From the NCBI RefSeq assembly GCF_003480915.1, contig NZ_QUKD01000003.1:441098-505097 (forward strand): a DNA stretch of 64,000 bases, read 5' to 3'. Each line of letters opens with the position of its first letter. Positions within the stretch are counted from its first letter, which is position 1. This document shows positions 1 through 64,000 of the stretch, piece after piece. Made by a program: the position numbers and the translations under genes. The notes beneath the pieces were generated by a model. The model was not told the origin of the DNA, searched no databases, and was given only the letters and a program-made list of their open reading frames with translations. Source of the stretch: Parabacteroides sp. TM07-1AC (GTDB lineage Bacteria; Bacteroidota; Bacteroidia; Bacteroidales; Tannerellaceae).

Positions 1-46
1 GTTAGGAATATTAATCGGATATACTTCCAGGTATAACTATTTTTTG

Positions 47-1738
47 ATGGATAATACAATTTTTACCGTACTTAAACTGCTAGGCTCGCTTGCTTTATTA
101 ATGTACGGAATGAAAGTGATGAGCGAAGGCCTCCAAAAGCTTACGGGAGACCGACTACGTAATATCCTAGGCGCCATGACTACGAATAGGTTCACCGGAC
201 TGCTCACAGGAGCTTTCGTCACAGCCGCCGTACAGTCATCCACCGCTACCACCGTTATGACCGTAAGTTTTGTCAACGCCGGTCTCCTGACTCTAACACA
301 AGCCATCTCCGTCATCATGGGAGCCAACATAGGAACGACAGTCACCGCCTGGGTCATGTCAATCTTCGGTTTCCAGTTCAATATGACAAATGTCATTTAT
401 CCCCTCTTCGCATTATCTCTCCCTCTGATATTCTCTAAAAAAAGCGGACGCAAGTCATTCGGTGAATTCGTTTTCGGATTTGCCTTTATGTTTTTAGGGT
501 TAACGACTTTGCGGGAGAACGCCATGCATATGGACCTGGAACACAACCAGGCAATCATTTCATTCATTACCTCCTGCAAGGAATGGGGCATGTTCTCCGT
601 ATTGCTGTTCCTGCTGATCGGAAGTGTGATTACAATGGCGGTCCAGTCGTCCGCGGCTGTCATGGCTATTACGTTAATCCTGTGCTCCAGCGGAGTCCTC
701 GACCTGTACCTGGGTATCGCACTGGTGATGGGCGAAAATATCGGAACGACGGTGACCTCCAATATCGCTGCACTCACCGGTAATGCGCAGGCACGAAGGG
801 CGGCATTTGCCCACTTCATATTCAACTTCTTCGGAATCATTTGGGTACTCTGTATCTTCCATCCGTTTATCGATATGGTAAAAGACCTGGTTAATTACGT
901 AGCACCCAATACACCGAAAGAAATTGCCATCACTTACACGCTGTCAGCATTCCATACCGCATTTAACATTTGCAATGTACTGATATTGATATGGTTCATA
1001 AAACCTATCGAACGCCTGGTTTGTTTTGTCATCAAATCAAAGCCGGAGGACGAAGAATATCGCCTGCATTACATCACCGGAGGTTTGCTTTCGACGGCTG
1101 AATTATCGATCCTGCAAGCCAATAAAGAGATATCTCTTTTTGCAGAACGGACCACACGCATGTTCAACATGGTGAAGGATGCGTTTTATGAAAAGGACGA
1201 AGACGCCTTTATGAAAACGTATAACCGGATCGAGAAATACGAGAACATCAGCGACCATATGGAGATCGAGATAGCCAACTACCTGACGCTCGTGGCAGAA
1301 GGCCGCCTGAGTTCGGAAAGTAAGGAAGAGATCCGTATCATGCTCCGTGCCGTATCGGAGATAGAAAGTATTGCCGATTCATGTAACAACCTGGCACGCA
1401 CCATTAAACACCGGAACGAAGGGAAGTCAGACTTTACCGAGAAGCAGAACCACTGCATCGACAAGATGTTCGAACTGGTCACTATGGCACTGCATCAAAT
1501 GAACTCTATATTGAAAAAGCCGGAATTGACACACGATGACATCAATCCGTCTTACAATATCGAGAACGAAATAAATAATTATCGCAACCTGCTGAAACAA
1601 CATAATGTGGAAGATATCAATAATAAGCAATACCAGTATCAGGACGGGGTATATTATATGGATATCGTCAGTGAAGCTGAAAAGTTAGGAGATTACGTAC
1701 TAAATGTTGTCCAGGCCGTTATAGAGAAAAAGATATAA
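47..1738 (+). CDS. Na/Pi cotransporter family protein with PhoU-like tail
   Basis: Inner-membrane sodium-dependent phosphate transporter of the NptA/Na-Pi-cotransporter II type, 563 aa. The N-terminal half has two inverted Na/Pi repeats, each with the family's QSS signature (QSSTATTV at residues 63-70 and QSSAAVMAI near residue 200), within about eight hydrophobic segments. The last 200 residues are soluble, charged and helical, as in the PhoU-like regulatory domain fused to many bacterial members. ATG at 47 is preferred over an in-frame TTG just before it, because it matches the start of the paralogue downstream. The two paralogues are separated by about 50 bp and are probably co-transcribed. 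The substrate ion is inferred from the family. Confidence 0.9.
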   Translation: MDNTIFTVLKLLGSLALLMYGMKVMSEGLQKLTGDRLRNILGAMTTNRFTGLLTGAFVTAAVQSSTATTVMTVSFVNAGLLTLTQAISVIMGANIGTTVTAWVMSIFGFQFNMTNVIYPLFALSLPLIFSKKSGRKSFGEFVFGFAFMFLGLTTLRENAMHMDLEHNQAIISFITSCKEWGMFSVLLFLLIGSVITMAVQSSAAVMAITLILCSSGVLDLYLGIALVMGENIGTTVTSNIAALTGNAQARRAAFAHFIFNFFGIIWVLCIFHPFIDMVKDLVNYVAPNTPKEIAITYTLSAFHTAFNICNVLILIWFIKPIERLVCFVIKSKPEDEEYRLHYITGGLLSTAELSILQANKEISLFAERTTRMFNMVKDAFYEKDEDAFMKTYNRIEKYENISDHMEIEIANYLTLVAEGRLSSESKEEIRIMLRAVSEIESIADSCNNLARTIKHRNEGKSDFTEKQNHCIDKMFELVTMALHQMNSILKKPELTHDDINPSYNIENEINNYRNLLKQHNVEDINNKQYQYQDGVYYMDIVSEAEKLGDYVLNVVQAVIEKKI

Positions 1739-1789
1739 TTATGCATACATTCATTATAATCGGATATTTATCCACTTAAATTTACATTA

Positions 1790-3595
1790 ATGGACTATTC
1801 TTTTTTTGATTTTCTTACGCTTGTAGGAGCATTAGGTATGTTCCTATACGGAATGAAAGTGATGAGTGAAGGGTTACAGAAAGTCGCGGGGGACAAACTT
1901 CGAAGTATCCTCTCGGTAATGACGACAAACCGTTTCACCGGTGTTCTGACCGGTATTTTAATAACAGCACTCATCCAGTCTTCCAGTGCCACAACGGTGA
2001 TGGTCGTGAGCTTTGTCAACGCAGGCCTTCTGACACTAACCCAATCCATCAGTGTTATCATGGGAGCCAACGTCGGTACAACGGTCACGGCATGGATCAT
2101 CTCCCTTTTCGGATTCAAGGTCGATATCAGTGTTTTTTCCCTGCCGCTTATCGCTTTATGCATCCCGTTGATATTCTCCGGTAAAAGTAAGCGAAAATCG
2201 TGGGGTGAGTTTTTAATGGGTTTCGCCTTTCTGTTTATGGGGCTGTCTTACCTGAAATCATCGGTACCCGACCTGCAGAGCAATCCTGAAATTCTCTCTT
2301 TCCTTCAAGATTATACCTCACTGGGATATCCGTCCCTTCTTATTTTCCTGCTTTTAGGAACAATTCTTACCATCATCGTCCAATCATCCAGTGCCACTGT
2401 AGCCATCACGCTGATCATGTGTACACAGGGATGGATTCCTTTCGAAATGGCTGCTGCCATGGTATTGGGCGAAAATATAGGAACAACCATTACAGCCAAT
2501 ATTGCTGCCATTTCAGCGAACGTATCCGCCCGTCGTGCAGCTATTGCCCACTTAATGTTCAACGTGTTCGGCGTATGCTGGGTAATGGTATTGTTCTATC
2601 CGTTCACCAATATGGTTTCATGGATCGTAACCAACTACGGTCCGGGTGATCCGAATGAAATGACCCAATTTCTGAGCACGCTCGATCCGAAGACGATCTC
2701 ACTGATCACTTCCAGTGCACAGATCACAGACCCGCACCTGCTGGCGCTTCAAAAACAATTAATGACACTGCAGGTTTCCGTATCATACGGCCTGTCCCTG
2801 TTCCATACCATATTCAACATAGCAAACGTATGTATCATGGTCTGGTTCGTGAAATTCTACGTATATGTTTGTTCAGCCCTTATCAAGCCAAAGAATGTAA
2901 GCGACGAAGAAGAGTTCCAGCTGAAATACATTCCGTCGGGTATGCTTTCAACTTCCGAGTTGTCATTGATGCAGGCTAAAAAGGAAATTGCCGTATTCGG
3001 AGAGCGTACGCAGCGCATGTTCGGCATGGTCAAGGACCTGTTCTATGAAAAGAACGAGGATAACTTCCTGAAAGTATACAGCCGCATCGAGAAATACGAG
3101 AACATCAGCGACCGCATGGAAATCGAGATCGCCAATTACCTGACATTCGTTGCTGAAGGCCGCCTGAGCTCGGAAGGTAAAGAAGAGATCCGCATCATGC
3201 TCCGTACCGTTACGGAAATAGAAAGTATTGCCGACTCCTGTAACAACCTGGCACGTGGTATCAGACGCCGCAACGAAGGCAAATCTGAGTTCACCGACGA
3301 ACAGAACCACAACATCGACCAGATGTTCGCCCTGTTGGAAAAGGCGTTGACCCGAATGAATGAAATCCTTCACATGCCGGAAGTCGTACACGATGATATC
3401 AACCAGTCTTACAACATTGAAAACGAGATCAACAATTATCGTAATCAGTTGAAGATCCATAATATGGAAGATGTCAACAACAAGAAGTATCACTATCAGG
3501 ACGGTGTATACTATATGGACCTTGTCGGCGAATCGGAAAAATTGGGTGACTATGTATTAAATGTAGTACAGGCCGTTATCGAGAAGAAGATATAA
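1790..3595 (+). CDS. Na/Pi cotransporter family protein (second paralogue)
   Basis: Paralogue of the preceding gene, 601 aa, with the same plan: two Na/Pi repeats with QSS motifs (QSSSATTVM near residue 63 and QSSSATVAI near residue 200) and a C-terminal PhoU-like helical domain that is nearly identical between the two copies (for example the IEKYENISD and GRLSSE stretches). About 35 extra residues sit in the loop near residues 290-320, before the last membrane segment. The tandem arrangement looks like a gene duplication. A strong hairpin terminator follows. Confidence 0.9.
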   Translation: MDYSFFDFLTLVGALGMFLYGMKVMSEGLQKVAGDKLRSILSVMTTNRFTGVLTGILITALIQSSSATTVMVVSFVNAGLLTLTQSISVIMGANVGTTVTAWIISLFGFKVDISVFSLPLIALCIPLIFSGKSKRKSWGEFLMGFAFLFMGLSYLKSSVPDLQSNPEILSFLQDYTSLGYPSLLIFLLLGTILTIIVQSSSATVAITLIMCTQGWIPFEMAAAMVLGENIGTTITANIAAISANVSARRAAIAHLMFNVFGVCWVMVLFYPFTNMVSWIVTNYGPGDPNEMTQFLSTLDPKTISLITSSAQITDPHLLALQKQLMTLQVSVSYGLSLFHTIFNIANVCIMVWFVKFYVYVCSALIKPKNVSDEEEFQLKYIPSGMLSTSELSLMQAKKEIAVFGERTQRMFGMVKDLFYEKNEDNFLKVYSRIEKYENISDRMEIEIANYLTFVAEGRLSSEGKEEIRIMLRTVTEIESIADSCNNLARGIRRRNEGKSEFTDEQNHNIDQMFALLEKALTRMNEILHMPEVVHDDINQSYNIENEINNYRNQLKIHNMEDVNNKKYHYQDGVYYMDLVGESEKLGDYVLNVVQAVIEKKI

Positions 3596-3619
3596 TCGCC
3601 TGTAAAATAATAATAACTA

Positions 3620-3656
3620 AAAAAGCTCTTTCCGGATTCGGGAAGAGCTTTTTTAG
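3620..3656 (+). terminator. Rho-independent terminator after the Na/Pi transporter pair
   Basis: Stem AAGCTCTTTCC / GGAAGAGCTT with a short loop, followed by TTTTT. A-rich flanks on the other side mean it can also serve the leftward DUF4248 gene. Confidence 0.85.
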
Positions 3657-3673
3657 GCTTATGGATATAACTC

Positions 3674-3883
3674 TCAGGGCTCACCAAGATATTCAAAAAC
3701 GAGCGTTACTTGTTTGGGAGTTAAAATCTTCTGTCCGTTATAGTAGCCGGCATCGACAAGGGCCTGCATGAGCGGTTTGTTATACACGAACCAGCGTTTT
3801 AGCTGTACGCCTGCGCTGCGGATACTGCTGTGCGGGAAATACATCACACTCAGCTCTTTGATAGATAATGTTGTTGGTTTCAT
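3674..3883 (-). CDS. DUF4248 family small protein
   Basis: 69-aa protein of the Bacteroidales-specific DUF4248 family. It has the family-like ending (ILTPKQVTLVFEYLGEP) and the N-terminal motif of a hydrophobic aromatic residue followed by FPHSS. A second member lies at 59406-59630 with the same ending (LTPRQ...LGEP). The function is unknown. The fold looks like a small winged-helix or HTH domain, but that is inference. It has its own -7 box just upstream and sits at the end of the leftward HU/holin/peptidase cassette. Confidence 0.8.
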   Translation of the reverse strand: MKPTTLSIKELSVMYFPHSSIRSAGVQLKRWFVYNKPLMQALVDAGYYNGQKILTPKQVTLVFEYLGEP

Positions 3884-3891
3884 CTTGACAA

Positions 3892-3899
3892 CAAAGATA
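3892..3899 (-). promoter_or_regulatory. Bacteroidetes -7 promoter box (TATCTTTG) for the DUF4248 gene
   Basis: Reads TATCTTTG on the minus strand, a match to TAnnTTTG, 9 bp before the start codon. No clear -33 TTG was found. Confidence 0.5.
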
Positions 3900-3925
3900 G
3901 CTAAAAGAATTGAAAATCGGAATGT

Positions 3926-4357
3926 TTATCGTACTATCTTTAATAGGACCAATCCGGAAAGAATCAGGAGGAGCAATAAGGTTGGGAGCTGCCAGGTTGT
4001 CTCTTTCTTTTTTTCCTGCGTTTGTGTGGATAACCGTTCGAGTTGCTCTTCATATTGATAAACAAGTGTCTGCAAGCTGTCGCAGGTAGCTGTGACAAAC
4101 AAGGTGTCGTGCCGAAAGCGGATTTCGGCTGTCGCCTGTCCGCTTTTTTGTATAAAAGCAGAACCGGCAGGCAGTTCTTTCAGCGTGCCGACCGGGACAG
4201 CCAGGGTTGCACGACTTTCGGGAACTTTACCTGTCTGGATGGATAAACGGCTGATTTGCCGCAAGCTATCAGTCTGTTGCCGATATGAGCCGGTTTGTTT
4301 ACCGACCGAACAGCTTGTAAGAAGTAATATTACAAATGGAAATAAACTGTGTTTCAT
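3926..4357 (-). CDS. Lipoprotein with C-terminal membrane anchor, unimolecular-spanin-like
   Basis: 143-aa protein. A lipoprotein signal peptide (lipobox LLTSC, Cys16) is followed by a polar periplasmic stretch, a short coiled-coil-like segment around residues 94-118, and a single C-terminal transmembrane helix (about 124-142) ending in a basic tail. An outer-membrane lipid anchor plus an inner-membrane helix in one chain is the topology of unimolecular spanins such as phage T1 gp11. Its neighbours are an M15 peptidoglycan peptidase and a holin-like protein, which fits a lysis-type role. No family was recognised, so the spanin assignment rests on architecture and context only. Confidence 0.6.
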   Translation of the reverse strand: MKHSLFPFVILLLTSCSVGKQTGSYRQQTDSLRQISRLSIQTGKVPESRATLAVPVGTLKELPAGSAFIQKSGQATAEIRFRHDTLFVTATCDSLQTLVYQYEEQLERLSTQTQEKKKETTWQLPTLLLLLILSGLVLLKIVR

Positions 4358-4440
4358 TGGATAAAATCATATTGTCTGCGAAACTCTGTGCTCTGTCTGC
4401 GTAATCTGCGTTCCTTAATATCGACTTTTGACATATTGCC

Positions 4441-4848
4441 TTACTTGTAAAGTACCTGTTGCCGGTTGAAACCTTCGCGATAGGAAAGATGCAGGAACTT
4501 TTTCCGCCGGTAAACGATTGCCTGGTCGAAAGCCAGTCCGGATGCTTGCAAGATTCCCAATAAACCCTCCGGTCCTTCGGTGATATAGCAATCGGCAGCT
4601 TCGCCTTTCGTATGCTGCGAATTTTTCACGCCTCCTGCAAGTAAATTGACAGCCTCGTTGCGGTAGCCGCTGGTGATGGCGATGGTTTTGCCATAACGCT
4701 CCCGGAGCGGTTGCAACAGATAGCCTGTAAGGTTTTTCAATGCCAGAAGCGCTTGCGGGTTAGGGATGTTTTCAAGCCCCTGTTCGATAGCGATCCGACT
4801 GTAAGTAAATTCTTCTAAGGTGAAATTTCTTGATAGTTGGAGATGCAT
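4441..4848 (-). CDS. M15-family D,D-peptidase (endolysin-like)
   Basis: 135-aa zinc peptidase of the peptidase M15_3 type, which cuts peptide cross-links in peptidoglycan. The metal ligands are visible: H79 and D86 in SQHTKGEAADC, and H120 in KFLHLSY. The ITSGYRN motif (residues 58-64) is also characteristic. There is no signal peptide, so release would need a holin or another route. It lies between a spanin-like lipoprotein and a holin-like protein, all leftward. The size matches single-domain phage or prophage M15 endolysins. Confidence 0.85.
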   Translation of the reverse strand: MHLQLSRNFTLEEFTYSRIAIEQGLENIPNPQALLALKNLTGYLLQPLRERYGKTIAITSGYRNEAVNLLAGGVKNSQHTKGEAADCYITEGPEGLLGILQASGLAFDQAIVYRRKKFLHLSYREGFNRQQVLYK

Positions 4849-4874
4849 ATTTTCTAAATTGGCATATTAGCACA

Positions 4875-5066
4875 TTATTTTTTTGATTTATAGTTATAAT
4901 CGATCCCGAACAACGCCCCGGCAAAGGTGCTTGTCTCGCCAAAAGCCACCAGTACGCTGTTGTGGATTTCCCCCAGCGGTGCCGTCCAAAAGCCGAAAAA
5001 TAGAAGCAGGATGCCGGCTGCAGTCAGCAGCACGGCAATCCAAAGTTGTACGCTGTGTTTCTTCAC
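4875..5066 (-). CDS. Small two-helix membrane protein, holin-like
   Basis: 63 aa from the GTG at 5066 (start VKKHSVQLW). Two transmembrane segments (about residues 6-25 and 38-54) are separated by a short loop, with a charged tail. A TTG at 5102 would add 12 residues (NNWQLIIDNE...), but these are encoded by an AATTGACAATT-type intergenic repeat overlapping the end of the HU gene, so the shorter start is preferred. Position next to an M15 endolysin and general size suggest a holin. A related membrane protein occurs in the second cassette (58512-58730). Confidence 0.6.
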   Translation of the reverse strand: MKKHSVQLWIAVLLTAAGILLLFFGFWTAPLGEIHNSVLVAFGETSTFAGALFGIDYNYKSKK

Positions 5067-5094
5067 TCTTTCATTGTCAATTATCAATTGCCAA

Positions 5095-5535
5095 TTATTC
5101 AATTACCGGTCTGTCGTCCTCTCCGCTTCCGCCGTCCTCTTCTTTCTTTTCGGTTGAAGTGAAGGCGACCAGCTTCTTCGTGTTGCGTAAGGATGCACCG
5201 GGCGTAAAGATCACGCGCGCCCCTTTTACATCTGCCTGGGTGAACGACTTTTTGTCGGCAGCTCCCTTGCTGGAGAGTGAGAGGCGGAAATTACCGAACT
5301 CGCCCAACTGCACGATACGCCCTGCACGAAGTTCCATGTCGAGGATAAAGTTAAGGTTGTCCAACACCGCTTTTACATCCGCACTGGAAACGGTAGATCG
5401 CGCTCCGATCATAATACACAGTGTATCCATGTCGGTGTAACCGTTGTAATCCGGTATCGCGTAAATTTTTTCCTGTGCTGCGCCGCCTTTCAGGTCGGTC
5501 ACTTTTCTTGTTACTAATTTGTAGCCCTGGGCCAT
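5095..5535 (-). CDS. HU-like DNA-binding protein with C-terminal extension (HU-HIG type)
   Basis: 146 aa. The N-terminal about 120 residues have the HU/IHF fold pattern, including a GEFGNFRLSL beta-arm motif. A low-complexity acidic tail ends in EDDRPVIE. A paralogue at 59650-60102 has an almost identical tail. These divergent HU-like proteins are common in Bacteroidales, beside amidases and DUF4248 genes. Their DNA target is unknown; nucleoid or phage-DNA organisation is inferred. The gene leads the leftward cassette and has a TACCTTTG promoter box at 5592-5599. Confidence 0.8.
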   Translation of the reverse strand: MAQGYKLVTRKVTDLKGGAAQEKIYAIPDYNGYTDMDTLCIMIGARSTVSSADVKAVLDNLNFILDMELRAGRIVQLGEFGNFRLSLSSKGAADKKSFTQADVKGARVIFTPGASLRNTKKLVAFTSTEKKEEDGGSGEDDRPVIE

Positions 5536-5561
5536 TGTTTAATAAATTGTTTTTAAGGTTG

Positions 5562-5639
5562 ATAATTTGTTGTTTTGTCTGATTGACAATGCAAAGGTAC
5601 GACGGGGCGCCGGGGCGGAGTTGAGTTGTGTGCAGATGG
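5562..5639 (-). promoter_or_regulatory. HU-gene promoter/leader region, copy 1 of a 78-bp direct repeat
   Basis: Contains TACCTTTG (minus strand, 5592-5599). The whole 78 bp recurs without gaps at 6641-6718 with roughly 90% identity. This copy is directly upstream of the HU-like gene. Confidence 0.7.
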
Positions 5640-5684
5640 GTGATAATATGGACAGGTATTCTTCTATATTCAAGAATTAATTCC

Positions 5685-5692
5685 TATCTTTG
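5685..5692 (+). promoter_or_regulatory. -7 box (TATCTTTG) for the antitoxin/GNAT module
   Basis: A match to TAnnTTTG, 29 bp before the ATG of the 52-aa gene. The -33 region is not clear. Confidence 0.55.
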
Positions 5693-5721
5693 CATTACAA
5701 AGTATTAATAATTAATATGCT

Positions 5722-5880
5722 ATGGCTCGACCGATTAAAGAAACTCCGGTATTAACCGGCAAAGACGCTAAACGCTTTGCAGAGAAAATGGCAAATCTTG
5801 AACCTGAAAGTAAGGAAGAGAAAGAGGCTGCAAAGAAAGTTTACGAGAAGTTCAAAGCCATTGCTTCATTCGTTTTGTAA
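5722..5880 (+). CDS. Small antitoxin-like protein of a GNAT toxin pair
   Basis: 52 aa, starting MARPIKETPVLTGKDAKRF and ending AIASFVL. It is lysine- and glutamate-rich and mostly helical, with no cysteine and no obvious DNA-binding fold beyond a possible N-terminal arm. It ends 2 bp before the GNAT gene and shares its promoter. Small basic helical proteins coupled in this way to TacT-like acetyltransferases commonly act as antitoxins. The function is inferred from the pairing, not from a recognised domain. Confidence 0.65.
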   Translation: MARPIKETPVLTGKDAKRFAEKMANLEPESKEEKEAAKKVYEKFKAIASFVL

Positions 5881-5882
5881 CA

Positions 5883-6419
5883 ATGGCAATTGATGATTAC
5901 GACTTTCTACCATTAAAAGTAGAAACTGATATAAAACCGTTTAAGAGCAAGGACAGCGACTTAAACGGTTTTTTATTGGATGATGCCAAAAGGTATCTGA
6001 CAGAACTTATGGCTGTAACTTATTTACTTGAAGACAGGGTAACAGGAGTAACTGTCGCTTATTTCAGCCTGCTAAACGACAAAATAACCTTTGATCCGGA
6101 ACAGCGCTCCATTTGGAACAGACTGAGTCGTCGTATCGCCAATCCCAAACGAAGGAAACATTACCCGGCAGTGAAAGTAGGTAGATTAGCCATTTCTGAA
6201 GCGCATGCAGGACAAGGGCTCGGACGAGATATTATACGTTTAGTCAAGTTTATGTTTACTCACGGAAATAGGACCGGATGTCGTTTCATCACTGTGGATG
6301 CCTATCAAAATGCGGTGAGCTTTTATCAAAAATGCGGATTCGATTTCATATCAGAAAAAGACGAAGGAGATGTGACCCGCTCTATGTATTATGACCTGAA
6401 AAGGTTTTTGGATGAATGA
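5883..6419 (+). CDS. GNAT N-acetyltransferase, TacT/AtaT toxin-like
   Basis: 178-aa Gcn5-related acetyltransferase. The N-terminal pattern FKSKDSDLNGFLLDDAKRY (residues 20-38) resembles the F-x-S/C-x-x-x-L-x-x-(F/W)-L start of TacT-family toxins. The acetyl-CoA loop is GQGLGRD (residues 110-116) after VGRLAIS. The late Tyr148 in SFYQKCGF is where such toxins have their catalytic tyrosine. Family members acetylate the amino group of charged tRNAs and stop translation. The gene follows the 52-aa partner with a 2-bp gap and ends in a strong hairpin terminator. An ordinary metabolic GNAT is the alternative. Confidence 0.75.
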   Translation: MAIDDYDFLPLKVETDIKPFKSKDSDLNGFLLDDAKRYLTELMAVTYLLEDRVTGVTVAYFSLLNDKITFDPEQRSIWNRLSRRIANPKRRKHYPAVKVGRLAISEAHAGQGLGRDIIRLVKFMFTHGNRTGCRFITVDAYQNAVSFYQKCGFDFISEKDEGDVTRSMYYDLKRFLDE

Positions 6420-6440
6420 TCCTTCTACCTCTATAATAAA

Positions 6441-6484
6441 AACAACGAAGCCCCGGAAGAAAACTCTTTCGGGGCTTTGTTGTT
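6441..6484. terminator. Bidirectional terminator after the GNAT gene
   Basis: A long stem with AACAA/TTGTT flanks and AAGCCCCG / CGGGGCTT core arms around a 13-nt loop. It is also the left end of the orphan DUF6383 3'-flank module. Confidence 0.8.
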
Positions 6485-6718
6485 GTCTGCTTTATCTCTT
6501 CACAGAGATCGAACAGAAGAACTTTATTTCATTACTTTAGTATTAATACTGACTGCTTGTTCGCCCATCGCGGGGTACTTGGCAGGCATACTTCTAGGGT
6601 CATGTCAAACCGCTCAGCCAATTAAATTTATTGATTATAAATAATTTGTTGTTTTGTCTGATTGACAATACAAAGGTACAACGGGCAGGAAAGGCGGAGT
6701 TGAGTTGTGTGCAGATGG
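6485..6718 (-). other. Scar: orphan DUF6383 3' flank joined to a second copy of the HU promoter
   Basis: 6485-6640 repeats the 3' flank found after the DUF6383 genes (copies at 7247-7412 and 63700-63858). It includes the AGTATTAATACT core and runs up to the TTATTGATTATAAAT that directly abuts the DUF6383 stop codons elsewhere. Here that coding end is missing. Instead, at 6641-6718, a copy of the HU-gene promoter region begins. It can encode a 21-residue leftward peptide (MPAKYPAMGEQ...NTKVMK, ATG near 6595). Confidence 0.65.
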
Positions 6719-6728
6719 ATCGCATTAA

Positions 6729-7121
6729 ATGATCTTTTGCATAATATCCTTTATCTCCAGGTTTAATTTAGAAAAGGCGAACCACTTTTTACCGAGGTCT
6801 TTCAGCGAAGCACCGTCGAGTTGCATTCTTGGAGTTGACACGGTAGCCTACAGACAATATGGCATCCAGATTATAAAATCTAGTTTGGTATTTTTGTTTA
6901 CCATCATTACCCATATATTCCAAAATGGAATATGTGCTTTCTTCATTCAGTTCACCTGAATCATATATATTCTTTAAGTGCTTGGATATAGCAGGTTGCT
7001 TCACACCGAACAGCTCGGCTATTTGTACTTGGGTTAACCAAACAGTTTCGTTTTCTACTCTGACTTCCATCTTTAAAGTAGCTTCCGGATAGTAAAAAAT
7101 GATCTCTCCTTTATTTTTCAT
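6729..7121 (-). pseudogene. Truncated rhuM-like gene joined to another gene fragment
   Basis: The first about 95 residues (WLTQVQIAELFGV, QPAISKHLKNIY, YNLDAILSVGYRVNS) match the N-terminal HTH/Bro-N-like region of the RhuM virulence-protein family. That family is normally over 300 aa. The reading frame then runs into unrelated sequence and stops at 6789. In another frame the flanking DNA continues as MQLDGASLKDLGKKW...KIII-like sequence to a stop at 6729. This reads as two gene remnants joined by a deletion. A TAACTTTG -7 box remains upstream. Confidence 0.7.
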
Positions 7122-7143
7122 AGCTATACGATTTTGTTCGTGG

Positions 7144-7151
7144 CAAAGTTA
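7144..7151 (-). promoter_or_regulatory. -7 box (TAACTTTG) of the rhuM remnant
   Basis: Matches TAnnTTTG on the minus strand, about 22 bp before the start codon of the truncated gene. Confidence 0.45.
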
Positions 7152-7218
7152 AGATTATTATTTATCTGATAGTTGTTTTTAGGAAAAATATATGTCATTT
7201 CTGTGTATTAAATAACGA

Positions 7219-7250
7219 AAGCCCGACGGAATAATCCGCCGGGCTTGTTT
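7219..7250. terminator. Terminator downstream of the 970-aa DUF6383 gene
   Basis: Stem AAGCCCG(A)CGG / CCGCCGGGCTT with an AATAAT loop. It is followed by a T-run on the plus strand and by TTTCGTTATTT on the minus strand. Equivalent hairpins end the other two copies of this 3' module. Confidence 0.75.
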
Positions 7251-7412
7251 TTGCCTGTCGTCACCCTTCACAGGGGTCAGAACAGAAGAACTTTATTTCA
7301 TTACTTTAGTATTAATACTGATCGCTTGTTCGCCTGTCGCAGGGTAATTATCATGGGGCGCTTCGCGAACCGCCCCTACGATGCGCGGTCATTAACAATT
7401 AATTTATTGATT
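7251..7412 (-). repeat. DUF6383 3'-flank module, copy 2
   Basis: Shares with copies at 6485-6640 and 63700-63858 a short CTTCACAG-type dyad, the conserved about 50-bp core around AGTATTAATACT, and the AT-rich TTATTGATTATAAAT that precedes the stop codon of the DUF6383 gene. A 22-bp GC palindrome (7356-7377) is inserted between the core and the gene in this copy only. Confidence 0.7.
7356..7377. repeat. GC-rich palindrome, REP-like, copy 1
   Basis: GGGGCG(C)TTCGCGAACCGCCCC: one mismatch from the perfect 22-bp palindrome at 57118-57139. The flanking GTA is shared. Confidence 0.65.
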
Positions 7413-7434
7413 ATAAATGTTTCCTATTGTGTCG

Positions 7435-10347
7435 TTATTTTACGATTGCTTTTACTGCAGCTTCGCCTTCAACGGCTACTACAACTACACCTGCAGGAGC
7501 AGCGATTGTAGCTTCAGAAGAAGAAACGACTGTGTTAGCAACCTGCTGGCCAAGTACGTTAGTGATTACAACGTTCTTGCCTTCAGCACCCTTAACGATT
7601 ACGGCACCGTTAGTTGCAACAACTGATACACCTTCTGTTGCGATACCTTCGTTAGCTGTCGGAATTACATTTTCCAATACTTCCAAATCGAAGATTTCTG
7701 CTTCAGCTTCTTCTTTTGTTACAACAGGAATACCGTTGTGGAACTTAACATAACCACGTACTGCTTCATCTTTTACTTCACCTTCGTATTTACCAGCTGG
7801 TATTTCATCATCTTCTGTATAATAAGTAGCCGGAGTATAAAGAGTTTCGATAGTGAATGCATCACTCTTAGTATCTACATAACGGAATGCGAAAGAGCAA
7901 ACTTTGTCAGCAGTATTGTTCAATTCAATCTTATCGCCAGTGCTTGTGATGAACAAAGAGTCTATCACATGTTTAGCCTGAACGAATCCTAAACGATAGT
8001 ATGTATCACCACTATAGTTCTGGAAAGCGCAATCTTTACGACCTGCATTTACAGAATCCACTAAGTTAACCAAATAACGACCGTCGATGAATCCTTCTGT
8101 CGGAATTGCATGTAAGCAATCTTCTTCACCACAGATCGGGCAATACTTACCGGCAGGAACTTTTTCAGCATCTACAGCCAACATGAACTGAGGTCTCCAA
8201 GTACCGAATCCGGCAGCTGTGTCAGCATACATAGCAGGATTCTTTTCTGCATACTGCGGATCTAAGAAGTTCTGGATACCTAAGAAACCTTCGATTGCAT
8301 CGCCCTTAGCATCTTCCAACAGACAACCTGTTTCATACAAAACGTAGTTGTTATCGATGTTACGGAAAATCTTGATTGTATCCAAAGCTTCTGTTGTACC
8401 AACTGAACGATACAAGTCAGAGATTGCGTCAGTGATTACGAACAGGTCATTCTGAACGTTTTCATAAGCATCTACATCACCAGTCAATTCGTTAGCATTG
8501 TGTGCGCCGTACAATTTATCCAAACCACAGAATGCACCATCAGTAGTTGTCAGATATTTATCATCATCTTCTTTAGATGCGAAATCATCGCCTTCTCTCA
8601 AGATGTTAAAGCTTTCGTCGTTCTTGCCTTTCAAGACGATGTTGATCTTAGCATCACCTGTTGCTAACGCCTTCAACTCATAACGTTTGTTTACAGCGTC
8701 ATAAGACAATGCGTTACCAGCCAAATCGGTGATGTTGTAACGGTACATATTCAATGTATCTTCTTTTGTCACTTCTTCGCCGTCTTTGTCTACACCAACA
8801 TACGGAGTGAAATGCTTTATTACAGCCAGGTCACTTTCTTTCACCTGAGTGAAACGGAATTCGATAGCCTCTGCAGCATCTTTAGTCCAAGTAATCTTGT
8901 TGTCTTTGCCTAAAGTCATATAAGCAGTATCATCCAATGCAACCAGCGGAGTACCGATATTGAATGTCTTAGTGATCAACTGGTCTGCAGTGTATTCGCC
9001 ACCGAAGTAACCATTGAATTTGTTATCACCCGGAGTACCTACAGCTACGATTGTATAGTTAATAGAACCGTCTGTATACACATCAGCTTTATCTGTCTTG
9101 CGAAGAGCTGCAATTTCAACAGTATTACCAGATTCACGGTTCATGAATGTAGCACCACCCTGATACAACCACTGTCCTTCCGGCTGATTCAAAGCAACCT
9201 GAGCAACAGGGATGAAGTCTTCACCTTCACAAGCAGGATTGGCAACTTTCTTAGCACCTTCTGCTACACATGTAATGTTCAACAGTTTGTCGCGGAAGAT
9301 AGCATAATCGATCTTGTTGCTTGAACCGAAACGAACCCAAGTGTTGTCTTTTGAGTCTTTATCGCCTGCCGTAGCTATATAATCAGCAGTACCTTCAGTT
9401 CCTTCTACTGCGACTGTCAAATAAGCAGTTCCATCAATAACAGCTACTTCCAATTCGTAGTTTTTGTCTTCACCCAATGCTACAACTTCCAATGGTTCGC
9501 CATCTACAGTAGAAGGTTGAGTAATTCGATAAGTAGCAGCTAAGATTTTACCATCTGCTTTTGCTTTATCATAATCTTTCTTTGTCAAAGCGGCAAACTT
9601 GTAACCTAAAGTTTTTGCGCCAGTTTCCAATTCACCAGACAAAGTACCCCAAGTTTCTTTGGTCAATACGATGTATTTACCGGCTGCATTCTTCAACATC
9701 ATGCCATCAGCTGTAAATTCAGCTTTCAGTTGACCTGCAAATTCATTACCTTTCAAAGAATTGTAAGCTTTGAAGCCTTCCCACTGACCTTTGTTCTTAT
9801 TCCAAACCTGGGCGCCGATAGACATTTCGAATGTCTTTTTGTTGCCGTAATCTATAGCAGGGTTGTTCTCGTTGTCTCCGGGGAATACAACATCAGGAAC
9901 AGCAGTTACATCACAATACCAAGCAGAAGAACTCAAGCCTCCATTAGGTCCAGCATAACCTCCTACTGTATTCTGAAATATCAACTGATCACTATTACCA
10001 TTGAATACATTATAAGTTTTTCCATCAACAGTAATAGCCAATGGTTCACCGCTAACTCTATTAATCAATTGATAACCAACCGGAGTTTCAGTTCCATTCA
10101 CTACTGTTTTGTAAACTTTAATTGTCCACTGGGCATCTTCTCCTTTTGCAGCAGAACAACCATCTGCATTCAAATCCAAGAAAGCAGTACCATCTGTTGC
10201 CGGACTAGCTGTATTCACCTGAATGTAATAATATTGCCCTGCAGTTTTACCTTGAATTGCTTCTGCAATCTTCGCTGCATCTGCCGTGCTGAACAATCCA
10301 CCAGCCAGCAACAAGCCAGCCATAAGCGTAGAAAACTTTTTGTTCAT
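7435..10347 (-). CDS. Large exported surface protein with C-terminal DUF6383-type domain
   Basis: 970 aa with a Sec signal peptide (MNKKFSTLMAGLLLAGG...TADA). The body is acidic and beta-rich, with no enzyme motif that I recognise. It repeats tryptic-like QWTIKVYK / WVRF segments and has one CPICGEEDC cysteine cluster near residue 765. The last about 75 residues (VVATNGAVIVKGAEGK, VVITNVLGQQVA, APAGVVVVAVEG) form the DUF6383-type domain, which has the pattern of a T9SS type-A sorting domain. An identical-style ending begins the partial gene at the right edge. Phase-variable S-layer-like glycoproteins with invertible promoters are known from Parabacteroides distasonis, and this protein fits that description. 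Its promoter appears to lie in the invertible segment at 10423-10629, pointing away from the gene as drawn. Confidence 0.8.
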   Translation of the reverse strand: MNKKFSTLMAGLLLAGGLFSTADAAKIAEAIQGKTAGQYYYIQVNTASPATDGTAFLDLNADGCSAAKGEDAQWTIKVYKTVVNGTETPVGYQLINRVSGEPLAITVDGKTYNVFNGNSDQLIFQNTVGGYAGPNGGLSSSAWYCDVTAVPDVVFPGDNENNPAIDYGNKKTFEMSIGAQVWNKNKGQWEGFKAYNSLKGNEFAGQLKAEFTADGMMLKNAAGKYIVLTKETWGTLSGELETGAKTLGYKFAALTKKDYDKAKADGKILAATYRITQPSTVDGEPLEVVALGEDKNYELEVAVIDGTAYLTVAVEGTEGTADYIATAGDKDSKDNTWVRFGSSNKIDYAIFRDKLLNITCVAEGAKKVANPACEGEDFIPVAQVALNQPEGQWLYQGGATFMNRESGNTVEIAALRKTDKADVYTDGSINYTIVAVGTPGDNKFNGYFGGEYTADQLITKTFNIGTPLVALDDTAYMTLGKDNKITWTKDAAEAIEFRFTQVKESDLAVIKHFTPYVGVDKDGEEVTKEDTLNMYRYNITDLAGNALSYDAVNKRYELKALATGDAKINIVLKGKNDESFNILREGDDFASKEDDDKYLTTTDGAFCGLDKLYGAHNANELTGDVDAYENVQNDLFVITDAISDLYRSVGTTEALDTIKIFRNIDNNYVLYETGCLLEDAKGDAIEGFLGIQNFLDPQYAEKNPAMYADTAAGFGTWRPQFMLAVDAEKVPAGKYCPICGEEDCLHAIPTEGFIDGRYLVNLVDSVNAGRKDCAFQNYSGDTYYRLGFVQAKHVIDSLFITSTGDKIELNNTADKVCSFAFRYVDTKSDAFTIETLYTPATYYTEDDEIPAGKYEGEVKDEAVRGYVKFHNGIPVVTKEEAEAEIFDLEVLENVIPTANEGIATEGVSVVATNGAVIVKGAEGKNVVITNVLGQQVANTVVSSSEATIAAPAGVVVVAVEGEAAVKAIVK

Positions 10348-10422
10348 AAACCTTTAAATTTAATATTAATAATAGTGTTAAAATAGTATCGTAATACGTA
10401 TTTGTTAAAAGGTGTTTAGCAA

Positions 10423-10456
10423 AATGACTAGTTTAAACGACCCTTTTTTCTCGTCA
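10423..10456. repeat. Left arm of the invertible-promoter inverted repeat
   Basis: 34 bp starting AATGACTAG and ending TTCTCGTCA. It is identical at 33 of 34 positions to the reverse complement of 10596-10629, and similarity stops abruptly at both ends. Confidence 0.9.
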
Positions 10457-10595
10457 TTTTTAGGTCAAATTCAAGTTTTATACAGAAAAGCGAAGTTTTT
10501 ATACAAACAATGCTATGTGATTGATAAGAAAGGCTATATATTTGGAAAAATAAATTTGAAAAGAATTGCAAGTTAAAAAACTAGTCGTACCTTTG
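10457..10595 (+). promoter_or_regulatory. Putative invertible segment with an outward-facing promoter
   Basis: 139 bp of AT-rich DNA between the arms. At its right end sits a strong promoter: TTG at 10566-10568, a 19-bp gap, then TACCTTTG at 10588-10595. The -7 box abuts the right arm exactly. In this orientation it fires rightward, away from the DUF6383 gene. After inversion it would fire leftward, with a leader of about 105 nt to the ATG at 10347. I found no TAnnTTTG box facing the gene in the present orientation. Confidence 0.8.
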
Positions 10596-10629
10596 TGACG
10601 AGAAAAAAGGGTCGTTTAAATTAGTCATT
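10596..10629. repeat. Right arm of the invertible-promoter inverted repeat
   Basis: Reverse complement of the left arm with one mismatch (A for G at the ninth position). It starts TGACGAGAAAAAAGGG. Confidence 0.9.
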
Positions 10630-11330
10630 CCGTTTTAACATTTCAAACACTTGTAAAACAAGATTTGTACCACAATAAAGCCGCCTATTTCACCCTAAAT
10701 TTAACATTTACAGCATATTCGGATAAAGATTTGATATACTGCCTATTACCCATTCTTTCATCCGTTTTTTCTTTTTTCAATGTAAACACCTATACGACAA
10801 TCGTTTATATTTCAAAACCTCTCTTCACCCCGACACCCCGCTGCCAAGACCTCTTGATTTCCGACTCATACACCGGAACACGGAAAACATTCGGCCTGGT
10901 TCTTCTTTTCAAACCGGAGCGCCCAGTCGCATTCATAAAAAATTTACAATAACCCCCATTCACCTCCATACCCAATCCGAACGCATTTTAAATTTCTTCC
11001 GAATGAAATTTCATTTTCTCTCGGAAGAAATTTTATTTTCTCCCGCAACCCCTTTTTTCACGCTCCGGAAGACCGGTTCGGAATAAACATAGAAAATAAC
11101 AATAAGAAAATTTACATTCGTTAACAATCGGTCGTATATATATAAAAATCCGTATGGGTACTATATTAAAAAAAGGATAGCCAATAAATGTTAAACTACC
11201 ATTTTAATCCATTGAAATATAAGGTATATACAAAACATATAATTATCTTTGCAATGGAAAGATAACCAATCCGCAACTATGTGATCGATTACCTTATCCA
11301 TATTATTTAATAACCATAAACATTATTTCT
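10630..11330. other. Long AT-rich region without a convincing gene
   Basis: 700 bp between the invertible promoter and the next gene. A 95-codon rightward frame at 10665-10952 has a poor start and atypical composition, so I do not call it. The only structure I see is the 22-bp-period repeat near 10995-11062. The present promoter orientation would transcribe into this stretch. Confidence 0.6.
10995..11062. repeat. 22-bp-period tandem repeat, locus 1
   Basis: About three degenerate units of the type CTTCCGAATGAAATTTCATTTT, CTCTCGGAAGAAATTTTATTTT and CTCCCG... at 22-bp spacing. In reverse complement this resembles the units at 28994-29103. Confidence 0.55.
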
Positions 11331-12083
11331 TTGAAAAAGGAAGAGACGTTAGCAAAGAAACAGGAGACGTTGACCGTCGCTGTTCAAAAAGGAGTAGGCA
11401 TACTCAGTGAAAATGCCAAACAAAGCCTTGCTTGTAAGTCGGAAGGCCATCGATTAATCGACCGGATCAACCACGAAGGAGGCGTGAACGAAACCTTAGC
11501 TCTCGAAATCGAAAGCTATCTCTCACATTGTCGTAGCATATTATCGACTATGGGCAACACCCGAAAACCATTTACCAAACAACTGACGGAGGTACAAAAA
11601 CTATTCGTTTCACTTGAAAATGAGATCGATCCCACGAAAAAGGACAGTCCGGCAAATGAACTGGCAGACCGTCTCAGCGCGTGGAAACTCGCCCGGATAC
11701 GCGAAGCCGAAAAGGAGGAACAGCGTCTGATGGCTAATTTCCAACGCACCGAAAAGCGCCTTGCCGGACGCGAAGACCTGAACGACGCTCAGAAAGCCAC
11801 AGCCCTCAGCCGTGCAGAAAATCGCCTGCAATCCGGATGTGCTATCCTGAAAATGAATGCCATAGCCACCGAACTCATGCCTGTTGCGACTGAACCCGAA
11901 GGTTATATCGACCTGCTGCGCCTATGGTGGCAGGAAATCGGTAGAAACCTGCCCGACAGCGACCTGCAGCGTATCTTCCGCCCGATGTTGTCGTATGCCC
12001 GCAAGCAAGCCCGCAAAAACATCCTTATCGACAGTGTTTACGTAGAATACCGCCCGGTTCCGAAAGGGATCCAGGCGGCATGA
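11331..12083 (+). CDS. Hypothetical phage-associated helical protein (DUF1351-like)
   Basis: 250 aa from a TTG start (no in-frame ATG upstream; a stop lies 15 bp before). The protein is almost entirely helical and charged: an N-terminal KQETLTVAVQKGVGILSE segment, central long helices rich in Glu, Arg and Lys, and a tryptophan-containing C-terminal region. The layout recalls the phage DUF1351 family that accompanies recombination or replication genes, but I cannot confirm membership. It opens a rightward block of five or six genes with phage-replication character. Confidence 0.6.
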   Translation: MKKEETLAKKQETLTVAVQKGVGILSENAKQSLACKSEGHRLIDRINHEGGVNETLALEIESYLSHCRSILSTMGNTRKPFTKQLTEVQKLFVSLENEIDPTKKDSPANELADRLSAWKLARIREAEKEEQRLMANFQRTEKRLAGREDLNDAQKATALSRAENRLQSGCAILKMNAIATELMPVATEPEGYIDLLRLWWQEIGRNLPDSDLQRIFRPMLSYARKQARKNILIDSVYVEYRPVPKGIQAA

Positions 12084-12108
12084 TTCAGGCACAGATTTCA
12101 CGGTATTC

Positions 12109-12145
12109 AAGAACCAGGTACACGGATGACGTGGATTTGGTTCTT
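12109..12145. repeat. Short hairpin related to the 58.3-kb interspersed repeat
   Basis: AAGAACCA (12109-12116) pairs with TGGTTCTT (12138-12145). The sequence between, GGTACACGGATGACGTGGA, matches the arm of the large inverted repeat at 58326-58426, so this looks like an internally deleted copy. Confidence 0.65.
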
Positions 12146-12167
12146 TATTAGCACATTAAAAAATAAG

Positions 12168-12656
12168 ATGAATAAAATTTCAACAACCTTTTCTCTGATT
12201 TCCGTCAAGGACGGGAAATTCAAAGCCCGCTATGAAGTCTTTACGGAAAGTACGGGTGACAACCGCGTGATCACGTATGAAAATACGGATCCTGTGCACA
12301 ATGATCAGATCGAAGCAATGCAACGACTGGCGTATCATATGGTTAATTTTGTAGAAGTGGCGGCAAACAGCGACAGCCTGCTCATCACCGGTTTCCAACG
12401 TCAGAACTGCGGCAACGCGCAATTGCTGACCATCTATGCCCGCATGGAAAACCACCGGCACGACTCCTGTGGCAATATCGTCAGCCGTTTTTACATCGGC
12501 CGTGACGAATACCCTTCGATCGACTTGCTGCTGGAAGACCTTTCTGCCTGCGAACGCGAGGCGCTGGCCTATATCGAAACCGGCAAGCGTCTGGAGCACG
12601 ACATGTTTATCCGTCTGGACGAAAGCGATTTATCCATCCTTCGTTCTGCTGCCTGA
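12168..12656 (+). CDS. Hypothetical protein of the phage-like block
   Basis: 162 aa from ATG at 12168 (MNKISTTFSLISVKDG). An upstream in-frame ATG at 12126 lies inside the hairpin repeat and is less likely. It is a mixed alpha/beta protein with no signal peptide and no recognised motif. The central segment VNFVEVAANSDSLLITGFQ is followed by an acidic C-terminal helix region. Its stop overlaps the next start (TGATG), showing tight translational coupling in this block. Confidence 0.6.
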   Translation: MNKISTTFSLISVKDGKFKARYEVFTESTGDNRVITYENTDPVHNDQIEAMQRLAYHMVNFVEVAANSDSLLITGFQRQNCGNAQLLTIYARMENHRHDSCGNIVSRFYIGRDEYPSIDLLLEDLSACEREALAYIETGKRLEHDMFIRLDESDLSILRSAA

Positions 12657-12916
12657 TGAAAAGATGTACACTCACCATCGGCTGCCTCCTGGGAGACCAG
12701 GCGGCAGCTTGCCTGATGCGACTGATTACAGGCGAAAAAGGTTCGCGCAATTACAGTTATTCGTGCGGAGAGGAATACGGATATTTCTACGATCCGTTCC
12801 TGAAAAAATGGATGGCATTCGACAACCGGCACAACACCTGCCTGGTCGAACAGTGCAACACCTCGAAAGAGGCCGAAAACTTTCTCTATGACGACGGAGC
12901 CTTATTCGCCGCTTAG
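12656..12916 (+). CDS. Hypothetical small protein of the phage-like block
   Basis: 86 aa with a cysteine-containing N-terminus (MKRCTLTIGCLLGD) and aromatic stretches (YGYFYDPFLKKWMAFDN). The start overlaps the previous stop by one base, and the end overlaps the next gene by 29 bp. I do not recognise the family. The overlaps on both sides argue that it is a real gene of the operon. Confidence 0.55.
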   Translation: MKRCTLTIGCLLGDQAAACLMRLITGEKGSRNYSYSCGEEYGYFYDPFLKKWMAFDNRHNTCLVEQCNTSKEAENFLYDDGALFAA

Positions 12917-13202
12917 CGAGCTGATCCGTAAGCACACGGGCGAGGAAGTGATGGCGGAATACCGTTTTCATCCTTCGCGGGACTGGCGGTTCGACTTCGC
13001 CATCCCTTCCCGCCGCGTGGCTATCGAGGTGGAAGGCGGCGCCTTTAACGGTGGCCGCCATATCCGCCCCGACGGTTACCTGCGCGACATGGAGAAATAT
13101 AATGAGGCGGCAGTCTCCGGCTGGTGCGTGATACGCGTGCTGCCGTCGGAACTGCTGACGTTTAAGACGGTGCGGCTCATTATTCGGGCGATACAAAATT
13201 AA
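12888..13202 (+). CDS. PD-(D/E)XK / Vsr-like endonuclease
   Basis: 104 aa. The core RFDFAIPSRRVAIEVEGG (residues 35-52) has the Asp followed by a Glu-x-Glu strand of small PD-(D/E)XK nucleases. It is followed by GRHIRP and the WCVIRVLPSELL strand-helix typical of Vsr/DUF559-type folds. Such small nucleases occur in Bacteroidales phage replication modules. The exact substrate (mismatch, Holliday junction or other) cannot be told from the sequence. Confidence 0.65.
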   Translation: MTTEPYSPLSELIRKHTGEEVMAEYRFHPSRDWRFDFAIPSRRVAIEVEGGAFNGGRHIRPDGYLRDMEKYNEAAVSGWCVIRVLPSELLTFKTVRLIIRAIQN

Positions 13203-13214
13203 TTTATTACAATC

Positions 13215-13670
13215 ATGGCAAGACCCATAAAGAAAGGACTGGATTATTTTCCGGTCGATACCGATATATTCGATAATATACAAGTGCGTAAACTGAAAAG
13301 CCGGTACAAAGCATCCGGCTTCTTGATTTACTTCACTATTCTATGCGATGTTTACAAGAAAGAAGGCTATTTCCTTCAACTCTCGGACGATTATGTGTAT
13401 GACCTTTCCGACCGTATCGGCGAAACGGAAGAAAGAGTGCAGGAGGTCATCTCATTCTGTTTGCAGACCGATTTGTTTAATCGTCGGATATACGAACTCT
13501 ATAAAGTAATAACGTCTAAAAGTATTCAAGTAAGGTACATTCAAGCACAGAAGCGGAGCAAAAATACCGTTCGCGAAGAGTTGGACTGCATTCATGTAGC
13601 AGAAACCCCGGTTATTGTTGCAGAAACTATCGAAAATACGACAAAAAGTGCACATATTATATTAGGATAA
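13215..13670 (+). CDS. DUF4373 (Lin1244/Lin1753-like) protein, N-terminal part of a split gene
   Basis: 151 aa carrying the DUF4373 domain found in phage and plasmid replication-initiation-type proteins: MARPIKKGLDYFPVDTDIF, RKLKSRYKASGFLIYF, then YVYDLSDRIGETEE. Full-length family members are near 290 aa. Here the frame closes at 13670, while the expected C-terminal half continues in another frame to 14097. Together the two parts span 294 codons. Confidence 0.75.
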   Translation: MARPIKKGLDYFPVDTDIFDNIQVRKLKSRYKASGFLIYFTILCDVYKKEGYFLQLSDDYVYDLSDRIGETEERVQEVISFCLQTDLFNRRIYELYKVITSKSIQVRYIQAQKRSKNTVREELDCIHVAETPVIVAETIENTTKSAHIILG

Positions 13671-14097
13671 TATTAAACTAAATATAGAGAGTGAGAGTGC
13701 GCGCGAGGAGCCGATTGAAATTCCGGAAAAAAGTTTCGATGAAAAGTGCGCTGCGTGGCAGAAGGAGCTACTCGAAGACGAAGAATGGTGCGCTTCGTCC
13801 GTAAGGCAATCCGGACTGGGAACAGACTTCCATGCCATGCTTCCCGCCAAGATGCAGGAGTTTCAGGATTTCATCATTGCCAACAACGAGAAAGAATCCA
13901 TCTGCTCGAAACAAGACTATGCTCGCCGTTTCTATTTTTGGTGGCTTTATCACGGGCTGAAAAAATATTCCGGCGGCAATCAGCCGGGGTTGCTCGTTCG
14001 TGGAAAGGAGAAGCAGAAATCACGGATAGAAGAAATCATCGACCTGGGGAAAAGTTCGACCGAACTGGCTCTCCAATTTTATAAAAATGCCGTATGA
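13666..14097 (+). pseudogene. C-terminal half of the DUF4373 gene, out of frame
   Basis: Open in frame +1 relative to the N-terminal part from the stop at 13663-13665 to 14097, with no good start near its beginning. It reads NIESESAREEPIEIPEKSF, then QSGLGTDFHAMLPAKMQEF and YARRFYFWWLYHGLKKYS, the usual acidic linker and helical tail of DUF4373 proteins. The shift lies in the AT-rich stretch 13645-13680. A true mutation, a sequencing error or a frameshift during translation would all give this picture. An internal ATG at 13837 could give an 86-aa product. Confidence 0.65.
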
Positions 14098-14795
14098 GCC
14101 TGGAAATCCGTTTACGCCAAGCTCTCGGTGACCGCCGGATTGCAGCCTATAGCGTGGAAGAACTGCTTCCGGCGGTCAACACGGTCCTGCTTCAGGCGTA
14201 TGTGCTTGTCGGTTTCACTCCACCCAAAAGTGCGGATGTGGCACTGCTGACCAGCAAACTGGCTGCCGACTTGCAGGAATCGTATCCTTTTCTGACCTTG
14301 CGGGAACTGTCGCTCTGTTTCGAACTGGGTGCCAAAGGCGAATATGGCGACTTTATGGGGTTGAACCTGCGCACGTTTACCCGCTGGCTGAAAACGTATC
14401 AAACAAGCGAATTGCGTTACCGTGCGGTTGTGGAACGTGACAGGCAGGCGCAGGCGGCTCTTCCGCCGGTCTCCGAAGCCTATAAGGAAGAACACGAACG
14501 GACATACCTGCTCCGTGTGTTCGAGCAATACCGTGCCGGCTATCCGCTTGACCGCCTTTATCCGGCACGTGTCTATCGTTCCCTGCAGGAACGCGGCATT
14601 ATCCGCAACACACCGGAAGAAAAGTGGGCAGCCGTACGGCAAGCAGCCGGATACCAGCCTGCCGGAAATATGATCGTCAGCGATGACGTCCGGCAGGTGT
14701 TGGTGAAACAGCAGGCGATGGCGATTCTTTTAAAACGCTTTTTCGACCGGCTGATCAAGGAAGAAAAGGAATTGTTCGGAAAGACGGCAGCGTGA
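14094..14795 (+). CDS. Hypothetical phage replication-associated protein (possible helicase loader)
   Basis: 233 aa; the start overlaps the end of the DUF4373 gene (ATGA). It is helical throughout, with YPFLTLRELSLCFELGAKGEYG and GLNLRTFTRWLKTYQ in the first half. This resembles proteins that follow DUF4373 genes in Bacteroidales prophages and may load a helicase. There are no Walker motifs, so it is not an ATPase. Function is inferred from order only. Confidence 0.55.
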   Translation: MSLEIRLRQALGDRRIAAYSVEELLPAVNTVLLQAYVLVGFTPPKSADVALLTSKLAADLQESYPFLTLRELSLCFELGAKGEYGDFMGLNLRTFTRWLKTYQTSELRYRAVVERDRQAQAALPPVSEAYKEEHERTYLLRVFEQYRAGYPLDRLYPARVYRSLQERGIIRNTPEEKWAAVRQAAGYQPAGNMIVSDDVRQVLVKQQAMAILLKRFFDRLIKEEKELFGKTAA

Positions 14796-14800
14796 GGAAA

Positions 14801-15760
14801 CTAGAGCGACTCCACAATCCTGCGCTGTTCTTCAAAAAAGACAATGCGGTCTTTCTCTCCGCTCCTCGAAATCAGCGTGGAAGTCCGGATCAGCGACTGC
14901 ATCCATTTCTTCATCCGTTGGAAGATAGCCTCGTCCGGAGAGGTGGCATCATTCAACGTAAAAGATTTGATCATTGTCAGATGGCAATGATGCGTTTCCA
15001 CATAACTGTAACTGGTTTCAAAATTCACACTGCTGACAAAGAAATGGACATTCTTTCCTTCTCTCCAAAATCCCCTGGCTGCAAGCGCTTCCATATCATC
15101 TATAAATGTCAGCAGCTCCTTTTTCAGCACTTCTATCTCCTGGCGGGTTATCAGGTAAATACTGGCAAAATATTTAATGTCATTTACCAGATATCGGAAA
15201 GTCATGCTATCCATAATATGATAGGCGTTGGCAGCCTCACGCGTCTCCATAACGATCTCGCTGTTGATCAGCAACAAACGGTCCGGCAGGACAATCTCGC
15301 TGAATTTAACAGGCATCGCATTACTGCACTGATACATCCATTTGAAAAGATAGAACTGGTAAATATGCCTGTAGTCCAAGACCAGCGACTGGGGAAGAAT
15401 ATTCAAAGCTCCGCCGACTTCCGAATCCGGATCATCCTTGAGATATCTCAGTTCGTTTACGAAATGCTCAAGCATATCGCAATCCTCTTCACTCGGATTC
15501 AGGAAATTCACCATCTTCAACTGGAACGGCCTGCTTTTACCCGAGGCACACCCAATGATATGATCCAGCGAAATATCCAGCTTATCGGCAATAATCGCTA
15601 TTTCGAAGATAGTAAAAGGGACATCGCCTCGCAACCTGCGATAGACGGCTTCTTTTTCCAGCATCAAAAGATCGGCCAATTGGTTTGTCAGTTTTCCTCT
15701 ACCCGGGATCTTCTCTTTAATGGCCGCTACAAGATTTTCATACAACAGGTCATTCTTCAT
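14801..15760 (-). CDS. HTH (BetR/XRE-like) transcriptional regulator
   Basis: 319 aa. The N-terminal about 70 residues form a helix-turn-helix (LADLLMLEKEAVYRRLRGD, then IFEIAIIADKLDISLDHIIG), similar to the BetR/XRE class. The remaining 250 residues are helical with no recognised ligand domain. It is encoded just downstream of, and on the same strand as, the sensor kinase gene, though separated by 130 bp. Its target is unknown. Confidence 0.7.
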   Translation of the reverse strand: MKNDLLYENLVAAIKEKIPGRGKLTNQLADLLMLEKEAVYRRLRGDVPFTIFEIAIIADKLDISLDHIIGCASGKSRPFQLKMVNFLNPSEEDCDMLEHFVNELRYLKDDPDSEVGGALNILPQSLVLDYRHIYQFYLFKWMYQCSNAMPVKFSEIVLPDRLLLINSEIVMETREAANAYHIMDSMTFRYLVNDIKYFASIYLITRQEIEVLKKELLTFIDDMEALAARGFWREGKNVHFFVSSVNFETSYSYVETHHCHLTMIKSFTLNDATSPDEAIFQRMKKWMQSLIRTSTLISRSGEKDRIVFFEEQRRIVESL

Positions 15761-15893
15761 AACATAATCATTTTTTCAAATTTGGTCTTCAGTTCCCGGC
15801 GTTTATTCTAAAAAAACGACATTTCTGTCCTCTACAAATATAGGCAAACTTTTGATTATGTCTCTGATTATATCCGCTTATTACCTTTATTTT

Positions 15894-18071
15894 TTAATCA
15901 CAAGGCAATGTAAACCAAAACCTTGAACCCTTCCCAGGCGTTGAATCCACACCGATCTCGCCTTGTAAGGCTTTGACGATCGTTTTACAAATAGACAGGC
16001 CAAGACCTGTGCCCTGCCTGAAAGAGTCCACTTTGGTAAACCGCTCGAAAATCGTATCGATATGCGCCGCAGAAACACCGATGCCGGTATCGCTAACCTC
16101 AAACAGCACATGATCCTCTTTCACGCTATAGGAAAGGCTTATATGACCTTGTTCAGTAAACTTAATGGCATTCGAGAGCAAATTGGACATCACCTGCGTC
16201 ACTCGTTTCGGGTCCGTATAAAGTATTTTATCCGGCAACGCATCCAGGTCGCAGATCATGGTGACACCCTCCTGTACTTTCAGCGAATGCACCTTATATT
16301 GTTCACGGCATATTTCCTTTATATTGACATCGGTCAACGAATAGTCCATCACGCCGGATTCTATCTTCGAGAAATCCAGGATATCGGTTATCAGGCGAAG
16401 AAGCAAGTCGCAGTTCTGGTTGATGATCTTCACATATTCATCTTTCTCCTCTTCGTCATCCATTTCGGCCAGGATACCGGAAAAACCGACTATGGCATTC
16501 AGCGGCGTACGTATCTCATGACTCATATTCGCCAGGAAAGTCGATTTCAACATATCCGCTTCACGTGCTTTCTGCATTTCCAGTTCATTCTTTCGCGACT
16601 CGTCGCGTGCCTGCTGTAATTTCTCTTCCAGCTGCTTTTCAGCCGTTATATCCGTGATGTAGCAAACGACCTTGCTGGGATGCCCGTCTTTATTGATCTT
16701 ATGGGCCTGTGCATTGATGCGTACCCAGGCTGGTTCTTCACGGACAAACATTTTACAGACGAAACTACAGTTATTGATATCTCCGCGGACGACCTGCAAG
16801 AGCGGCTCCATATTATTGGTCGGAACATCTCCGAAGCGCCCCAGATTCCACAATTCCTGGATAGACAGATAATTATGCGTCTTCAGGTAATTGAACAGAT
16901 GATTAGAGCTGGAATGATCGTTCAGCACAGGATCGATATACAATTCATCCTCTTCCACATTATACTCTCCGACAATCGAACGACCGGACAAGAGCACGGC
17001 TTTCAGAATAGCCAGGTTGTTCCTGGTCTGCTCCGCTTTACGCTGCACGTCCGTATTATCAGAGATGATCAGCAAATATCCCACCCGTCCGAACTCCGGA
17101 TCGTTCAGGCTGATCCCTTTTACCTGCAGATATTTGATCTGGTCGACAAAAGCAGACGGATAATAGCTGGAACTCTGTATGATACTGAAATCATACACAA
17201 GAGGAAAACTGAAAGCCCTCCCGCTTTGGATGCCTTTCAGCATCTTGGCGGGAACAGCCGGATTCTCAAACAGGTTGACCCCCAAAAGGTCTTTACGCGT
17301 GGAACCGAAAATATGCGCATCGGCTTCGTTAATATCCACCAAATATCCTTCCGAGTCATACAGTTCCACACCGATAGGCAGATTATTGAAGAACTGTTTA
17401 AACTTGGTACTGAGCTCCGCCAGATGTTTCCGCGATTCTTCCAGGCTTGCCTGCGTCTCCCAGCGTTCTATGATAAGGGAAAACATATTGGCTATTATAT
17501 GCAGGTCTTCTATTTCCGTGGCCGTCCAAGAGCGCTGTACACGCACCGAATCAAATCCGATAAATCCTTGTATCCTGTTATGGAAAGAAAGCGGTATTAT
17601 AAGCATGGATTTCAATCTCTGCAATTCAAATAACCGTTTATCCGTTTCTGCTTCCGACGGCAGGTCGCACAGGTCGCACATGACGATATCGCGCCCGCTC
17701 TTCACGGTCTTCATGATCCAGGGAATCGTCTCGTCCGTCAGTTCCGAATGATTTTCTTTGGGAGCTTCTACCCATTCGCTCATCACCTCGCAGGGAAAAT
17801 AAGCGGTCCGCCCGTCTTTCTCGAAGATGGCGACATAGCCCCAATCCGCATCGAAAAAGTTCAGCAACAAACTCATGGCTTTCTCTATCGGCTGCTGTTC
17901 TTCATTGAACAACAATACAAGTACCTCGGATATAATACGCTTGATATTCGAAGCTTCCGTAACCGGATTTCCGGCATTCACACGCTGCCTCTCGTCTTGT
18001 GCTTCCAATAATCGTATTAGTTCTTCTCGGGATAACTCGCTATATTTGTTTTTTGTTAGCGTTGATATCAT
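15894..18071 (-). CDS. GAF/PAS-domain sensor histidine kinase
   Basis: 725-aa kinase without transmembrane segments, so probably cytosolic. Order: a GAF domain (about residues 45-195), a PAS domain (about 215-340), a second PAS/PAC region (about 350-475), a coiled-coil linker, HisKA with the phosphorylatable His518 in FLANMSHEIRTPLNA, then HATPase with the N box (NLLSNAIKF), G1 (DTGIGV) and G2 (GTGLGLSI). It ends right after the kinase core, so there is no receiver domain and the partner response regulator must be encoded elsewhere. The signal is unknown. Confidence 0.92.
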   Translation of the reverse strand: MISTLTKNKYSELSREELIRLLEAQDERQRVNAGNPVTEASNIKRIISEVLVLLFNEEQQPIEKAMSLLLNFFDADWGYVAIFEKDGRTAYFPCEVMSEWVEAPKENHSELTDETIPWIMKTVKSGRDIVMCDLCDLPSEAETDKRLFELQRLKSMLIIPLSFHNRIQGFIGFDSVRVQRSWTATEIEDLHIIANMFSLIIERWETQASLEESRKHLAELSTKFKQFFNNLPIGVELYDSEGYLVDINEADAHIFGSTRKDLLGVNLFENPAVPAKMLKGIQSGRAFSFPLVYDFSIIQSSSYYPSAFVDQIKYLQVKGISLNDPEFGRVGYLLIISDNTDVQRKAEQTRNNLAILKAVLLSGRSIVGEYNVEEDELYIDPVLNDHSSSNHLFNYLKTHNYLSIQELWNLGRFGDVPTNNMEPLLQVVRGDINNCSFVCKMFVREEPAWVRINAQAHKINKDGHPSKVVCYITDITAEKQLEEKLQQARDESRKNELEMQKAREADMLKSTFLANMSHEIRTPLNAIVGFSGILAEMDDEEEKDEYVKIINQNCDLLLRLITDILDFSKIESGVMDYSLTDVNIKEICREQYKVHSLKVQEGVTMICDLDALPDKILYTDPKRVTQVMSNLLSNAIKFTEQGHISLSYSVKEDHVLFEVSDTGIGVSAAHIDTIFERFTKVDSFRQGTGLGLSICKTIVKALQGEIGVDSTPGKGSRFWFTLPCD

Positions 18072-18239
18072 ACTAGTGAAACTTTATAAACGCAAAAATA
18101 TTGAATAGTTTTGATTTTTAAAGCATTTCAAGGAAGTATTTCTTCTGCCGACATGTTAAAAGTGATCCGGATTTGCCCGGTAAACGGATTCTTTAGAACA
18201 ATTATGCTTTTAATCATAAGCGGGTTCACCGTAAAAAGT

Positions 18240-18247
18240 TATATTTG
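18240..18247 (+). promoter_or_regulatory. -7 box (TATATTTG) of rpoN
   Basis: Matches TAnnTTTG, 27 bp before the ATG. No clear -33 TTG. Confidence 0.5.
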
Positions 18248-18274
18248 CATGTTCTAATGTAGACGATTTTAAAT

Positions 18275-19729
18275 ATGTTGAAGCAACAGTTACAACAAAA
18301 GTTACAGCAAAAGCTCTCTCCACAGCAGATCCAGTTAATCCGGCTTCTGGAACTTCCCGCCATCGAGCTGGAAGAACGCATCAAGCACGAACTGGAGGAT
18401 AACCCTGCACTGGAGGAGGGAAAAGACATTGCGGACGACTTTGAACGGACTGACGACGAGGGAGTTGATGATATATCTACAAACGAAACAGAGACAGACC
18501 TCTCGCTCGGAGACTATATGAGCGAAGATGATATACCGGACTATAAGCTCCGGGAGATCAGTGAAAAGACAGAACGCAAAGAGGATATTCCCTTTTCCGT
18601 AAGCCAGTCGCTGAACGAATATCTGCTCCAGCAGCTCGGACTGCGCGACCTGCCGGAAAAAGAAGTAAAAATAGCCGAATACATTATCGGAAATATAGAC
18701 GACGACGGTTATCTGCGCCGTGAACTGTCCGCCATTGCCGACGACCTGGTGTTTCAGGCGGGACAGGATGTCGACGAAAAAGAGATAGAAGAAGTCCTTG
18801 CCATCATACAGGACTTCGACCCCGCCGGTGTCGGTGCCCGCAACCTGCAGGAATGCCTGTTACTGCAACTGGGTCGCAAAGAACCGACCGAAGGGACCAA
18901 CCAGGCAATCCATATCCTCACCGAATATTTCGAGGAGTTCACCCGCAAGCATTACGATAAGATCCTGCGGGGGCTCAACATCAGCGAAGCGACCCTGAAA
19001 AAGGCGATTCACGAAATAATCGCCCTCGATCCTAAACCTTGCAGCAGCTGGGGCGGTTCTATGGAAGTAGCCATGAGCCAGGTCATTCCGGACTTCCTGG
19101 TCGAAGCTGTAAACGGTGAGCTGATCCTGAGCATGAACAACCGCGACATTCCCGATCTGCGGATCAGCCGCGAGTATGCGGAAATGTTCCAGGACTACGC
19201 AGGCAACAAGGCCAACCAGACATCCAAGATGCGCGAAGCGGTACAGTTTGTCAAGCAGAAGCTGGACTCCGCCCAATGGTTTATCGATGCCATCCGGCAA
19301 CGCCAGGAAACCCTGCAGCGCACCATGGAAGCGATCATCCTCCTGCAGCGGGATTTTTTCCTGACAGGCGACGATGCAACGCTGCGACCGATGATACTGA
19401 AAGACGTGGCCGAACGTGCCGGATACGACATATCGACCATTTCGAGGGTTAGCAACAGCAAGTATGTGCAGACCAATTTCGGCATCTACCCTCTGAAATT
19501 CTTCTTCTCCGAATCGATGCAGACCGACAGCGGCGAGGAAATATCCACCCGTGAGGTGAAGAAGATCATGAAAGAACATATAGACAGTGAGGATAAACGT
19601 AAACCGCTTACCGACGAGGAGCTCACCACGATCCTGAAGGAGAAAGGGTACGTAATCGCCCGCCGTACAGTCGCCAAATACCGGGAACAACTCGATATAC
19701 CGGTTGCAAGGCTCAGAAAAGAAATCTAA
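18275..19729 (+). CDS. rpoN: RNA polymerase sigma-54 factor
   Basis: 484 aa. Region I is glutamine- and leucine-rich (LKQQLQQKLQQKLSPQQIQLI), followed by an acidic region II (about residues 50-105). The core-binding region III is next, then the C-terminal DNA-binding part with the HTH and the RpoN box ARRTVAKYRE (about 462-471). It directs core polymerase to -24/-12 promoters and needs AAA+ activators, none of which is in this window. Most Bacteroidetes carry one copy. Confidence 0.97.
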   Translation: MLKQQLQQKLQQKLSPQQIQLIRLLELPAIELEERIKHELEDNPALEEGKDIADDFERTDDEGVDDISTNETETDLSLGDYMSEDDIPDYKLREISEKTERKEDIPFSVSQSLNEYLLQQLGLRDLPEKEVKIAEYIIGNIDDDGYLRRELSAIADDLVFQAGQDVDEKEIEEVLAIIQDFDPAGVGARNLQECLLLQLGRKEPTEGTNQAIHILTEYFEEFTRKHYDKILRGLNISEATLKKAIHEIIALDPKPCSSWGGSMEVAMSQVIPDFLVEAVNGELILSMNNRDIPDLRISREYAEMFQDYAGNKANQTSKMREAVQFVKQKLDSAQWFIDAIRQRQETLQRTMEAIILLQRDFFLTGDDATLRPMILKDVAERAGYDISTISRVSNSKYVQTNFGIYPLKFFFSESMQTDSGEEISTREVKKIMKEHIDSEDKRKPLTDEELTTILKEKGYVIARRTVAKYREQLDIPVARLRKEI

Positions 19730-19741
19730 ATTTGAAGCGTT

Positions 19742-20362
19742 ATGAGATTGTTTTCAAATATAATATCCGGAATGTTCCACCCGTTGCTGATGGTGACGTA
19801 TGGAGTCATACTGGCATTGTCGTTCACCTACCTGGCGATCTACCCGCCCACCATGAAGATGTTCCTGGTTGGAGGAGCATTCCTTTCGACTGCGGTCGTA
19901 CCGGGTATTTTCATCTTCCTGATGGTCAAGAACGGGGCTGCCGGCGACCTGGAACTGACGGACCGCAAGGAACGGGTCGTCCCATATCTGATTATTATCA
20001 CCTCCATCATGGTCTGTATCTTCTATATGTACAAGATGATGATCCCATTCTGGTTCCTGTCGCTGATGATGGGTGCCTGCGTCGCACTGATCATCTCGTT
20101 GTGCATTAACTTTTACTGGAAGATCAGCGCCCACACCCTGGGCATCGGAGGACTTTTAGGGGGTATCATGGGGGTGGCACGCATCCACCTGATCAATCCT
20201 TACTGGGGGTTCATTATCATCCTCCTGGCAGCCGGGCTGGTCGGTACTTCGCGTATCTTCCTGAAAAGGCATACGCCCATGCAGGTTTATGCCGGCTTTT
20301 GTCTCGGTTTTATATGTACCTTTGTAGCCTCATTATTGAGTTATATCTATTTATTCATCTAA
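19742..20362 (+). CDS. PAP2-family integral membrane protein
   Basis: 206 aa with five or six transmembrane helices. PAP2 phosphatase motifs are recognisable but altered: DRKERVVPY in place of K-x6-RP, the SAH of motif 2 in [11 protein letters not shown], and [12 protein letters not shown], where motif 3 (SR-x5-H-x3-D) has Gln instead of Asp. It could be a lipid phosphatase or a catalytically weakened relative. The start lies 12 bp after rpoN, so the two are probably co-transcribed. Confidence 0.75.
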
Positions 20363-20378
20363 TAAAAACACTAAAGTT

Positions 20379-20759
20379 ATGAACTTTCCTGCTGATTTAA
20401 AGTACACAAAAGATCACGAATGGATTCGTGTAGACGGCGCTGTTGCCTATGTTGGTATCACTGACTACGCTCAGAGCGAATTGGGCGAAATCGTTTATGT
20501 AGACATCACGACAGAAGGTGAAACAATTGCCAAAGAAGAAGTTTTCGGAACTATCGAAGCTGTAAAGACTGTTTCCGACCTGTTCATGCCGGTAAGCGGT
20601 GAAGTGATCCAGGGTAACTCTGAACTGGATGACAAACCCGAACTGGTAAACGAAGATGTTTACGGAAACGGCTGGTTGATCAAGATCTCCATCTCTGATC
20701 CTTCAGAACTGGACGACCTGTTGTCGGCTGCCGAATACGAACAATTGATTGCTAAATAA
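20379..20759 (+). CDS. gcvH: Glycine cleavage system H protein
   Basis: 126-aa lipoyl carrier that shuttles the methylamine intermediate between the P, T and L proteins. The lipoylation site is Lys63 in [12 protein letters not shown] (usually ESVKAVSD). KYTKDHEWI and VYVDI are family hallmarks. The other gcv genes are not adjacent. Its stop codon is immediately followed by the purE ATG. Confidence 0.96.
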
Positions 20760-21266
20760 ATGACACCTGTAGTAAGCATTATCATGGGCAGTACTTCTGA
20801 TCTGCCCGTAATGGAAAAAGCAGCCAAACTGCTGGACGAGATGGAGATCCCGTTCGAAATGCATGCGTTGTCTGCACACCGCACTCCGGCTGAAGTGGAA
20901 GCTTTTGCCAAAGGAGCCAAAGACCGCGGTATCAAAGTTATTATTGCTGCAGCCGGTATGGCAGCACATTTGTGCGGAGTGATCGCCTCCATGACTACCC
21001 TTCCGGTAATCGGTGTGCCCATCAACTCCACACTCGACGGTATGGATGCCCTGTTGGCTATCGTACAGATGCCTCCGGGAATCCCTGTTGCCACTGTCGG
21101 TATCAACGGAGCATTAAATGCCGGAATCCTGGCCGTTCAGATGCTTGCTGTCGGAGACGAACAACTCCAGGGTAAGCTGGCCGACTACAAGGAAAATCTG
21201 AAGAAAAAGATCGTAAAAGCCAACGAAGAGCTGGCTCAGGTATCTTTTAAATACAAAACAAACTAG
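20760..21266 (+). CDS. purE: N5-carboxyaminoimidazole ribonucleotide mutase
   Basis: 168-aa PurE of the class I type, acting in purine biosynthesis (N5-CAIR to CAIR). Signatures: IIMGSTSDLPVM at the phosphate-binding start, SAHRTP (residues 38-43), GAAGMAAHLCGV-like loop and PINSTLDGMDALLAIVQMP. There is no spacer between gcvH and this gene, so the pair is translationally coupled. Confidence 0.96.
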   Translation: MTPVVSIIMGSTSDLPVMEKAAKLLDEMEIPFEMHALSAHRTPAEVEAFAKGAKDRGIKVIIAAAGMAAHLCGVIASMTTLPVIGVPINSTLDGMDALLAIVQMPPGIPVATVGINGALNAGILAVQMLAVGDEQLQGKLADYKENLKKKIVKANEELAQVSFKYKTN

Positions 21267-21354
21267 TTGACAGTTGACAAGTGACAGTTGACAGATGGGC
21301 TTCACGCTCGGCAAATATGTCAACTGTCAACTGTCAACTGTCAACTGTCAACTG
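21266..21354. repeat. TGTCAAC heptad inverted-repeat element, copy a
   Basis: Left arm GTTGACAGTTGACAAGTGACA (21266-21294 region) and right arm of four TGTCAAC heptads (21318-21354) around a GGGCTTCACGCTCGGC core. It sits between purE and ispG and creates a spurious 22-residue N-terminal extension to ispG. Confidence 0.75.
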
Positions 21355-21360
21355 AAAGAA

Positions 21361-23199
21361 ATGGAACATCTTTTTAACTACAGTCGTCGTAAATCATCTG
21401 TTGTCAATATAGGAAACACGCCGCTGGGAGGCGAAAATCCGATACGTATCCAATCCATGGCCAATGTATCCACGATGGATACCGAAGCAGCTGTCCGCCA
21501 GGCTATCCGTATGATCGAAGCCGGCTGCGAATATGTACGTTTCACCGCACAGGGTGAACGTGAAGCCCGTAACCTGGGCGAGATCCGGAAAGAACTGAAC
21601 AGCCAGGGATACACGACTCCGCTTGTCGCCGATATTCATTTCAACCCCAGGGCCGCCGACGCAGCCGCCGAAGAGGTGGAGAAAGTGCGCATCAACCCCG
21701 GTAACTATGTTGACAAAGTAAAGACATTTGACCTTCTGGAATATACCGACGAAGAATATGCCGCCGAATTGCAGAAGATACGCGACCGTTTTGTCCCTTT
21801 CCTCGATATTTGTAAAAAACACGGCACCGCCATCCGCATTGGCGTAAATCATGGTTCACTGTCCGACCGCATCATGAGCCGGTACGGTGATACTCCGGAA
21901 GGAATGGTTGCTTCCTGCATGGAGTTTCTGCGCATCTGCCGGGATGAGAATTTCCCGGATGTAGTGATCTCCATCAAAGCCTCCAACACGGTCGTCATGG
22001 TACGCACCGTACGTCTGCTTGTCCGCACGATGGACGCAGAAGACATGCACTACCCGCTCCACCTGGGTGTGACCGAAGCCGGTGACGGCGAAGACGGGCG
22101 CATCAAAAGTGCCGTCGGCATCGGTACCCTTCTGACCGACGGGATAGGCGATACGATCCGCGTATCCCTCAGCGAAGATCCCGAAGCGGAAATACCTGTC
22201 GCCCGTAAACTGGCGGACTATATACAGGAACGCCGGGAGCACAGACCGATCATTGCCTCGCCCGCTCCCGGATACGATCCGGTGACAGCCTCACGCCGCA
22301 TCAGCCGTGTGACGGAAGGCATCGGAGGTAATTTCCCTCCCGTCGTTATCTCGGACCGCAGTAACGGCGACTTTGAAATCGACTATTCATCCCTGCCCGA
22401 TTATATCTACATCGGAAAGGAAGATCCGGACAATCTGCCCGAGACATTCCGTCTGCTGGTAGACGCTCATTTCTGGAAAGAACGTCCGAACGCCTATCCT
22501 TACTTCATCGCTTCCGAGATAGAAGAGATGAAAGAACTCAACGCTCCGCTGAAATTCATCCGCTTGACCTACAACGACCTGACGGACCAGACACTGGAGA
22601 TACTGAAACAAGATAAAACTGCCGTAGTAGTCCTGAGCACCCACCATCGGAACGGTGTCGGTTCACAGCGTGCCGCCATGCACAAGCTGCTGGCTGCCGG
22701 TTGCGATATCCCCGTCATCCTGCACCGCGACTATCACGAAACAGACAAGGAGTCTTTACAGCTTAAAGCGGGGGCAGACTTCGGCACCTTGTTGCTCGAC
22801 GGCTTCGGCGACGGTATCATGATTCATAATCATGAGCTTGAAGCTCCTGTTATCGACAACTATATGTTCGGTATCCTACAGGCAACCCGTTCACGCATCA
22901 GCAAGACGGAATATATCTCCTGCCCGAGTTGCGGACGTACACTCTACGACCTGCAGACGACCATTGCCCGCATCAAGGAAGCGACCTCGCATTTGAAAGG
23001 GCTGAAGATCGGCATCATGGGCTGTATTGTAAACGGCCCGGGCGAAATGGCAGATGCCGATTACGGGTATGTCGGTGCCGGACGCGGACAGATCAGCCTG
23101 TATAAAGGCAAGGAGTGCGTATTGAAAAACATACCCGAAGAAGATGCTGTAGAACGTTTAGTTCAGTTAATAAAAGAGAACGGAGACTGGATTAATTGA
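21361..23199 (+). CDS. ispG: 4-hydroxy-3-methylbut-2-en-1-yl diphosphate synthase
   Basis: 612-aa IspG/GcpE of the long, three-domain type seen in Bacteroidetes, chlamydiae and plants. It converts MEcPP to HMBPP in the non-mevalonate isoprenoid pathway. The [4Fe-4S] ligands are Cys521 and Cys524 (CPSCGRT) and Cys555 (MGCIVNGPGE) with Glu562. The start at 21361 (MEHLFNYSRRKS) is chosen because upstream codons are encoded by the TGTCAAC repeat. Part of a housekeeping run from gcvH to the EnvC-like gene. Confidence 0.95.
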   Translation: MEHLFNYSRRKSSVVNIGNTPLGGENPIRIQSMANVSTMDTEAAVRQAIRMIEAGCEYVRFTAQGEREARNLGEIRKELNSQGYTTPLVADIHFNPRAADAAAEEVEKVRINPGNYVDKVKTFDLLEYTDEEYAAELQKIRDRFVPFLDICKKHGTAIRIGVNHGSLSDRIMSRYGDTPEGMVASCMEFLRICRDENFPDVVISIKASNTVVMVRTVRLLVRTMDAEDMHYPLHLGVTEAGDGEDGRIKSAVGIGTLLTDGIGDTIRVSLSEDPEAEIPVARKLADYIQERREHRPIIASPAPGYDPVTASRRISRVTEGIGGNFPPVVISDRSNGDFEIDYSSLPDYIYIGKEDPDNLPETFRLLVDAHFWKERPNAYPYFIASEIEEMKELNAPLKFIRLTYNDLTDQTLEILKQDKTAVVVLSTHHRNGVGSQRAAMHKLLAAGCDIPVILHRDYHETDKESLQLKAGADFGTLLLDGFGDGIMIHNHELEAPVIDNYMFGILQATRSRISKTEYISCPSCGRTLYDLQTTIARIKEATSHLKGLKIGIMGCIVNGPGEMADADYGYVGAGRGQISLYKGKECVLKNIPEEDAVERLVQLIKENGDWIN

Positions 23200-23290
23200 C
23201 AGTTGACAGATGACAGATAAGAAAAGGAGTAGTTAACAATATATAGCAAGCTAAAACAACTGTCAACTGTCACTTGTCAACTATCAACTT
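23198..23290. repeat. TGTCAAC heptad inverted-repeat element, copy b
   Basis: TTGACAGTTGACAGATGACAG at the left and CAACTGTCAACTGTCACTTG at the right, with a less conserved centre. The right arm supplies the -33 TTG of the dut promoter. Confidence 0.7.
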
Positions 23291-23303
23291 TTCCATATCT
23301 TTG
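23274..23303 (+). promoter_or_regulatory. Promoter of dut
   Basis: TTG at 23274-23276, a 19-bp gap, then TATCTTTG at 23296-23303: a full Bacteroidetes -33/-7 match, with the -33 element inside the repeat arm. Confidence 0.65.
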
Positions 23304-23325
23304 TCCGTCAAACAAATAAGAACAA

Positions 23326-23760
23326 ATGGAAGTAAAAATAATAAACAAGTCCCATCACCCTCTCCCTGCCTATGCGACAGCATTGTCTGCCGGCATGGAC
23401 ATTCGTGCAAACCTGACAGAGCCCGTAGTGCTGAAACCGTTGGAACGCAAACTGATCCCGACAGGATTATACATTGCCCTCCCGGAAGGTTACGAAGCAC
23501 AGATGCGCCCTCGCAGCGGATTGGCACTGAAACACGGCATTACCCTGCTGAACACTCCGGGAACGATCGATGCGGATTACCGCGGCGAGATCGGCGTCAT
23601 CCTGGTGAACCTCTCATCCGAACCCTTTACCGTAAACGACGGAGAACGTATCTGCCAGATGGTGATCGCCACCTACAACCAGGTAAGCTGGAAGCCGGTG
23701 GAAATGCTCGACGATACGCAGCGCGGTGCCGGAGGTTTCGGACATACCGGTAAAGAATAA
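23326..23760 (+). CDS. dut: Deoxyuridine 5'-triphosphate nucleotidohydrolase
   Basis: 144-aa trimeric dUTPase that hydrolyses dUTP to dUMP and pyrophosphate. The five motifs are present: [36 protein letters not shown], and the C-terminal [10 protein letters not shown] that closes over the active site. Length is standard. Confidence 0.96.
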
Positions 23761-23776
23761 TATAGAAAACGAACAT

Positions 23777-25537
23777 ATGCTGAAACAAGTAATATACGGG
23801 ATACTCTTTTCACTCTTCCTGCTCGCCGGAATCCACCCGCTACATGCGGAAGAAACCCGGAAAGAAACTCCCACCAAGGCAAACGGATTGAGTGAGGCTG
23901 AACGGAGAAAATTCGATTATTTCTTCCTTGAAGGGCTGAATCTGAAGACATCCGGAAAATTCGACGCTGCTTTCGATGCATTCAACTATTGTCTCGCCAT
24001 CGACTCGACGGCATCGCCTGTACTCTACGAACTATCCTCGTTCTATGTGCAGATGAACCGGCCGGAAAAGGCAGTCGATATGTTGCAGCGTGCCGTTGCC
24101 AACAGCACGGACAACTTCACCTACCGGATGGCACTGGCTACGATCAGCCGCAACCTGGGTATGTACGGAGAAGCTGCCGATGAGTATGAGAAACTGGTGA
24201 AAGCCTTTCCCGGAAAGACTGAACTGAATTACTACCTGGCAGAAGCACTGACACAGGAAGGCGAGATCGGCAAAGCCATCGATGCGTATAATGCCCTCGA
24301 ATCGTCCATCGGCATGAACGAAGCCCTTTCCATGCAGAAATACAAGCTCTACAACCAGTTGGAACAGTCGGACGCCGCTTTCAAAGAAATAGAGAAACTG
24401 GCAGCCAAATATCCGATGGAGGCGCGCTACCAGATCATTCTCGGTGACCTGCATCTGGAGAAGAACGATACGGTAAAAGCGCGTTCGTATTACGACAAAG
24501 CGTATGAGATCGATCCGGGCAATCCCTATTACATCGTATCCATGGCGAACTACTACGAAGCAACCGGCAACAAAGACGCTGCCGAAACACAGATACGCAA
24601 CGCCCTGATCAACGAGAAACTGGATGTAGATACCAAAGTAGCCATCCTCTCCCGTTACATCCTGAAACTGCAGCAGACACAGAAAGGGACAGACAGTGCG
24701 AATGCCCTGTTCCAGACATTACTGGAGCAGCATCCCGAAGATACCGACCTGAAACAGATGTACGGCAGTCTGCTGATCGCACAGGGAAAGACGGACGAAG
24801 CCCGTTTCCAGTTTCAGCTTGTCACTGAGATGGAGCCGGAAAACGCCGCAGCCTGGCAGCAACTGCTGAACATGTCGCTGAAAGCCGAAGATATTCCGGA
24901 GGTGATCCGTATCTGCACCAAATGTCAGGAACTCTTTCCGGACGCTCCCGAATATTACTTCTACCTGGGTATCGCCTATTATCAGCAGGAGAAATACCAG
25001 GAAGCCCTGAATACCTATTATGCGGGCATCAATATCATCCCGGCAGAGAATCCCCGGTTAAAGTCCGACTTCTACGGTCAGATCGGCGATATCTACTATC
25101 AGATGAAACAGATGGACCAGACCTACAAGGCATACGACGAGGCACTGAAATATAACGACAATAATATCGTTGTCCTCAATAACTATGCCTACTTCCTTTC
25201 GCTGGATAAAAAGGACCTGAAAAAGGCAGAACGCATGAGTGCCCAGTGCATCAAGCTCGAACCGGACAATGCGACGTATCTGGATACCTACGCCTGGATA
25301 TTCTTCGTACAGGGCAACTATACCCTTGCCAAGATATACATCGAAAGTGCATTGGAAAAAGACACGACCAAAAGCGCAGAGCTGGTCGACCATTACGGAG
25401 ACATCCTGTTCATGACAGGAGATAAGGACGGTGCCGTCGCCCAATGGAAGAAAGCCCGTGAAATGGGAAAAGAGAGCGAGACACTCGACCGCAAGATCAT
25501 TGAAGGCAAATATATCGAAGAGGAGGAAGCCAAATGA
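23777..25537 (+). CDS. Exported TPR-repeat protein
   Basis: 586 aa with a signal peptide (MLKQVIYGILFSLFLLAG...HA) followed by about ten tetratricopeptide repeats across the chain, for example AFDAFNYCLAIDSTASPVLY and KAERMSAQCIKLEPDNATYL. The ATG at 23777 is preferred to an upstream alternative that overlaps dut and would bury the signal peptide. Next to the DUF4292 lipoprotein and the EnvC-like protein, so a role in envelope or lipoprotein assembly is plausible but unproven. Confidence 0.85.
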   Translation: MLKQVIYGILFSLFLLAGIHPLHAEETRKETPTKANGLSEAERRKFDYFFLEGLNLKTSGKFDAAFDAFNYCLAIDSTASPVLYELSSFYVQMNRPEKAVDMLQRAVANSTDNFTYRMALATISRNLGMYGEAADEYEKLVKAFPGKTELNYYLAEALTQEGEIGKAIDAYNALESSIGMNEALSMQKYKLYNQLEQSDAAFKEIEKLAAKYPMEARYQIILGDLHLEKNDTVKARSYYDKAYEIDPGNPYYIVSMANYYEATGNKDAAETQIRNALINEKLDVDTKVAILSRYILKLQQTQKGTDSANALFQTLLEQHPEDTDLKQMYGSLLIAQGKTDEARFQFQLVTEMEPENAAAWQQLLNMSLKAEDIPEVIRICTKCQELFPDAPEYYFYLGIAYYQQEKYQEALNTYYAGINIIPAENPRLKSDFYGQIGDIYYQMKQMDQTYKAYDEALKYNDNNIVVLNNYAYFLSLDKKDLKKAERMSAQCIKLEPDNATYLDTYAWIFFVQGNYTLAKIYIESALEKDTTKSAELVDHYGDILFMTGDKDGAVAQWKKAREMGKESETLDRKIIEGKYIEEEEAK

Positions 25538-26388
25538 GAATCCCGTTCTTAACGCGAGTACAACTGCCGGCACTGATAGTCGTATGCATCTTACTGGTCC
25601 TGTCGGGCTGTAAATCGTCGAAAAAGGTCGGAACGGTTGTTTCCGGCGGTGCCAAGGCGCACAATGAATTTTTCGAAGCGATGGAAGAACACTCGTTCCG
25701 GTTCAATACGATGACTGCCCGCCTGAATGCGGAGCTGAAGGGCACTAAAAATAACATGAGTTCACGTGTGGACCTGAAGATGGTCAAAGACAGTGCATTC
25801 CAGTTATCCGTCCAGCCGTTCCTGGGTATCGAAGTGTTCCGTGCCGAATTTACAGTCGACAGCATAAAGGTGGTAGACCGTATGAACAAACGCTATGTAG
25901 CCGAACGCTATGCCGACCTGAAAGGACAGACTCCGATCGAGTTCAACTTCTACAACCTGCAGGCGTTGTTCACCAACCATATTTTCCTGCCGGGACAGCA
26001 GTTTATCGAACCGAAACAGTTCAAACGTTTCAAGCTGAACCAGGAAGGATCGACGGCTGAGATCCGGATCAAGGATTCACTCGGACTGCTTTATACTTTC
26101 TTTGCCGACGGCGAAGAGAAGTTGCTCTCAACCTACATCACCGATCCGTCCGAACAGTACGCCCTGCAATGGGATTATGCCGACTTCCGCGTGACGGACG
26201 GACAACCGTTCCCGCAGTTGATGGACGTAAATGTGCTGGCTAACGGCTCCTCTCAGGGTGGAATCGCTTTCCGTTTTTCCCGCATACAGACAAATGTGCC
26301 GGTTAATCTGGAGTTTTCCATTCCGGCTAAATATAAACGTATTACCTTTGCACAGATCCTGAAGTCAATCAGTAACAGTCAGAAATAG
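25534..26388 (+). CDS. DUF4292 lipoprotein
   Basis: 284 aa with lipobox LVLSGCKSS (Cys26). The rest is a beta-rich domain of the DUF4292 family, reminiscent of LolA/LolB-type lipoprotein carriers (FRFNTMTARLNAEL, VQPFLGIEVFRAEF). It overlaps the TPR gene end by 4 bp (ATGA) and is followed 3 bp later by the EnvC-like gene, so the three form one operon. A lipoprotein-handling role is inferred. Confidence 0.8.
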   Translation: MRIPFLTRVQLPALIVVCILLVLSGCKSSKKVGTVVSGGAKAHNEFFEAMEEHSFRFNTMTARLNAELKGTKNNMSSRVDLKMVKDSAFQLSVQPFLGIEVFRAEFTVDSIKVVDRMNKRYVAERYADLKGQTPIEFNFYNLQALFTNHIFLPGQQFIEPKQFKRFKLNQEGSTAEIRIKDSLGLLYTFFADGEEKLLSTYITDPSEQYALQWDYADFRVTDGQPFPQLMDVNVLANGSSQGGIAFRFSRIQTNVPVNLEFSIPAKYKRITFAQILKSISNSQK

Positions 26389-26390
26389 AA

Positions 26391-27689
26391 ATGAAATACA
26401 CTTGGTTTGTCATATTCACGTTAACTGCCCTGACCGCCTTCGGTCAGAAGTCAGCCCGGGTGAGACAGCTCGAAGAACAGCGTAAAAAGGCGTTGGCGGA
26501 GATCGAAATGACAAACCAGTTGCTGAAAGAGACTACCCAGACGGCACAAAACTCGCTCAACCGCTTGAACCTGCTTTCGCAGCAGATCCTTTCCCGAAAG
26601 AAAGTGATCAGCCTGCTCAATCAGGAGGTAGGCGAACTGGATGACCAGATCGTTGCTTCCCGCCGGGAAATCACCAGGCTGGAAAAAGAGTTGGGCGGTA
26701 AACGTGACAATTACGGCAAGTCCATGCAAAGTATGTTTAAACGCCGCAGCTCACAGGACAAACTGCTTTTCATCCTCTCTGCCGACAACTTCGCACAATC
26801 CATGCGCCGCATGCGTTACCTGCGCGAATATGCCGACTGGCAAAAACAGCAGGCTACCGAGATCATCGACAAGCAAACCGAGATAGCACTCAAGCAGAAA
26901 GAGCTTGAAAAAACACGCTCCGAAAAGAATGCGTTGCTGAGCACCCGCGAACAGGAAAGTAAAAAGCTCCAGACCGAAGAGAACAACCAGAAGGTCGAAG
27001 TACAGCAACTCAGTAAGAAACAAAAGGAACTGAAAGAACAACTCCGTAAGAAACAACAGCAGGCGAATGCCTTGAACCGTCAGATCGAAAAGCAGATAGC
27101 CGAAGAGATAGCCCGTGCCGAAGCCGAAGCAAAGGCTGCCCGCGAGCGTGAACGCCGTGCCCGTGAAAAGGCGAAAGCCGAAGGCAAAGCACCAGCCAAA
27201 GAGCCTATACAGGAAGAGCGTGTAGCCGATACAAAAGGCGGTTATGCCATGACCCGGGCGGAAAAGAAACTTTCCGACGACTTTGCCGGCAATCGCGGAC
27301 GTTTGCCGTTCCCTGTCGCCGGACGTTATACCATCGTCGGCACTTTCGGAGAGCAACAGCACCAGGAATTGAAATATGTACGTACCAACAATAGCGGTAT
27401 CGACATCCAGACTACTCCGGGAGCAGATGCCCGCGCCGTATTCAATGGCGAAGTGACCCGTGTATTCGTGGTTCCGGGCTACAACAACTCTGTCATCATA
27501 CGCCACGGTAACTACCTGACGGTCTACAGTAACCTAAGCCAGGTATATGTAAAGGCAGGCGACAAGGTCAGCACCCGCCAGGCAATCGGCAAGATATTCA
27601 CCGACACGGAAAGCGGCAATGCCACGATCCTCCACTTCCAGCTTTGGAAAGAAAAAACGAAACTGAATCCTTCGCCCTGGCTCGACTAA
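26391..27689 (+). CDS. EnvC-like murein hydrolase activator (degenerate M23)
   Basis: 432 aa. A signal peptide (MKYTWFVIFTLTALTAFG) is followed by a long coiled coil (residues 20-245) and a C-terminal M23/LytM domain (about 305-432). The catalytic signature is degenerate: NSGIDI replaces H-x3-D, and ILHFQL replaces HxH. The protein therefore most likely activates an amidase for daughter-cell separation, as EnvC does, instead of cutting peptidoglycan itself. Confidence 0.85.
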   Translation: MKYTWFVIFTLTALTAFGQKSARVRQLEEQRKKALAEIEMTNQLLKETTQTAQNSLNRLNLLSQQILSRKKVISLLNQEVGELDDQIVASRREITRLEKELGGKRDNYGKSMQSMFKRRSSQDKLLFILSADNFAQSMRRMRYLREYADWQKQQATEIIDKQTEIALKQKELEKTRSEKNALLSTREQESKKLQTEENNQKVEVQQLSKKQKELKEQLRKKQQQANALNRQIEKQIAEEIARAEAEAKAARERERRAREKAKAEGKAPAKEPIQEERVADTKGGYAMTRAEKKLSDDFAGNRGRLPFPVAGRYTIVGTFGEQQHQELKYVRTNNSGIDIQTTPGADARAVFNGEVTRVFVVPGYNNSVIIRHGNYLTVYSNLSQVYVKAGDKVSTRQAIGKIFTDTESGNATILHFQLWKEKTKLNPSPWLD

Positions 27690-27691
27690 GC

Positions 27692-27834
27692 AGTTGACTG
27701 TTGACAGAGGACAGTTGACAGTTGACAGTTAGGCTTCGCATTCGGCCCCCCCAAAAATATTAAACCTAAATAACCGCCTCTACATTCATTGCGGATAATA
27801 ACTGTCAACTGTCACTTGTCAACTGTCAACTGAA
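27692..27834. repeat. TGTCAAC heptad inverted-repeat element, copy c
   Basis: Left GTTGACTGTTGACAG plus CAGTTGACAGTTGACAGTT, core GGCTTCGCATTCGGCC, right AACTGTCAACTGTCACTTG and TGTCAACTGTCAACTG. Same organisation as copy a. Confidence 0.75.
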
Positions 27835-27844
27835 AAAAGTTTCC

Positions 27845-27852
27845 TATCTTTG
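27845..27852 (+). promoter_or_regulatory. -7 box (TATCTTTG) of the chromate transporter pair
   Basis: 22 bp before the preferred ATG at 27874 and directly after the repeat element. No TTG at normal spacing. Confidence 0.5.
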
Positions 27853-27873
27853 TCCCCGATTAAAAAGAAGATT

Positions 27874-28404
27874 ATGTATTGGACGCTCTTTCTTACGTTC
27901 CTCAAAATAGGCGTGGGGACGATAGGTGGCGGATACGCCATGTTGCCGCTAATTCAGCGGGAAGTCGTAGACCGCGGTTGGTTATCCAAAGAAGATTTCA
28001 TCGACCTCTTCTCCGTCGCACAGTCATTACCGGGTATCTTCGCAGTAAATATCTCCATCTTTGTCGGCTATAAACTGAAAAAAAGTGTGGGAAGTGTAGT
28101 CTGCGCCCTGGGTACGATTCTGCCGTCTTTCGTGATCATCCTGCTGATCGCTACGTTCTTTACCCAGGTACAGGACAATGAATGGGTGGAAAAAATATTC
28201 AAGGGGTTGCGTCCCGCTGTTGTGGCGTTGATCGCTGTTCCCTGTATCACTACGGCACGTTCCATCAAGCTGAATTATGTTTCGATGCTGATCCCCATCG
28301 CAGCTGCGTTGCTTATCTGGATAGGAGGCGTTTCGCCGGTATGGATCATTCTAGCCGCTATTGCCGGAGGGTTGGTGTATGGTTTAAAGATAAAGAAGAA
28401 TTGA
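27874..28404 (+). CDS. Chromate transporter, short CHR subunit 1
   Basis: 176 aa with about five transmembrane helices and the CHR-family motifs FLKIGVGTIGGGYAMLPLI, then SVAQSLPGIFAVNISIFVGY. Short-chain CHR proteins work as pairs of oppositely oriented halves; the partner begins 1 bp after this stop. ATG at 27874 is preferred over a TTG at 27850 that lies within the promoter. The natural substrate is uncertain. Confidence 0.88.
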   Translation: MYWTLFLTFLKIGVGTIGGGYAMLPLIQREVVDRGWLSKEDFIDLFSVAQSLPGIFAVNISIFVGYKLKKSVGSVVCALGTILPSFVIILLIATFFTQVQDNEWVEKIFKGLRPAVVALIAVPCITTARSIKLNYVSMLIPIAAALLIWIGGVSPVWIILAAIAGGLVYGLKIKKN

Positions 28405-28405
28405 T

Positions 28406-28957
28406 ATGATTTGGTTACAGTTACTTTATGTCTATCTGAAGATCGGAATCTTCGGTTTTGGTGGCGGATATGCCATGCTCTCGCTGATACAGGCGGATGT
28501 AGTGGACCGCTATGGATGGATTTCCCTGCAGGAGTTTACGGATATTGTGGCGATCTCGCAGATGACACCCGGACCGATCGGGATCAACAGTGCGACTTAT
28601 ATCGGTTACACAGCCATTCATAATGCCGGATACCCGCCGTTCATGGCTGTTCTCGGTTCGTGCCTGACTACATTTGCCGTGTGTCTGCCTTCGTTCATCC
28701 TGGTATTGGTCATTTCCTATTTCTTTGCCAAATTCAAGAACAACAAATACGTCGTAGCCGCTTTCACAGGCCTGCGCCCTGCCACGGTCGGACTGATAGC
28801 TGCCGCCGCCTTACTGTTGATGAACAAGGAGAACTTCATCGACTACAAAAGTTTCCTGATCTTCGGTGCCGCCTTTATCCTCACCTGGAAGTTCAAGATC
28901 CACCCGATCCTGATGATCGCATTGGCAGGAATCGCCGGAGTGATACTGTATTGGTAA
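28406..28957 (+). CDS. Chromate transporter, short CHR subunit 2
   Basis: 183 aa with the same family motifs (LKIGIFGFGGGYAMLSLI, SQMTPGPIGINSATYIGY). It is translationally coupled to subunit 1, and together they form the usual heterodimeric inner-membrane carrier for chromate-like oxyanions. Confidence 0.88.
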   Translation: MIWLQLLYVYLKIGIFGFGGGYAMLSLIQADVVDRYGWISLQEFTDIVAISQMTPGPIGINSATYIGYTAIHNAGYPPFMAVLGSCLTTFAVCLPSFILVLVISYFFAKFKNNKYVVAAFTGLRPATVGLIAAAALLLMNKENFIDYKSFLIFGAAFILTWKFKIHPILMIALAGIAGVILYW

Positions 28958-28993
28958 AACATATGCCTTTTACAGGCATATCCGTCCCCATAA

Positions 28994-29103
28994 GAGAAAA
29001 TACTGTTTCTTCCAGGAGAAAATACTGTTTCTTCCGAGAGAAAATATAGTTTCCTTCGAGAGAAACTTTTGTTTCCCCCGGAAGAAACTATTCCCGCTAA
29101 GGC
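28994..29103. repeat. 22-bp tandem repeat, five units, locus 2
   Basis: Units start at 28994, 29016, 29038, 29060 and about 29082, of the type GAGAAAATACTGTTTCTTCC + 2 nt, decaying to the right. The exact 22-bp period and AGAAAC/GTTTCT self-complementarity are visible by eye. It lies between the chromate and RND operons. Confidence 0.8.
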
Positions 29104-29238
29104 AAAAGTATCGTTGTTGGTTGCATATTTCTATCACTTCGCATTAAACCTTTTTCCTTCCCTCTTGTCTATATTTTGATTCTGTTGTGTATCTTTACAC
29201 GCCTATTGATAAGTTTTAAAGTAGATACCATTGAAAAT

Positions 29239-30336
29239 ATGACGAAGAGAGTGAAGTGGGGCGTTACCGCCGCGATCTTCCTGATGATTGCAGGGATGAT
29301 TGCTTATCCACAGATTAAAAACCAGTTGACAGCATCCGGCAAGGATTCCGTTGTACCACCCGCACCGGGAACAAGTGCACGTAAACAGGTGCTGAACATT
29401 AACGCCGAAGTATTGAAATTTCAATCGCTGACCGACAAAGTAATCAGTACAGGCAGTATCATTCCCGACGAAGAAGTAGACTTATCCTTCGAATCGTCCG
29501 GAAAAGTAGTGAATATCTATTTCACCGAAGGTACGCATGTAAAAGCCGGTGACCTGCTTGCCAAGATCAATGACAAACCCCTGCAGGCACAGCTCCGGAA
29601 ACTGGAAGCCCAGATTCCGTTGGCAAAAGACCGGGTATACCGCCAGCGCACCTTGCTGGAAAAAGACGCGGTCAGCCAGGAAGCCTACGAGCAGGTGACT
29701 ACCGAATATGAAAAACTAATGGCGGATATCGATCTCGTAAAGGCCAACATCCTGCAAACCGAACTGCGCGCGCCTTTCGACGGCATCATCGGTCTGCGTT
29801 CCGTCAGTGAAGGGGCGTATGTGTCTCCTACTACCGTCATTACCAAGCTGACTAAGATATCGCCGTTGAAGATCGAGTTCTCCATCCCTGAAAGATATGC
29901 AAACGACGTGAACAACGGCACGACGATCGTCTTCCGCCTGGAAGATTCGGACGGTATCATGCGCGATTACAATGCCAGAGTATATGCCGTCGAAAGTAAA
30001 ATGGATATGACAACCCGCACCCTGAAGGTACGCGCCACTTATCCGAATACAAACGAAACGATTTTCCCCGGACGCTATACCTCTGTCGAGATCACCAAAC
30101 GCGAGATCATGAACGCACTTGCCATCCCAAGCGAGGCGCTGATCCCGGAAATGGGCAAGAACGTCGTTTACCTCTACAAAAACGGGGTAGCCGACCCGGC
30201 AGAGATTGAGATCGGCCTGCGTACCGAAAGTCACGTACAGGTACTCAAAGGTTTACAACCCGGCGACACGCTGATCACTTCGGGTGTGATGCAGCTCCGG
30301 ACCGGCATGAATGTTACTATTGATAATCTGTATTAA
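29239..30336 (+). CDS. RND efflux periplasmic adaptor subunit
   Basis: 365-aa membrane-fusion protein of the AcrA/MexA type. An N-terminal membrane anchor (residues 8-24) precedes a lipoyl half-motif (EEVDLSFESSGKVVNIYF), an alpha-hairpin (about 110-155), the second lipoyl half (ELRAPFDGIIG), a beta-barrel and a membrane-proximal domain. ATG at 29239 is chosen; the longer frame begins inside untranslated sequence. First gene of a three-gene tripartite efflux operon. It lacks a lipobox. Confidence 0.93.
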   Translation: MTKRVKWGVTAAIFLMIAGMIAYPQIKNQLTASGKDSVVPPAPGTSARKQVLNINAEVLKFQSLTDKVISTGSIIPDEEVDLSFESSGKVVNIYFTEGTHVKAGDLLAKINDKPLQAQLRKLEAQIPLAKDRVYRQRTLLEKDAVSQEAYEQVTTEYEKLMADIDLVKANILQTELRAPFDGIIGLRSVSEGAYVSPTTVITKLTKISPLKIEFSIPERYANDVNNGTTIVFRLEDSDGIMRDYNARVYAVESKMDMTTRTLKVRATYPNTNETIFPGRYTSVEITKREIMNALAIPSEALIPEMGKNVVYLYKNGVADPAEIEIGLRTESHVQVLKGLQPGDTLITSGVMQLRTGMNVTIDNLY

Positions 30337-30344
30337 ATTTCCCT

Positions 30345-33300
30345 ATGGCAAATATATCGGAAACCAGTATAAACAGGCCGGTACTTTCGACGGTAATGAT
30401 GCTTATCATCCTGCTGTTCGGTATGATCGGCTACAAGTTCCTGGGGGTTCGCGAGTTCCCCAGTGTGGACCAGCCCATTATCTCGGTAAACGTGTCCTAT
30501 CCGGGAGCGAACGCCGAGGTTATCATGAACCAGATCACGGAGCCGCTGGAACAGAACATCAACGGTATCCCGGGTATCCGTTCCCTGAGCAGTGTCAGCA
30601 GCCAGGGTAGCAGCCGTATCACCGTCGAGTTCGAACTGTCGGTGGATATGGAAACGGCAGCCAACGACGTGCGCGACAAGGTATCGCGTGCCCAGCGTTA
30701 TCTGCCGCGCGACTGCGACCCTCCGACCGTAGCCAAGGCAGATGCCGATGCGACTCCCATCATGCAGATCGGCGTGCAAAGCAACCGGCGCTCGCTGATG
30801 GAACTGAGTGAAATAGCTGAACTGACTGTAAAAGAACGCCTGCAGACGATCTCGAATGTAAGCGGTGTGGATATATGGGGACAGAAACGTTACTCCATGC
30901 GACTGTGGCTCGACCCGATCAAGATGGCAGGCTATGGCGTCACCCCACTGGACGTAAAGAATGCCGTGGATGCGGAAAACGTGGAATTGCCTTCCGGTAG
31001 CATCGAAGGGAATACGATCGATCTGTCTATCCGTACCCTGGGGCTGATGCATACGGCAAAAGAGTTCGACGACCTGATCGTCAAGGAAGATGCCAACAAT
31101 ATCGTCCGTTTCAAAGACGTCGGACGGGCAGAACTGGCACCGGAAGACCTGCGCAGTATCCTGCGTAAGAACGGTGAACCGATGGTGATTTGCGTGATCG
31201 TTCCTCAGCCGGGCGCCAACCATATCGAGATTGCCGACGAGGCTTACAACCGTATCGAGCAGTTGAAGAAAGACCTGCCGGAAGATGTTTCGATCGAAAT
31301 GATCTACGACAATACCCGTTTCATCCGCGCCTCTATCGCCGAAGTGGAAGAGACGATCTATGTGGCATTGGCACTGGTAGTATTGATCATCTTCCTGTTC
31401 CTTCGTGACTGGCGCGTGACGCTGGTTCCCTGCGTGGTAATTCCAGTGTCGCTGGTGGGTGCTTTCTTCGTGATGTATATCTCCGGTTTCTCCATCAACG
31501 TATTGACCATGCTGGCAGTCGTTCTTTCAGTCGGACTGGTGGTGGACGACGCGATCGTGGTGGCGGAAAATATCTATGTCCGCATCGAACAAGGCATGAA
31601 TCCGAAGGAGGCTGGTATAGAAGGGTCGAAAGAAATCTTCTTCGCTGTAGTCTCGACGACGGTAACCCTCGTTTCGGTGTTCCTTCCGATTGTGTTTATG
31701 GAGGGGATGACGGGACGTTTGTTCAAGGAGTTCAGTATCGTGATTGCCGGTTCGGTGACGATCTCTTCGTTTGTCGCCCTGACCTTCACGCCGATGCTTG
31801 CAACCAAATTGCTTCGCAGACGGGAAAAGAAGAACTGGCTGTATGTAAAAACCGAACCTTTCTTCGAAGGGTTGAACAATATCTATGCCCGGTCACTCAA
31901 CTATTTCTTGAGCCATAAATGGTGGGCTATTCCTATAGTAGTCATCATGTTCGGTTCGATCGGCTACTTTTGGAAAACGATCCGTTCCGAGCTGTCGCCG
32001 CTGGAGGACCGCTCTTCCATATCCATCAATATGCGTGCCCAGGAAGGTGCCACTTTCGAGTTCATCCGCGATTTCTCCGACCGGATCGCTACACTCGCCG
32101 ACTCCATCGCCCCGGAGCGTAAGTTCCTGACAAACCGTTCTTCCAGCAGCAACGCCAATATCAGCGTGATCCTGCCGGATATTAAAGAGCGTGAACGTTC
32201 GCAGATGGAGATAGCCGAGAAGCTGTCGGCAGCCGTACGTAAGGAAACGCAGGCACGCGCCTTCGTTCAGCAGCAGTCTACTTTTGGCGGACGACGCGGC
32301 GGTATGCCTGTACAGTATGTATTGCAGGCACCCAGTTTGGAAAAGCTGGCGGAAAAGCTGCCTGAATTCATGCTGAAAGTAAACGAAAGCCCTGTCTTCC
32401 AGATGGCGGATGTGAACCTGAAGTTCACCAAGCCGGAGACACGTATCGAGATCGATCGCGACAAGGCTTCTTCGCTGGGGGTCAGCACGCGCAACATCGC
32501 ACAGACATTGCAGTATGCATTGAGCGGGCAGCGTATGGGTTATTTCTATATGAATGGTAAACAATATCAGATACTAGGCGAAATCAACCGCCAGCAGCGT
32601 AACACGCCGCTCGACCTGAAGTCGATCTATGTGCGCAGCGACAACGGTTCGATGATCCAGCTGGATAACCTGGTGACACTGCATGAAGACGTGGCACCGC
32701 CTCAGTTATACCGTTACAACCGTTTCGTTTCGGCAACGGTTTCCAGCGGTCTGAACAAAGGATATACCATCGGTGACGGTCTGGACGAAATGGACCGTAT
32801 CGCGGCAGAGACACTGGACGGCAGTTTCCGGACAGCCCTTTCCGGTGAATCGAAAGAGTTCCGCGAAAGTTCTTCCAGCCTGATGTTTGCCATGATCCTG
32901 GCATTGCTGATGATCTACCTGGTACTTGCCGCCCAGTTCGAGAGCTTCAAGGACCCGTTGGTGGTGATGTTCACCGTGCCGCTGGCTATCGCGGGAGCTT
33001 TAATCTTTATGAGTTATTCGGGTATCACGATGAATATATTCAGTCAGATCGGTATCATCATGCTGATCGGTCTGGTAGCAAAGAACGGTATCCTGATCGT
33101 GGAGTTTGCCAACCAGCGCCAGGAGGCAGGGCTGAGTATGGCGGAAGCGATCCGTTCGGCCTCCACACAGCGCCTGCGTCCGATCCTGATGACCAGTGTG
33201 TCTACTATCCTCGGACTGGTGCCGCTGGTATATGCGACAGGCGAAGGAGCACAGGGACGTGTTGCCATGGGTATTGCCGTAGTGGGCGGTATGTTGGTAT

Positions 33301-33374
33301 CGACATTCCTTACCCTGTTCATCGTTCCTGCCATGTATAGTTTTATTTCAACAGACAGAGCAAAAAAGATATGA
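30345..33374 (+). CDS. RND efflux transporter permease (HAE1/AcrB family)
   Basis: 1009-aa proton-driven inner-membrane pump with twelve expected transmembrane helices, two large periplasmic loops, and the TM4 Asp pair in GLVVDDAIVVAEN. It begins 8 bp after the adaptor gene and its end overlaps the TolC-family gene (ATGA). Substrates (drugs, bile salts or others) cannot be told from sequence. Confidence 0.95.
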   Translation: MANISETSINRPVLSTVMMLIILLFGMIGYKFLGVREFPSVDQPIISVNVSYPGANAEVIMNQITEPLEQNINGIPGIRSLSSVSSQGSSRITVEFELSVDMETAANDVRDKVSRAQRYLPRDCDPPTVAKADADATPIMQIGVQSNRRSLMELSEIAELTVKERLQTISNVSGVDIWGQKRYSMRLWLDPIKMAGYGVTPLDVKNAVDAENVELPSGSIEGNTIDLSIRTLGLMHTAKEFDDLIVKEDANNIVRFKDVGRAELAPEDLRSILRKNGEPMVICVIVPQPGANHIEIADEAYNRIEQLKKDLPEDVSIEMIYDNTRFIRASIAEVEETIYVALALVVLIIFLFLRDWRVTLVPCVVIPVSLVGAFFVMYISGFSINVLTMLAVVLSVGLVVDDAIVVAENIYVRIEQGMNPKEAGIEGSKEIFFAVVSTTVTLVSVFLPIVFMEGMTGRLFKEFSIVIAGSVTISSFVALTFTPMLATKLLRRREKKNWLYVKTEPFFEGLNNIYARSLNYFLSHKWWAIPIVVIMFGSIGYFWKTIRSELSPLEDRSSISINMRAQEGATFEFIRDFSDRIATLADSIAPERKFLTNRSSSSNANISVILPDIKERERSQMEIAEKLSAAVRKETQARAFVQQQSTFGGRRGGMPVQYVLQAPSLEKLAEKLPEFMLKVNESPVFQMADVNLKFTKPETRIEIDRDKASSLGVSTRNIAQTLQYALSGQRMGYFYMNGKQYQILGEINRQQRNTPLDLKSIYVRSDNGSMIQLDNLVTLHEDVAPPQLYRYNRFVSATVSSGLNKGYTIGDGLDEMDRIAAETLDGSFRTALSGESKEFRESSSSLMFAMILALLMIYLVLAAQFESFKDPLVVMFTVPLAIAGALIFMSYSGITMNIFSQIGIIMLIGLVAKNGILIVEFANQRQEAGLSMAEAIRSASTQRLRPILMTSVSTILGLVPLVYATGEGAQGRVAMGIAVVGGMLVSTFLTLFIVPAMYSFISTDRAKKI

Positions 33375-34711
33375 AAAAGGTCTTATTCATGATACTGGCT
33401 GTTTCTGCTTCCCTGGGCGTAAAGACACAGGAGATATACAGCCTGAAGCAATGCATCGAAACCGGACTGGAGCGCAACTACTCCATCCGTATCGTACGCA
33501 ACGAGCAACTGATCAGTGACAATAACGCGACACCGGGCAATGCCGGTTACCTGCCGACAGTGGATATGAGCGGCGGGTTCAGCGGCTCGATCAATAACAA
33601 CCGCAACAAATTAGCCGACGGTACGACCGAGAAGCAGAACGGTGTCAATAACGAAACCGGCGACATCGGGCTGAACGTGAACTGGACGGTATTCGACGGT
33701 TTCGGTATCCAGGCGGAATATGCACGGCTGAAAGAACTTCAACGAATGGGCGAACTGAACACGCGCCTGACGATAGAGGATTTCGTAGCCACGCTCTCGG
33801 GCGAATATTACAACCTGATCCGCCAACATATCCGTTTACGTAACCTGCGTTCATCCCTCGACCTTTCCCGCGAGCGTGTCCGTATTGCGGAAGAGCGTTA
33901 TCACATCGGTTCGGGCTCGCGCATGGACCTGCAGCAGGCACAGGTGGACTTCAACGCCGACAGTTCCAATGTGCTGAACCAGCTGGAGGTGGTACATACT
34001 TCCCGCATCCGCTTGAACGAGCTGATGGCACTCGATAATATAGACGAGCAGATCGCCCTGAAAGATTCGGTGATACGCCCGAACATCTTCCTCGACGAAG
34101 TGGACCTGTGGCAAAGCACGCTGGCTTCGAATGCCTCCCTGCTGATCGCCCAAAAGAACCAGACGCTAACCGAATTGGAATATAAAAAGGTGAAGAGCCG
34201 CGACTACCCGTATGTCAAGCTGAATGCGGGCTACGGTTATACCGCAAACTGGTACGAGGTGGGTGCCACCGACCTGCAGCAACGCCTGGGACTGAACTAT
34301 GGCCTGACGGTAGGTCTGAACCTGTTCGACGGTCTGAACCGTCGCCGCGAACGTCGTAATGCACGTATCCAGATAGAAAACAGCCAGCTGAAGAAACAGG
34401 AGCTGGAATTGGGCCTGCGTGCCGACATGAGTAATCTGTGGATGGCTTACCAGAATAATCTGGGTCTGTGGAATCTGGAGAAAGAGAATGTCGTTGTGGC
34501 TTTGGAAAACCATCGCATCGCAATCGACCGCTATAAACTGGGTGAGTTATCCGGCATCGAGCTTCGTGAAGCCCAGATAAGCCTGCTGGAAGCCGAAGAG
34601 CGGCAGTCCATATCAGAATATTCGACAAAGCTATGCGAAATATCCCTCCTGCAACTAAGCGGTCAGATTTTGACCTATGTAGCTCCGGAACCGGAGAAAG
34701 CTAGTTTTTAA
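33371..34711 (+). CDS. TolC-family outer-membrane efflux protein
   Basis: 446 aa with a signal peptide (MKKVLFMILAVSASLGVKT), then two repeats of long helices (outer membrane efflux protein domains) with the family motif AEERYHIGSGSRMDLQQAQ and its second-half counterpart DRYKLGELSGIELREAQ. It forms the outer-membrane channel of the tripartite pump encoded by the two genes before it. Confidence 0.93.
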   Translation: MKKVLFMILAVSASLGVKTQEIYSLKQCIETGLERNYSIRIVRNEQLISDNNATPGNAGYLPTVDMSGGFSGSINNNRNKLADGTTEKQNGVNNETGDIGLNVNWTVFDGFGIQAEYARLKELQRMGELNTRLTIEDFVATLSGEYYNLIRQHIRLRNLRSSLDLSRERVRIAEERYHIGSGSRMDLQQAQVDFNADSSNVLNQLEVVHTSRIRLNELMALDNIDEQIALKDSVIRPNIFLDEVDLWQSTLASNASLLIAQKNQTLTELEYKKVKSRDYPYVKLNAGYGYTANWYEVGATDLQQRLGLNYGLTVGLNLFDGLNRRRERRNARIQIENSQLKKQELELGLRADMSNLWMAYQNNLGLWNLEKENVVVALENHRIAIDRYKLGELSGIELREAQISLLEAEERQSISEYSTKLCEISLLQLSGQILTYVAPEPEKASF

Positions 34712-34723
34712 AAACACCACAAT

Positions 34724-35887
34724 ATGATAAAAATACTTCTGTTAACCGATTTTTCCAGTGGCTACAGCCGGTCGCTTCTGGAAAATGTCGTTAGATATGC
34801 AAGGGAAGTCGGTCCATGGGCCTTTTATCGAATGCCCTTGTATTTCCGGGAACTTTATGGCGACGAAGGAGTTGTGGAATGGGCGAAAAAATGGGGAGCG
34901 GACGCAATCATCGCCCAGTTCTCGGATATAGACCTATCTGTTTTAAACCAGTTAAATATACCGATCATCGTTCAAAATTACAAAGAACGAAGCTCCGGTA
35001 TTTCCAATCTGACGGGTGACTATTTCGGGACAGGTGTCATCGCTGCTAATTTTTTCCTGCATAAAGGCTATAAGTCATTTGCTTACTATGGTCTGACAGA
35101 TACAGTGTGGGGACGTGAACGTGGCGAAGGCTTCAAAAAGATCGTCAGCAACAAGGGGTATGAGGTTTATGAATTTAATAACCGGAAACGGGTACCCAGT
35201 GAAAAATGGAGTTTTGATGTCGAACAAGTAAGCAGATGGTTACTAAGCCTACCTAAGCCGATAGCCCTTTTTGCCTGTGACGACTATTATGCCCTACAAA
35301 TCACCGAAGTCTGCAAGATGTATGATATCAGCATTCCCGAAGAAATCGCAGTGTTGGGTGTAGACAATGATAAATTATTATGTAATATCTCCGATCCTCA
35401 ACTATCGTCCATTGAACTGGATATAGAAAATGGCGGTTATGAAGCAGGAAAACTACTTCATCAGTTTATAGAAAAGAAGATCATTGCACCGGTCGATATT
35501 ATAATAAAACCTGTACGGATCGTCCCCCGTGCCTCTACGGAACGTTTTGCCGTATCCGACAGACATATAGAACAACTACTGCAATACATCGACAATAATT
35601 ATCAGAATCCTTTATCAGTCGATGAACTGACTCAAATAATACCTTTCTCAAGACGAGTGTTGGAAAAGAAATTTAAACGAGAAACCGGAACGTCCGTATA
35701 CCAATACCTTCTGGATCTCCGCATAGAGAAATTCGCCGACCTGCTGATCACTACCGACCTGCCGCTGATCGAGGCTGCAACCCGGTCAGGCTTCACTGAC
35801 TACAAAAATATTTCCCGTATCTTTACCAAAGCAAAAGAAATGACTCCTCTCCAATATCGGAAACGATTCACCCCTAAAAACAAATAA
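34724..35887 (+). CDS. XylR-type regulator: LacI-like sensor fused to AraC HTH
   Basis: 387 aa. Residues 1-270 are a periplasmic-binding-protein-like sugar sensor (LLTDFSSGYSRSLLENV, then FACDDYYALQITEVCKMY and VLGVDNDKLLCN, as in E. coli XylR). Residues 280-385 form an AraC double HTH (VDELTQIIPFSRRVLEKKFK, then AATRSGFTDYKNISRIFTKA). It is encoded immediately upstream of the amino-sugar locus and in the same direction, so it is the likely local regulator, probably responding to an intracellular sugar. There is no SusR-type or ECF-sigma/anti-sigma pair here. Confidence 0.88.
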   Translation: MIKILLLTDFSSGYSRSLLENVVRYAREVGPWAFYRMPLYFRELYGDEGVVEWAKKWGADAIIAQFSDIDLSVLNQLNIPIIVQNYKERSSGISNLTGDYFGTGVIAANFFLHKGYKSFAYYGLTDTVWGRERGEGFKKIVSNKGYEVYEFNNRKRVPSEKWSFDVEQVSRWLLSLPKPIALFACDDYYALQITEVCKMYDISIPEEIAVLGVDNDKLLCNISDPQLSSIELDIENGGYEAGKLLHQFIEKKIIAPVDIIIKPVRIVPRASTERFAVSDRHIEQLLQYIDNNYQNPLSVDELTQIIPFSRRVLEKKFKRETGTSVYQYLLDLRIEKFADLLITTDLPLIEAATRSGFTDYKNISRIFTKAKEMTPLQYRKRFTPKNK

Positions 35888-36009
35888 AACAAAGTCGACC
35901 CTTTATGAAGAAGCGTTCGTTTTTTGAGGTTTTTATTTCGCAATCGGTACCATGTGAGCTTATTTTTTATGCTTACTTTGTGTTGTTTGAACATTAAAAC
36001 AGCACTATT

Positions 36010-37227
36010 ATGAATGCAATATCATCATCAAACAGTAGAAAAGAGGTTAAGACAATCATCACTAACGGGAAATTGATCCTTTCGAGCGGAATCCTCGATA
36101 ATGGTTATATCATTATCGAAAACGGTAAAATAACCGATATAGGGCAAGGTCAACCTCCATATAACGAGGCTAGTGAAGTCATCGATGCCAAACAACAGTA
36201 TGTTTCCCCCGGTTTTATCGATCTGCACACCCACGGAGCCGGAGGCGCTGACTTTATGGACGGAACAGTAGAAGCTTATCTGACTGTGGCTAACACACAT
36301 GCACGTTACGGTACAACCGCTTTATTACCCACTACACTGACTTGCCCCGATGAAGAGCTTTTTCATACGTTTGAAGTCTTCCGTGAAGCACGGAAACAGA
36401 ATAAAACCGGAGCAAAGTTCCTGGGTCTCCATCTGGAAGGACCTTATTTTTCTTATAACCAGCGGGGAGCACAAGATCCGGCAAACCTAAAAACTCCAAC
36501 ACCGGAACATTATACCAAGATATTGAATGCCACAGACGAGATTGTACGCTGGAGCATAGCTCCGGAACTGGACGGTGCTATGGAATTAGGTCAATTACTC
36601 TGTGAGAAACAAATAATTCCTTCCGTCGGGCATACAGACGCAATCTGTGAGGAAGTGATGGAAGCTCATAAATCCGGGTATTCCCTGATGACCCATCTTT
36701 ATTCAGGAATGCAAACCGTTACCCGTCGTAACGCCCTCCGCTATGCAGGAGCCGTAGAAGCCGCATTCCTGATAGACGACATGGATGTCGAGATCATTGC
36801 AGACGGTATCCACCTTCCTAAAAGCCTGCTTCAACTCATTCACAAATTCAAAGGAACCGACAGGATCGCCCTGATAACTGATTCCATGCGCGGAGCAGGA
36901 ATGCCTGAAGGTCAATACAAGCTGGGAAGCCTGAAAGAAGGACAAACCGTAATAGTAGAAGACGGCGTTGCCAAACTTCCTGACAGGAGTGCTTTCGCAG
37001 GCAGTGTAGCAACAGCCGACCGCCTTATCCGGACGATGGTGCAGCTTGCCGGAATCCCCTTAACGGATGCTGTAAAAATGATGACAGCCACGCCCGCCCG
37101 TATCCTGCATATGGATGACAGAATGGGTTCCCTTGAGACAGGAAAAGAGGCAGATATCCTGTTGTTCGACGATCAGATAAAGATAACACGCACTCTCATA
37201 AACGGAAATACAGTTTATCAAATTTGA
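36010..37227 (+). CDS. nagA: N-acetylglucosamine-6-phosphate deacetylase
   Basis: 405-aa amidohydrolase that converts GlcNAc-6-P to GlcN-6-P and acetate. Metal and catalytic residues are visible: H73 and H75 (DLHTHGAGG), E143 (HLEGPYF), H208 (VGHTD), H229 (MTHLYSGM) and D291 (ITDSMRGAG). Together with the NagB gene 2.8 kb downstream it channels amino sugars into glycolysis. The needed kinase is not in this window. Confidence 0.95.
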   Translation: MNAISSSNSRKEVKTIITNGKLILSSGILDNGYIIIENGKITDIGQGQPPYNEASEVIDAKQQYVSPGFIDLHTHGAGGADFMDGTVEAYLTVANTHARYGTTALLPTTLTCPDEELFHTFEVFREARKQNKTGAKFLGLHLEGPYFSYNQRGAQDPANLKTPTPEHYTKILNATDEIVRWSIAPELDGAMELGQLLCEKQIIPSVGHTDAICEEVMEAHKSGYSLMTHLYSGMQTVTRRNALRYAGAVEAAFLIDDMDVEIIADGIHLPKSLLQLIHKFKGTDRIALITDSMRGAGMPEGQYKLGSLKEGQTVIVEDGVAKLPDRSAFAGSVATADRLIRTMVQLAGIPLTDAVKMMTATPARILHMDDRMGSLETGKEADILLFDDQIKITRTLINGNTVYQI

Positions 37228-37282
37228 CGTATTTTGAGGATTCTGTTTCGGCAAGTGGGTAAAAATGAATAATTCATCTCCC

Positions 37283-37290
37283 TAAATTTG
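37283..37290 (+). promoter_or_regulatory. -7 box (TAAATTTG) before the first Gfo/Idh/MocA gene
   Basis: Matches TAnnTTTG, 30 bp before the ATG. It could start a second transcript for the rest of the locus; the -33 element is weak. Confidence 0.4.
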
Positions 37291-37320
37291 TCATATTGAG
37301 ATTTACTAAAATTAAGCAAT

Positions 37321-38661
37321 ATGACAACAAGACGCAATTTCATAAAAAGAGCAGTAACCGGAACAGCTATGCTATCATTCGGTGGCGTGTTGCCGGAATT
37401 CAGTGCGAAAAGCTATGCGAACATAGTAGGAGCGAACGACCGGATTCAGATAGGATGTATAGGAGTGAATTCCCGTGGAGCCGCTTTGGCAAGGAATTTT
37501 GCCAAACAGGAGAACTGCATCATAAAACACATTTGCGATGTCGACTCCAGAGCTTTAAACAAATGTATTGCAGAAGTTTCCAAAATCAGCAATACAACTC
37601 CGAAAGGATATAAGGATTTACGTCTGTTGCTTGAAAAGAAAGATCTGGATGCAGTAGTGATAGCCACTCCCGACCACTGGCATGCTCCGGCAGCCTTACT
37701 GGCGATGAAGGCAGACAAGCACGTTTATCTTGAAAAACCATGTAGCCATTCACCGGAAGAAGGCGAAATACTGGTTCGTGCAGCACAAAAATACAATAAG
37801 GTAGTCCAAATGGGAAACCAGCGCCGTTCATGGCCTAATGTTGTGGAAGCTATCAACGAGATTAAAGCAGGAACCATAGGAAATGTCTTTTTCGGAAAAT
37901 CATGGTACACGAACAACCGGGCACCCATCGGAACCGGGAAAAAAGCCTCCGTCCCTGACTGGCTTGACTGGGAGCTATGGCAAGGACCTGCTCCACGTAC
38001 CGCTTACAAAGATAATGTCATCCATTATAACTGGCACTGGTTCTGGCAATGGGGTACCGGAGAAGCTCTGAATAACGGCACACACATGATCGATCTGTTA
38101 CGGTGGGGCATGGAACTCGATTATCCGACTAACGTACAATCGACCGGAGGACGTTACTATTACCAGGATGACTGGGAAGCACCCGATACACAGGTTATCA
38201 ACCTGGACTTTGGCGGAAAGAAATCAATGATATGGGAGGGGCATTCCTGTAATTCTTTCAAAATAGAGGGGAACTCAGTCGGTGCACTTTTCTACGGGGA
38301 AAAAGCCAATCTATTGATAGGAGGCGGAAACCATTATAAAATCATGGATCATAAAAACCAGGTTCTCCGCGAAGTAGAAAGTAAAATACAGACTGACCCA
38401 CGTAACCGAATGGATCCGGCACAGCAACTGGATGCCATCCATATCCAGAACTTTTTTAATGCGATCAAAAAAGGAGAGCAACTTAATGCCGGGATAGAAT
38501 CCGGACATATAAGCACGCTTCTCGTACAACTGGGAAACATCGCCCAACGTTCAGGAGAAAGACTGGAAACCGATCCTGAAAACGGGCATATCAAAAACAA
38601 GCTGATAGCAGATAAATACTGGTCGAGAAACTATCAGGAAGGCTGGGAAATGAAATTATAA
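37321..38661 (+). CDS. Exported Gfo/Idh/MocA-family oxidoreductase 1 (Tat-type signal)
   Basis: 446 aa. The N-terminus has the twin-arginine pattern TTRRNFIKRA, followed by a hydrophobic stretch. A Rossmann domain comes next (IQIGCIGVNSRGA), with the conserved VYLEKPCSH (Lys near residue 140) and a C-terminal Gfo domain containing HWFWQWGTGEALNNGTHMID. Family members are NAD(P)-dependent sugar dehydrogenases, and some (GH109) use a redox-assisted glycosidase mechanism. A role on sugars of this locus is likely, but the reaction is unknown. Confidence 0.85.
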   Translation: MTTRRNFIKRAVTGTAMLSFGGVLPEFSAKSYANIVGANDRIQIGCIGVNSRGAALARNFAKQENCIIKHICDVDSRALNKCIAEVSKISNTTPKGYKDLRLLLEKKDLDAVVIATPDHWHAPAALLAMKADKHVYLEKPCSHSPEEGEILVRAAQKYNKVVQMGNQRRSWPNVVEAINEIKAGTIGNVFFGKSWYTNNRAPIGTGKKASVPDWLDWELWQGPAPRTAYKDNVIHYNWHWFWQWGTGEALNNGTHMIDLLRWGMELDYPTNVQSTGGRYYYQDDWEAPDTQVINLDFGGKKSMIWEGHSCNSFKIEGNSVGALFYGEKANLLIGGGNHYKIMDHKNQVLREVESKIQTDPRNRMDPAQQLDAIHIQNFFNAIKKGEQLNAGIESGHISTLLVQLGNIAQRSGERLETDPENGHIKNKLIADKYWSRNYQEGWEMKL

Positions 38662-38672
38662 ATACAGTTTAT

Positions 38673-39989
38673 ATGTCAGAGAACAATCACACAACAGAAA
38701 AGCAAAATGTCATAATCGGAATCGCCATCATCGGTGTCGTATTCTTTATTATCGGCTTTGTATCATGGGTCAATTCTATATTGATTCCTTATTTCAGGAT
38801 AGCTTGTGAATTAACGAACTACCAATCGTATTTTGTTACGTTCGCCTTCTATATAGCCTATCTGGTCATGTCGGTCCCAGTAGCCTATTTACTGAAAAAA
38901 ACCGGTTATAAAAAAGGAATGATGTACGGATTCTTCTGCCTGGCAGCAGGCGCATTGCTTTTTATTCCGGCAGCATTGAACAGGACTTACTGGATTTTTC
39001 TAACCGGTCTGTTTACTATGGGAACCGGATTGTCGGTCCTTCAGGCGGCAGCCAATCCTTATATCACTATTATAGGTCCCATTGAAACAGCTGCCCGTCG
39101 TATCAGCATAATGGGGGTATGTAACAAATTCGCCGGTATAGTCTCTCCTATCATATTTGCAGCAGTCGTACTAGGCAAAAGCCAGGATATCCTGGAATCC
39201 GTAGAATCAGGACTGTTGAGCGGGATAGCCAAGGAGGCAGCCCTCAATGAACTGATACGTGGAGTCATACTTCCCTACAGCATACTCAGTCTCTTACTCC
39301 TGTTTATCGGTCTATTCATCTATAAATCGAAACTACCCGATATCAACCCGGAAGAAGAGAATGAAGAGTTGGCGACCGCCAACTGCAATAAGACCTCTGT
39401 TTTCCAGTTTCCTTATCTGATACTTGGAGTATTGGCATTATTCCTACATGTCGGAACACAAGTCGTAGCCATAGATACGATCATCAGCTATGCAGGTTCC
39501 ATGGGAGTCGGCCTGCTGGATGCCAAGTTCTTCCCATCCTACACACTCGGAGCAACTATATTGGGTTACCTGTTGGGAATAGTTTTGATCCCCAGATATA
39601 TTTCACAAAAAAATGCATTGATAGTCTGTACAGTATTAGGATTGCTCCTCTCTTTTGGAGTTATTTTCGCTCATACGAACATTTCCTTGTTAGGTCATAA
39701 TGCTGGTTTATCCATTTGGTTCCTGGCTTCCCTGGGACTCCCCAACTCACTGATTTATGCAGGTATATGGCCTCATGCTATACGTAATCTGGGACGTTTC
39801 ACCAAAATAGGTTCATCCATGTTGGTCATGGCCCTCTGCGGGAATGCGATCCTTCCGCTTGTCTATGGCAAACTGGCAGATACAACATCCCTGCAAACCG
39901 GCTACTGGGTATTAATACCTTGCTATATATATCTGATCTGGTACGCCGTCTTCGGATACCGCATTATGAACTGGTCATTAAAGAAATAA
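38673..39989 (+). CDS. FucP/NagP-like sugar MFS permease
   Basis: 438 aa, twelve transmembrane helices. The segment GTGLSVLQAAANPYITIIGP is the hallmark of the FucP/GluP/NagP sugar-proton symporter group. Given NagA, NagB and a GH20 enzyme in the same cluster, N-acetylglucosamine is the likeliest substrate (inference). It lies 11 bp after the first oxidoreductase gene. Confidence 0.88.
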   Translation: MSENNHTTEKQNVIIGIAIIGVVFFIIGFVSWVNSILIPYFRIACELTNYQSYFVTFAFYIAYLVMSVPVAYLLKKTGYKKGMMYGFFCLAAGALLFIPAALNRTYWIFLTGLFTMGTGLSVLQAAANPYITIIGPIETAARRISIMGVCNKFAGIVSPIIFAAVVLGKSQDILESVESGLLSGIAKEAALNELIRGVILPYSILSLLLLFIGLFIYKSKLPDINPEEENEELATANCNKTSVFQFPYLILGVLALFLHVGTQVVAIDTIISYAGSMGVGLLDAKFFPSYTLGATILGYLLGIVLIPRYISQKNALIVCTVLGLLLSFGVIFAHTNISLLGHNAGLSIWFLASLGLPNSLIYAGIWPHAIRNLGRFTKIGSSMLVMALCGNAILPLVYGKLADTTSLQTGYWVLIPCYIYLIWYAVFGYRIMNWSLKK

Positions 39990-40006
39990 ATAAAAACAAA
40001 AGTAAA

Positions 40007-40798
40007 ATGATACACTTTAAAAACAACAAGCTTACTGTACAGGTATTCACTGACAGGCAATCTATGGGAACGAACGCTGCATCGGATGTCGCACAAACGA
40101 TCCGTGAGTTATTACGAAACAAAGACGAAATCAATATGATCTTTGCAGCCGCTCCTTCCCAAAATGATTTCCTGGCAGAACTTATTGCCGACAGCACGAT
40201 CGAATGGAACCGGATCAATGCCTTTCATATGGATGAATATATCGGCTTAGAGCCGGATGCCCCGCAAGGATTCGGAAATTTCCTGGGAGAACATATATTC
40301 AGAAAAGTTGACTTCAAACAGGTCTACTACATACAAATGACAAAAGACCATTTCGAACAGGAATGCGAGCGCTATACCCGGTTACTTTCCGAAAGAACAA
40401 TCGATATTATCTGCATGGGAATAGGCGAGAACGGACATATCGCTTTCAACGATCCCCATGTAGCCGATTTCAACGACAAAGCCTGGATGAAAGTGGTCGA
40501 CCTTGCTCCTCAATGCAGGCTACAACAAGTGCACGACGGCTGTTTTCCATCACTTAACGAAGTTCCTCATCAGGCATTCACGCTCACCATCCCTGTCCTG
40601 ATGTCGGCTACATATACTTTTTGCATAGTCCCGGCTACAACAAAGGCACAGGCTATCTACAACACACTGTACGCTCCGATAAGTGAAAAATATCCATCTA
40701 CGATTTTACGCAATAAAGAAAATGCCCGGCTATATCTGGATATGGACAGCGCATCCCTTTTACCAGAGAAATACAGGATAATAAATAATAACTCCTAA
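40007..40798 (+). CDS. nagB: Glucosamine-6-phosphate deaminase
   Basis: 263 aa; converts GlcN-6-P to fructose-6-P and ammonia. Signature segments are AFHMDEYIGL (Asp76) and GIGENGHIAFNDP with His144. ATG at 40007 is chosen over an upstream frame start that overlaps the permease gene. Partner of nagA. Confidence 0.93.
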   Translation: MIHFKNNKLTVQVFTDRQSMGTNAASDVAQTIRELLRNKDEINMIFAAAPSQNDFLAELIADSTIEWNRINAFHMDEYIGLEPDAPQGFGNFLGEHIFRKVDFKQVYYIQMTKDHFEQECERYTRLLSERTIDIICMGIGENGHIAFNDPHVADFNDKAWMKVVDLAPQCRLQQVHDGCFPSLNEVPHQAFTLTIPVLMSATYTFCIVPATTKAQAIYNTLYAPISEKYPSTILRNKENARLYLDMDSASLLPEKYRIINNNS

Positions 40799-40809
40799 AA
40801 GATAATCCT

Positions 40810-41805
40810 ATGAAACGAAATGTACTATTACTACTTGTTTTCCAATTGCTCACAGCTTTCGGACTCCAGGCACAGGAGACTATCAGGCTGGGCATTATCG
40901 GGTTAGACACCTCCCACTCCGAGGCTTTTATTAAGTTGATCAACGGAGAGAACCAGGCACCCGATTACGTCGGTTTTAAGATAGTAGCCGCTTATCCCTA
41001 CGGATCGCAAACGATCGAATCCAGCTACAACCGCATACCTAAATATACGGAGACAGCTAAAAGTCATGGAATACAAATAACCTCATCCATAGCAGAACTA
41101 CTAAAACAGGTAGACTGTGTCTTACTGGAAACAAACGACGGGACCTTACATCCCGAACAGGCAACAGAAGTCATAAAAAGCGGTAAATCGTTGTTCATAG
41201 ACAAGCCTGTAGCCGCCCGTCTTTCCGATGTTCTGGCAATCTACAAACTGGCGGAAGAAAAACAAGTGCCCATATTCTCCTCTTCGGCACTACGTTTCTC
41301 TCCACGAAATTCAGAACTGAGAAACGGAAACGGCCCGGAAGGAAAGGTTGTCGGAGCAGACTGCTATTCACCCTGTACAAACGAACCTTCACATGCGGGA
41401 TTCTTTTGGTACGGGATCCATGGAGTAGAAATATTATACACCCTGATGGGAGCAGGATGCCAATCCGTCACATGTACTTCCAATGAAGGTTCCGATGTCG
41501 CTGTAGGTGTTTGGGAAGATGGTCGCATAGGGACTTTTCGAGGACTAAGGAACAGTTCTCATTCCTATGGCGGTACGGTCATTTGTGAAAAGAAAGTTGT
41601 TCCTGCCGGAGGATACGAAGGGTATGAAGGACTATTAAAATCGATCCTCACATTTTTCCGGACAGGCAAAGCCCCCGTCAGCCCGTCAGAAACGATAGAG
41701 ATATACACATTCATGGAAACAGCCAATGAAAGTATACGGCAAGGCGGCAAACCGGTAAATACAAAAGATATTTATAATAAAGCATTATCCCTGGTGAAAA
41801 ATTAG
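40810..41805 (+). CDS. Exported Gfo/Idh/MocA-family oxidoreductase 2 (Sec signal)
   Basis: 331 aa with a Sec signal peptide (MKRNVLLLLVFQLLTAFG, then LQAQ) and a Rossmann-type start (IRLGIIGLDTSHSEAF). FIDKPVAARLSDVL replaces the usual EKP with DKP. It is shorter than its two relatives in this locus and clearly diverged from them. Periplasmic location and a role on carbohydrate are inferred. Confidence 0.8.
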   Translation: MKRNVLLLLVFQLLTAFGLQAQETIRLGIIGLDTSHSEAFIKLINGENQAPDYVGFKIVAAYPYGSQTIESSYNRIPKYTETAKSHGIQITSSIAELLKQVDCVLLETNDGTLHPEQATEVIKSGKSLFIDKPVAARLSDVLAIYKLAEEKQVPIFSSSALRFSPRNSELRNGNGPEGKVVGADCYSPCTNEPSHAGFFWYGIHGVEILYTLMGAGCQSVTCTSNEGSDVAVGVWEDGRIGTFRGLRNSSHSYGGTVICEKKVVPAGGYEGYEGLLKSILTFFRTGKAPVSPSETIEIYTFMETANESIRQGGKPVNTKDIYNKALSLVKN

Positions 41806-41835
41806 GAAGTTTATTAATCTTAAAAGTACGATGGT

Positions 41836-44800
41836 ATGAAAAAAATCAACAATGGAAAAAGACTGGCATTCGATCTATTACTTATGGCCTTCCTGCTTAT
41901 GACCATAGTACCAGTTTTTGCAGCAGAGACAAATAACATTCCTTCTGCCACTCAACAAAAACAAGCAGTCACAGGTATCGTCACCGACAACAAAGGAGAA
42001 GTGATACCCGGTGTAAATGTAATGGAAAAAGGGACTACCAACGGAGTTATAACGGACGTTAACGGTCATTACACCATAACCGTTACAAATGAAAATGCAG
42101 TATTGGCATTCTCCTTTATCGGGTACGTAACGAAGGAAGTCCCTGTAAAAAGGCAAAAGACACTCAACATCAGCCTGGCAGAAGAGATCCTGAATCTGGA
42201 AGAGGTTGTCGTGGTTGGATACGGTGTACAAAAGAAAAGAGACCTGACAGGTGCCGTGACCCAGGTAAAAGCGACTTCACTGGAAAAAGAACGTCCCGCT
42301 ACCGTTCAGGATATCCTTAGGGCAAACGTTGCCGGCTTGAATATCGGACTCGATAACTCAGCGAAAGGCGGCGGTAGCATGGAGATTCGCGGAAAACGTT
42401 CGATCAAAGCCAGCAACGAACCCTTATTGGTGGTAGACGGTATTATTTACTACGGAAGCCTCGATGAAATCAATCCGAACGATATCGCCCAAATCGACGT
42501 ATTGAAAGATGCCAGCTCGGCAGCCGTTTATGGTGCCAAATCTGCAGCCGGAGTCGTGCTGATCACAACGAAAAAAGGATCGGCTGAAAAACCTACCGTC
42601 CAATTCAATGCCAGCGTCGGCATCTCCACCCTCGCGAAGAAGATGGATGTTTACAACCCACAGGAATACCTTGCATGGCGTGAAGATGTGCAGGAAAGTA
42701 TCTTCGAAGATCATAAACCGGGAGAATTTTCAGACCCCAACAACCTTCCGGCAGGTGTAACCCTGGAAGACTGGATCTCCTATCGTCCCACTACCGGCAA
42801 CTACACCTATGACTGGCTCGTCCGCCTGGGACTGTTCGAACCGGAGCTTGACAACTATTTTGCCGGAAGAACATTCGACTGGTATGATGAAACATATCAG
42901 AAAGCATTCCGACAAGATTATAATGTCAACATTTCAGGAAAGAAAGATAAAGTCAGTTATTACTGGTCATTGGGTTACCTGAACAATGAAGGTATTGTTA
43001 TCGGTGATAAATACAAATCTTATAGAAGCCGGCTGAAACTGGACTTCGATGTAACCTCTTGGCTGTCAGCCGGTGTCAATGTACAATATTCTTATCGCGA
43101 CCAGGGAGCTATCCCACGCAGTGTGAACCAGATATGGGCAAATACTCCCTATTCCACTCCGACAGATCTGGACGGTAACCCGATGCTGTATCCGACAGGT
43201 ATAGACAATGCCAGTTCCATTAACTCGGCTTATAACGATTCATTCATAGACCGTTCGGCGATACGCAATTCCTTCACCGGAAGCATGTATGCCAAAATAA
43301 AACTGCCGTTCGGTATTTCTTATCAGGTAAATTTCTCTCCCCGCCTGTTACTGTACAACTACAGGAACCACCGCTCTTCACAACATCCTGTATGGAAATC
43401 ATTCGGCGGAGATGCGGAGCGAAGAAGTGAAATGTCCTACAACTGGCAGGTGGATAACCTGATCCGTTGGGAACATACATTTGCCCAAAAACACCAGGTA
43501 GAAGTGACCTTGTTACAGAATGCTGAAGAAAACCAATCCTGGCAGGAAATACAGACTACTCAGCAATTTGCCCCCAGCGACATACTGGGTTATCACAGAA
43601 TGCAGGCAGGTACGGTACCGGCAATCTCCAGCAACGACACCAGAAATACCGGCGATGCCCTGATGGGACGCTTGTTCTACTCGTTCGACAAAAAATATAT
43701 GCTTACAGCATCCGTCAGACGGGACGGTTATTCGGCATTCGGCGTATCCAATCCGCATGCGACTTTTCCTTCTGTTGCTCTCGGATGGGTATTTTCAGAA
43801 GAACCGTTCTTCAAATTCCCCGCAATGGACTTCGGTAAACTGCGTGTATCCTGGGGACAAAACGGAAACAGGGATATCGGTATGTACGCAGCTTTAGCTG
43901 AAATGAAAACGGACCAGTACATTTATCAGACCCTGAATGGTAATATAGACCTCTCCAACTCCGTATACGTAAGCACAATGGCAAACAAAGACCTGAAATG
44001 GGAAACAACCAGTTCCTTTAACTTCGGTCTTGATTTCGGATTCCTCGACAGCCGCATTTCCGGTAATATCGACGTGTACAAAATGGTTACTTCCGACCTG
44101 TTGATCAACCGCAGCCTCACGGAAACAATCGGTTTCGGTGAAGTTATGGCCAACCTGGGCGAAGTTCAGAATACAGGTTTTGAACTTTCCCTGAGGACCT
44201 TGAATATCGATGCAAAGAACTTCCAGTGGAATACCACATTTAATTTCTCTTTAAACCGTAACAAAGTAAACCATCTGTACGGCGATTATGAAAATGTACT
44301 TGACGACAACGGAAATGTCATCGGACGGAAAGAGATGGACGATATCAAGAACGAATGGTTCATCGGAAAGGATATCAGTTCCATCTGGACATACAACGTT
44401 ATCGGTGTATGGCAGGAAAATGAAGCCGAACAGGCTGCTGAATATGGTCTTCGACCAGGAGATATGAAGATCAAGGATGTGGACGGCAATAAAATCTATG
44501 ATAACAACGATAAGGAGTTTATCGGATACAAAACACCGCGTTTCCGCTGGACCCTTCGCAACGAATTCACCTTGTTTAAAAACTGGAACCTGTCCTTTAT
44601 GCTTTATTCTTATTGGGGACATAAAGCGCCTTACCAGCGTGCAAAGCATTTCGAAGCCGGTACACTGACAAAGACCAACTATTTCAAGATCCCTTACTGG
44701 ACTGCGGAAAATCCGACCAACGAGTATGCCCGCTTATATTCGGATGACAAGAATATCGGAGCGAACTTCTATCGTTCCCTGTCATTCATCCGGCTGGATA

Positions 44801-45006
44801 ATATATCCATAGGCTATACCGTACCTAAATCATTCCTGAACAAATTCAAAATAGAGGGAATGAACATCTACGGAACGATCAAGAATGTAGGTTGCTGGGC
44901 TCCGGACTGGGAATATTATGACCCGGAAGCATACAACGCCGACAGCCCCAATACCGTAAGCAGTACCAATCGCACCTATACACTGGGTGTCAATGTAACA
45001 TTCTAA
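41836..45006 (+). CDS. SusC/RagA-family TonB-linked outer-membrane transporter
   Basis: 1056 aa. Signal peptide, then a carboxypeptidase-like regulatory domain (TGIVTDNKGEVIPGVNV, about residues 45-120), TonB box/plug start (VVVGYGVQKKRDLTGAV near residue 130), plug (PLLVVDGI) and a 22-strand barrel ending in an aromatic residue (LGVNVTF). Imports oligosaccharides with the SusD partner that follows 27 bp downstream. Confidence 0.95.
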   Translation: MKKINNGKRLAFDLLLMAFLLMTIVPVFAAETNNIPSATQQKQAVTGIVTDNKGEVIPGVNVMEKGTTNGVITDVNGHYTITVTNENAVLAFSFIGYVTKEVPVKRQKTLNISLAEEILNLEEVVVVGYGVQKKRDLTGAVTQVKATSLEKERPATVQDILRANVAGLNIGLDNSAKGGGSMEIRGKRSIKASNEPLLVVDGIIYYGSLDEINPNDIAQIDVLKDASSAAVYGAKSAAGVVLITTKKGSAEKPTVQFNASVGISTLAKKMDVYNPQEYLAWREDVQESIFEDHKPGEFSDPNNLPAGVTLEDWISYRPTTGNYTYDWLVRLGLFEPELDNYFAGRTFDWYDETYQKAFRQDYNVNISGKKDKVSYYWSLGYLNNEGIVIGDKYKSYRSRLKLDFDVTSWLSAGVNVQYSYRDQGAIPRSVNQIWANTPYSTPTDLDGNPMLYPTGIDNASSINSAYNDSFIDRSAIRNSFTGSMYAKIKLPFGISYQVNFSPRLLLYNYRNHRSSQHPVWKSFGGDAERRSEMSYNWQVDNLIRWEHTFAQKHQVEVTLLQNAEENQSWQEIQTTQQFAPSDILGYHRMQAGTVPAISSNDTRNTGDALMGRLFYSFDKKYMLTASVRRDGYSAFGVSNPHATFPSVALGWVFSEEPFFKFPAMDFGKLRVSWGQNGNRDIGMYAALAEMKTDQYIYQTLNGNIDLSNSVYVSTMANKDLKWETTSSFNFGLDFGFLDSRISGNIDVYKMVTSDLLINRSLTETIGFGEVMANLGEVQNTGFELSLRTLNIDAKNFQWNTTFNFSLNRNKVNHLYGDYENVLDDNGNVIGRKEMDDIKNEWFIGKDISSIWTYNVIGVWQENEAEQAAEYGLRPGDMKIKDVDGNKIYDNNDKEFIGYKTPRFRWTLRNEFTLFKNWNLSFMLYSYWGHKAPYQRAKHFEAGTLTKTNYFKIPYWTAENPTNEYARLYSDDKNIGANFYRSLSFIRLDNISIGYTVPKSFLNKFKIEGMNIYGTIKNVGCWAPDWEYYDPEAYNADSPNTVSSTNRTYTLGVNVTF

Positions 45007-45033
45007 TGTCTAACTAAATAATACTATTCAGTC

Positions 45034-46884
45034 ATGAAAAAAATAATATATGCTATCCTGACAACAATGCTCCTGGCAACAGGTTGTAGCGAATCCTGGT
45101 TAGATCCGGATCCATTGTCTTTCTACTCTCCGGGAAATACCTTGATCGATAAAGAAGGAATGTTGAGTTCCGTTACGGCATGCGACCGTTTACTGCGGGA
45201 AGAGTTCGTAGGACAACATTCTCCCATACTGACCGCTATGATCTTTTCAGAGCAATGCGTTTTGGGAACGACTGATATCTCCGGTCCCGCCCAGAACCTG
45301 AATGAAAAGATCCTGCCGACAGCAAATAATAACTGGGACCAGACAAACCGTATGTACTGGTACTGGACCAACGATTATCTCGGCATACGTTACGCCAATA
45401 CCGTAATAACCCGAATAGACGATGCGACATACGAATCCGAAAGCGAACGAAACAATATCCTGGGTATGGCATTATGGCACAGAGCCTTCCGCTACTACCA
45501 GCTTTGTATGTTATTCAATGATATTCCCGCCATCTTCACAGAGGTGGAAACTCCCGTTACCAACTTATGTTCGGTGGAACGCGATGGTATCCTGAAGAAG
45601 ATCAAATCGGATATGGAATTTGCAGTTCAATGGGTTGCGGAAGATAATAGCAGAGGACGCATCTCCAAAGGAGCCTGCTATCATCTGCTAGCCAAAATCT
45701 GCCTGACCCTCGGAGATTTTGATGAAGCCATAAAAGCAACCAATGCCGTTATCGACGGAGGACGTTACAGTTTAATGACTAATCGTTTCGGCGTTGACGT
45801 TACTGACAACACCAAAAATGTACTTTGGGATTTGCACCGCCCGCTGAATAAAAACAGCACGGAAAACAAAGAAGTCCTACTGGCAACACTGGACCGATAT
45901 GAATACCAGACAGCAAAATCATCCCAAAAGACACTGGCTATGCGTAACTTTCTCCCGTTTTGGGCCAACACGACCAATCGTATCCAAACTCCCGACGGCA
46001 AACCGGGTATGTCCGACAAACGCCTGAAAGAGCCGGAACTGGATTATAATGGTATTTACGGACGAGGCATCGGACGTTGCCGCCTGACATGGTACAGCTC
46101 CAATGCCGTCTGGGACGACAGCAACGACCTGCGCCATACCCCCGGAAACTGGATGAAAATGACAGATCTTGTCTATAACAATCCGGACCTGAAAGGTACA
46201 CCGTACTACCATCAGCCAATACGCTTGTGGAGCGACGACGGACAATTATTATGTATCGACACCTTGAGGAACTGGGGAGAATGGGCACATTATAAACTCT
46301 ACATCGAAGAACCCGATGCCGCCACAGCAGCCCAGTACAACGGCGGCTATTCGGATATGTATGTCATGCGCCTGGCAGAGACTTATTTATTGCGTGCCGA
46401 AGCCTACCTCTGGAAAGACGATCCGGCTTCAGCAGCGCGTGACATCAATATCGTTCGTGCCCGTGCCGGTGCAGCACCGCTAAATCCGGGAGAAGTAAAT
46501 ATGGAAACCTTACTGGACGAACGCACACGTGAACTTTTATATGAGGAAAACAGGAAAATAGAACTGACCCGTATTGCACTGTTGTATGCAAGAACCGGCA
46601 AATCAGATTACAAAGGTCGGAGCTATAGTATGTCTACATTGTCACAAAATAACTATTTTTACGACCGGATCATGGACAGAGGTAATTTCTACAATAAAGG
46701 AGTGAAGGCACTGAACGGCGCTGAATTTAAAATGAGCCCTTATCATATCTGGTGGCCGGTACCACAGAATGATATCGACGGAAACTCATCCGGACGTATC
46801 AACCAGAATCCCGGATATACAGGTGCCGAACTAAACATAACTCCATTGGCAGAAGTTCCCGAATCCGGTTTATCTACCATGTAA
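45034..46884 (+). CDS. SusD/RagB-family glycan-binding lipoprotein
   Basis: 616 aa with lipobox LLATGCSES (Cys18). The SusD TPR-like helices and the C-terminal SusD region are recognisable (YVMRLAETYLLRAEAYLW, NIVRARAGAAPLN, DERTRELLYEENRKIELTR). It caps the SusC barrel at the cell surface and binds the target glycan. Confidence 0.95.
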   Translation: MKKIIYAILTTMLLATGCSESWLDPDPLSFYSPGNTLIDKEGMLSSVTACDRLLREEFVGQHSPILTAMIFSEQCVLGTTDISGPAQNLNEKILPTANNNWDQTNRMYWYWTNDYLGIRYANTVITRIDDATYESESERNNILGMALWHRAFRYYQLCMLFNDIPAIFTEVETPVTNLCSVERDGILKKIKSDMEFAVQWVAEDNSRGRISKGACYHLLAKICLTLGDFDEAIKATNAVIDGGRYSLMTNRFGVDVTDNTKNVLWDLHRPLNKNSTENKEVLLATLDRYEYQTAKSSQKTLAMRNFLPFWANTTNRIQTPDGKPGMSDKRLKEPELDYNGIYGRGIGRCRLTWYSSNAVWDDSNDLRHTPGNWMKMTDLVYNNPDLKGTPYYHQPIRLWSDDGQLLCIDTLRNWGEWAHYKLYIEEPDAATAAQYNGGYSDMYVMRLAETYLLRAEAYLWKDDPASAARDINIVRARAGAAPLNPGEVNMETLLDERTRELLYEENRKIELTRIALLYARTGKSDYKGRSYSMSTLSQNNYFYDRIMDRGNFYNKGVKALNGAEFKMSPYHIWWPVPQNDIDGNSSGRINQNPGYTGAELNITPLAEVPESGLSTM

Positions 46885-46911
46885 ACACATGACTAACAAA
46901 TAAATATAAAT

Positions 46912-48492
46912 ATGAAAAATACATTCATTAAGTCTATACGCAGCTTGAAGACCATAGGTATACTCTTCCTGGCATTCTTCCTGCTATGTCCGTCTGTTTA
47001 TTCATCGCCTTTGGCGATGAATAAACATGATTTTGCCATCAAAGGATTTCACATCGACCTCCGTTGCGAGGTAATGACAATGCCCGCCCTCAAGAACTTC
47101 GCGAAGGAACTGGCTGAATTCGGAATCAATACGATCATTATGGAATGGGAAGGTTCTTATCCTTATGATAAGCATGCCACCATCTCCAACAAATATGCCT
47201 ATTCCCGCGAAGAGGTCCGGTCATTCGTCTCTTATTGTTCAACGCTCGGCATCGACGTCATTCCCTTACAGAACTGCTTCGGACATGCCGAATACATTCT
47301 CCGCCACGACCGGTATGCTCATTTGAAAGAGGACAGGAAAGAAGTTTCCCAGGTTTGTCCCATGAAGATAGACGAATGCAAAGAAGTATTCACGGAAGTC
47401 TTCAAAGAAATGGCAGAGCTGCATCCCTCCCGTTATTTCCATATCGGAGGAGATGAGACTTATCTACTGGGCAGTTGTAAAGCCTGTGCAGAGAAAGTCC
47501 GGAAAGAAGGTAAATCGAAATTATTCGTCGATTACGTGAAAGCCATGTGCGAGATCGTTGAATCGATGGGTAAGCAACCCGTCTTATGGGCGGATATTAT
47601 CCTGAAATATCCGGAAGCATTGCATGAATTGCCTAAAGACATCATCTATGTGGACTGGAATTATGGATGGGATCGCGACCATTTCGGAAATATGGATAAC
47701 CTGTTCAATGCCGGAGTCACCTTTTGGGGAGCACCTTCCATACGCAGCCACCCCGACAACATCTATCTGACCCAGTGGGAAAAGCATTTCAATAACCAAA
47801 AGACATTCATTCCTTACGCCCGTAAAGCCGGTTATCAGGGAGTGGTTATGACATCCTGGTCCACATCGGGCACTTACGGATTCAGCTACGACACCAATTG
47901 GGAAGTCATCGGGATGTTTCCTGTCAGATATGTATATCCGCTTTCGGGCTTCCGCATATTAGTTGCCGCCTATGGAGAGTCTCTCAAAAATGAAGAACCG
48001 ATCGACCCGCAAGCCTTCGTCGTGAAATATGGACAGGAACGTTTTGGCTTCACTCCGGAAGAAAGTAAACGAATGTGGCAGATATTAAAAAGTCCGCAGG
48101 AAACGATCGTCAGAGGAAAAGACCCGAAAGGTACATCCGTGAAAGAGGTAAAAGCAGAAGCCATCGCCCTACAAAAACAACTGGCTTCCCTAAAACCGAA
48201 GAATAACATACCAGAGTTTGAACATCTGCGCTTAATGTTCGACCTGCGCGTACAATACCTGACATTCAAAGAGATAGAAAACAGATACGAATCCAGCCGG
48301 TTTGAACGGAACCAGGCGGAAACATTTATCAAAGAGCTCGAACCTCTTATCATCGAGGCCCGAAAACTGGATAAACGTTTCCTTACCCTGAACAAAGGCT
48401 TTCTCCATGATGAAGAAATTGCCGAGATAAACCGTACACGCAACGATAAACTGAACACGATGTACGAGACGCTGATTAAAATGACCCATTAA
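46912..48492 (+). CDS. GH20-family beta-N-acetylhexosaminidase-like enzyme
   Basis: 526 aa with a signal peptide ending near residue 31. The catalytic Asp-Glu pair of GH20 is present in RYFHIGGDETY (about residues 181-182), within a TIM barrel (GFHIDLRCEVM at strand 1, VLWADIILKYP, then VMTSWSTSG). Only the catalytic domain and a helical tail are seen; the usual N-terminal GH20b domain is missing, so specificity may differ from classical hexosaminidases. It would release terminal GlcNAc or GalNAc for the permease/NagA/NagB route. Confidence 0.85.
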   Translation: MKNTFIKSIRSLKTIGILFLAFFLLCPSVYSSPLAMNKHDFAIKGFHIDLRCEVMTMPALKNFAKELAEFGINTIIMEWEGSYPYDKHATISNKYAYSREEVRSFVSYCSTLGIDVIPLQNCFGHAEYILRHDRYAHLKEDRKEVSQVCPMKIDECKEVFTEVFKEMAELHPSRYFHIGGDETYLLGSCKACAEKVRKEGKSKLFVDYVKAMCEIVESMGKQPVLWADIILKYPEALHELPKDIIYVDWNYGWDRDHFGNMDNLFNAGVTFWGAPSIRSHPDNIYLTQWEKHFNNQKTFIPYARKAGYQGVVMTSWSTSGTYGFSYDTNWEVIGMFPVRYVYPLSGFRILVAAYGESLKNEEPIDPQAFVVKYGQERFGFTPEESKRMWQILKSPQETIVRGKDPKGTSVKEVKAEAIALQKQLASLKPKNNIPEFEHLRLMFDLRVQYLTFKEIENRYESSRFERNQAETFIKELEPLIIEARKLDKRFLTLNKGFLHDEEIAEINRTRNDKLNTMYETLIKMTH

Positions 48493-48502
48493 ATCCTTTC
48501 TT

Positions 48503-49870
48503 ATGGAACCAGAAGAGAAACTGACCAGACGCAACTTTTTATCCGGCGTAGCCACTATCGGTTTAAGTAGTACGCTCGGTTCCGGTCTGCTATTTACCTC
48601 TTGCTCAGAAAAGGGGAAGCAGGTGCCGTTACACCCTGTCGAAGAACTCTATATACCCGAACTACCGGACAAAGCGATCGACGGGAAACCAATCAAGGCA
48701 GCTTTGATCGGATGCGGCGGAAGAGGCATAGGAGCAGCTTTCAACTTTCTCGATGCAGGAAACGACCTGTATATCGTTGCACTGGCCGATCTCTTTCCGG
48801 ATAAACTGGAAGCCGGGAGACAACGGCTGAAGGATGGGAAAAACGTCCGTATCCCGGATGAGATGTGCTTTACCGGTTTCGATGCCTATCGAAAAGTGTG
48901 TGAACTACCGATAGATCTTGTGCTGATCGCATCCCCCAACTGCTTCCATCCCGGGCACATGAAATATGCGATTGAAAAGGGAAAACACGTATTCGTTGAA
49001 AAACCGGCAGCCATCGATCCGGCAGGTTACCGTACGTTCGTAGCCGCGGCAAGACAAGCGGTGAATACAGGTATCAACATCCTGCCCGGTACGCAATACC
49101 ATTTCGACCGGCCGTTTGTCGCCTCTTACCAAAAGGTACAGGAAGGACTTATCGGTTCTATTATATCGGGATACGCCTATTATCATACAGGACGTGACCA
49201 ATATATCGTTCGCCGTCCGGAATGGACCGATATGGAATATATGATCCGCGGACATTTCAACTGGAACTGGGTGAACGGCGACCAAATCAGCAATATGCTG
49301 GTCCACTGGATAGATGTTTTCAACTGGTTCACGCAACTCAAACCGGTTAATGTCATTGCCTATGGTTCCAGGATTCGTAAGAATATAGGCAATGTATACG
49401 ACAATTTCAGCATGCACTTCGAATATGAGAACGGAGTAATGCTGGAAGGAATGGTCCGGAGGATAGACGGCTGTGACAATGGTGCCGGAATCGTCATTCA
49501 AGGGGAAAAAGGCTCGTGGCACAGCAGCGACTTCTCCATCCGTAACAGGAAAGGGGAAACAATCTGGCAATACGATGCAGAAGCAGCCAAGTCGAAATTC
49601 AAAGTACACGACATGTATACGCTTGAACACATCATGCTGGTCGATCATATCCGGAAAGGGACAGTACTGAATATAGCCGAAACGGCTGCCACATCTGCCT
49701 TAACCGCCGTCATGGCACGGGAATCGGCCTATACGGGAAAAAGATACACATGGCAGCAAATCTCATCGTCTCCTCTGAACATGTTACCGGAACAAATGGC
49801 ATTGATCAATGTAGACTTGAAGCAATTCGGCGTAGTTCTCCCCGGTACTGCCTTTATTGCGGATGACTAA
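48503..49870 (+). CDS. Exported Gfo/Idh/MocA-family oxidoreductase 3 (Tat-type, GH109-like alternative)
   Basis: 455 aa. TRRNFLSGVATIG is a twin-arginine signal, followed by a possible lipobox (LLFTSCSEK). The Rossmann motif ALIGCGGRGIGAAFN and HVFVEKPAAIDP (EKP) are intact. The C-terminal half (WNWVNGDQISNMLVHWIDVFN) is similar to the group that contains GH109 alpha-N-acetylgalactosaminidases, so a redox-assisted glycosidase is possible. Last gene of the locus. Confidence 0.82.
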   Translation: MEPEEKLTRRNFLSGVATIGLSSTLGSGLLFTSCSEKGKQVPLHPVEELYIPELPDKAIDGKPIKAALIGCGGRGIGAAFNFLDAGNDLYIVALADLFPDKLEAGRQRLKDGKNVRIPDEMCFTGFDAYRKVCELPIDLVLIASPNCFHPGHMKYAIEKGKHVFVEKPAAIDPAGYRTFVAAARQAVNTGINILPGTQYHFDRPFVASYQKVQEGLIGSIISGYAYYHTGRDQYIVRRPEWTDMEYMIRGHFNWNWVNGDQISNMLVHWIDVFNWFTQLKPVNVIAYGSRIRKNIGNVYDNFSMHFEYENGVMLEGMVRRIDGCDNGAGIVIQGEKGSWHSSDFSIRNRKGETIWQYDAEAAKSKFKVHDMYTLEHIMLVDHIRKGTVLNIAETAATSALTAVMARESAYTGKRYTWQQISSSPLNMLPEQMALINVDLKQFGVVLPGTAFIADD

Positions 49871-49927
49871 CAGGGTATCACGGTATGGAATACCGGACAT
49901 CCTGTTGTCTGGTTGCCGGTGAAAGTT

Positions 49928-49948
49928 GTTGCCGACAGTGTCGGCAAC
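49928..49948. repeat. Perfect dyad after the amino-sugar locus
   Basis: GTTGCCGACA, one base, TGTCGGCAAC. No T-run follows, so it is not a clear terminator; it may be an operator-like site or a processed 3' end. Confidence 0.5.
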
Positions 49949-49979
49949 AGATTACTTGCCTTAAAAAACAAGCAAACAA

Positions 49980-50104
49980 TTAGTGTACCCCAGTCTCCCC
50001 GTCTTTACTCAGCACGATATTCCTTGCTACATACGATTCGTTTCCTGCCGCATCCGTACAATACACCATGAAATGATTTTTGCTTCCGGCATGAATCTGT
50101 AGAT
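49980..50104 (-). pseudogene. Remnant C-terminus of a lost extracellular protein
   Basis: A 41-codon leftward frame reads NHFMVYCTDAAGNESYVARN and ends ...GETGVH before a stop at 49980. The VYCTDAAGNES pattern is the last beta-strand of an Ig/fibronectin-like domain at the end of a secreted enzyme. Upstream is a stop, and there is no start. It is probably a residue of a deleted gene. Confidence 0.45.
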
Positions 50105-50112
50105 GCTAATTA

Positions 50113-50142
50113 TTGCCAATAAATAAGAATATCTTACTTTTG
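50113..50142 (+). promoter_or_regulatory. Promoter of the methyltransferase gene
   Basis: TTG (50113-50115), 19 bp, TACTTTTG (50135-50142): a full -33/-7 match, 22 bp before the ATG. Confidence 0.7.
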
Positions 50143-50164
50143 TGTGACAAATACAAAAAGAGAA

Positions 50165-50956
50165 ATGCAGATCATACCCAAAGCTAATACCTTACGAAAA
50201 AGTGTACTTTTATACCGGGGCATACGTTACCGCCGCGGTTACGGAGTGCACTCGCCTTTCGTCTTCAACCTAATAACAAAGGTGATAGAAGAACGTTGCT
50301 CCTATTATAGCTTTTACGATATAGAACTGATCCGAAAGCAGCTGCTTTTCCGCGACGATAGCATAACCTATCCGGACAGACAACAGAAAGGGAAGCTCCG
50401 TCGCCGTACGATCGGGGAGATTGTGGAACGCGAGGCGATCAAGCCCAAGCACGGTGCCTTGCTTTTCCGCCTGACGAACTATTTCAAGTCGCAAAACATC
50501 CTTCAGCTGGGGCCGTCGATGGGGTTGTCCACCCTCTATCTGACCTCCTATGCCCCCGGATTGAAATGCATCGCCCTTGAAAACATCCCGGAGTTCGCGT
50601 CCATCGCCCGGATCGCCTTCGAAAAGGCGGCACATAACCCGATCGACCTGCGCACGGGAAACTATAAAGAGCTGCTTCCCCGCGCACTCGAAGACATGGG
50701 GAAAGTCGATTTTGTATTTTTTAATACAATCTATGAACAACAGAACAACGTTTGGTTGTTTAATGAATGTACAAAGCATATCCATAACGATACGATCTTT
50801 GTTTTTGAAGGAATCAAGACAAGCCGTAAGATGAGGGAGTTCTGGAAAGAGGTATGCGCCCATCCCGAGGTGACGGTTACGGTCGACCTCTACTCGATGG
50901 GGATCGTCTTCTTTAACAGAAAGCTGCACAAGCGTGACTATATAGTCTACTTCTGA
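50165..50956 (+). CDS. Class I SAM-dependent methyltransferase
   Basis: 263 aa. The SAM-binding motif ILQLGPSMGLSTLYL (about residues 112-126) is followed by ALENIPEF and VDFVFFNTIYEQQ. The N-terminal RYRRGYGVHSPFVF segment is typical of a Bacteroidetes family often annotated as O-methyltransferase. The substrate is unknown. ATG at 50165 is preferred because an upstream GTG lies within the promoter's initial transcribed bases. Confidence 0.75.
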   Translation: MQIIPKANTLRKSVLLYRGIRYRRGYGVHSPFVFNLITKVIEERCSYYSFYDIELIRKQLLFRDDSITYPDRQQKGKLRRRTIGEIVEREAIKPKHGALLFRLTNYFKSQNILQLGPSMGLSTLYLTSYAPGLKCIALENIPEFASIARIAFEKAAHNPIDLRTGNYKELLPRALEDMGKVDFVFFNTIYEQQNNVWLFNECTKHIHNDTIFVFEGIKTSRKMREFWKEVCAHPEVTVTVDLYSMGIVFFNRKLHKRDYIVYF

Positions 50957-51003
50957 CGGTAGAGAACAGATAGATGAGTGTTGATAATTAAAAAAAGAAG
51001 TAT

Positions 51004-51567
51004 ATGAAAAAAAGCCTTATTTATACCGGTGGCGGCGACAAGGGAAAAACATCCCTCGTGGGAGGCCAGCGGGTATCGAAAGCGCACCAGCGCATCGAGA
51101 GTTACGGAACGATCGACGAACTGAATTCATTCATCGGCCTGCTTGTCACGTCACTGGATGACCAGGCGGACATCGATTTCCTCTCTTTTATACAGCATAA
51201 ACTGTTCACCATCGGCTCTTACCTGGCTACCGACCAGGAGACAACCGAACTGAAAATAGAAAGCAAGGTCACTCCCGAAAGCATTGCACACATCGAACGT
51301 GAAATCGACCGGCTGGACAGCGAACTGCCCCCGATGAAAAATTTCATCCTGCCCGGCGGTACCCGTTCCGCTTCGCTGGCACATGTCTGCCGTACCGTCT
51401 GCCGCCGCGCAGAACGTCAGATATACCGCCTCGCCGAAACAAATCCGGTGGAAGAGCCTGTACTTATTTTTGTAAACAGACTCTCTGATTATCTGTTTGT
51501 TTTGGCCCGCAAGGAATGTATAAAGAATAATGGCAAAGAAATTATTTGGGATTATACTTGCAACTAA
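51004..51567 (+). CDS. PduO-type cob(I)alamin adenosyltransferase
   Basis: 187 aa; transfers the adenosyl group of ATP to cob(I)alamin, making coenzyme B12. Signatures: [15 protein letters not shown] at the N-terminus, [14 protein letters not shown], and the C-terminal [11 protein letters not shown] with [12 protein letters not shown]. It probably shares a transcript with the methyltransferase 47 bp upstream. Confidence 0.93.
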
Positions 51568-51587
51568 GAAATATTGTTTTATTTTTG
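51558..51587 (+). promoter_or_regulatory. Promoter of the DUF2795 gene
   Basis: TTG (51558-51560), 19 bp, TATTTTTG (51580-51587). The -33 lies in the last codons of the upstream gene. Confidence 0.65.
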
Positions 51588-51634
51588 CGGAAAATTTGAG
51601 AACCTGACTGCCCTCGGGTGGTTGTTAATACTAG

Positions 51635-51862
51635 ATGACTATGTATTGGACATTAGAGTTAGCTTCGAAGCTGGAAGACGCGCCCTGGCCTGCAACCAAG
51701 GATGAATTGATTGACTATGCACAACGTTCTGGTGCGCCGTTAGAAGTAATTGAGAATTTGCAGGAAATGGAAGATGAAGGTGAGATTTACGAATGCATGG
51801 AAGATATCTGGCCTGACTATCCAAGTAAAGAAGACTTCTTCTTCAACGAAGAGGAATATTGA
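51635..51862 (+). CDS. DUF2795 small acidic protein
   Basis: 75 aa, strongly acidic, with the DUF2795 core PATKDELIDYAQRSGAPLEV followed by a Glu/Asp-rich tail (FFFNEEEY). This highly conserved Bacteroidetes protein has no known function. It has its own promoter and a strong terminator, so it is a single-gene unit. Confidence 0.85.
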   Translation: MTMYWTLELASKLEDAPWPATKDELIDYAQRSGAPLEVIENLQEMEDEGEIYECMEDIWPDYPSKEDFFFNEEEY

Positions 51863-51893
51863 TGTGCTTTAACACAAAGTATTGAAATATAGG

Positions 51894-51937
51894 CGAGGTA
51901 GTGGGCTTGCGAAGTCCCCTGCCTCGTTTGTTTTTTT
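51894..51937 (+). terminator. Terminator after the DUF2795 gene
   Basis: CGAGGTAGTGGGC / GTCCCCTGCCTCG stem followed by GTTTGTTTTTTT. Confidence 0.85.
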
Positions 51938-51964
51938 GCGGGAAATACAATTTATGTACTTTTG
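51936..51964 (+). promoter_or_regulatory. Promoter of the T9SS operon
   Basis: TTG (51936-51938), 18 bp, TACTTTTG (51957-51964), 52 bp before the porP-like ATG. Its -33 overlaps the T-run of the preceding terminator. Confidence 0.65.
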
Positions 51965-52015
51965 CCGCGTTATTGTAGGGGTGAAACTTCTTTCACCTTG
52001 TTAGTTATAGTTTAG

Positions 52016-52960
52016 ATGAAGAGAGTCTTCCTGTTTATTATCGCATTGATTACCTGCACGATGAACGTGCGGGCCCAGGACGATGTGCAGTTAAGCCAGT
52101 ACTTCCTGGGGTTGGGATATTACAACCCCGCCTATGCAGGAACGACGGGAGACCTGAACATGCTCGGCCTCTTCCGCCAGCAATGGATCGGCATGCCCCA
52201 TGCGGGTACGTCTTTCTTTGTGATCGCCGATATGCCCCTGAAACTGGGCAGCACCAACCACGGTATCGGACTGGTGGTCAACTCGGAAAGCATCGGATTG
52301 TTCCAGAACACCAAAGTAGCCTTCCAGTATGCCTATAAACAGAAATTATTCGGCGGTACGCTAAGTGTCGGTCTGCAGGGAGGTATTTTCAATAAGAGCT
52401 TCGACGGGACAAAAGTATATATTCCCGAAAGCGACTACCACCAGCAGGAGGACCCCTCCATTCCGCGCACCTCCGTACAGGCAATGGCTCTCGATGTGAA
52501 TGCCGGTATTTACTATACCCACAAGCATTTCTACCTCGGGTTTGCGGCAACCCATATCACCGCCCCGGAAATGCAATTCGAAGAAAATGCTTATACTTTT
52601 CTTTCTACAGGATTAAATTTGACAGGCGGATACAATATTCAGCTCAGGAACCCGTTGTATGAATTACAGCCTTCTGTTTTCTTGAAGACAGACATGCAAA
52701 GCTTCCAGGCGGATATCACCGCACGGATGGTATATAATAAAATGTTTAACGGAGGTCTTTCCTGGCGTATAAACGAGTCGGTAGTAGTATTATTGGGAGC
52801 CACATTCGGTCGATTTCAGGTTGGATATGCTTACGATTTCCCTACCACCGCCATGCTGAAAGGGAGTTCCGGTAGCCACGAGGTGTTGGTGCGCTACCAG
52901 TTGAAGTTGAAGAAGACGAAAACAGGAAAGAACAGACATAAAAGTGTACGTATATTATAG
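52016..52960 (+). CDS. porP: PorP/SprF-family T9SS membrane protein
   Basis: 314 aa. Signal peptide (ending NVRAQ), then the PorP/SprF beta-barrel pattern starting QLSQYFLGLGYYNPAYAGT. It is an outer-membrane protein associated with the type IX secretion machinery and its K-L-M-N core. It is encoded first in the operon, 3 bp before porK. PorP-like proteins are a broad family; position with K-L-M-N supports this being the core copy. Confidence 0.92.
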   Translation: MKRVFLFIIALITCTMNVRAQDDVQLSQYFLGLGYYNPAYAGTTGDLNMLGLFRQQWIGMPHAGTSFFVIADMPLKLGSTNHGIGLVVNSESIGLFQNTKVAFQYAYKQKLFGGTLSVGLQGGIFNKSFDGTKVYIPESDYHQQEDPSIPRTSVQAMALDVNAGIYYTHKHFYLGFAATHITAPEMQFEENAYTFLSTGLNLTGGYNIQLRNPLYELQPSVFLKTDMQSFQADITARMVYNKMFNGGLSWRINESVVVLLGATFGRFQVGYAYDFPTTAMLKGSSGSHEVLVRYQLKLKKTKTGKNRHKSVRIL

Positions 52961-52963
52961 TAT

Positions 52964-54391
52964 ATGAAAAAAGTATTATTAGTACTTATGGCAGTAGCCT
53001 TGCTTACCTCATGTGGTAAATCCCTTTCCGGAGCGGGAGGAGAAGTTACCGGGGTACGGTCAGTGGCTTTTAATGAACCCTCGCCTTATGGCATGGTTCT
53101 GATCAAAAGAGGTTCGTTCGAAATGGGACCGGCAGACAAAGACTCCTTGTGGGGAATCAATCCTGAAACAAAAGGTGTTTCGTTTGACGCTTTCTGGATG
53201 GACGAAACGGAAATAACCAATGCCAAATACCGTCAGTTTGTCTACTGGGTGCGCGACTCTATCATCCGCGAACGCCTGGCTGACCCGGCTTATGGTGGCA
53301 ACGACCTGTTCAAAATCACCGAAGACCGGTATGGCGAACCTGTCACTCCGCATCTGGACTGGAGCCGTCCGATCCCCTGGAAACGGGCGAACGAGGATGA
53401 GCTGCGTGCCATCGAGAGCGTTTACTACGTACACCCGATCACCGGCGAAAAGCGCTTGGACGAAAAGCAGATGGTCTACAAATACGAATGGTATGACTAC
53501 ACCGGTGCCGCTCTCCGCAAGAACCGCCTGGACCCGAGCGAACGCGTCCGCAACACAGATATCCAGGTAAATCCGAATGAGGTGATTACGATCTCGAAGG
53601 ATACTGCCTATATCGACGATGACGGCAATATCATCAACGAAACCCTGACCCGCCCGCTGAGCGGTCCGTGGGATTTCCTTCACACCCGTATCGTAAACAT
53701 TTACCCGGATGAAACCTGCTGGGTGAACGACTTCAATAACGCTTACAACGAGCCATACATGCGTATGTACTTCCAGCACCCGGGATATGACGATTATCCA
53801 GTCGTAGGTGTCTCCTGGGAACAGGCTACCGCCTTCTGCGTATGGCGTACCGATATGTTCAAGCAATCGCTGAACTTCCCTGCCGGACAGGCGATCGAGC
53901 CGTTCCGCCTGCCGACGGAAGGCGAATGGGAATATGCAGCCCGTGCCGGAAAAAACGAGAACAAATACCCGTGGTCGACCGACGAACTGCAGAATGCCAA
54001 AGGTTGCTTCATGGCAAACTTCAAGCCCGGAAAAGGGAATTATACGGAAGACGGCCATCTGATCCCGTCGCGCGTAGGCTCTTTTGCCCCGAACCAGTTC
54101 GGTTTATATGACATGGCAGGTAACGTGGCAGAATGGACTTCTACCATGTACTCCGAATCAGGACCGAGCCAGATGAGCGACATGAACCCGGATCTCCGCT
54201 ACAACGCAGCGAAAGAAGACCCGTATGCGATGAAGAAGAAAGTCGTACGCGGCGGTTCATGGAAAGACGTGGCACAATTCATCCGTTCGGATATGCGCAC
54301 ATTCGAATACCAAAACGAGACCCGTTCATACATCGGCTTCCGTTGCGCACGTACACAGATCGGTTTCTCCCGCTCAAAAGGAAAAAAATAA
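52964..54391 (+). CDS. porK: T9SS ring lipoprotein PorK/GldK
   Basis: 475 aa with lipobox LLTSCGKS (Cys17) and a formylglycine-generating-enzyme-like (SUMF1) domain: GSFEMGPADKDS, then PVVGVSWEQATAFCVW, RLPTEGEWEYAARAG and VVRGGSWKD. With PorN it forms the periplasmic ring of the type IX secretion system. SUMF1 here is structural, not enzymatic. Confidence 0.95.
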   Translation: MKKVLLVLMAVALLTSCGKSLSGAGGEVTGVRSVAFNEPSPYGMVLIKRGSFEMGPADKDSLWGINPETKGVSFDAFWMDETEITNAKYRQFVYWVRDSIIRERLADPAYGGNDLFKITEDRYGEPVTPHLDWSRPIPWKRANEDELRAIESVYYVHPITGEKRLDEKQMVYKYEWYDYTGAALRKNRLDPSERVRNTDIQVNPNEVITISKDTAYIDDDGNIINETLTRPLSGPWDFLHTRIVNIYPDETCWVNDFNNAYNEPYMRMYFQHPGYDDYPVVGVSWEQATAFCVWRTDMFKQSLNFPAGQAIEPFRLPTEGEWEYAARAGKNENKYPWSTDELQNAKGCFMANFKPGKGNYTEDGHLIPSRVGSFAPNQFGLYDMAGNVAEWTSTMYSESGPSQMSDMNPDLRYNAAKEDPYAMKKKVVRGGSWKDVAQFIRSDMRTFEYQNETRSYIGFRCARTQIGFSRSKGKK

Positions 54392-54411
54392 ATTAAGAAA
54401 CATACAACATT

Positions 54412-55521
54412 ATGGGAAAATATAGAAGATATAAAAACAGAATCGAAATGTTCCTTTCCAGCGACATGGGAAAGAGAGTACTGAACTTCTGTTACAGCTG
54501 GGGAGCATCTATCGTAATCATAGGTGCCATGTTCAAGTTGCTGCACCTGCCGTATGGTAATCAGATCCTGTTCATCGCCATGACGGTGGAAGCGCTGGTG
54601 TTCTTTATCTCTGCATTCGAACATCCTTCAAACGAATATCACTGGGAAGAAGTATTCCCCGTCCTGAAATCGAAGAACCCGATGGACCGTCCGGACTTTG
54701 CCGGAACAGGCATGTCCAACCTGATCAACTCGCCCGAGAACATCGAAGACGACAATGCGGGCGGAGGCATTAAGATAAATGTCGGTGCGGCCAAGAAAGC
54801 GGGTATCACAGGCGACTTGGGCGGAGCGTCCGTACTGGGCAACCTCGATGTCAGCGAAGAAGATACAAAGAACCTGAGTGAAAGCATCAAGAAACTGAGC
54901 GGTGCCGCCGAACAGATCTCCAAAATGGCAGAGCTGACCGAAGCAACCCAAAAGTATCTGGAACAGCTGTCAGGCATGTCCGAAAACATGGAACGTTTCA
55001 GCCATGTCACCAACTCGCTGACCAACGTTTCCGACACACTGCTTAACTCTTATAAGAGCATTACAGACAATTCAGACGGCATCAACCAGAACTCACGTGG
55101 CTACGTGCAGCAGATGGAAATGCTGAACCGCAACATCTCCGGCCTGAATACGATCTACGAAATACAGTTGAAGAGCATCAGCTCACAAATCGAATCGATC
55201 GAACACATCAACGGCGGCCTGAATCGCATCCGCGAGATGTACGACGGCTCGGTTACCGACAGCTCGGTCTTCCGCAACGAAACGGAAAAGATGACCCGCC
55301 AGCTTGCCGAACTCAACCAGGTATACAGCCGTTTGCTGCAGGCAATGACGGTCAATATGGGTGCAGCCCCTGCTTACCAGCAACCGGCTCCGCAACCCCA
55401 GCAACCGCAGCCTAATTACCAGCAGCAGACAGCCTATCAGCAGCCGTACCAACAACCGTACGGATATCAGCAGCAGGCTCCGTATACAAATAACCCAGGC
55501 CAGCAACAAGCCGGTAGATAA
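54412..55521 (+). CDS. porL: T9SS motor protein PorL/GldL
   Basis: 369 aa. Two N-terminal transmembrane helices (about residues 23-45 and 50-68, [18 protein letters not shown], then [15 protein letters not shown]) are followed by a cytoplasmic helical region and a Gln/Pro/Tyr-rich low-complexity tail from about residue 318 ([16 protein letters not shown]). PorL with PorM makes the proton-driven motor of the T9SS. The tail is longer and more repetitive than I would expect for PorL. Confidence 0.94.
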
Positions 55522-55544
55522 CAAACAAACGAAACAAAAGAAAG

Positions 55545-57113
55545 ATGTCTGGAATAGCTAATAATCCCAACTCGCCCCGTCAGAAGATGATCAACCTGAT
55601 GTACCTGGTGTTCATCGCGATGATGGCACTGAATGTGTCGTCGGAGGTACTCGACGGTTTCGAGCTCGTGGAAGACAGTTTGCGCACTTCTATCGACAAC
55701 TCTACGCATCGTAACGATATCGTGGCCGGCGAACTGGATACCTACTACCAGTCCAACCCTGAAAAGGTGAAGGAATGGTACGACAAAGGTAAACAGGTGA
55801 AGCATGCCTCCGACAGCCTGTACAACTACGTGCAGAACCTGAAAGAACGTATCGCAGAGATTGCCGACGGGAAAGATGCCGACGTAAATAAGATCGAACA
55901 TAAAGACGACCTCGAAGCCGCTTCACGCATCATGCTCGGTCCGGTTACCGGTGAAGGCAAAAAGCTGCGCGAAGCCATCGACGCTTACCGTACGATGATG
56001 GGCGAAATGGTACAGGACAGTGCCAAGACCCGCATCCTGGAAGCCAGCCTGAGCACGACTCCCCCTCACAAGGCAGGTATCAATACCCGTACTTGGGAAG
56101 AGGCGTTGTTTGAAAATATGCCGGTCGCAGCTGCTGTGACCCTGCTTACCAAATTGCAGAGCGACATCCGCTATGCAGAAGGCGAAGTGTTGAACAACCT
56201 GCTGAACAGCGTCGATATAGGCGACTACCGCGTGAACCAGATGACGGCTCAGGTGATCCCCGAAAGCCAGATCGTTATGCGCGGAGGACAGTACAAGGCG
56301 AACATCGTCCTGTCTGCCGTCGATTCAACGAAGCGTCCGACCGTATTTGTCAACGGTAAAGAATTACCGGAAGACAGCCGCGGACAGTTCACCGCCATTG
56401 CCGGTGCCCCGGGTACCTACCCGATCAAGGGGTATATCGAGATGCCGAACAACGACGGAAGCATCATGCGTCAGAACTTCGAAAGCGAATACTTCGTCAC
56501 GGAACCGAGTGCTACCGTAGCCCCGCTTCTGATGAATGTATTATATGCCGGTATTGCCAACGACATGCGTATCGCCGTACCGGGCGTACCGAGCGGAAAC
56601 ATCACCGCCAGCATGACCAACGGAACCCTGACCCGCAAAGGCGACATATGGGAAGCCCGCCCGTCGAAAGTGGGAACCGATGCCGTCATATCGGTAAGTG
56701 CCCGCATGGCAGACGGCCGCAACGTGGAAATGGCAAAGAATACGTTCCGCGTACGTGCCCTCCCCGATCCGATGCCGTATATCGAATATAAAGACCAAAA
56801 TGGCAATGTGCGTAAATTCCGTGGCGGAAACATGACCAAGCGGAACCTGATCGAGACGGAAGTCCTGCAGGCTGCCATCGACGACGATATATTGAATATC
56901 AAATTCGACGTATTGCGTTTCGAACTGATCTTCTTCGATTCCATGGGAAATGCAATACCTGAAGTATCACAGGGACCTCGTTTCTCTGACGGACAGAAAG
57001 ACCGTATCCGCCGCCTGACAAGAGGCAAACGCTTCTACATCCGCGGCGTGGTAGCCAAAGGTCCTGACGGCATGGAACGCACCCTTACACCGATCGAAGT
57101 CATTGTAAATTAA
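55545..57113 (+). CDS. porM: T9SS motor stator PorM/GldM
   Basis: 522 aa. A single N-terminal transmembrane helix ([20 protein letters not shown]) precedes a long helical periplasmic region and several beta domains toward the C-terminus. It transmits force from the inner-membrane motor to the PorK/N ring. A 22-bp GC palindrome lies right after its stop codon, inside the operon. Confidence 0.94.
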
Positions 57114-57117
57114 CGTA

Positions 57118-57139
57118 GGGGCGGTTCGCGAACCGCCCC
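57118..57139. repeat. GC-rich palindrome, REP-like, copy 2 (inside the por operon)
   Basis: GGGGCGGTTCG/CGAACCGCCCC, a perfect 22-bp palindrome between porM and porN. The copy at 7356-7377 differs at one base. In mRNA it would form a stable hairpin that could attenuate or protect the transcript. Confidence 0.75.
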
Positions 57140-57156
57140 CAATAAGGATATAAAAT

Positions 57157-58248
57157 ATGAAATGCTTTTATTACATACTGGCAATTGCAAGCGCCCTCTT
57201 CTTCACAGCTACCTCTCTGCAGGCACAGGAAGAAACAGGTAACACCCAGCAACGGGCAAGAAGAGCCCCGCAAGCCTCCCGCGGAGAACGGGCAAATGAT
57301 AAAAAAGATACCGGTATACCCGAACTGACCGTACGGGCACAGGATATGAACGAGCGTATGACACAGGAAGTGGGTAACGCCCGCTGGATGCGTGTCATGT
57401 ATCGTCAGATCGACCTGATGAAAGAGAAGAACGCTCCCCTCTATTATCCGGTCACTCCGATGAACGGACAGATGAACCTTTTCTCCATCATCTTCAGTCT
57501 GATCAGTGAAGGCAAAATAGATGCGTACCAGTACGAAGACGGTTATGAAGACTTCAGCGAAAGCAACAAGATCGAACTGAAGAAGATGCTCGACAGCTTC
57601 GGTATCTATTACGAAGAAGTAGCCGGAAGAGGAAACGAAGGCAGCACGTTCGTTATCAACGAAAGCGACATCCCTTCCGAAAGCGTCCGTTCCTATTACG
57701 TGAAAGAAGCATGGTATTTCGACCAAAACAACTCCGTATTCGATGTAAAGACACTGGCTATCTGTCCGATCATGACCACTTCCGGTGATGTCGGCGAACT
57801 GACCATGCCGATGTTTTGGATCCCTTACGAAAATATACGTCCGTACATCAATACCGCCTTCATCATGACGTCTAACATCAACAACGCCATGACGTTCACC
57901 ATCGACGACTATTTCCGCCGCCGTATGTTTGAAGGCGAGATATACAAAACACAGAACTTGATGAACCAGCCGTTGGTCGCTTACTGCCCGACTCCGGACT
58001 CATTGAAGAACGAGCAAAATCGCATCGAAGGCCAGTTGGCAGCCTTTGAGAAAGCTCTTTGGTTCCAGCCCGACACTACCCAGGCGGTAGACCCGAAAGA
58101 GGCTAAAAAAGCGAAGAAAGCCTCCGCACGTGGCGAGGGTGCAACCACCGAAAAGGCTGTCAAAGAAACCAAAGAAAAGACCGTCAAGACAAAAGCTCCG
58201 AAAGCCCAGAAATCATCTCCTGTTCGAAGCGTACGCCGCAGACGGTAA
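57157..58248 (+). CDS. porN: T9SS ring protein PorN/GldN
   Basis: 363 aa with a signal peptide (ending SLQAQ), the PorN/GldN core (DLMKEKNAPLYYPVTPMNGQ, ISEGKIDAYQY, WYFDQNNSVFDVKTLAICPI) and an unstructured Lys/Ala-rich basic tail from about residue 310. It binds PorK to form the periplasmic ring. Last gene of the operon; the tail is rich in KAKKASAR-like stretches. Confidence 0.94.
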   Translation: MKCFYYILAIASALFFTATSLQAQEETGNTQQRARRAPQASRGERANDKKDTGIPELTVRAQDMNERMTQEVGNARWMRVMYRQIDLMKEKNAPLYYPVTPMNGQMNLFSIIFSLISEGKIDAYQYEDGYEDFSESNKIELKKMLDSFGIYYEEVAGRGNEGSTFVINESDIPSESVRSYYVKEAWYFDQNNSVFDVKTLAICPIMTTSGDVGELTMPMFWIPYENIRPYINTAFIMTSNINNAMTFTIDDYFRRRMFEGEIYKTQNLMNQPLVAYCPTPDSLKNEQNRIEGQLAAFEKALWFQPDTTQAVDPKEAKKAKKASARGEGATTEKAVKETKEKTVKTKAPKAQKSSPVRSVRRRR

Positions 58249-58325
58249 ATAATGTGACAATGTGCCAATGAAGACGGCGACAGGTTCAGTATTTTTTAGA
58301 TATGAGTCTATTTGTCGCAATAAAG

Positions 58326-58426
58326 GAACCAGGTACGCGGATGACGCGGATTGAGCGGATTTGAACGGATCGGATCATTTAATCCGTTTTGATCCGCCTA
58401 ATCCGCGTCATCCGCGTACCTGGTTC
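58326..58426. repeat. Large inverted-repeat element downstream of the por operon
   Basis: Arms of about 45 nt (58326-58370 and 58382-58426), built from GGATxxGCGGATT-like blocks. The outer 27 bp (GAACCAGGTACGCGGATGAC...) pair perfectly. It probably acts as the por operon terminator or as a mobile MITE-like element; a shortened copy is at 12109-12145. Confidence 0.75.
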
Positions 58427-58511
58427 TTATTAAAATAGTTTATATCTTTCTATAATTGGCATATTATTCTCCCTGCCGCATACACCATCAACGCATATCC
58501 GGTAAGGACAG

Positions 58512-58730
58512 TCAATGACAATCCGGATTCTTCCCGGAATCGTTGCGCCAGCTCTCCTTGGAACCGTTTCCGTACCCCGAGAGTGTCAACAGGGCCCCGA
58601 TACAGGCCAGGACGATTTCTGTACGGTCCGCCCACAAAGCCGTCATCCCCAGTATCACCAGGTAACACACGAGCCACCTCGGGCTGATTGCCCGGCGTAG
58701 CCACTTCCTCTTGTTTCTCATTCTTTTCAT
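58512..58730 (-). CDS. Small membrane protein, holin-like (second cassette)
   Basis: 72 aa: a basic N-terminus (KRMRNKRKWLRRAISPR), two hydrophobic helices (WLVCYLVILGMTALWA and EIVLACIGALLTLSG) and a polar tail. Topology and position beside a peptidoglycan lysin match the protein at 4875-5066. A longer overlapping frame (58450-58803) covers the same DNA in another phase; its first 25 codons are hydrophobic, so a separate small peptide starting at 58803 cannot be excluded. Confidence 0.55.
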   Translation of the reverse strand: MKRMRNKRKWLRRAISPRWLVCYLVILGMTALWADRTEIVLACIGALLTLSGYGNGSKESWRNDSGKNPDCH

Positions 58731-58832
58731 GCTTCTTTTTGAAGTTCAACAAAAAGCCCAGCAGGACTTTAATAAATTGCAGGATTTGTCTTAGTTTGTT
58801 CATGATCTTGTTGATTTATATGAGTTCTATAT

Positions 58833-59318
58833 TCACGCCGCTTCCCCGCCTACCCAATCATACATATCCATCAGCCTAACGATCTTCTCTTCTATGGAGA
58901 TCAGGTTGCGGCGATACTGTTCACGATTATCCCCATTCTGTTCACTGATATAGGGACTGTAGGCAATCTCTTTGGCATAAGCCTCCGGGCTACAGCTGAA
59001 ACTCCAGGCACGATGGTAGCCGGTATAGATCAAACGGGTAAAATCGAGGAAGGAAAGCTCCACGGATCCATAATGCCGGAAGACATGCTTCCGATGTACC
59101 CCTTCTATCTCCACCCTGGCACCATGCCAATAGGCATTGGAAACGCCATACCCTATGATACCGAAGTAATTCCGATGATTAACCGCCAGATTGGAAGTCC
59201 CCCACCCGCTCTCAAGAGCCGCTTGCGCCAGGATCATTACCGGATTCATATGAAACACCTGCCCTGCCTTTTCGGCTGCCGGACGACAGGTCTTTAAAAA
59301 CTGTATCTCCTTGTTCAT
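58833..59318 (-). CDS. GH73 glucosaminidase / lysozyme-like protein
   Basis: 161 aa from ATG at 59318 (a TTG two codons earlier is less likely). It is a mannosyl-glycoprotein endo-beta-N-acetylglucosaminidase-type (GH73, FlgJ-like) domain: MILAQAALESGWGTSNLA with catalytic Glu36, NYFGIIGYG, then FLDFTRLIYTGYHRAW. It cuts peptidoglycan glycan strands. There is no signal peptide, as with phage endolysins. It stands where the first cassette has an M15 peptidase. Confidence 0.85.
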   Translation of the reverse strand: MNKEIQFLKTCRPAAEKAGQVFHMNPVMILAQAALESGWGTSNLAVNHRNYFGIIGYGVSNAYWHGARVEIEGVHRKHVFRHYGSVELSFLDFTRLIYTGYHRAWSFSCSPEAYAKEIAYSPYISEQNGDNREQYRRNLISIEEKIVRLMDMYDWVGGEAA

Positions 59319-59405
59319 TTTCAATGATATTAAATTGTTTTTTACTTGATAATCAGGACAATAATTCGTATATTTATTGCATATAAACCTTCAATAACAT
59401 GCCGT

Positions 59406-59630
59406 ATGGAAAATTCACTCAATCAAAACAGAGTATGGGGTTGGGGCGAGCTTGCCCTGCAATACTTCCCTGCCATTTCACAGAAAAGTGCCACGATGCA
59501 ACTATTAAAATGGGTCCGCGTCAGCGACAAGCTCGTCAACCAGCTGGAACAGTCAGGCTGGCACCCCGGAAAGAAATACCTCACACCCAGGCAGAAGGAT
59601 TATATCGTACAGCACCTCGGCGAGCCTTGA
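59406..59630 (+). CDS. DUF4248 family small protein (second copy)
   Basis: 74 aa from ATG at 59406 (MENSLNQNRVWGWGEL). It shares with the copy at 3674-3883 the pattern aromatic-FP, then KWVRVSDKLVNQLEQSGW and LTPRQKDYIVQHLGEP. It is the only rightward gene of its cassette and is divergent from the lysin. Function unknown. Confidence 0.8.
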   Translation: MENSLNQNRVWGWGELALQYFPAISQKSATMQLLKWVRVSDKLVNQLEQSGWHPGKKYLTPRQKDYIVQHLGEP

Positions 59631-59649
59631 AACGGCAGGACAACGATGC

Positions 59650-60102
59650 CTACTCGATCACCGGACGGTCGTCTTCTCCGTCGCCTCCGGATCCTTCTTC
59701 CTTATCCGAGGGATCCGGTATCTTCTCGAAGGAGTAGTTGTTGACCGCCTCGCGCAGCATCTTGCCGGGACGAAACACAATGCGTCTGCTCTTGATCAGC
59801 GACTGGTTAAATTCCTTTTTCGTTGCCGTCCCGCTACTTCCGAACTGCAACTGGAAATTTCCCAGTTCACCCACCTTCACCACTTCCCCTTTTCCCAGGC
59901 TGCGTTTCATCACCTCAATCAATTCGTCGAGGATCAGCCGCACATCCCCCGGTGAAGCAGTAGACGAGAGCGAGATCAGGTCGCACAACTCATACATTCC
60001 ACACTCACCCGCCGCCTTCGCGTTGGCATAATACAATTTACTCCCCTCCACGGCACCTTTGCGCAGATCCTTACGTAATACTAATGTGTACTTTGCTGGC
60101 AT
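59650..60102 (-). CDS. HU-like DNA-binding protein with C-terminal extension (second copy)
   Basis: 150 aa; HU/IHF-like core (LDELIEVMKRSLGKGEVVKV, ELGNFQLQFG) and the same acidic ending (GGDGEDDRPVIE) as the protein at 5095-5535. It lies between the lysin/DUF4248 pair and the iteron-like region beside the primase-like gene. Confidence 0.82.
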   Translation of the reverse strand: MPAKYTLVLRKDLRKGAVEGSKLYYANAKAAGECGMYELCDLISLSSTASPGDVRLILDELIEVMKRSLGKGEVVKVGELGNFQLQFGSSGTATKKEFNQSLIKSRRIVFRPGKMLREAVNNYSFEKIPDPSDKEEGSGGDGEDDRPVIE

Positions 60103-60147
60103 AATTTTTTACTTTTTTGTTAAACACCTTGTTTATTAATCACATAA

Positions 60148-60155
60148 CAAAGATA
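60148..60155 (-). promoter_or_regulatory. -7 box (TATCTTTG) of the second HU-like gene
   Basis: Minus-strand TATCTTTG, 46 bp before the start codon; no clear -33 TTG. Confidence 0.5.
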
Positions 60156-60392
60156 CAACCACCATGTCCGGACGAACGGAAAGTCGAGGAAGGAGGGTGA
60201 AAGAGTTGAAAGAAAAGGAAATAAACAGCATAAATACAATTCCTGAAACCGACAACTGGAGTTACTTGGGGGTATGGAAAAATACCCTATAACGTACACC
60301 TTTCTGCCCTATATTCCGGCCCGTTTTTCCCTATACCCTGTTGCACGACAGGATATAGGGAAAAGACTGTTTATCAGGAAATTAAAAATCGA
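60156..60392. other. Intergenic region with iteron-like CCCTATA heptamers and hairpins
   Basis: CCCTATA occurs at 60285-60291, 60307-60313 and 60329-60335, exactly 22 bp apart, and inverted (TATAGGG) at 60354-60360. The last two pair in a hairpin spanning 60325-60364; GGGTAT/ATACCC pairs at 60270-60287. No gene is seen here. Confidence 0.65.
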
Positions 60393-60432
60393 AAGGACAC
60401 AAAAGGACAAAAAGGACACCGTCACAATTTCA
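60393..60432. repeat. Downstream arm of a 40-bp perfect inverted repeat
   Basis: Begins AAGGACACAAAAGGACAAAA and ends ACAATTTCA. It is the exact reverse complement of 61815-61854 and lies 18 bp past the stop of the VirE-N/DUF3987 gene. Confidence 0.92.
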
Positions 60433-60449
60433 AAACGGGAATGAAATTC

Positions 60450-62657
60450 TCAGGCGGCAGGAGGCGTGTTTTTACGATAAAGGCCGGGAGAAAGACGGGT
60501 GATATGCAGCGGTTCGAGACGGGACAAATGGCGACGGATGGTGCGGTCGCTTATGTGGACAGCCTCGCCGAGTTCGTAAAGCTCCGCCAGCGTGAACTCC
60601 TCGGGGAGCCGGTCGAAAATACTACGGAAATAATCGGGGCAAGTCAACTCCGGGATATCCGCCGATGCAGACAACTGCGTCATCAACAGGCGGCTGTGAG
60701 CCAGACATACATCGATGACGGATAAGGCGGCATGGAAATGCAGGTCACTGCAAAACAGCTCGTCCACCCCGTAATCGAGCGAAGCCGCCTCCAGCGCGGT
60801 AAAGATCATGCACAGGCGGTATGCCATCAGTCCATGCCGCTTGACAGCGCCCAGGAACGACTCGCTGCCGAACAGGTCCGTTTCGCGCAGCAGAGCGCTG
60901 AAATGGTCGTTCAACTCCCTCCACTGCCCTGTCGTCAGCCGCACCTGCAAACGGCGCTTACGCAACAGCAGAGCCACCTCCATCACCTGCTCCGACAGGG
61001 TATCGAGATACTTTTCAAACTGTCCGGCTTCGCCTGCTGACGAGACATCCTGCCATACCGCCTCGCTGCGGCAGGTATACAACAGCAAACGGCTGGCAAG
61101 CCCGTTCTCGGCATCCGGAACCAGCCTCGAAAACTGTCCCGGCGTACCCGCCAGCAACACCGCCAGCCGCGGACGTTCGATTCGGATCATCTCGTTGTCG
61201 GTCTTGCGCGACGAAGCGACCGGCTCATGATGGAAAGCCTTGCGCAGCAGGTCGTCGAACTGTCCGTAATCCTGCCTGCCGGAACTAATCAGCGTATCTA
61301 TCTCGCTGTCTGCCATCAGACCGCCTATCTCACCGTTCTCTGCCAGATGAACCAGGAGCTTTGCCTTGGTGATCTGCGTCGGGATGAAGAAATAACAGGT
61401 CGATGCCTTCACCGGTGCATCGGTAACGCGTACAGCCTGCTTCTTCTGATGGGCGACCGTTTTCTTCAATTCCCATTCTTCAAGCGCCTGGTGATAATCA
61501 TCCTCCTTGCGCTTCGTCTCTATCTCTATCAGCGAAGCATAACGATCCGCCAGCCGGCGCATGTCGTTGATACAGCTTTTCCCGTTGCCTGCCGGAGCCA
61601 CTTCGACGGTGAACAGATGGGGATATACCCGTTTCCGGTTATATATACCCCATACTCGGGGCAGACAGGCACTCAGCACTGTACAGGCAGCTAGAAAAGC
61701 CATGTCGCGCTCGCGGGGATCGGTATAAAAACGGAGTGCTTTCCCCAGCAAAGGAGGCAGGCCGGATGTGATGTCGGAAGGCAGAAAAGGAGTCCGTTCG
61801 CGCAGTTCCTCTCCTGAAATTGTGACGGTGTCCTTTTTGTCCTTTTGTGTCCTTCGTCCGTTTGGACGGGCTGCATGCTCGTCCTTATTTCCCTGATAGG
61901 CAGAGGATAACGCCTGCAAAATCTCTTCATCCGTAAAGTCGGCGACGTGCAACAGGGGTAGGCAAAAAGAGGCGGTTTCATCACGTCCGAAACCCATCCG
62001 ATTTGCCTCGCAGCCGAGGCGGTAGACGGTCTGGTTACGGCTTCCCTCGACCGGCGGATGGGCACGGAGCCAATCATGGATAAACACTTGGACGGGAGGA
62101 ACGGAGGCGGGAGAAAAGACTTCGGCTTCGGAATTGTACCAGGCAGCGGGATCGTCGCTGACGTAACAACAGCGGCTGATGTCTTTACAGGCACGGTCGC
62201 AAAACACATGGGCAAGCTGTTCATACCAGGCTGCCACCGCTGCAAAAGCGGTGGCATGCTCCTCACGGCCGGTATCGACGGCGACAAAGACCTTCAGTCC
62301 TTCGCCGCCGGGACTGACAAAGAGAGCGAGCGTAAAAACCTGCTGCCGGAAAAGAGCCACCAGCGCAGGGAGATCGGCTACATGATCGAAGTCGAGCCCC
62401 ACTACCTTCGAATAGGTCTCCAGCTGGCTTGCCTTATGCCCTCCCTTGAATACCCCCGACGGAGTAAATCCGGGGAGCTTGCCTTTCAGGGCACGTGCCT
62501 CTTCTTTCTCTCCGGAAACGAGTATCTGGCGATAAGCGGTTATTTCATGTATCCAGCGGCGGGTACGGATCAGGATAATGATTTCTTCGAGTGAACGTGC
62601 CTCTGACGTGGACAGATACAGTTTGTGAAAATAGGAAACAGTGGGTGTTGCATTCAT
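60450..62657 (-). CDS. VirE-N / DUF3987 primase-helicase-like protein
   Basis: 735 aa. Residues 1-190 form a VirE-N (BT4734-like) primase-associated domain (GKLPGFTPSGVFKGGHK, SKVVGLDFDHV, SPGGEGLKVFVAV). A middle linker follows, then DUF3987 from about residue 290 with a P-loop-like VEVAPAGNGKSCIND (near 355-362) and SLIEIETKRKEDDY. The C-terminus (about 690-735) is a winged-helix-like stretch (DRTIRRHLSRLEPLHITR). Such proteins occur in Bacteroidales phage-like islands and probably act in replication. Residues 269-281 are encoded by one arm of the 40-bp inverted repeat, so an inversion would cut the protein to 284 residues. Confidence 0.82.
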   Translation of the reverse strand: MNATPTVSYFHKLYLSTSEARSLEEIIILIRTRRWIHEITAYRQILVSGEKEEARALKGKLPGFTPSGVFKGGHKASQLETYSKVVGLDFDHVADLPALVALFRQQVFTLALFVSPGGEGLKVFVAVDTGREEHATAFAAVAAWYEQLAHVFCDRACKDISRCCYVSDDPAAWYNSEAEVFSPASVPPVQVFIHDWLRAHPPVEGSRNQTVYRLGCEANRMGFGRDETASFCLPLLHVADFTDEEILQALSSAYQGNKDEHAARPNGRRTQKDKKDTVTISGEELRERTPFLPSDITSGLPPLLGKALRFYTDPRERDMAFLAACTVLSACLPRVWGIYNRKRVYPHLFTVEVAPAGNGKSCINDMRRLADRYASLIEIETKRKEDDYHQALEEWELKKTVAHQKKQAVRVTDAPVKASTCYFFIPTQITKAKLLVHLAENGEIGGLMADSEIDTLISSGRQDYGQFDDLLRKAFHHEPVASSRKTDNEMIRIERPRLAVLLAGTPGQFSRLVPDAENGLASRLLLYTCRSEAVWQDVSSAGEAGQFEKYLDTLSEQVMEVALLLRKRRLQVRLTTGQWRELNDHFSALLRETDLFGSESFLGAVKRHGLMAYRLCMIFTALEAASLDYGVDELFCSDLHFHAALSVIDVCLAHSRLLMTQLSASADIPELTCPDYFRSIFDRLPEEFTLAELYELGEAVHISDRTIRRHLSRLEPLHITRLSPGLYRKNTPPAA
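61815..61854. repeat. Upstream arm of the 40-bp perfect inverted repeat (inside the gene)
   Basis: Encodes RTQKDKKDTVTIS between the VirE-N and DUF3987 domains. It pairs with 60393-60432; the spacer is 1382 bp. Confidence 0.92.
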
Positions 62658-62734
62658 AATAATTTGTGTTATGGCTATTCAGCCGGTTATTAGACGCAAG
62701 ATAATCAAAGTCTTCAACAAATACCAGCATACAA

Positions 62735-62816
62735 AAAGGATCGCTTCCGGCAACCCTGCCTGCACCACAAAACCTGTAGGGGACTTTACGGTGGTAAACG
62801 GTTGCCGAAAGCGATC
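62735..62816 (-). terminator. Terminator-like structured region after the 116-aa gene
   Basis: GATCGCTTTCGGCAACC (62800-62816, read leftward) pairs with GGTTGCCGGAAGCGATC (62739-62755), one mismatch, followed by TTTTTG on the minus strand. The 44-nt loop contains a nested CACCAC/GTGGT pair. It could terminate or attenuate the 116-aa gene transcript before the primase-like gene. Confidence 0.55.
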
Positions 62817-62842
62817 GATTAGTAGGCGAGCAGGGGGGAATT

Positions 62843-63193
62843 TTATTTTCCTAATTCTTCTGCATCTTCCGACATGTAGTAGTAACGCTTCACGGTAGCG
62901 GCATCGACCTTAAAATCGAAGATGGCATGCATCAGGTGATAGAGGCGACCATCAGGATGAACCGCGTCATTTCCTTTCAGCATCCGGTCGATATGCTTCA
63001 TGCCGAAAGCTACCAGCTGATGCCGGCGCACGGGTACCGGCTGGCGGTCTTCGGGATAGATCACCGCGGCACCGAGCCGTTCACCCAAAAGTTTCTTATA
63101 GCCTTTCAGCTTTCGTTCGTCACGGAGCGACAGTTTTCCGTCGCTTTCTTTCTTATGGCGCAACCGTTCGATCTCGCCATGCAATGCATCCAA
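62843..63193 (-). CDS. Hypothetical small helical protein of the primase-like cassette
   Basis: 116 aa from a TTG; charged helical N-terminus (EIERLRHKKESDGKLSLRD), then GKHIDRMLKG-like segment and YYYMSEDAEELG. I do not recognise a family. An ATG 38 bp upstream, followed by eight A residues, would be in frame if the tract had nine (giving MKKKQQPPAFLSLDALHG...). The natural start may therefore be lost by a one-base contraction. Confidence 0.55.
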   Translation of the reverse strand: MDALHGEIERLRHKKESDGKLSLRDERKLKGYKKLLGERLGAAVIYPEDRQPVPVRRHQLVAFGMKHIDRMLKGNDAVHPDGRLYHLMHAIFDFKVDAATVKRYYYMSEDAEELGK

Positions 63194-63241
63194 TGAAAGG
63201 AATGCAGGGGGTTGTTGTTTTTTTTCATTTGATGTTTATTA

Positions 63242-63387
63242 ATAATAATATGCCAATGGAGGTAGCAACAGATGCAGTATTTGTCAAATTTGAGCTATCC
63301 CTTCATCTGGATTGAGCCAATTAGTATCGTTGTCTTGAAGTTGTCAGTGTCGTTGTCTTGAAGGCTGTAAGCCTGACCCCAAAATCA
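63242..63387. other. Intergenic DNA with a short direct repeat
   Basis: Contains two copies of TCGTTGTCTTGAAG about 22 bp apart (near 63328 and 63350). No gene is seen. Confidence 0.5.
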
Positions 63388-63563
63388 CCAGGGTTTTAAC
63401 CCTGGGTAGTGATAATCACACTCCCCCCTCTCTAGCCCTGTAAGGGCGTTACAAGGATATACGTGTTCTTGTGGCGTCCCTACAGGACTTAAAAAGACAA
63501 ACTTAACTTACTTAGACCCAAGGTTAAAACCTTGGGCTAGCCTGGCACGCCCTTACAGGGCTA
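63388..63563. repeat. REP/MITE-like element with nested palindromes
   Basis: Palindromes CCAGGGTTTTAACCCTGG (63388-63405) and CCCAAGGTTAAAACCTTGGG (63517-63536), plus an outer pair TAGCCCTGTAAGGGCGT (63433-63449) and ACGCCCTTACAGGGCTA (63547-63563). No reading frame inside. Confidence 0.75.
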
Positions 63564-63626
63564 TTAGTCGCTAAATCCATATTGGAATCAATACAAACAG
63601 ATTCAAATCTTTCCATCTTCGAGCGC

Positions 63627-63652
63627 TGTCATTTGTCAACTGTCAACTGAAA
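63627..63652. repeat. TGTCAAC heptad repeat, half element, copy d
   Basis: TGTCATTTGTCAACTGTCAA then CTG, matching the right arms of copies a-c. No left arm is seen nearby. Confidence 0.6.
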
Positions 63653-63671
63653 AAGGTTTCACCTTTTTCTA

Positions 63672-63858
63672 ACGGCGAAGCCCCGGAAGATGAATCCCCC
63701 GGGGCTTGTTTTTGCCTGTTTTTGCTCTTCACAGAGCTTGAACAGAAGAACTTTATTTCATTACTTTAGTATTAATACTGACCGCTTGTTCGCCCTCACG
63801 GGATACTTGGTTCATGACGGAACCGCGCAGTCAATTTAAATTTATTGATTATAAATAG
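63672..63858 (-). repeat. DUF6383 3'-flank module, copy 3, with terminator
   Basis: Hairpin GAAGCCCCGG.../...CCGGGGCTTG near 63678-63705, then the CTTCACAGAG dyad, the AGTATTAATACT core, and TTATTGATTATAAAT before the stop of the DUF6383 gene to the right. It encodes a possible 20-residue leftward peptide (MNQVSREGEQ...NTKVMK). Confidence 0.7.
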
Positions 63859-63862
63859 TTTC

Positions 63863-64000
63863 TTATTTTACGATTGCTTTAACAGCAGCTTCGCCTTCAA
63901 CAGCTACTACAACGATACCTGCAGGAGCAGAAATCTGAGCTTCAGAAGAAGTGATTACTGTGTTGGCAATTGTCTGACCAAGAACGTTAGTGATTACTAC
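63863..64000 (-). CDS. DUF6383-type surface protein, C-terminus only (runs off the window)
   Basis: 46 codons to the right edge reading VVITNVLGQTIANTVI, then SAPAGIVVVAVEGEAAVK and AIVK-stop. It is nearly identical to the end of the 970-aa protein at 7435-10347 and is followed by the same 3' module. It is a second member of the phase-variable-type surface family; its promoter lies beyond the window. Confidence 0.85.
   Translation of the reverse strand, partial: VVITNVLGQTIANTVITSSEAQISAPAGIVVVAVEGEAAVKAIVK

Follow-up and report, generated by a model that had tools for sequence, protein, structure and literature searches.

Organisation of the locus

The window, that is the whole stretch of 64,000 nucleotides analysed here, carries on its minus strand a large gene for a protein ending in a DUF6383 domain and, in front of the start codon, a promoter that is enclosed by two inverted repeats and reads in the opposite direction (Table 1). 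The repeats are 34 nt each, lie 139 nt apart and are complementary at 33 of 34 positions (97%), with the sole mismatch at arm position 9, and the complementarity stops sharply on both sides; the inverted-repeat coordinates and the match boundaries bear out the first-pass annotation in all these particulars. A weight matrix built from the site family described below gives the window arms scores of 42.0 and 38.9, and these two alone reach a score of at least 8 in the 64-kb window, the best score in one base-shuffled copy of the window being -12. Since the 75 pattern matches (both strands) from which the matrix was made include the window's two arms, independent support for the arms comes from their recurrence in other genomes.

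The promoter is of the Bacteroidetes type, and the final base of its -7 box directly abuts the right arm. That it ends there and faces away from the gene had been remarked before and is confirmed, as is the lack of a gene-facing promoter: TAnnTTTG is absent from the gene's strand between 10300 and 11331 with the segment as drawn. When the segment is turned round, three TAnnTTTG appear on this strand in the same interval, and the TTTG of the promoter comes to stand about 110 nt ahead of the ATG at 10347, close to the earlier estimate of about 105. Inverted repeats flanking a promoter beside a gene, as an invertible promoter has them, are what we find at this locus, which supports its reading as a putative invertible promoter in front of a DUF6383 surface-protein gene, drawn OFF; judging from the sequence, the segment probably flips and thereby switches the large surface protein on.

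Table 1. Features of the switch locus (positions in the window) and, in the last row, of the element found before mpi in relatives
Feature	Position	Strand	Remarks
Surface-protein gene (controlled gene)	7435..10347	-	970 aa; intact frame; signal-peptide-like start (by eye)
DUF6383 (PF19910) C-terminal domain	7441..7662	-	residues 896-969, E 1.6e-27
Leader between left arm and ATG	10348..10422	-	part of it is conserved upstream of many surface-protein genes in the genus
Left arm	10423..10456	.	holds putative 32-bp dyad recombination site 10425-10456 (TGACTAGTTTAAACG-AC-CCTTTTTTCTCGTCA)
Segment between arms, putatively invertible	10457..10595	.	139 bp; homologous segment inverted in L216 vs L139 and L115
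Bacteroidetes-type promoter TTG-N19-TACCTTTG	10566..10595	+	TTG at 10566, -7 box 10588-10595; points away from surface-protein gene
Right arm	10596..10629	.	holds 32-bp dyad site in inverted orientation, 10596-10627; same two central bases as in left arm
Divergent neighbour gene	11331..12083	+	own -7-like element at 11244; syntenic with L221; outside the switch
Element upstream of mpi	L223:5792, L224:6024, L225:5687		about 90 nt before mpi start codon

The identity of the C-terminal domain, already named in the first-pass annotation, was verified by the PF19910 match. Among 7997 candidates scored, 147 relatives of the protein were found at E <=0.001 (120 of the 147 are listed), and three homologues are 82-89% identical to it. 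In a set of 79 loci from named genomes, which come from the best 80 of 91 relatives, the closest full-length relative is 53% identical and belongs to an uncultured Parabacteroides (L045); 78 of these loci are labelled Parabacteroides and the remaining one (L055) Clostridia. The predicted structure is of middling confidence (pLDDT 64.7) and largely beta, and residues ~442-641 of the model match beta-trefoils, a predicted likeness that implies no function, as a shared fold shows none. Weak matches to TIGR04183 occur in 5 of 19 aligned proteins (best E 0.082) and to PF18962 in one of them (E 5), the window protein matching neither, and a relation of DUF6383 to the type IX sorting domain is weakly suggested. 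The window locus has a DUF6383-ending protein behind a putative invertible promoter, the combination that marks the S-layer-like glycoprotein family of Parabacteroides. We use the label surface protein by analogy, from the company that the family keeps and from the precedent of P. distasonis, whose published glycoproteins are reportedly marked by DUF6383.

In other parts of the window CAGTTGA-type repeats form inverted arrays (21265-21354, 23194-23275 and 27691-27840), and short matches to the 21.3-kb copy occur in many places in relatives.

A dyad site shared across the genus

Aligned sites give a 32-bp dyad, TGACTAGAAAAAACG-NN-CGTTTTTTCTAGTCA, and each window arm is one such site. The earlier suggestion that the arm sequence may be new is to be narrowed, since the dyad core of the arm recurs far outside this locus: sites with <=2 mismatches to the dyad occur in 21 of 38 genomes of the genus, and the reversed dyad pattern, taken as a control, has one match in each of 3 of the 38. 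The counts in the three richest genomes are 50 (G002), 55 (G003) and 48 (G038), with 23-28 pairs in each. The inner part of the arm, with <=1 mismatch on both strands, is matched 51 times in G002, 50 times in G003 and 6-8 times in G004, G005 and G007, with 0 matches in G001, G006 and G008; the reversed inner-arm pattern has 0 matches in all eight genomes. The 26-nt arm core is found again, with 20 or more matching positions, in 24 of the 79 relative loci.

The gcpE-like gene of the window has 83-84% DNA identity to those of G003, G038, G002 and G023. G003 contains loci labelled P. gordonii and G002 loci labelled P. goldsteinii, and on sequence grounds the window strain is apparently an unsampled species of this clade.

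A number of contigs start or end within ~80 nt of a site (G002:C56, G002:C77, G004:C15, G004:C26 and, in G009, C73, C74, C78, C80, C102 and C118), which is what one would see if the assembly were interrupted by mixed orientations or by repeats. At L146:5967-6349 three sites stand in a row before one surface-protein gene, the first two being direct repeats, possibly a double switch or a deletion-prone array. Invertible segments were also seen near genes for DRPVIE-ending proteins (L111, L132, L133, L137, L143), and others precede genes that we named by eye: sigma-factor-like (L124, L157), nucleotide-sugar epimerase-like (L135, L154, L207) and SusC-like (L152).

Orientation of the switches

We read 101 site pairs in the window and nine genomes, 73 before surface-protein genes and 28 before other or no clear genes. 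Surface-protein status was assigned from motifs at the start or the end of the reading frame and not by HMM, and the low site score accepted for pairs (>=2) means that a few of the weak partner sites may be spurious. For G002, G003, G038 and G012 the reading covered all or nearly all listed sites, and for the other genomes part of them; the direct-repeat pair L146:5967-6144, one-site loci such as L156, L161, L251 and L253, and L248, where no site was found, stand outside the counts. Among the 73 surface-protein pairs the promoter points away from the gene in 70 (OFF; for L138 this is called from the -7 box by itself) and towards it in three (ON: L162, L168 and L216). By genome the OFF/ON counts are 19/0 (G003), 16/0 (G002), 17/1 (G038), 7/0 (G012), 4/0 (G016), 3/0 (G017), 2/1 (G007), 1/0 (G005), 0/1 (G004) and 1/0 (window). 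OFF is the rule in the assemblies read, and the window locus, for which the OFF orientation proposed before is borne out by a plus-strand promoter and a minus-strand gene, follows it. A rule of one ON switch per genome is unsupported, as 0 of 42 surface-protein switches are ON in G002, G003 and G012. The architecture is rather uniform: in 53 of the 73 pairs the -7 box and the arm are 0-2 nt apart (0 in the window), and the median distance from arm to ATG is 79 nt (77 in the window).

At one homologous locus both states are present in different genomes. L216 of G038 (ON) and L139 of G002 (OFF) share an alignment of 5,585 nt (94.8%) on one strand, which spans the switch, and another of 2,807 nt (81.9%) in the same direction further out. 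The segment of L216, at 5084-5278, aligns to the opposite strand, at 93.3% over 195 nt, and this match stops at the arms. Compared with L115 of G003 (OFF), L216 likewise has collinear flanks and a segment on the opposite strand (87.2% over 196 nt). The segment between the arms is thus inverted, a difference observed in a comparison of genomes and at a single locus. The counterpart of the window locus itself, L221 of G038, is syntenic (82-89% for the majority of flank pieces, 75% for the switch) and is also OFF.

Crossover point and candidate enzyme

Strand exchange by serine recombinases takes place across 2 bp, and the bases there must match. The two central bases of the dyad vary between loci and are equal within the pair in 93 of 93 pairs with both sites scored, a set outside which eight G012 pairs stand (inverted-repeat search; L239 by eye); a serine recombinase with a 2-bp crossover should leave this pattern. 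When the pairs were shuffled 5,000 times, agreement had a mean of 26.0 and a maximum of 38. Seven different dinucleotides are in use as centres, and non-palindromic centres agree in 55 of 55 pairs. The loci share ancestry, and 93 of 93 is not 93 independent events; we take it as supportive and not as a formal probability. In the first 57 pairs (L110-L169 and the window) both central positions agree in every pair, the agreement between loci being 0.42 and 0.67, and in the outer half-site the agreement within pairs is near expectation (largest excess 0.10, at position 9). In the same 57 pairs agreement at positions 18, 22, 25 and 27 of the inner half-site exceeds expectation by 0.18-0.46. The 2-bp crossover pattern and the dyad favour a serine, Mpi-like recombinase for this predicted site over a tyrosine, Tsr-like one.

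The model NF009949 ("master DNA invertase Mpi family serine-type recombinase") has one protein above its cut-off of 272 bits in each of the eight genomes first examined (306-331 bits), and two other resolvases scored with it reached 61 and 64 bits. Of the 38 genomes of the genus, 31 hold an Mpi equivalog above cut-off. In these 38 the occurrence of sites is not associated with that of full-length Mpi (18/3/13/4, Fisher p 0.68): 13 have Mpi and no site by the dyad pattern, and three (G023, G029, G031) have sites, with Mpi in pieces or as a below-cut-off relative. Mpi-like paralogues below the cut-off occur in the same genomes as well, for example at 180-201 bits in G002, G003 and G038, and any of them could be the enzyme. 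A Pfam scan of 20 window proteins, which cover part of the window's ORFs, found no resolvase.

In B. fragilis Mpi is a serine recombinase that inverts 13 regions, according to the accessible parts of PMC5903667 and PMC4747536, and its repeats read ARACGTTCGTN in the accessible part of PMC8375218. The core of our site family, AAACGNNCGTTT, is close to this motif; the window site, AAACG-AC-CCTTT, matches it in part, its half-site CCTTT departing from it. The enzyme is likely to be Mpi, the master invertase of B. fragilis.

A single element resembling the Mpi site (Table 1) precedes the mpi start by ~90 nt in 11 of the 15 genomes that were read, or in 11 of 14 if the genomes caught by a second script are taken. 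Only in G002, G003 and G038 does its score reach that of a full site, and we propose it as a candidate feedback operator.

Discussion

From our analysis we regard it as very probable that the locus is an invertible promoter switch worked by an Mpi-type enzyme. An Mpi-type serine recombinase would bind the two dyad sites, cut both at the central AC dinucleotide, exchange strands and so invert the segment. As drawn, the promoter would fire away from the surface-protein gene, and after inversion towards it; judged by the distance to the -7 box, ON transcription would begin within the arm and continue for ~100 nt across arm and leader to the ATG. With about two dozen switches per genome sharing the site, cells could differ in the surface protein they wear. 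We infer that the window strain would carry mpi, that Mpi would be the enzyme and serve all these sites, and that the window locus would flip and be transcribed accordingly.

The strongest competitor, which overlaps in part with the reading just given and which we consider rather unlikely, keeps the same invertible promoter and has it flipped by an Mpi paralogue or another recombinase in place of the master Mpi. It gains from the several NF009949-like proteins below cut-off, from the lack of correlation between sites and full-length Mpi over the genus, from a tyrosine recombinase gene said to lie upstream of P. distasonis capsule loci in the accessible part of PMC8400631, and from another repeat, GCTACTYRGNRAGTAGC, described in that of PMC12118408; however, the 2-bp crossover pattern and the dyad favour the serine family, the core resembles the B. 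fragilis Mpi repeat, and most genomes hold a full Mpi equivalog. A dead switch, inverted once and now locked OFF in the window strain, would fit the OFF state of nearly all surface-protein switches, the syntenic L221 included, and the fact that no ON form of the window locus was seen, but we hold it to be quite improbable, as the arms of the window locus match at 33 of 34 positions and have equal crossover bases, its promoter and reading frame are intact, and fossil sites should drift. A third reading, with a rightward transcript as the promoter's target and with repeats that arose by chance or are structural, deserves hardly any credence: the promoter does point right as drawn, but ~700 nt downstream hold no ORF of >=100 aa on that strand, the next gene has its own -7-like element, the arm-promoter unit recurs before 73 surface-protein genes (window included), and the segment is inverted at the homologous locus.

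The Mpi-type switch so preferred has close parallels. Fletcher et al. 2007 reportedly described phase-variable S-layer-like glycoprotein switches in Parabacteroides distasonis, with promoter inversion before a surface-protein family, as is probable for the window. G012, which we take to be P. distasonis ATCC 8503, has the same kind of dyad core in front of seven genes whose products have DUF6383-type ends (by motif, not HMM), all OFF. The precedent invoked in the first-pass annotation holds. The window differs in belonging to another, apparently unsampled species and in its AC centre and CCTTT half-site, and G012 in arms with another outer sequence (CGACTAG...). The accessible parts of PMC8400631 and PMC10773633 cite Fletcher et al. 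2007.

The second parallel is the Mpi regulon of B. fragilis, in which the accessible parts of PMC5903667, PMC4747536 and PMC8375218 place one serine recombinase, many scattered promoter segments and an ARACGTTCGTN-like repeat. It comprises at least 13 regions, seven before capsule loci (PMC5903667 and PMC4747536, same parts), whereas the pairs in G002, G003 and G038 stand mostly before surface-protein genes. In the Bacteroides S-layer switches (B. thetaiotaomicron by context) of the accessible part of PMC12118408, S-layer-type genes lie behind invertible promoters like the putative one of the window, but the repeat is CCGTTACCTABVRAGTAAC beside site-specific integrase genes; the site is different and the recombinase probably too. 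The kind of switch is already known, and the window locus is one of a large family in the genus. The B. fragilis regulon itself was reportedly set out by Coyne et al. 2003.

In the open literature we found no description of the dyad site across P. goldsteinii and P. gordonii, a search that leaves subscription literature largely uncovered, and the accessible parts of PMC3090145, PMC10939037, PMC12632263, PMC10773633, PMC9409006 and PMC8748976 do not describe it; the consensus may well be in print already. Novelty may lie in the scale, in the two-base address, in the bias towards OFF and in the element upstream of mpi. We may tentatively suggest, as a possibility we would sooner doubt than assert, that Parabacteroides Mpi runs a genus-wide surface-coat regulon of about two dozen switches per genome, in which the crossover bases are a locus address limiting recombination between loci, assemblies are strongly OFF-biased, and the degenerate unpaired site upstream of mpi is a feedback operator.

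Switching of the surface coat is regarded as the means by which gut Bacteroidales cope with phages and with immune pressure. With a clear site of recognition, such switches become callable from sequence across Parabacteroides, an ON/OFF census of assemblies becomes possible and the enzyme to test is indicated, and the window locus adds one switch in an apparently unsampled species.
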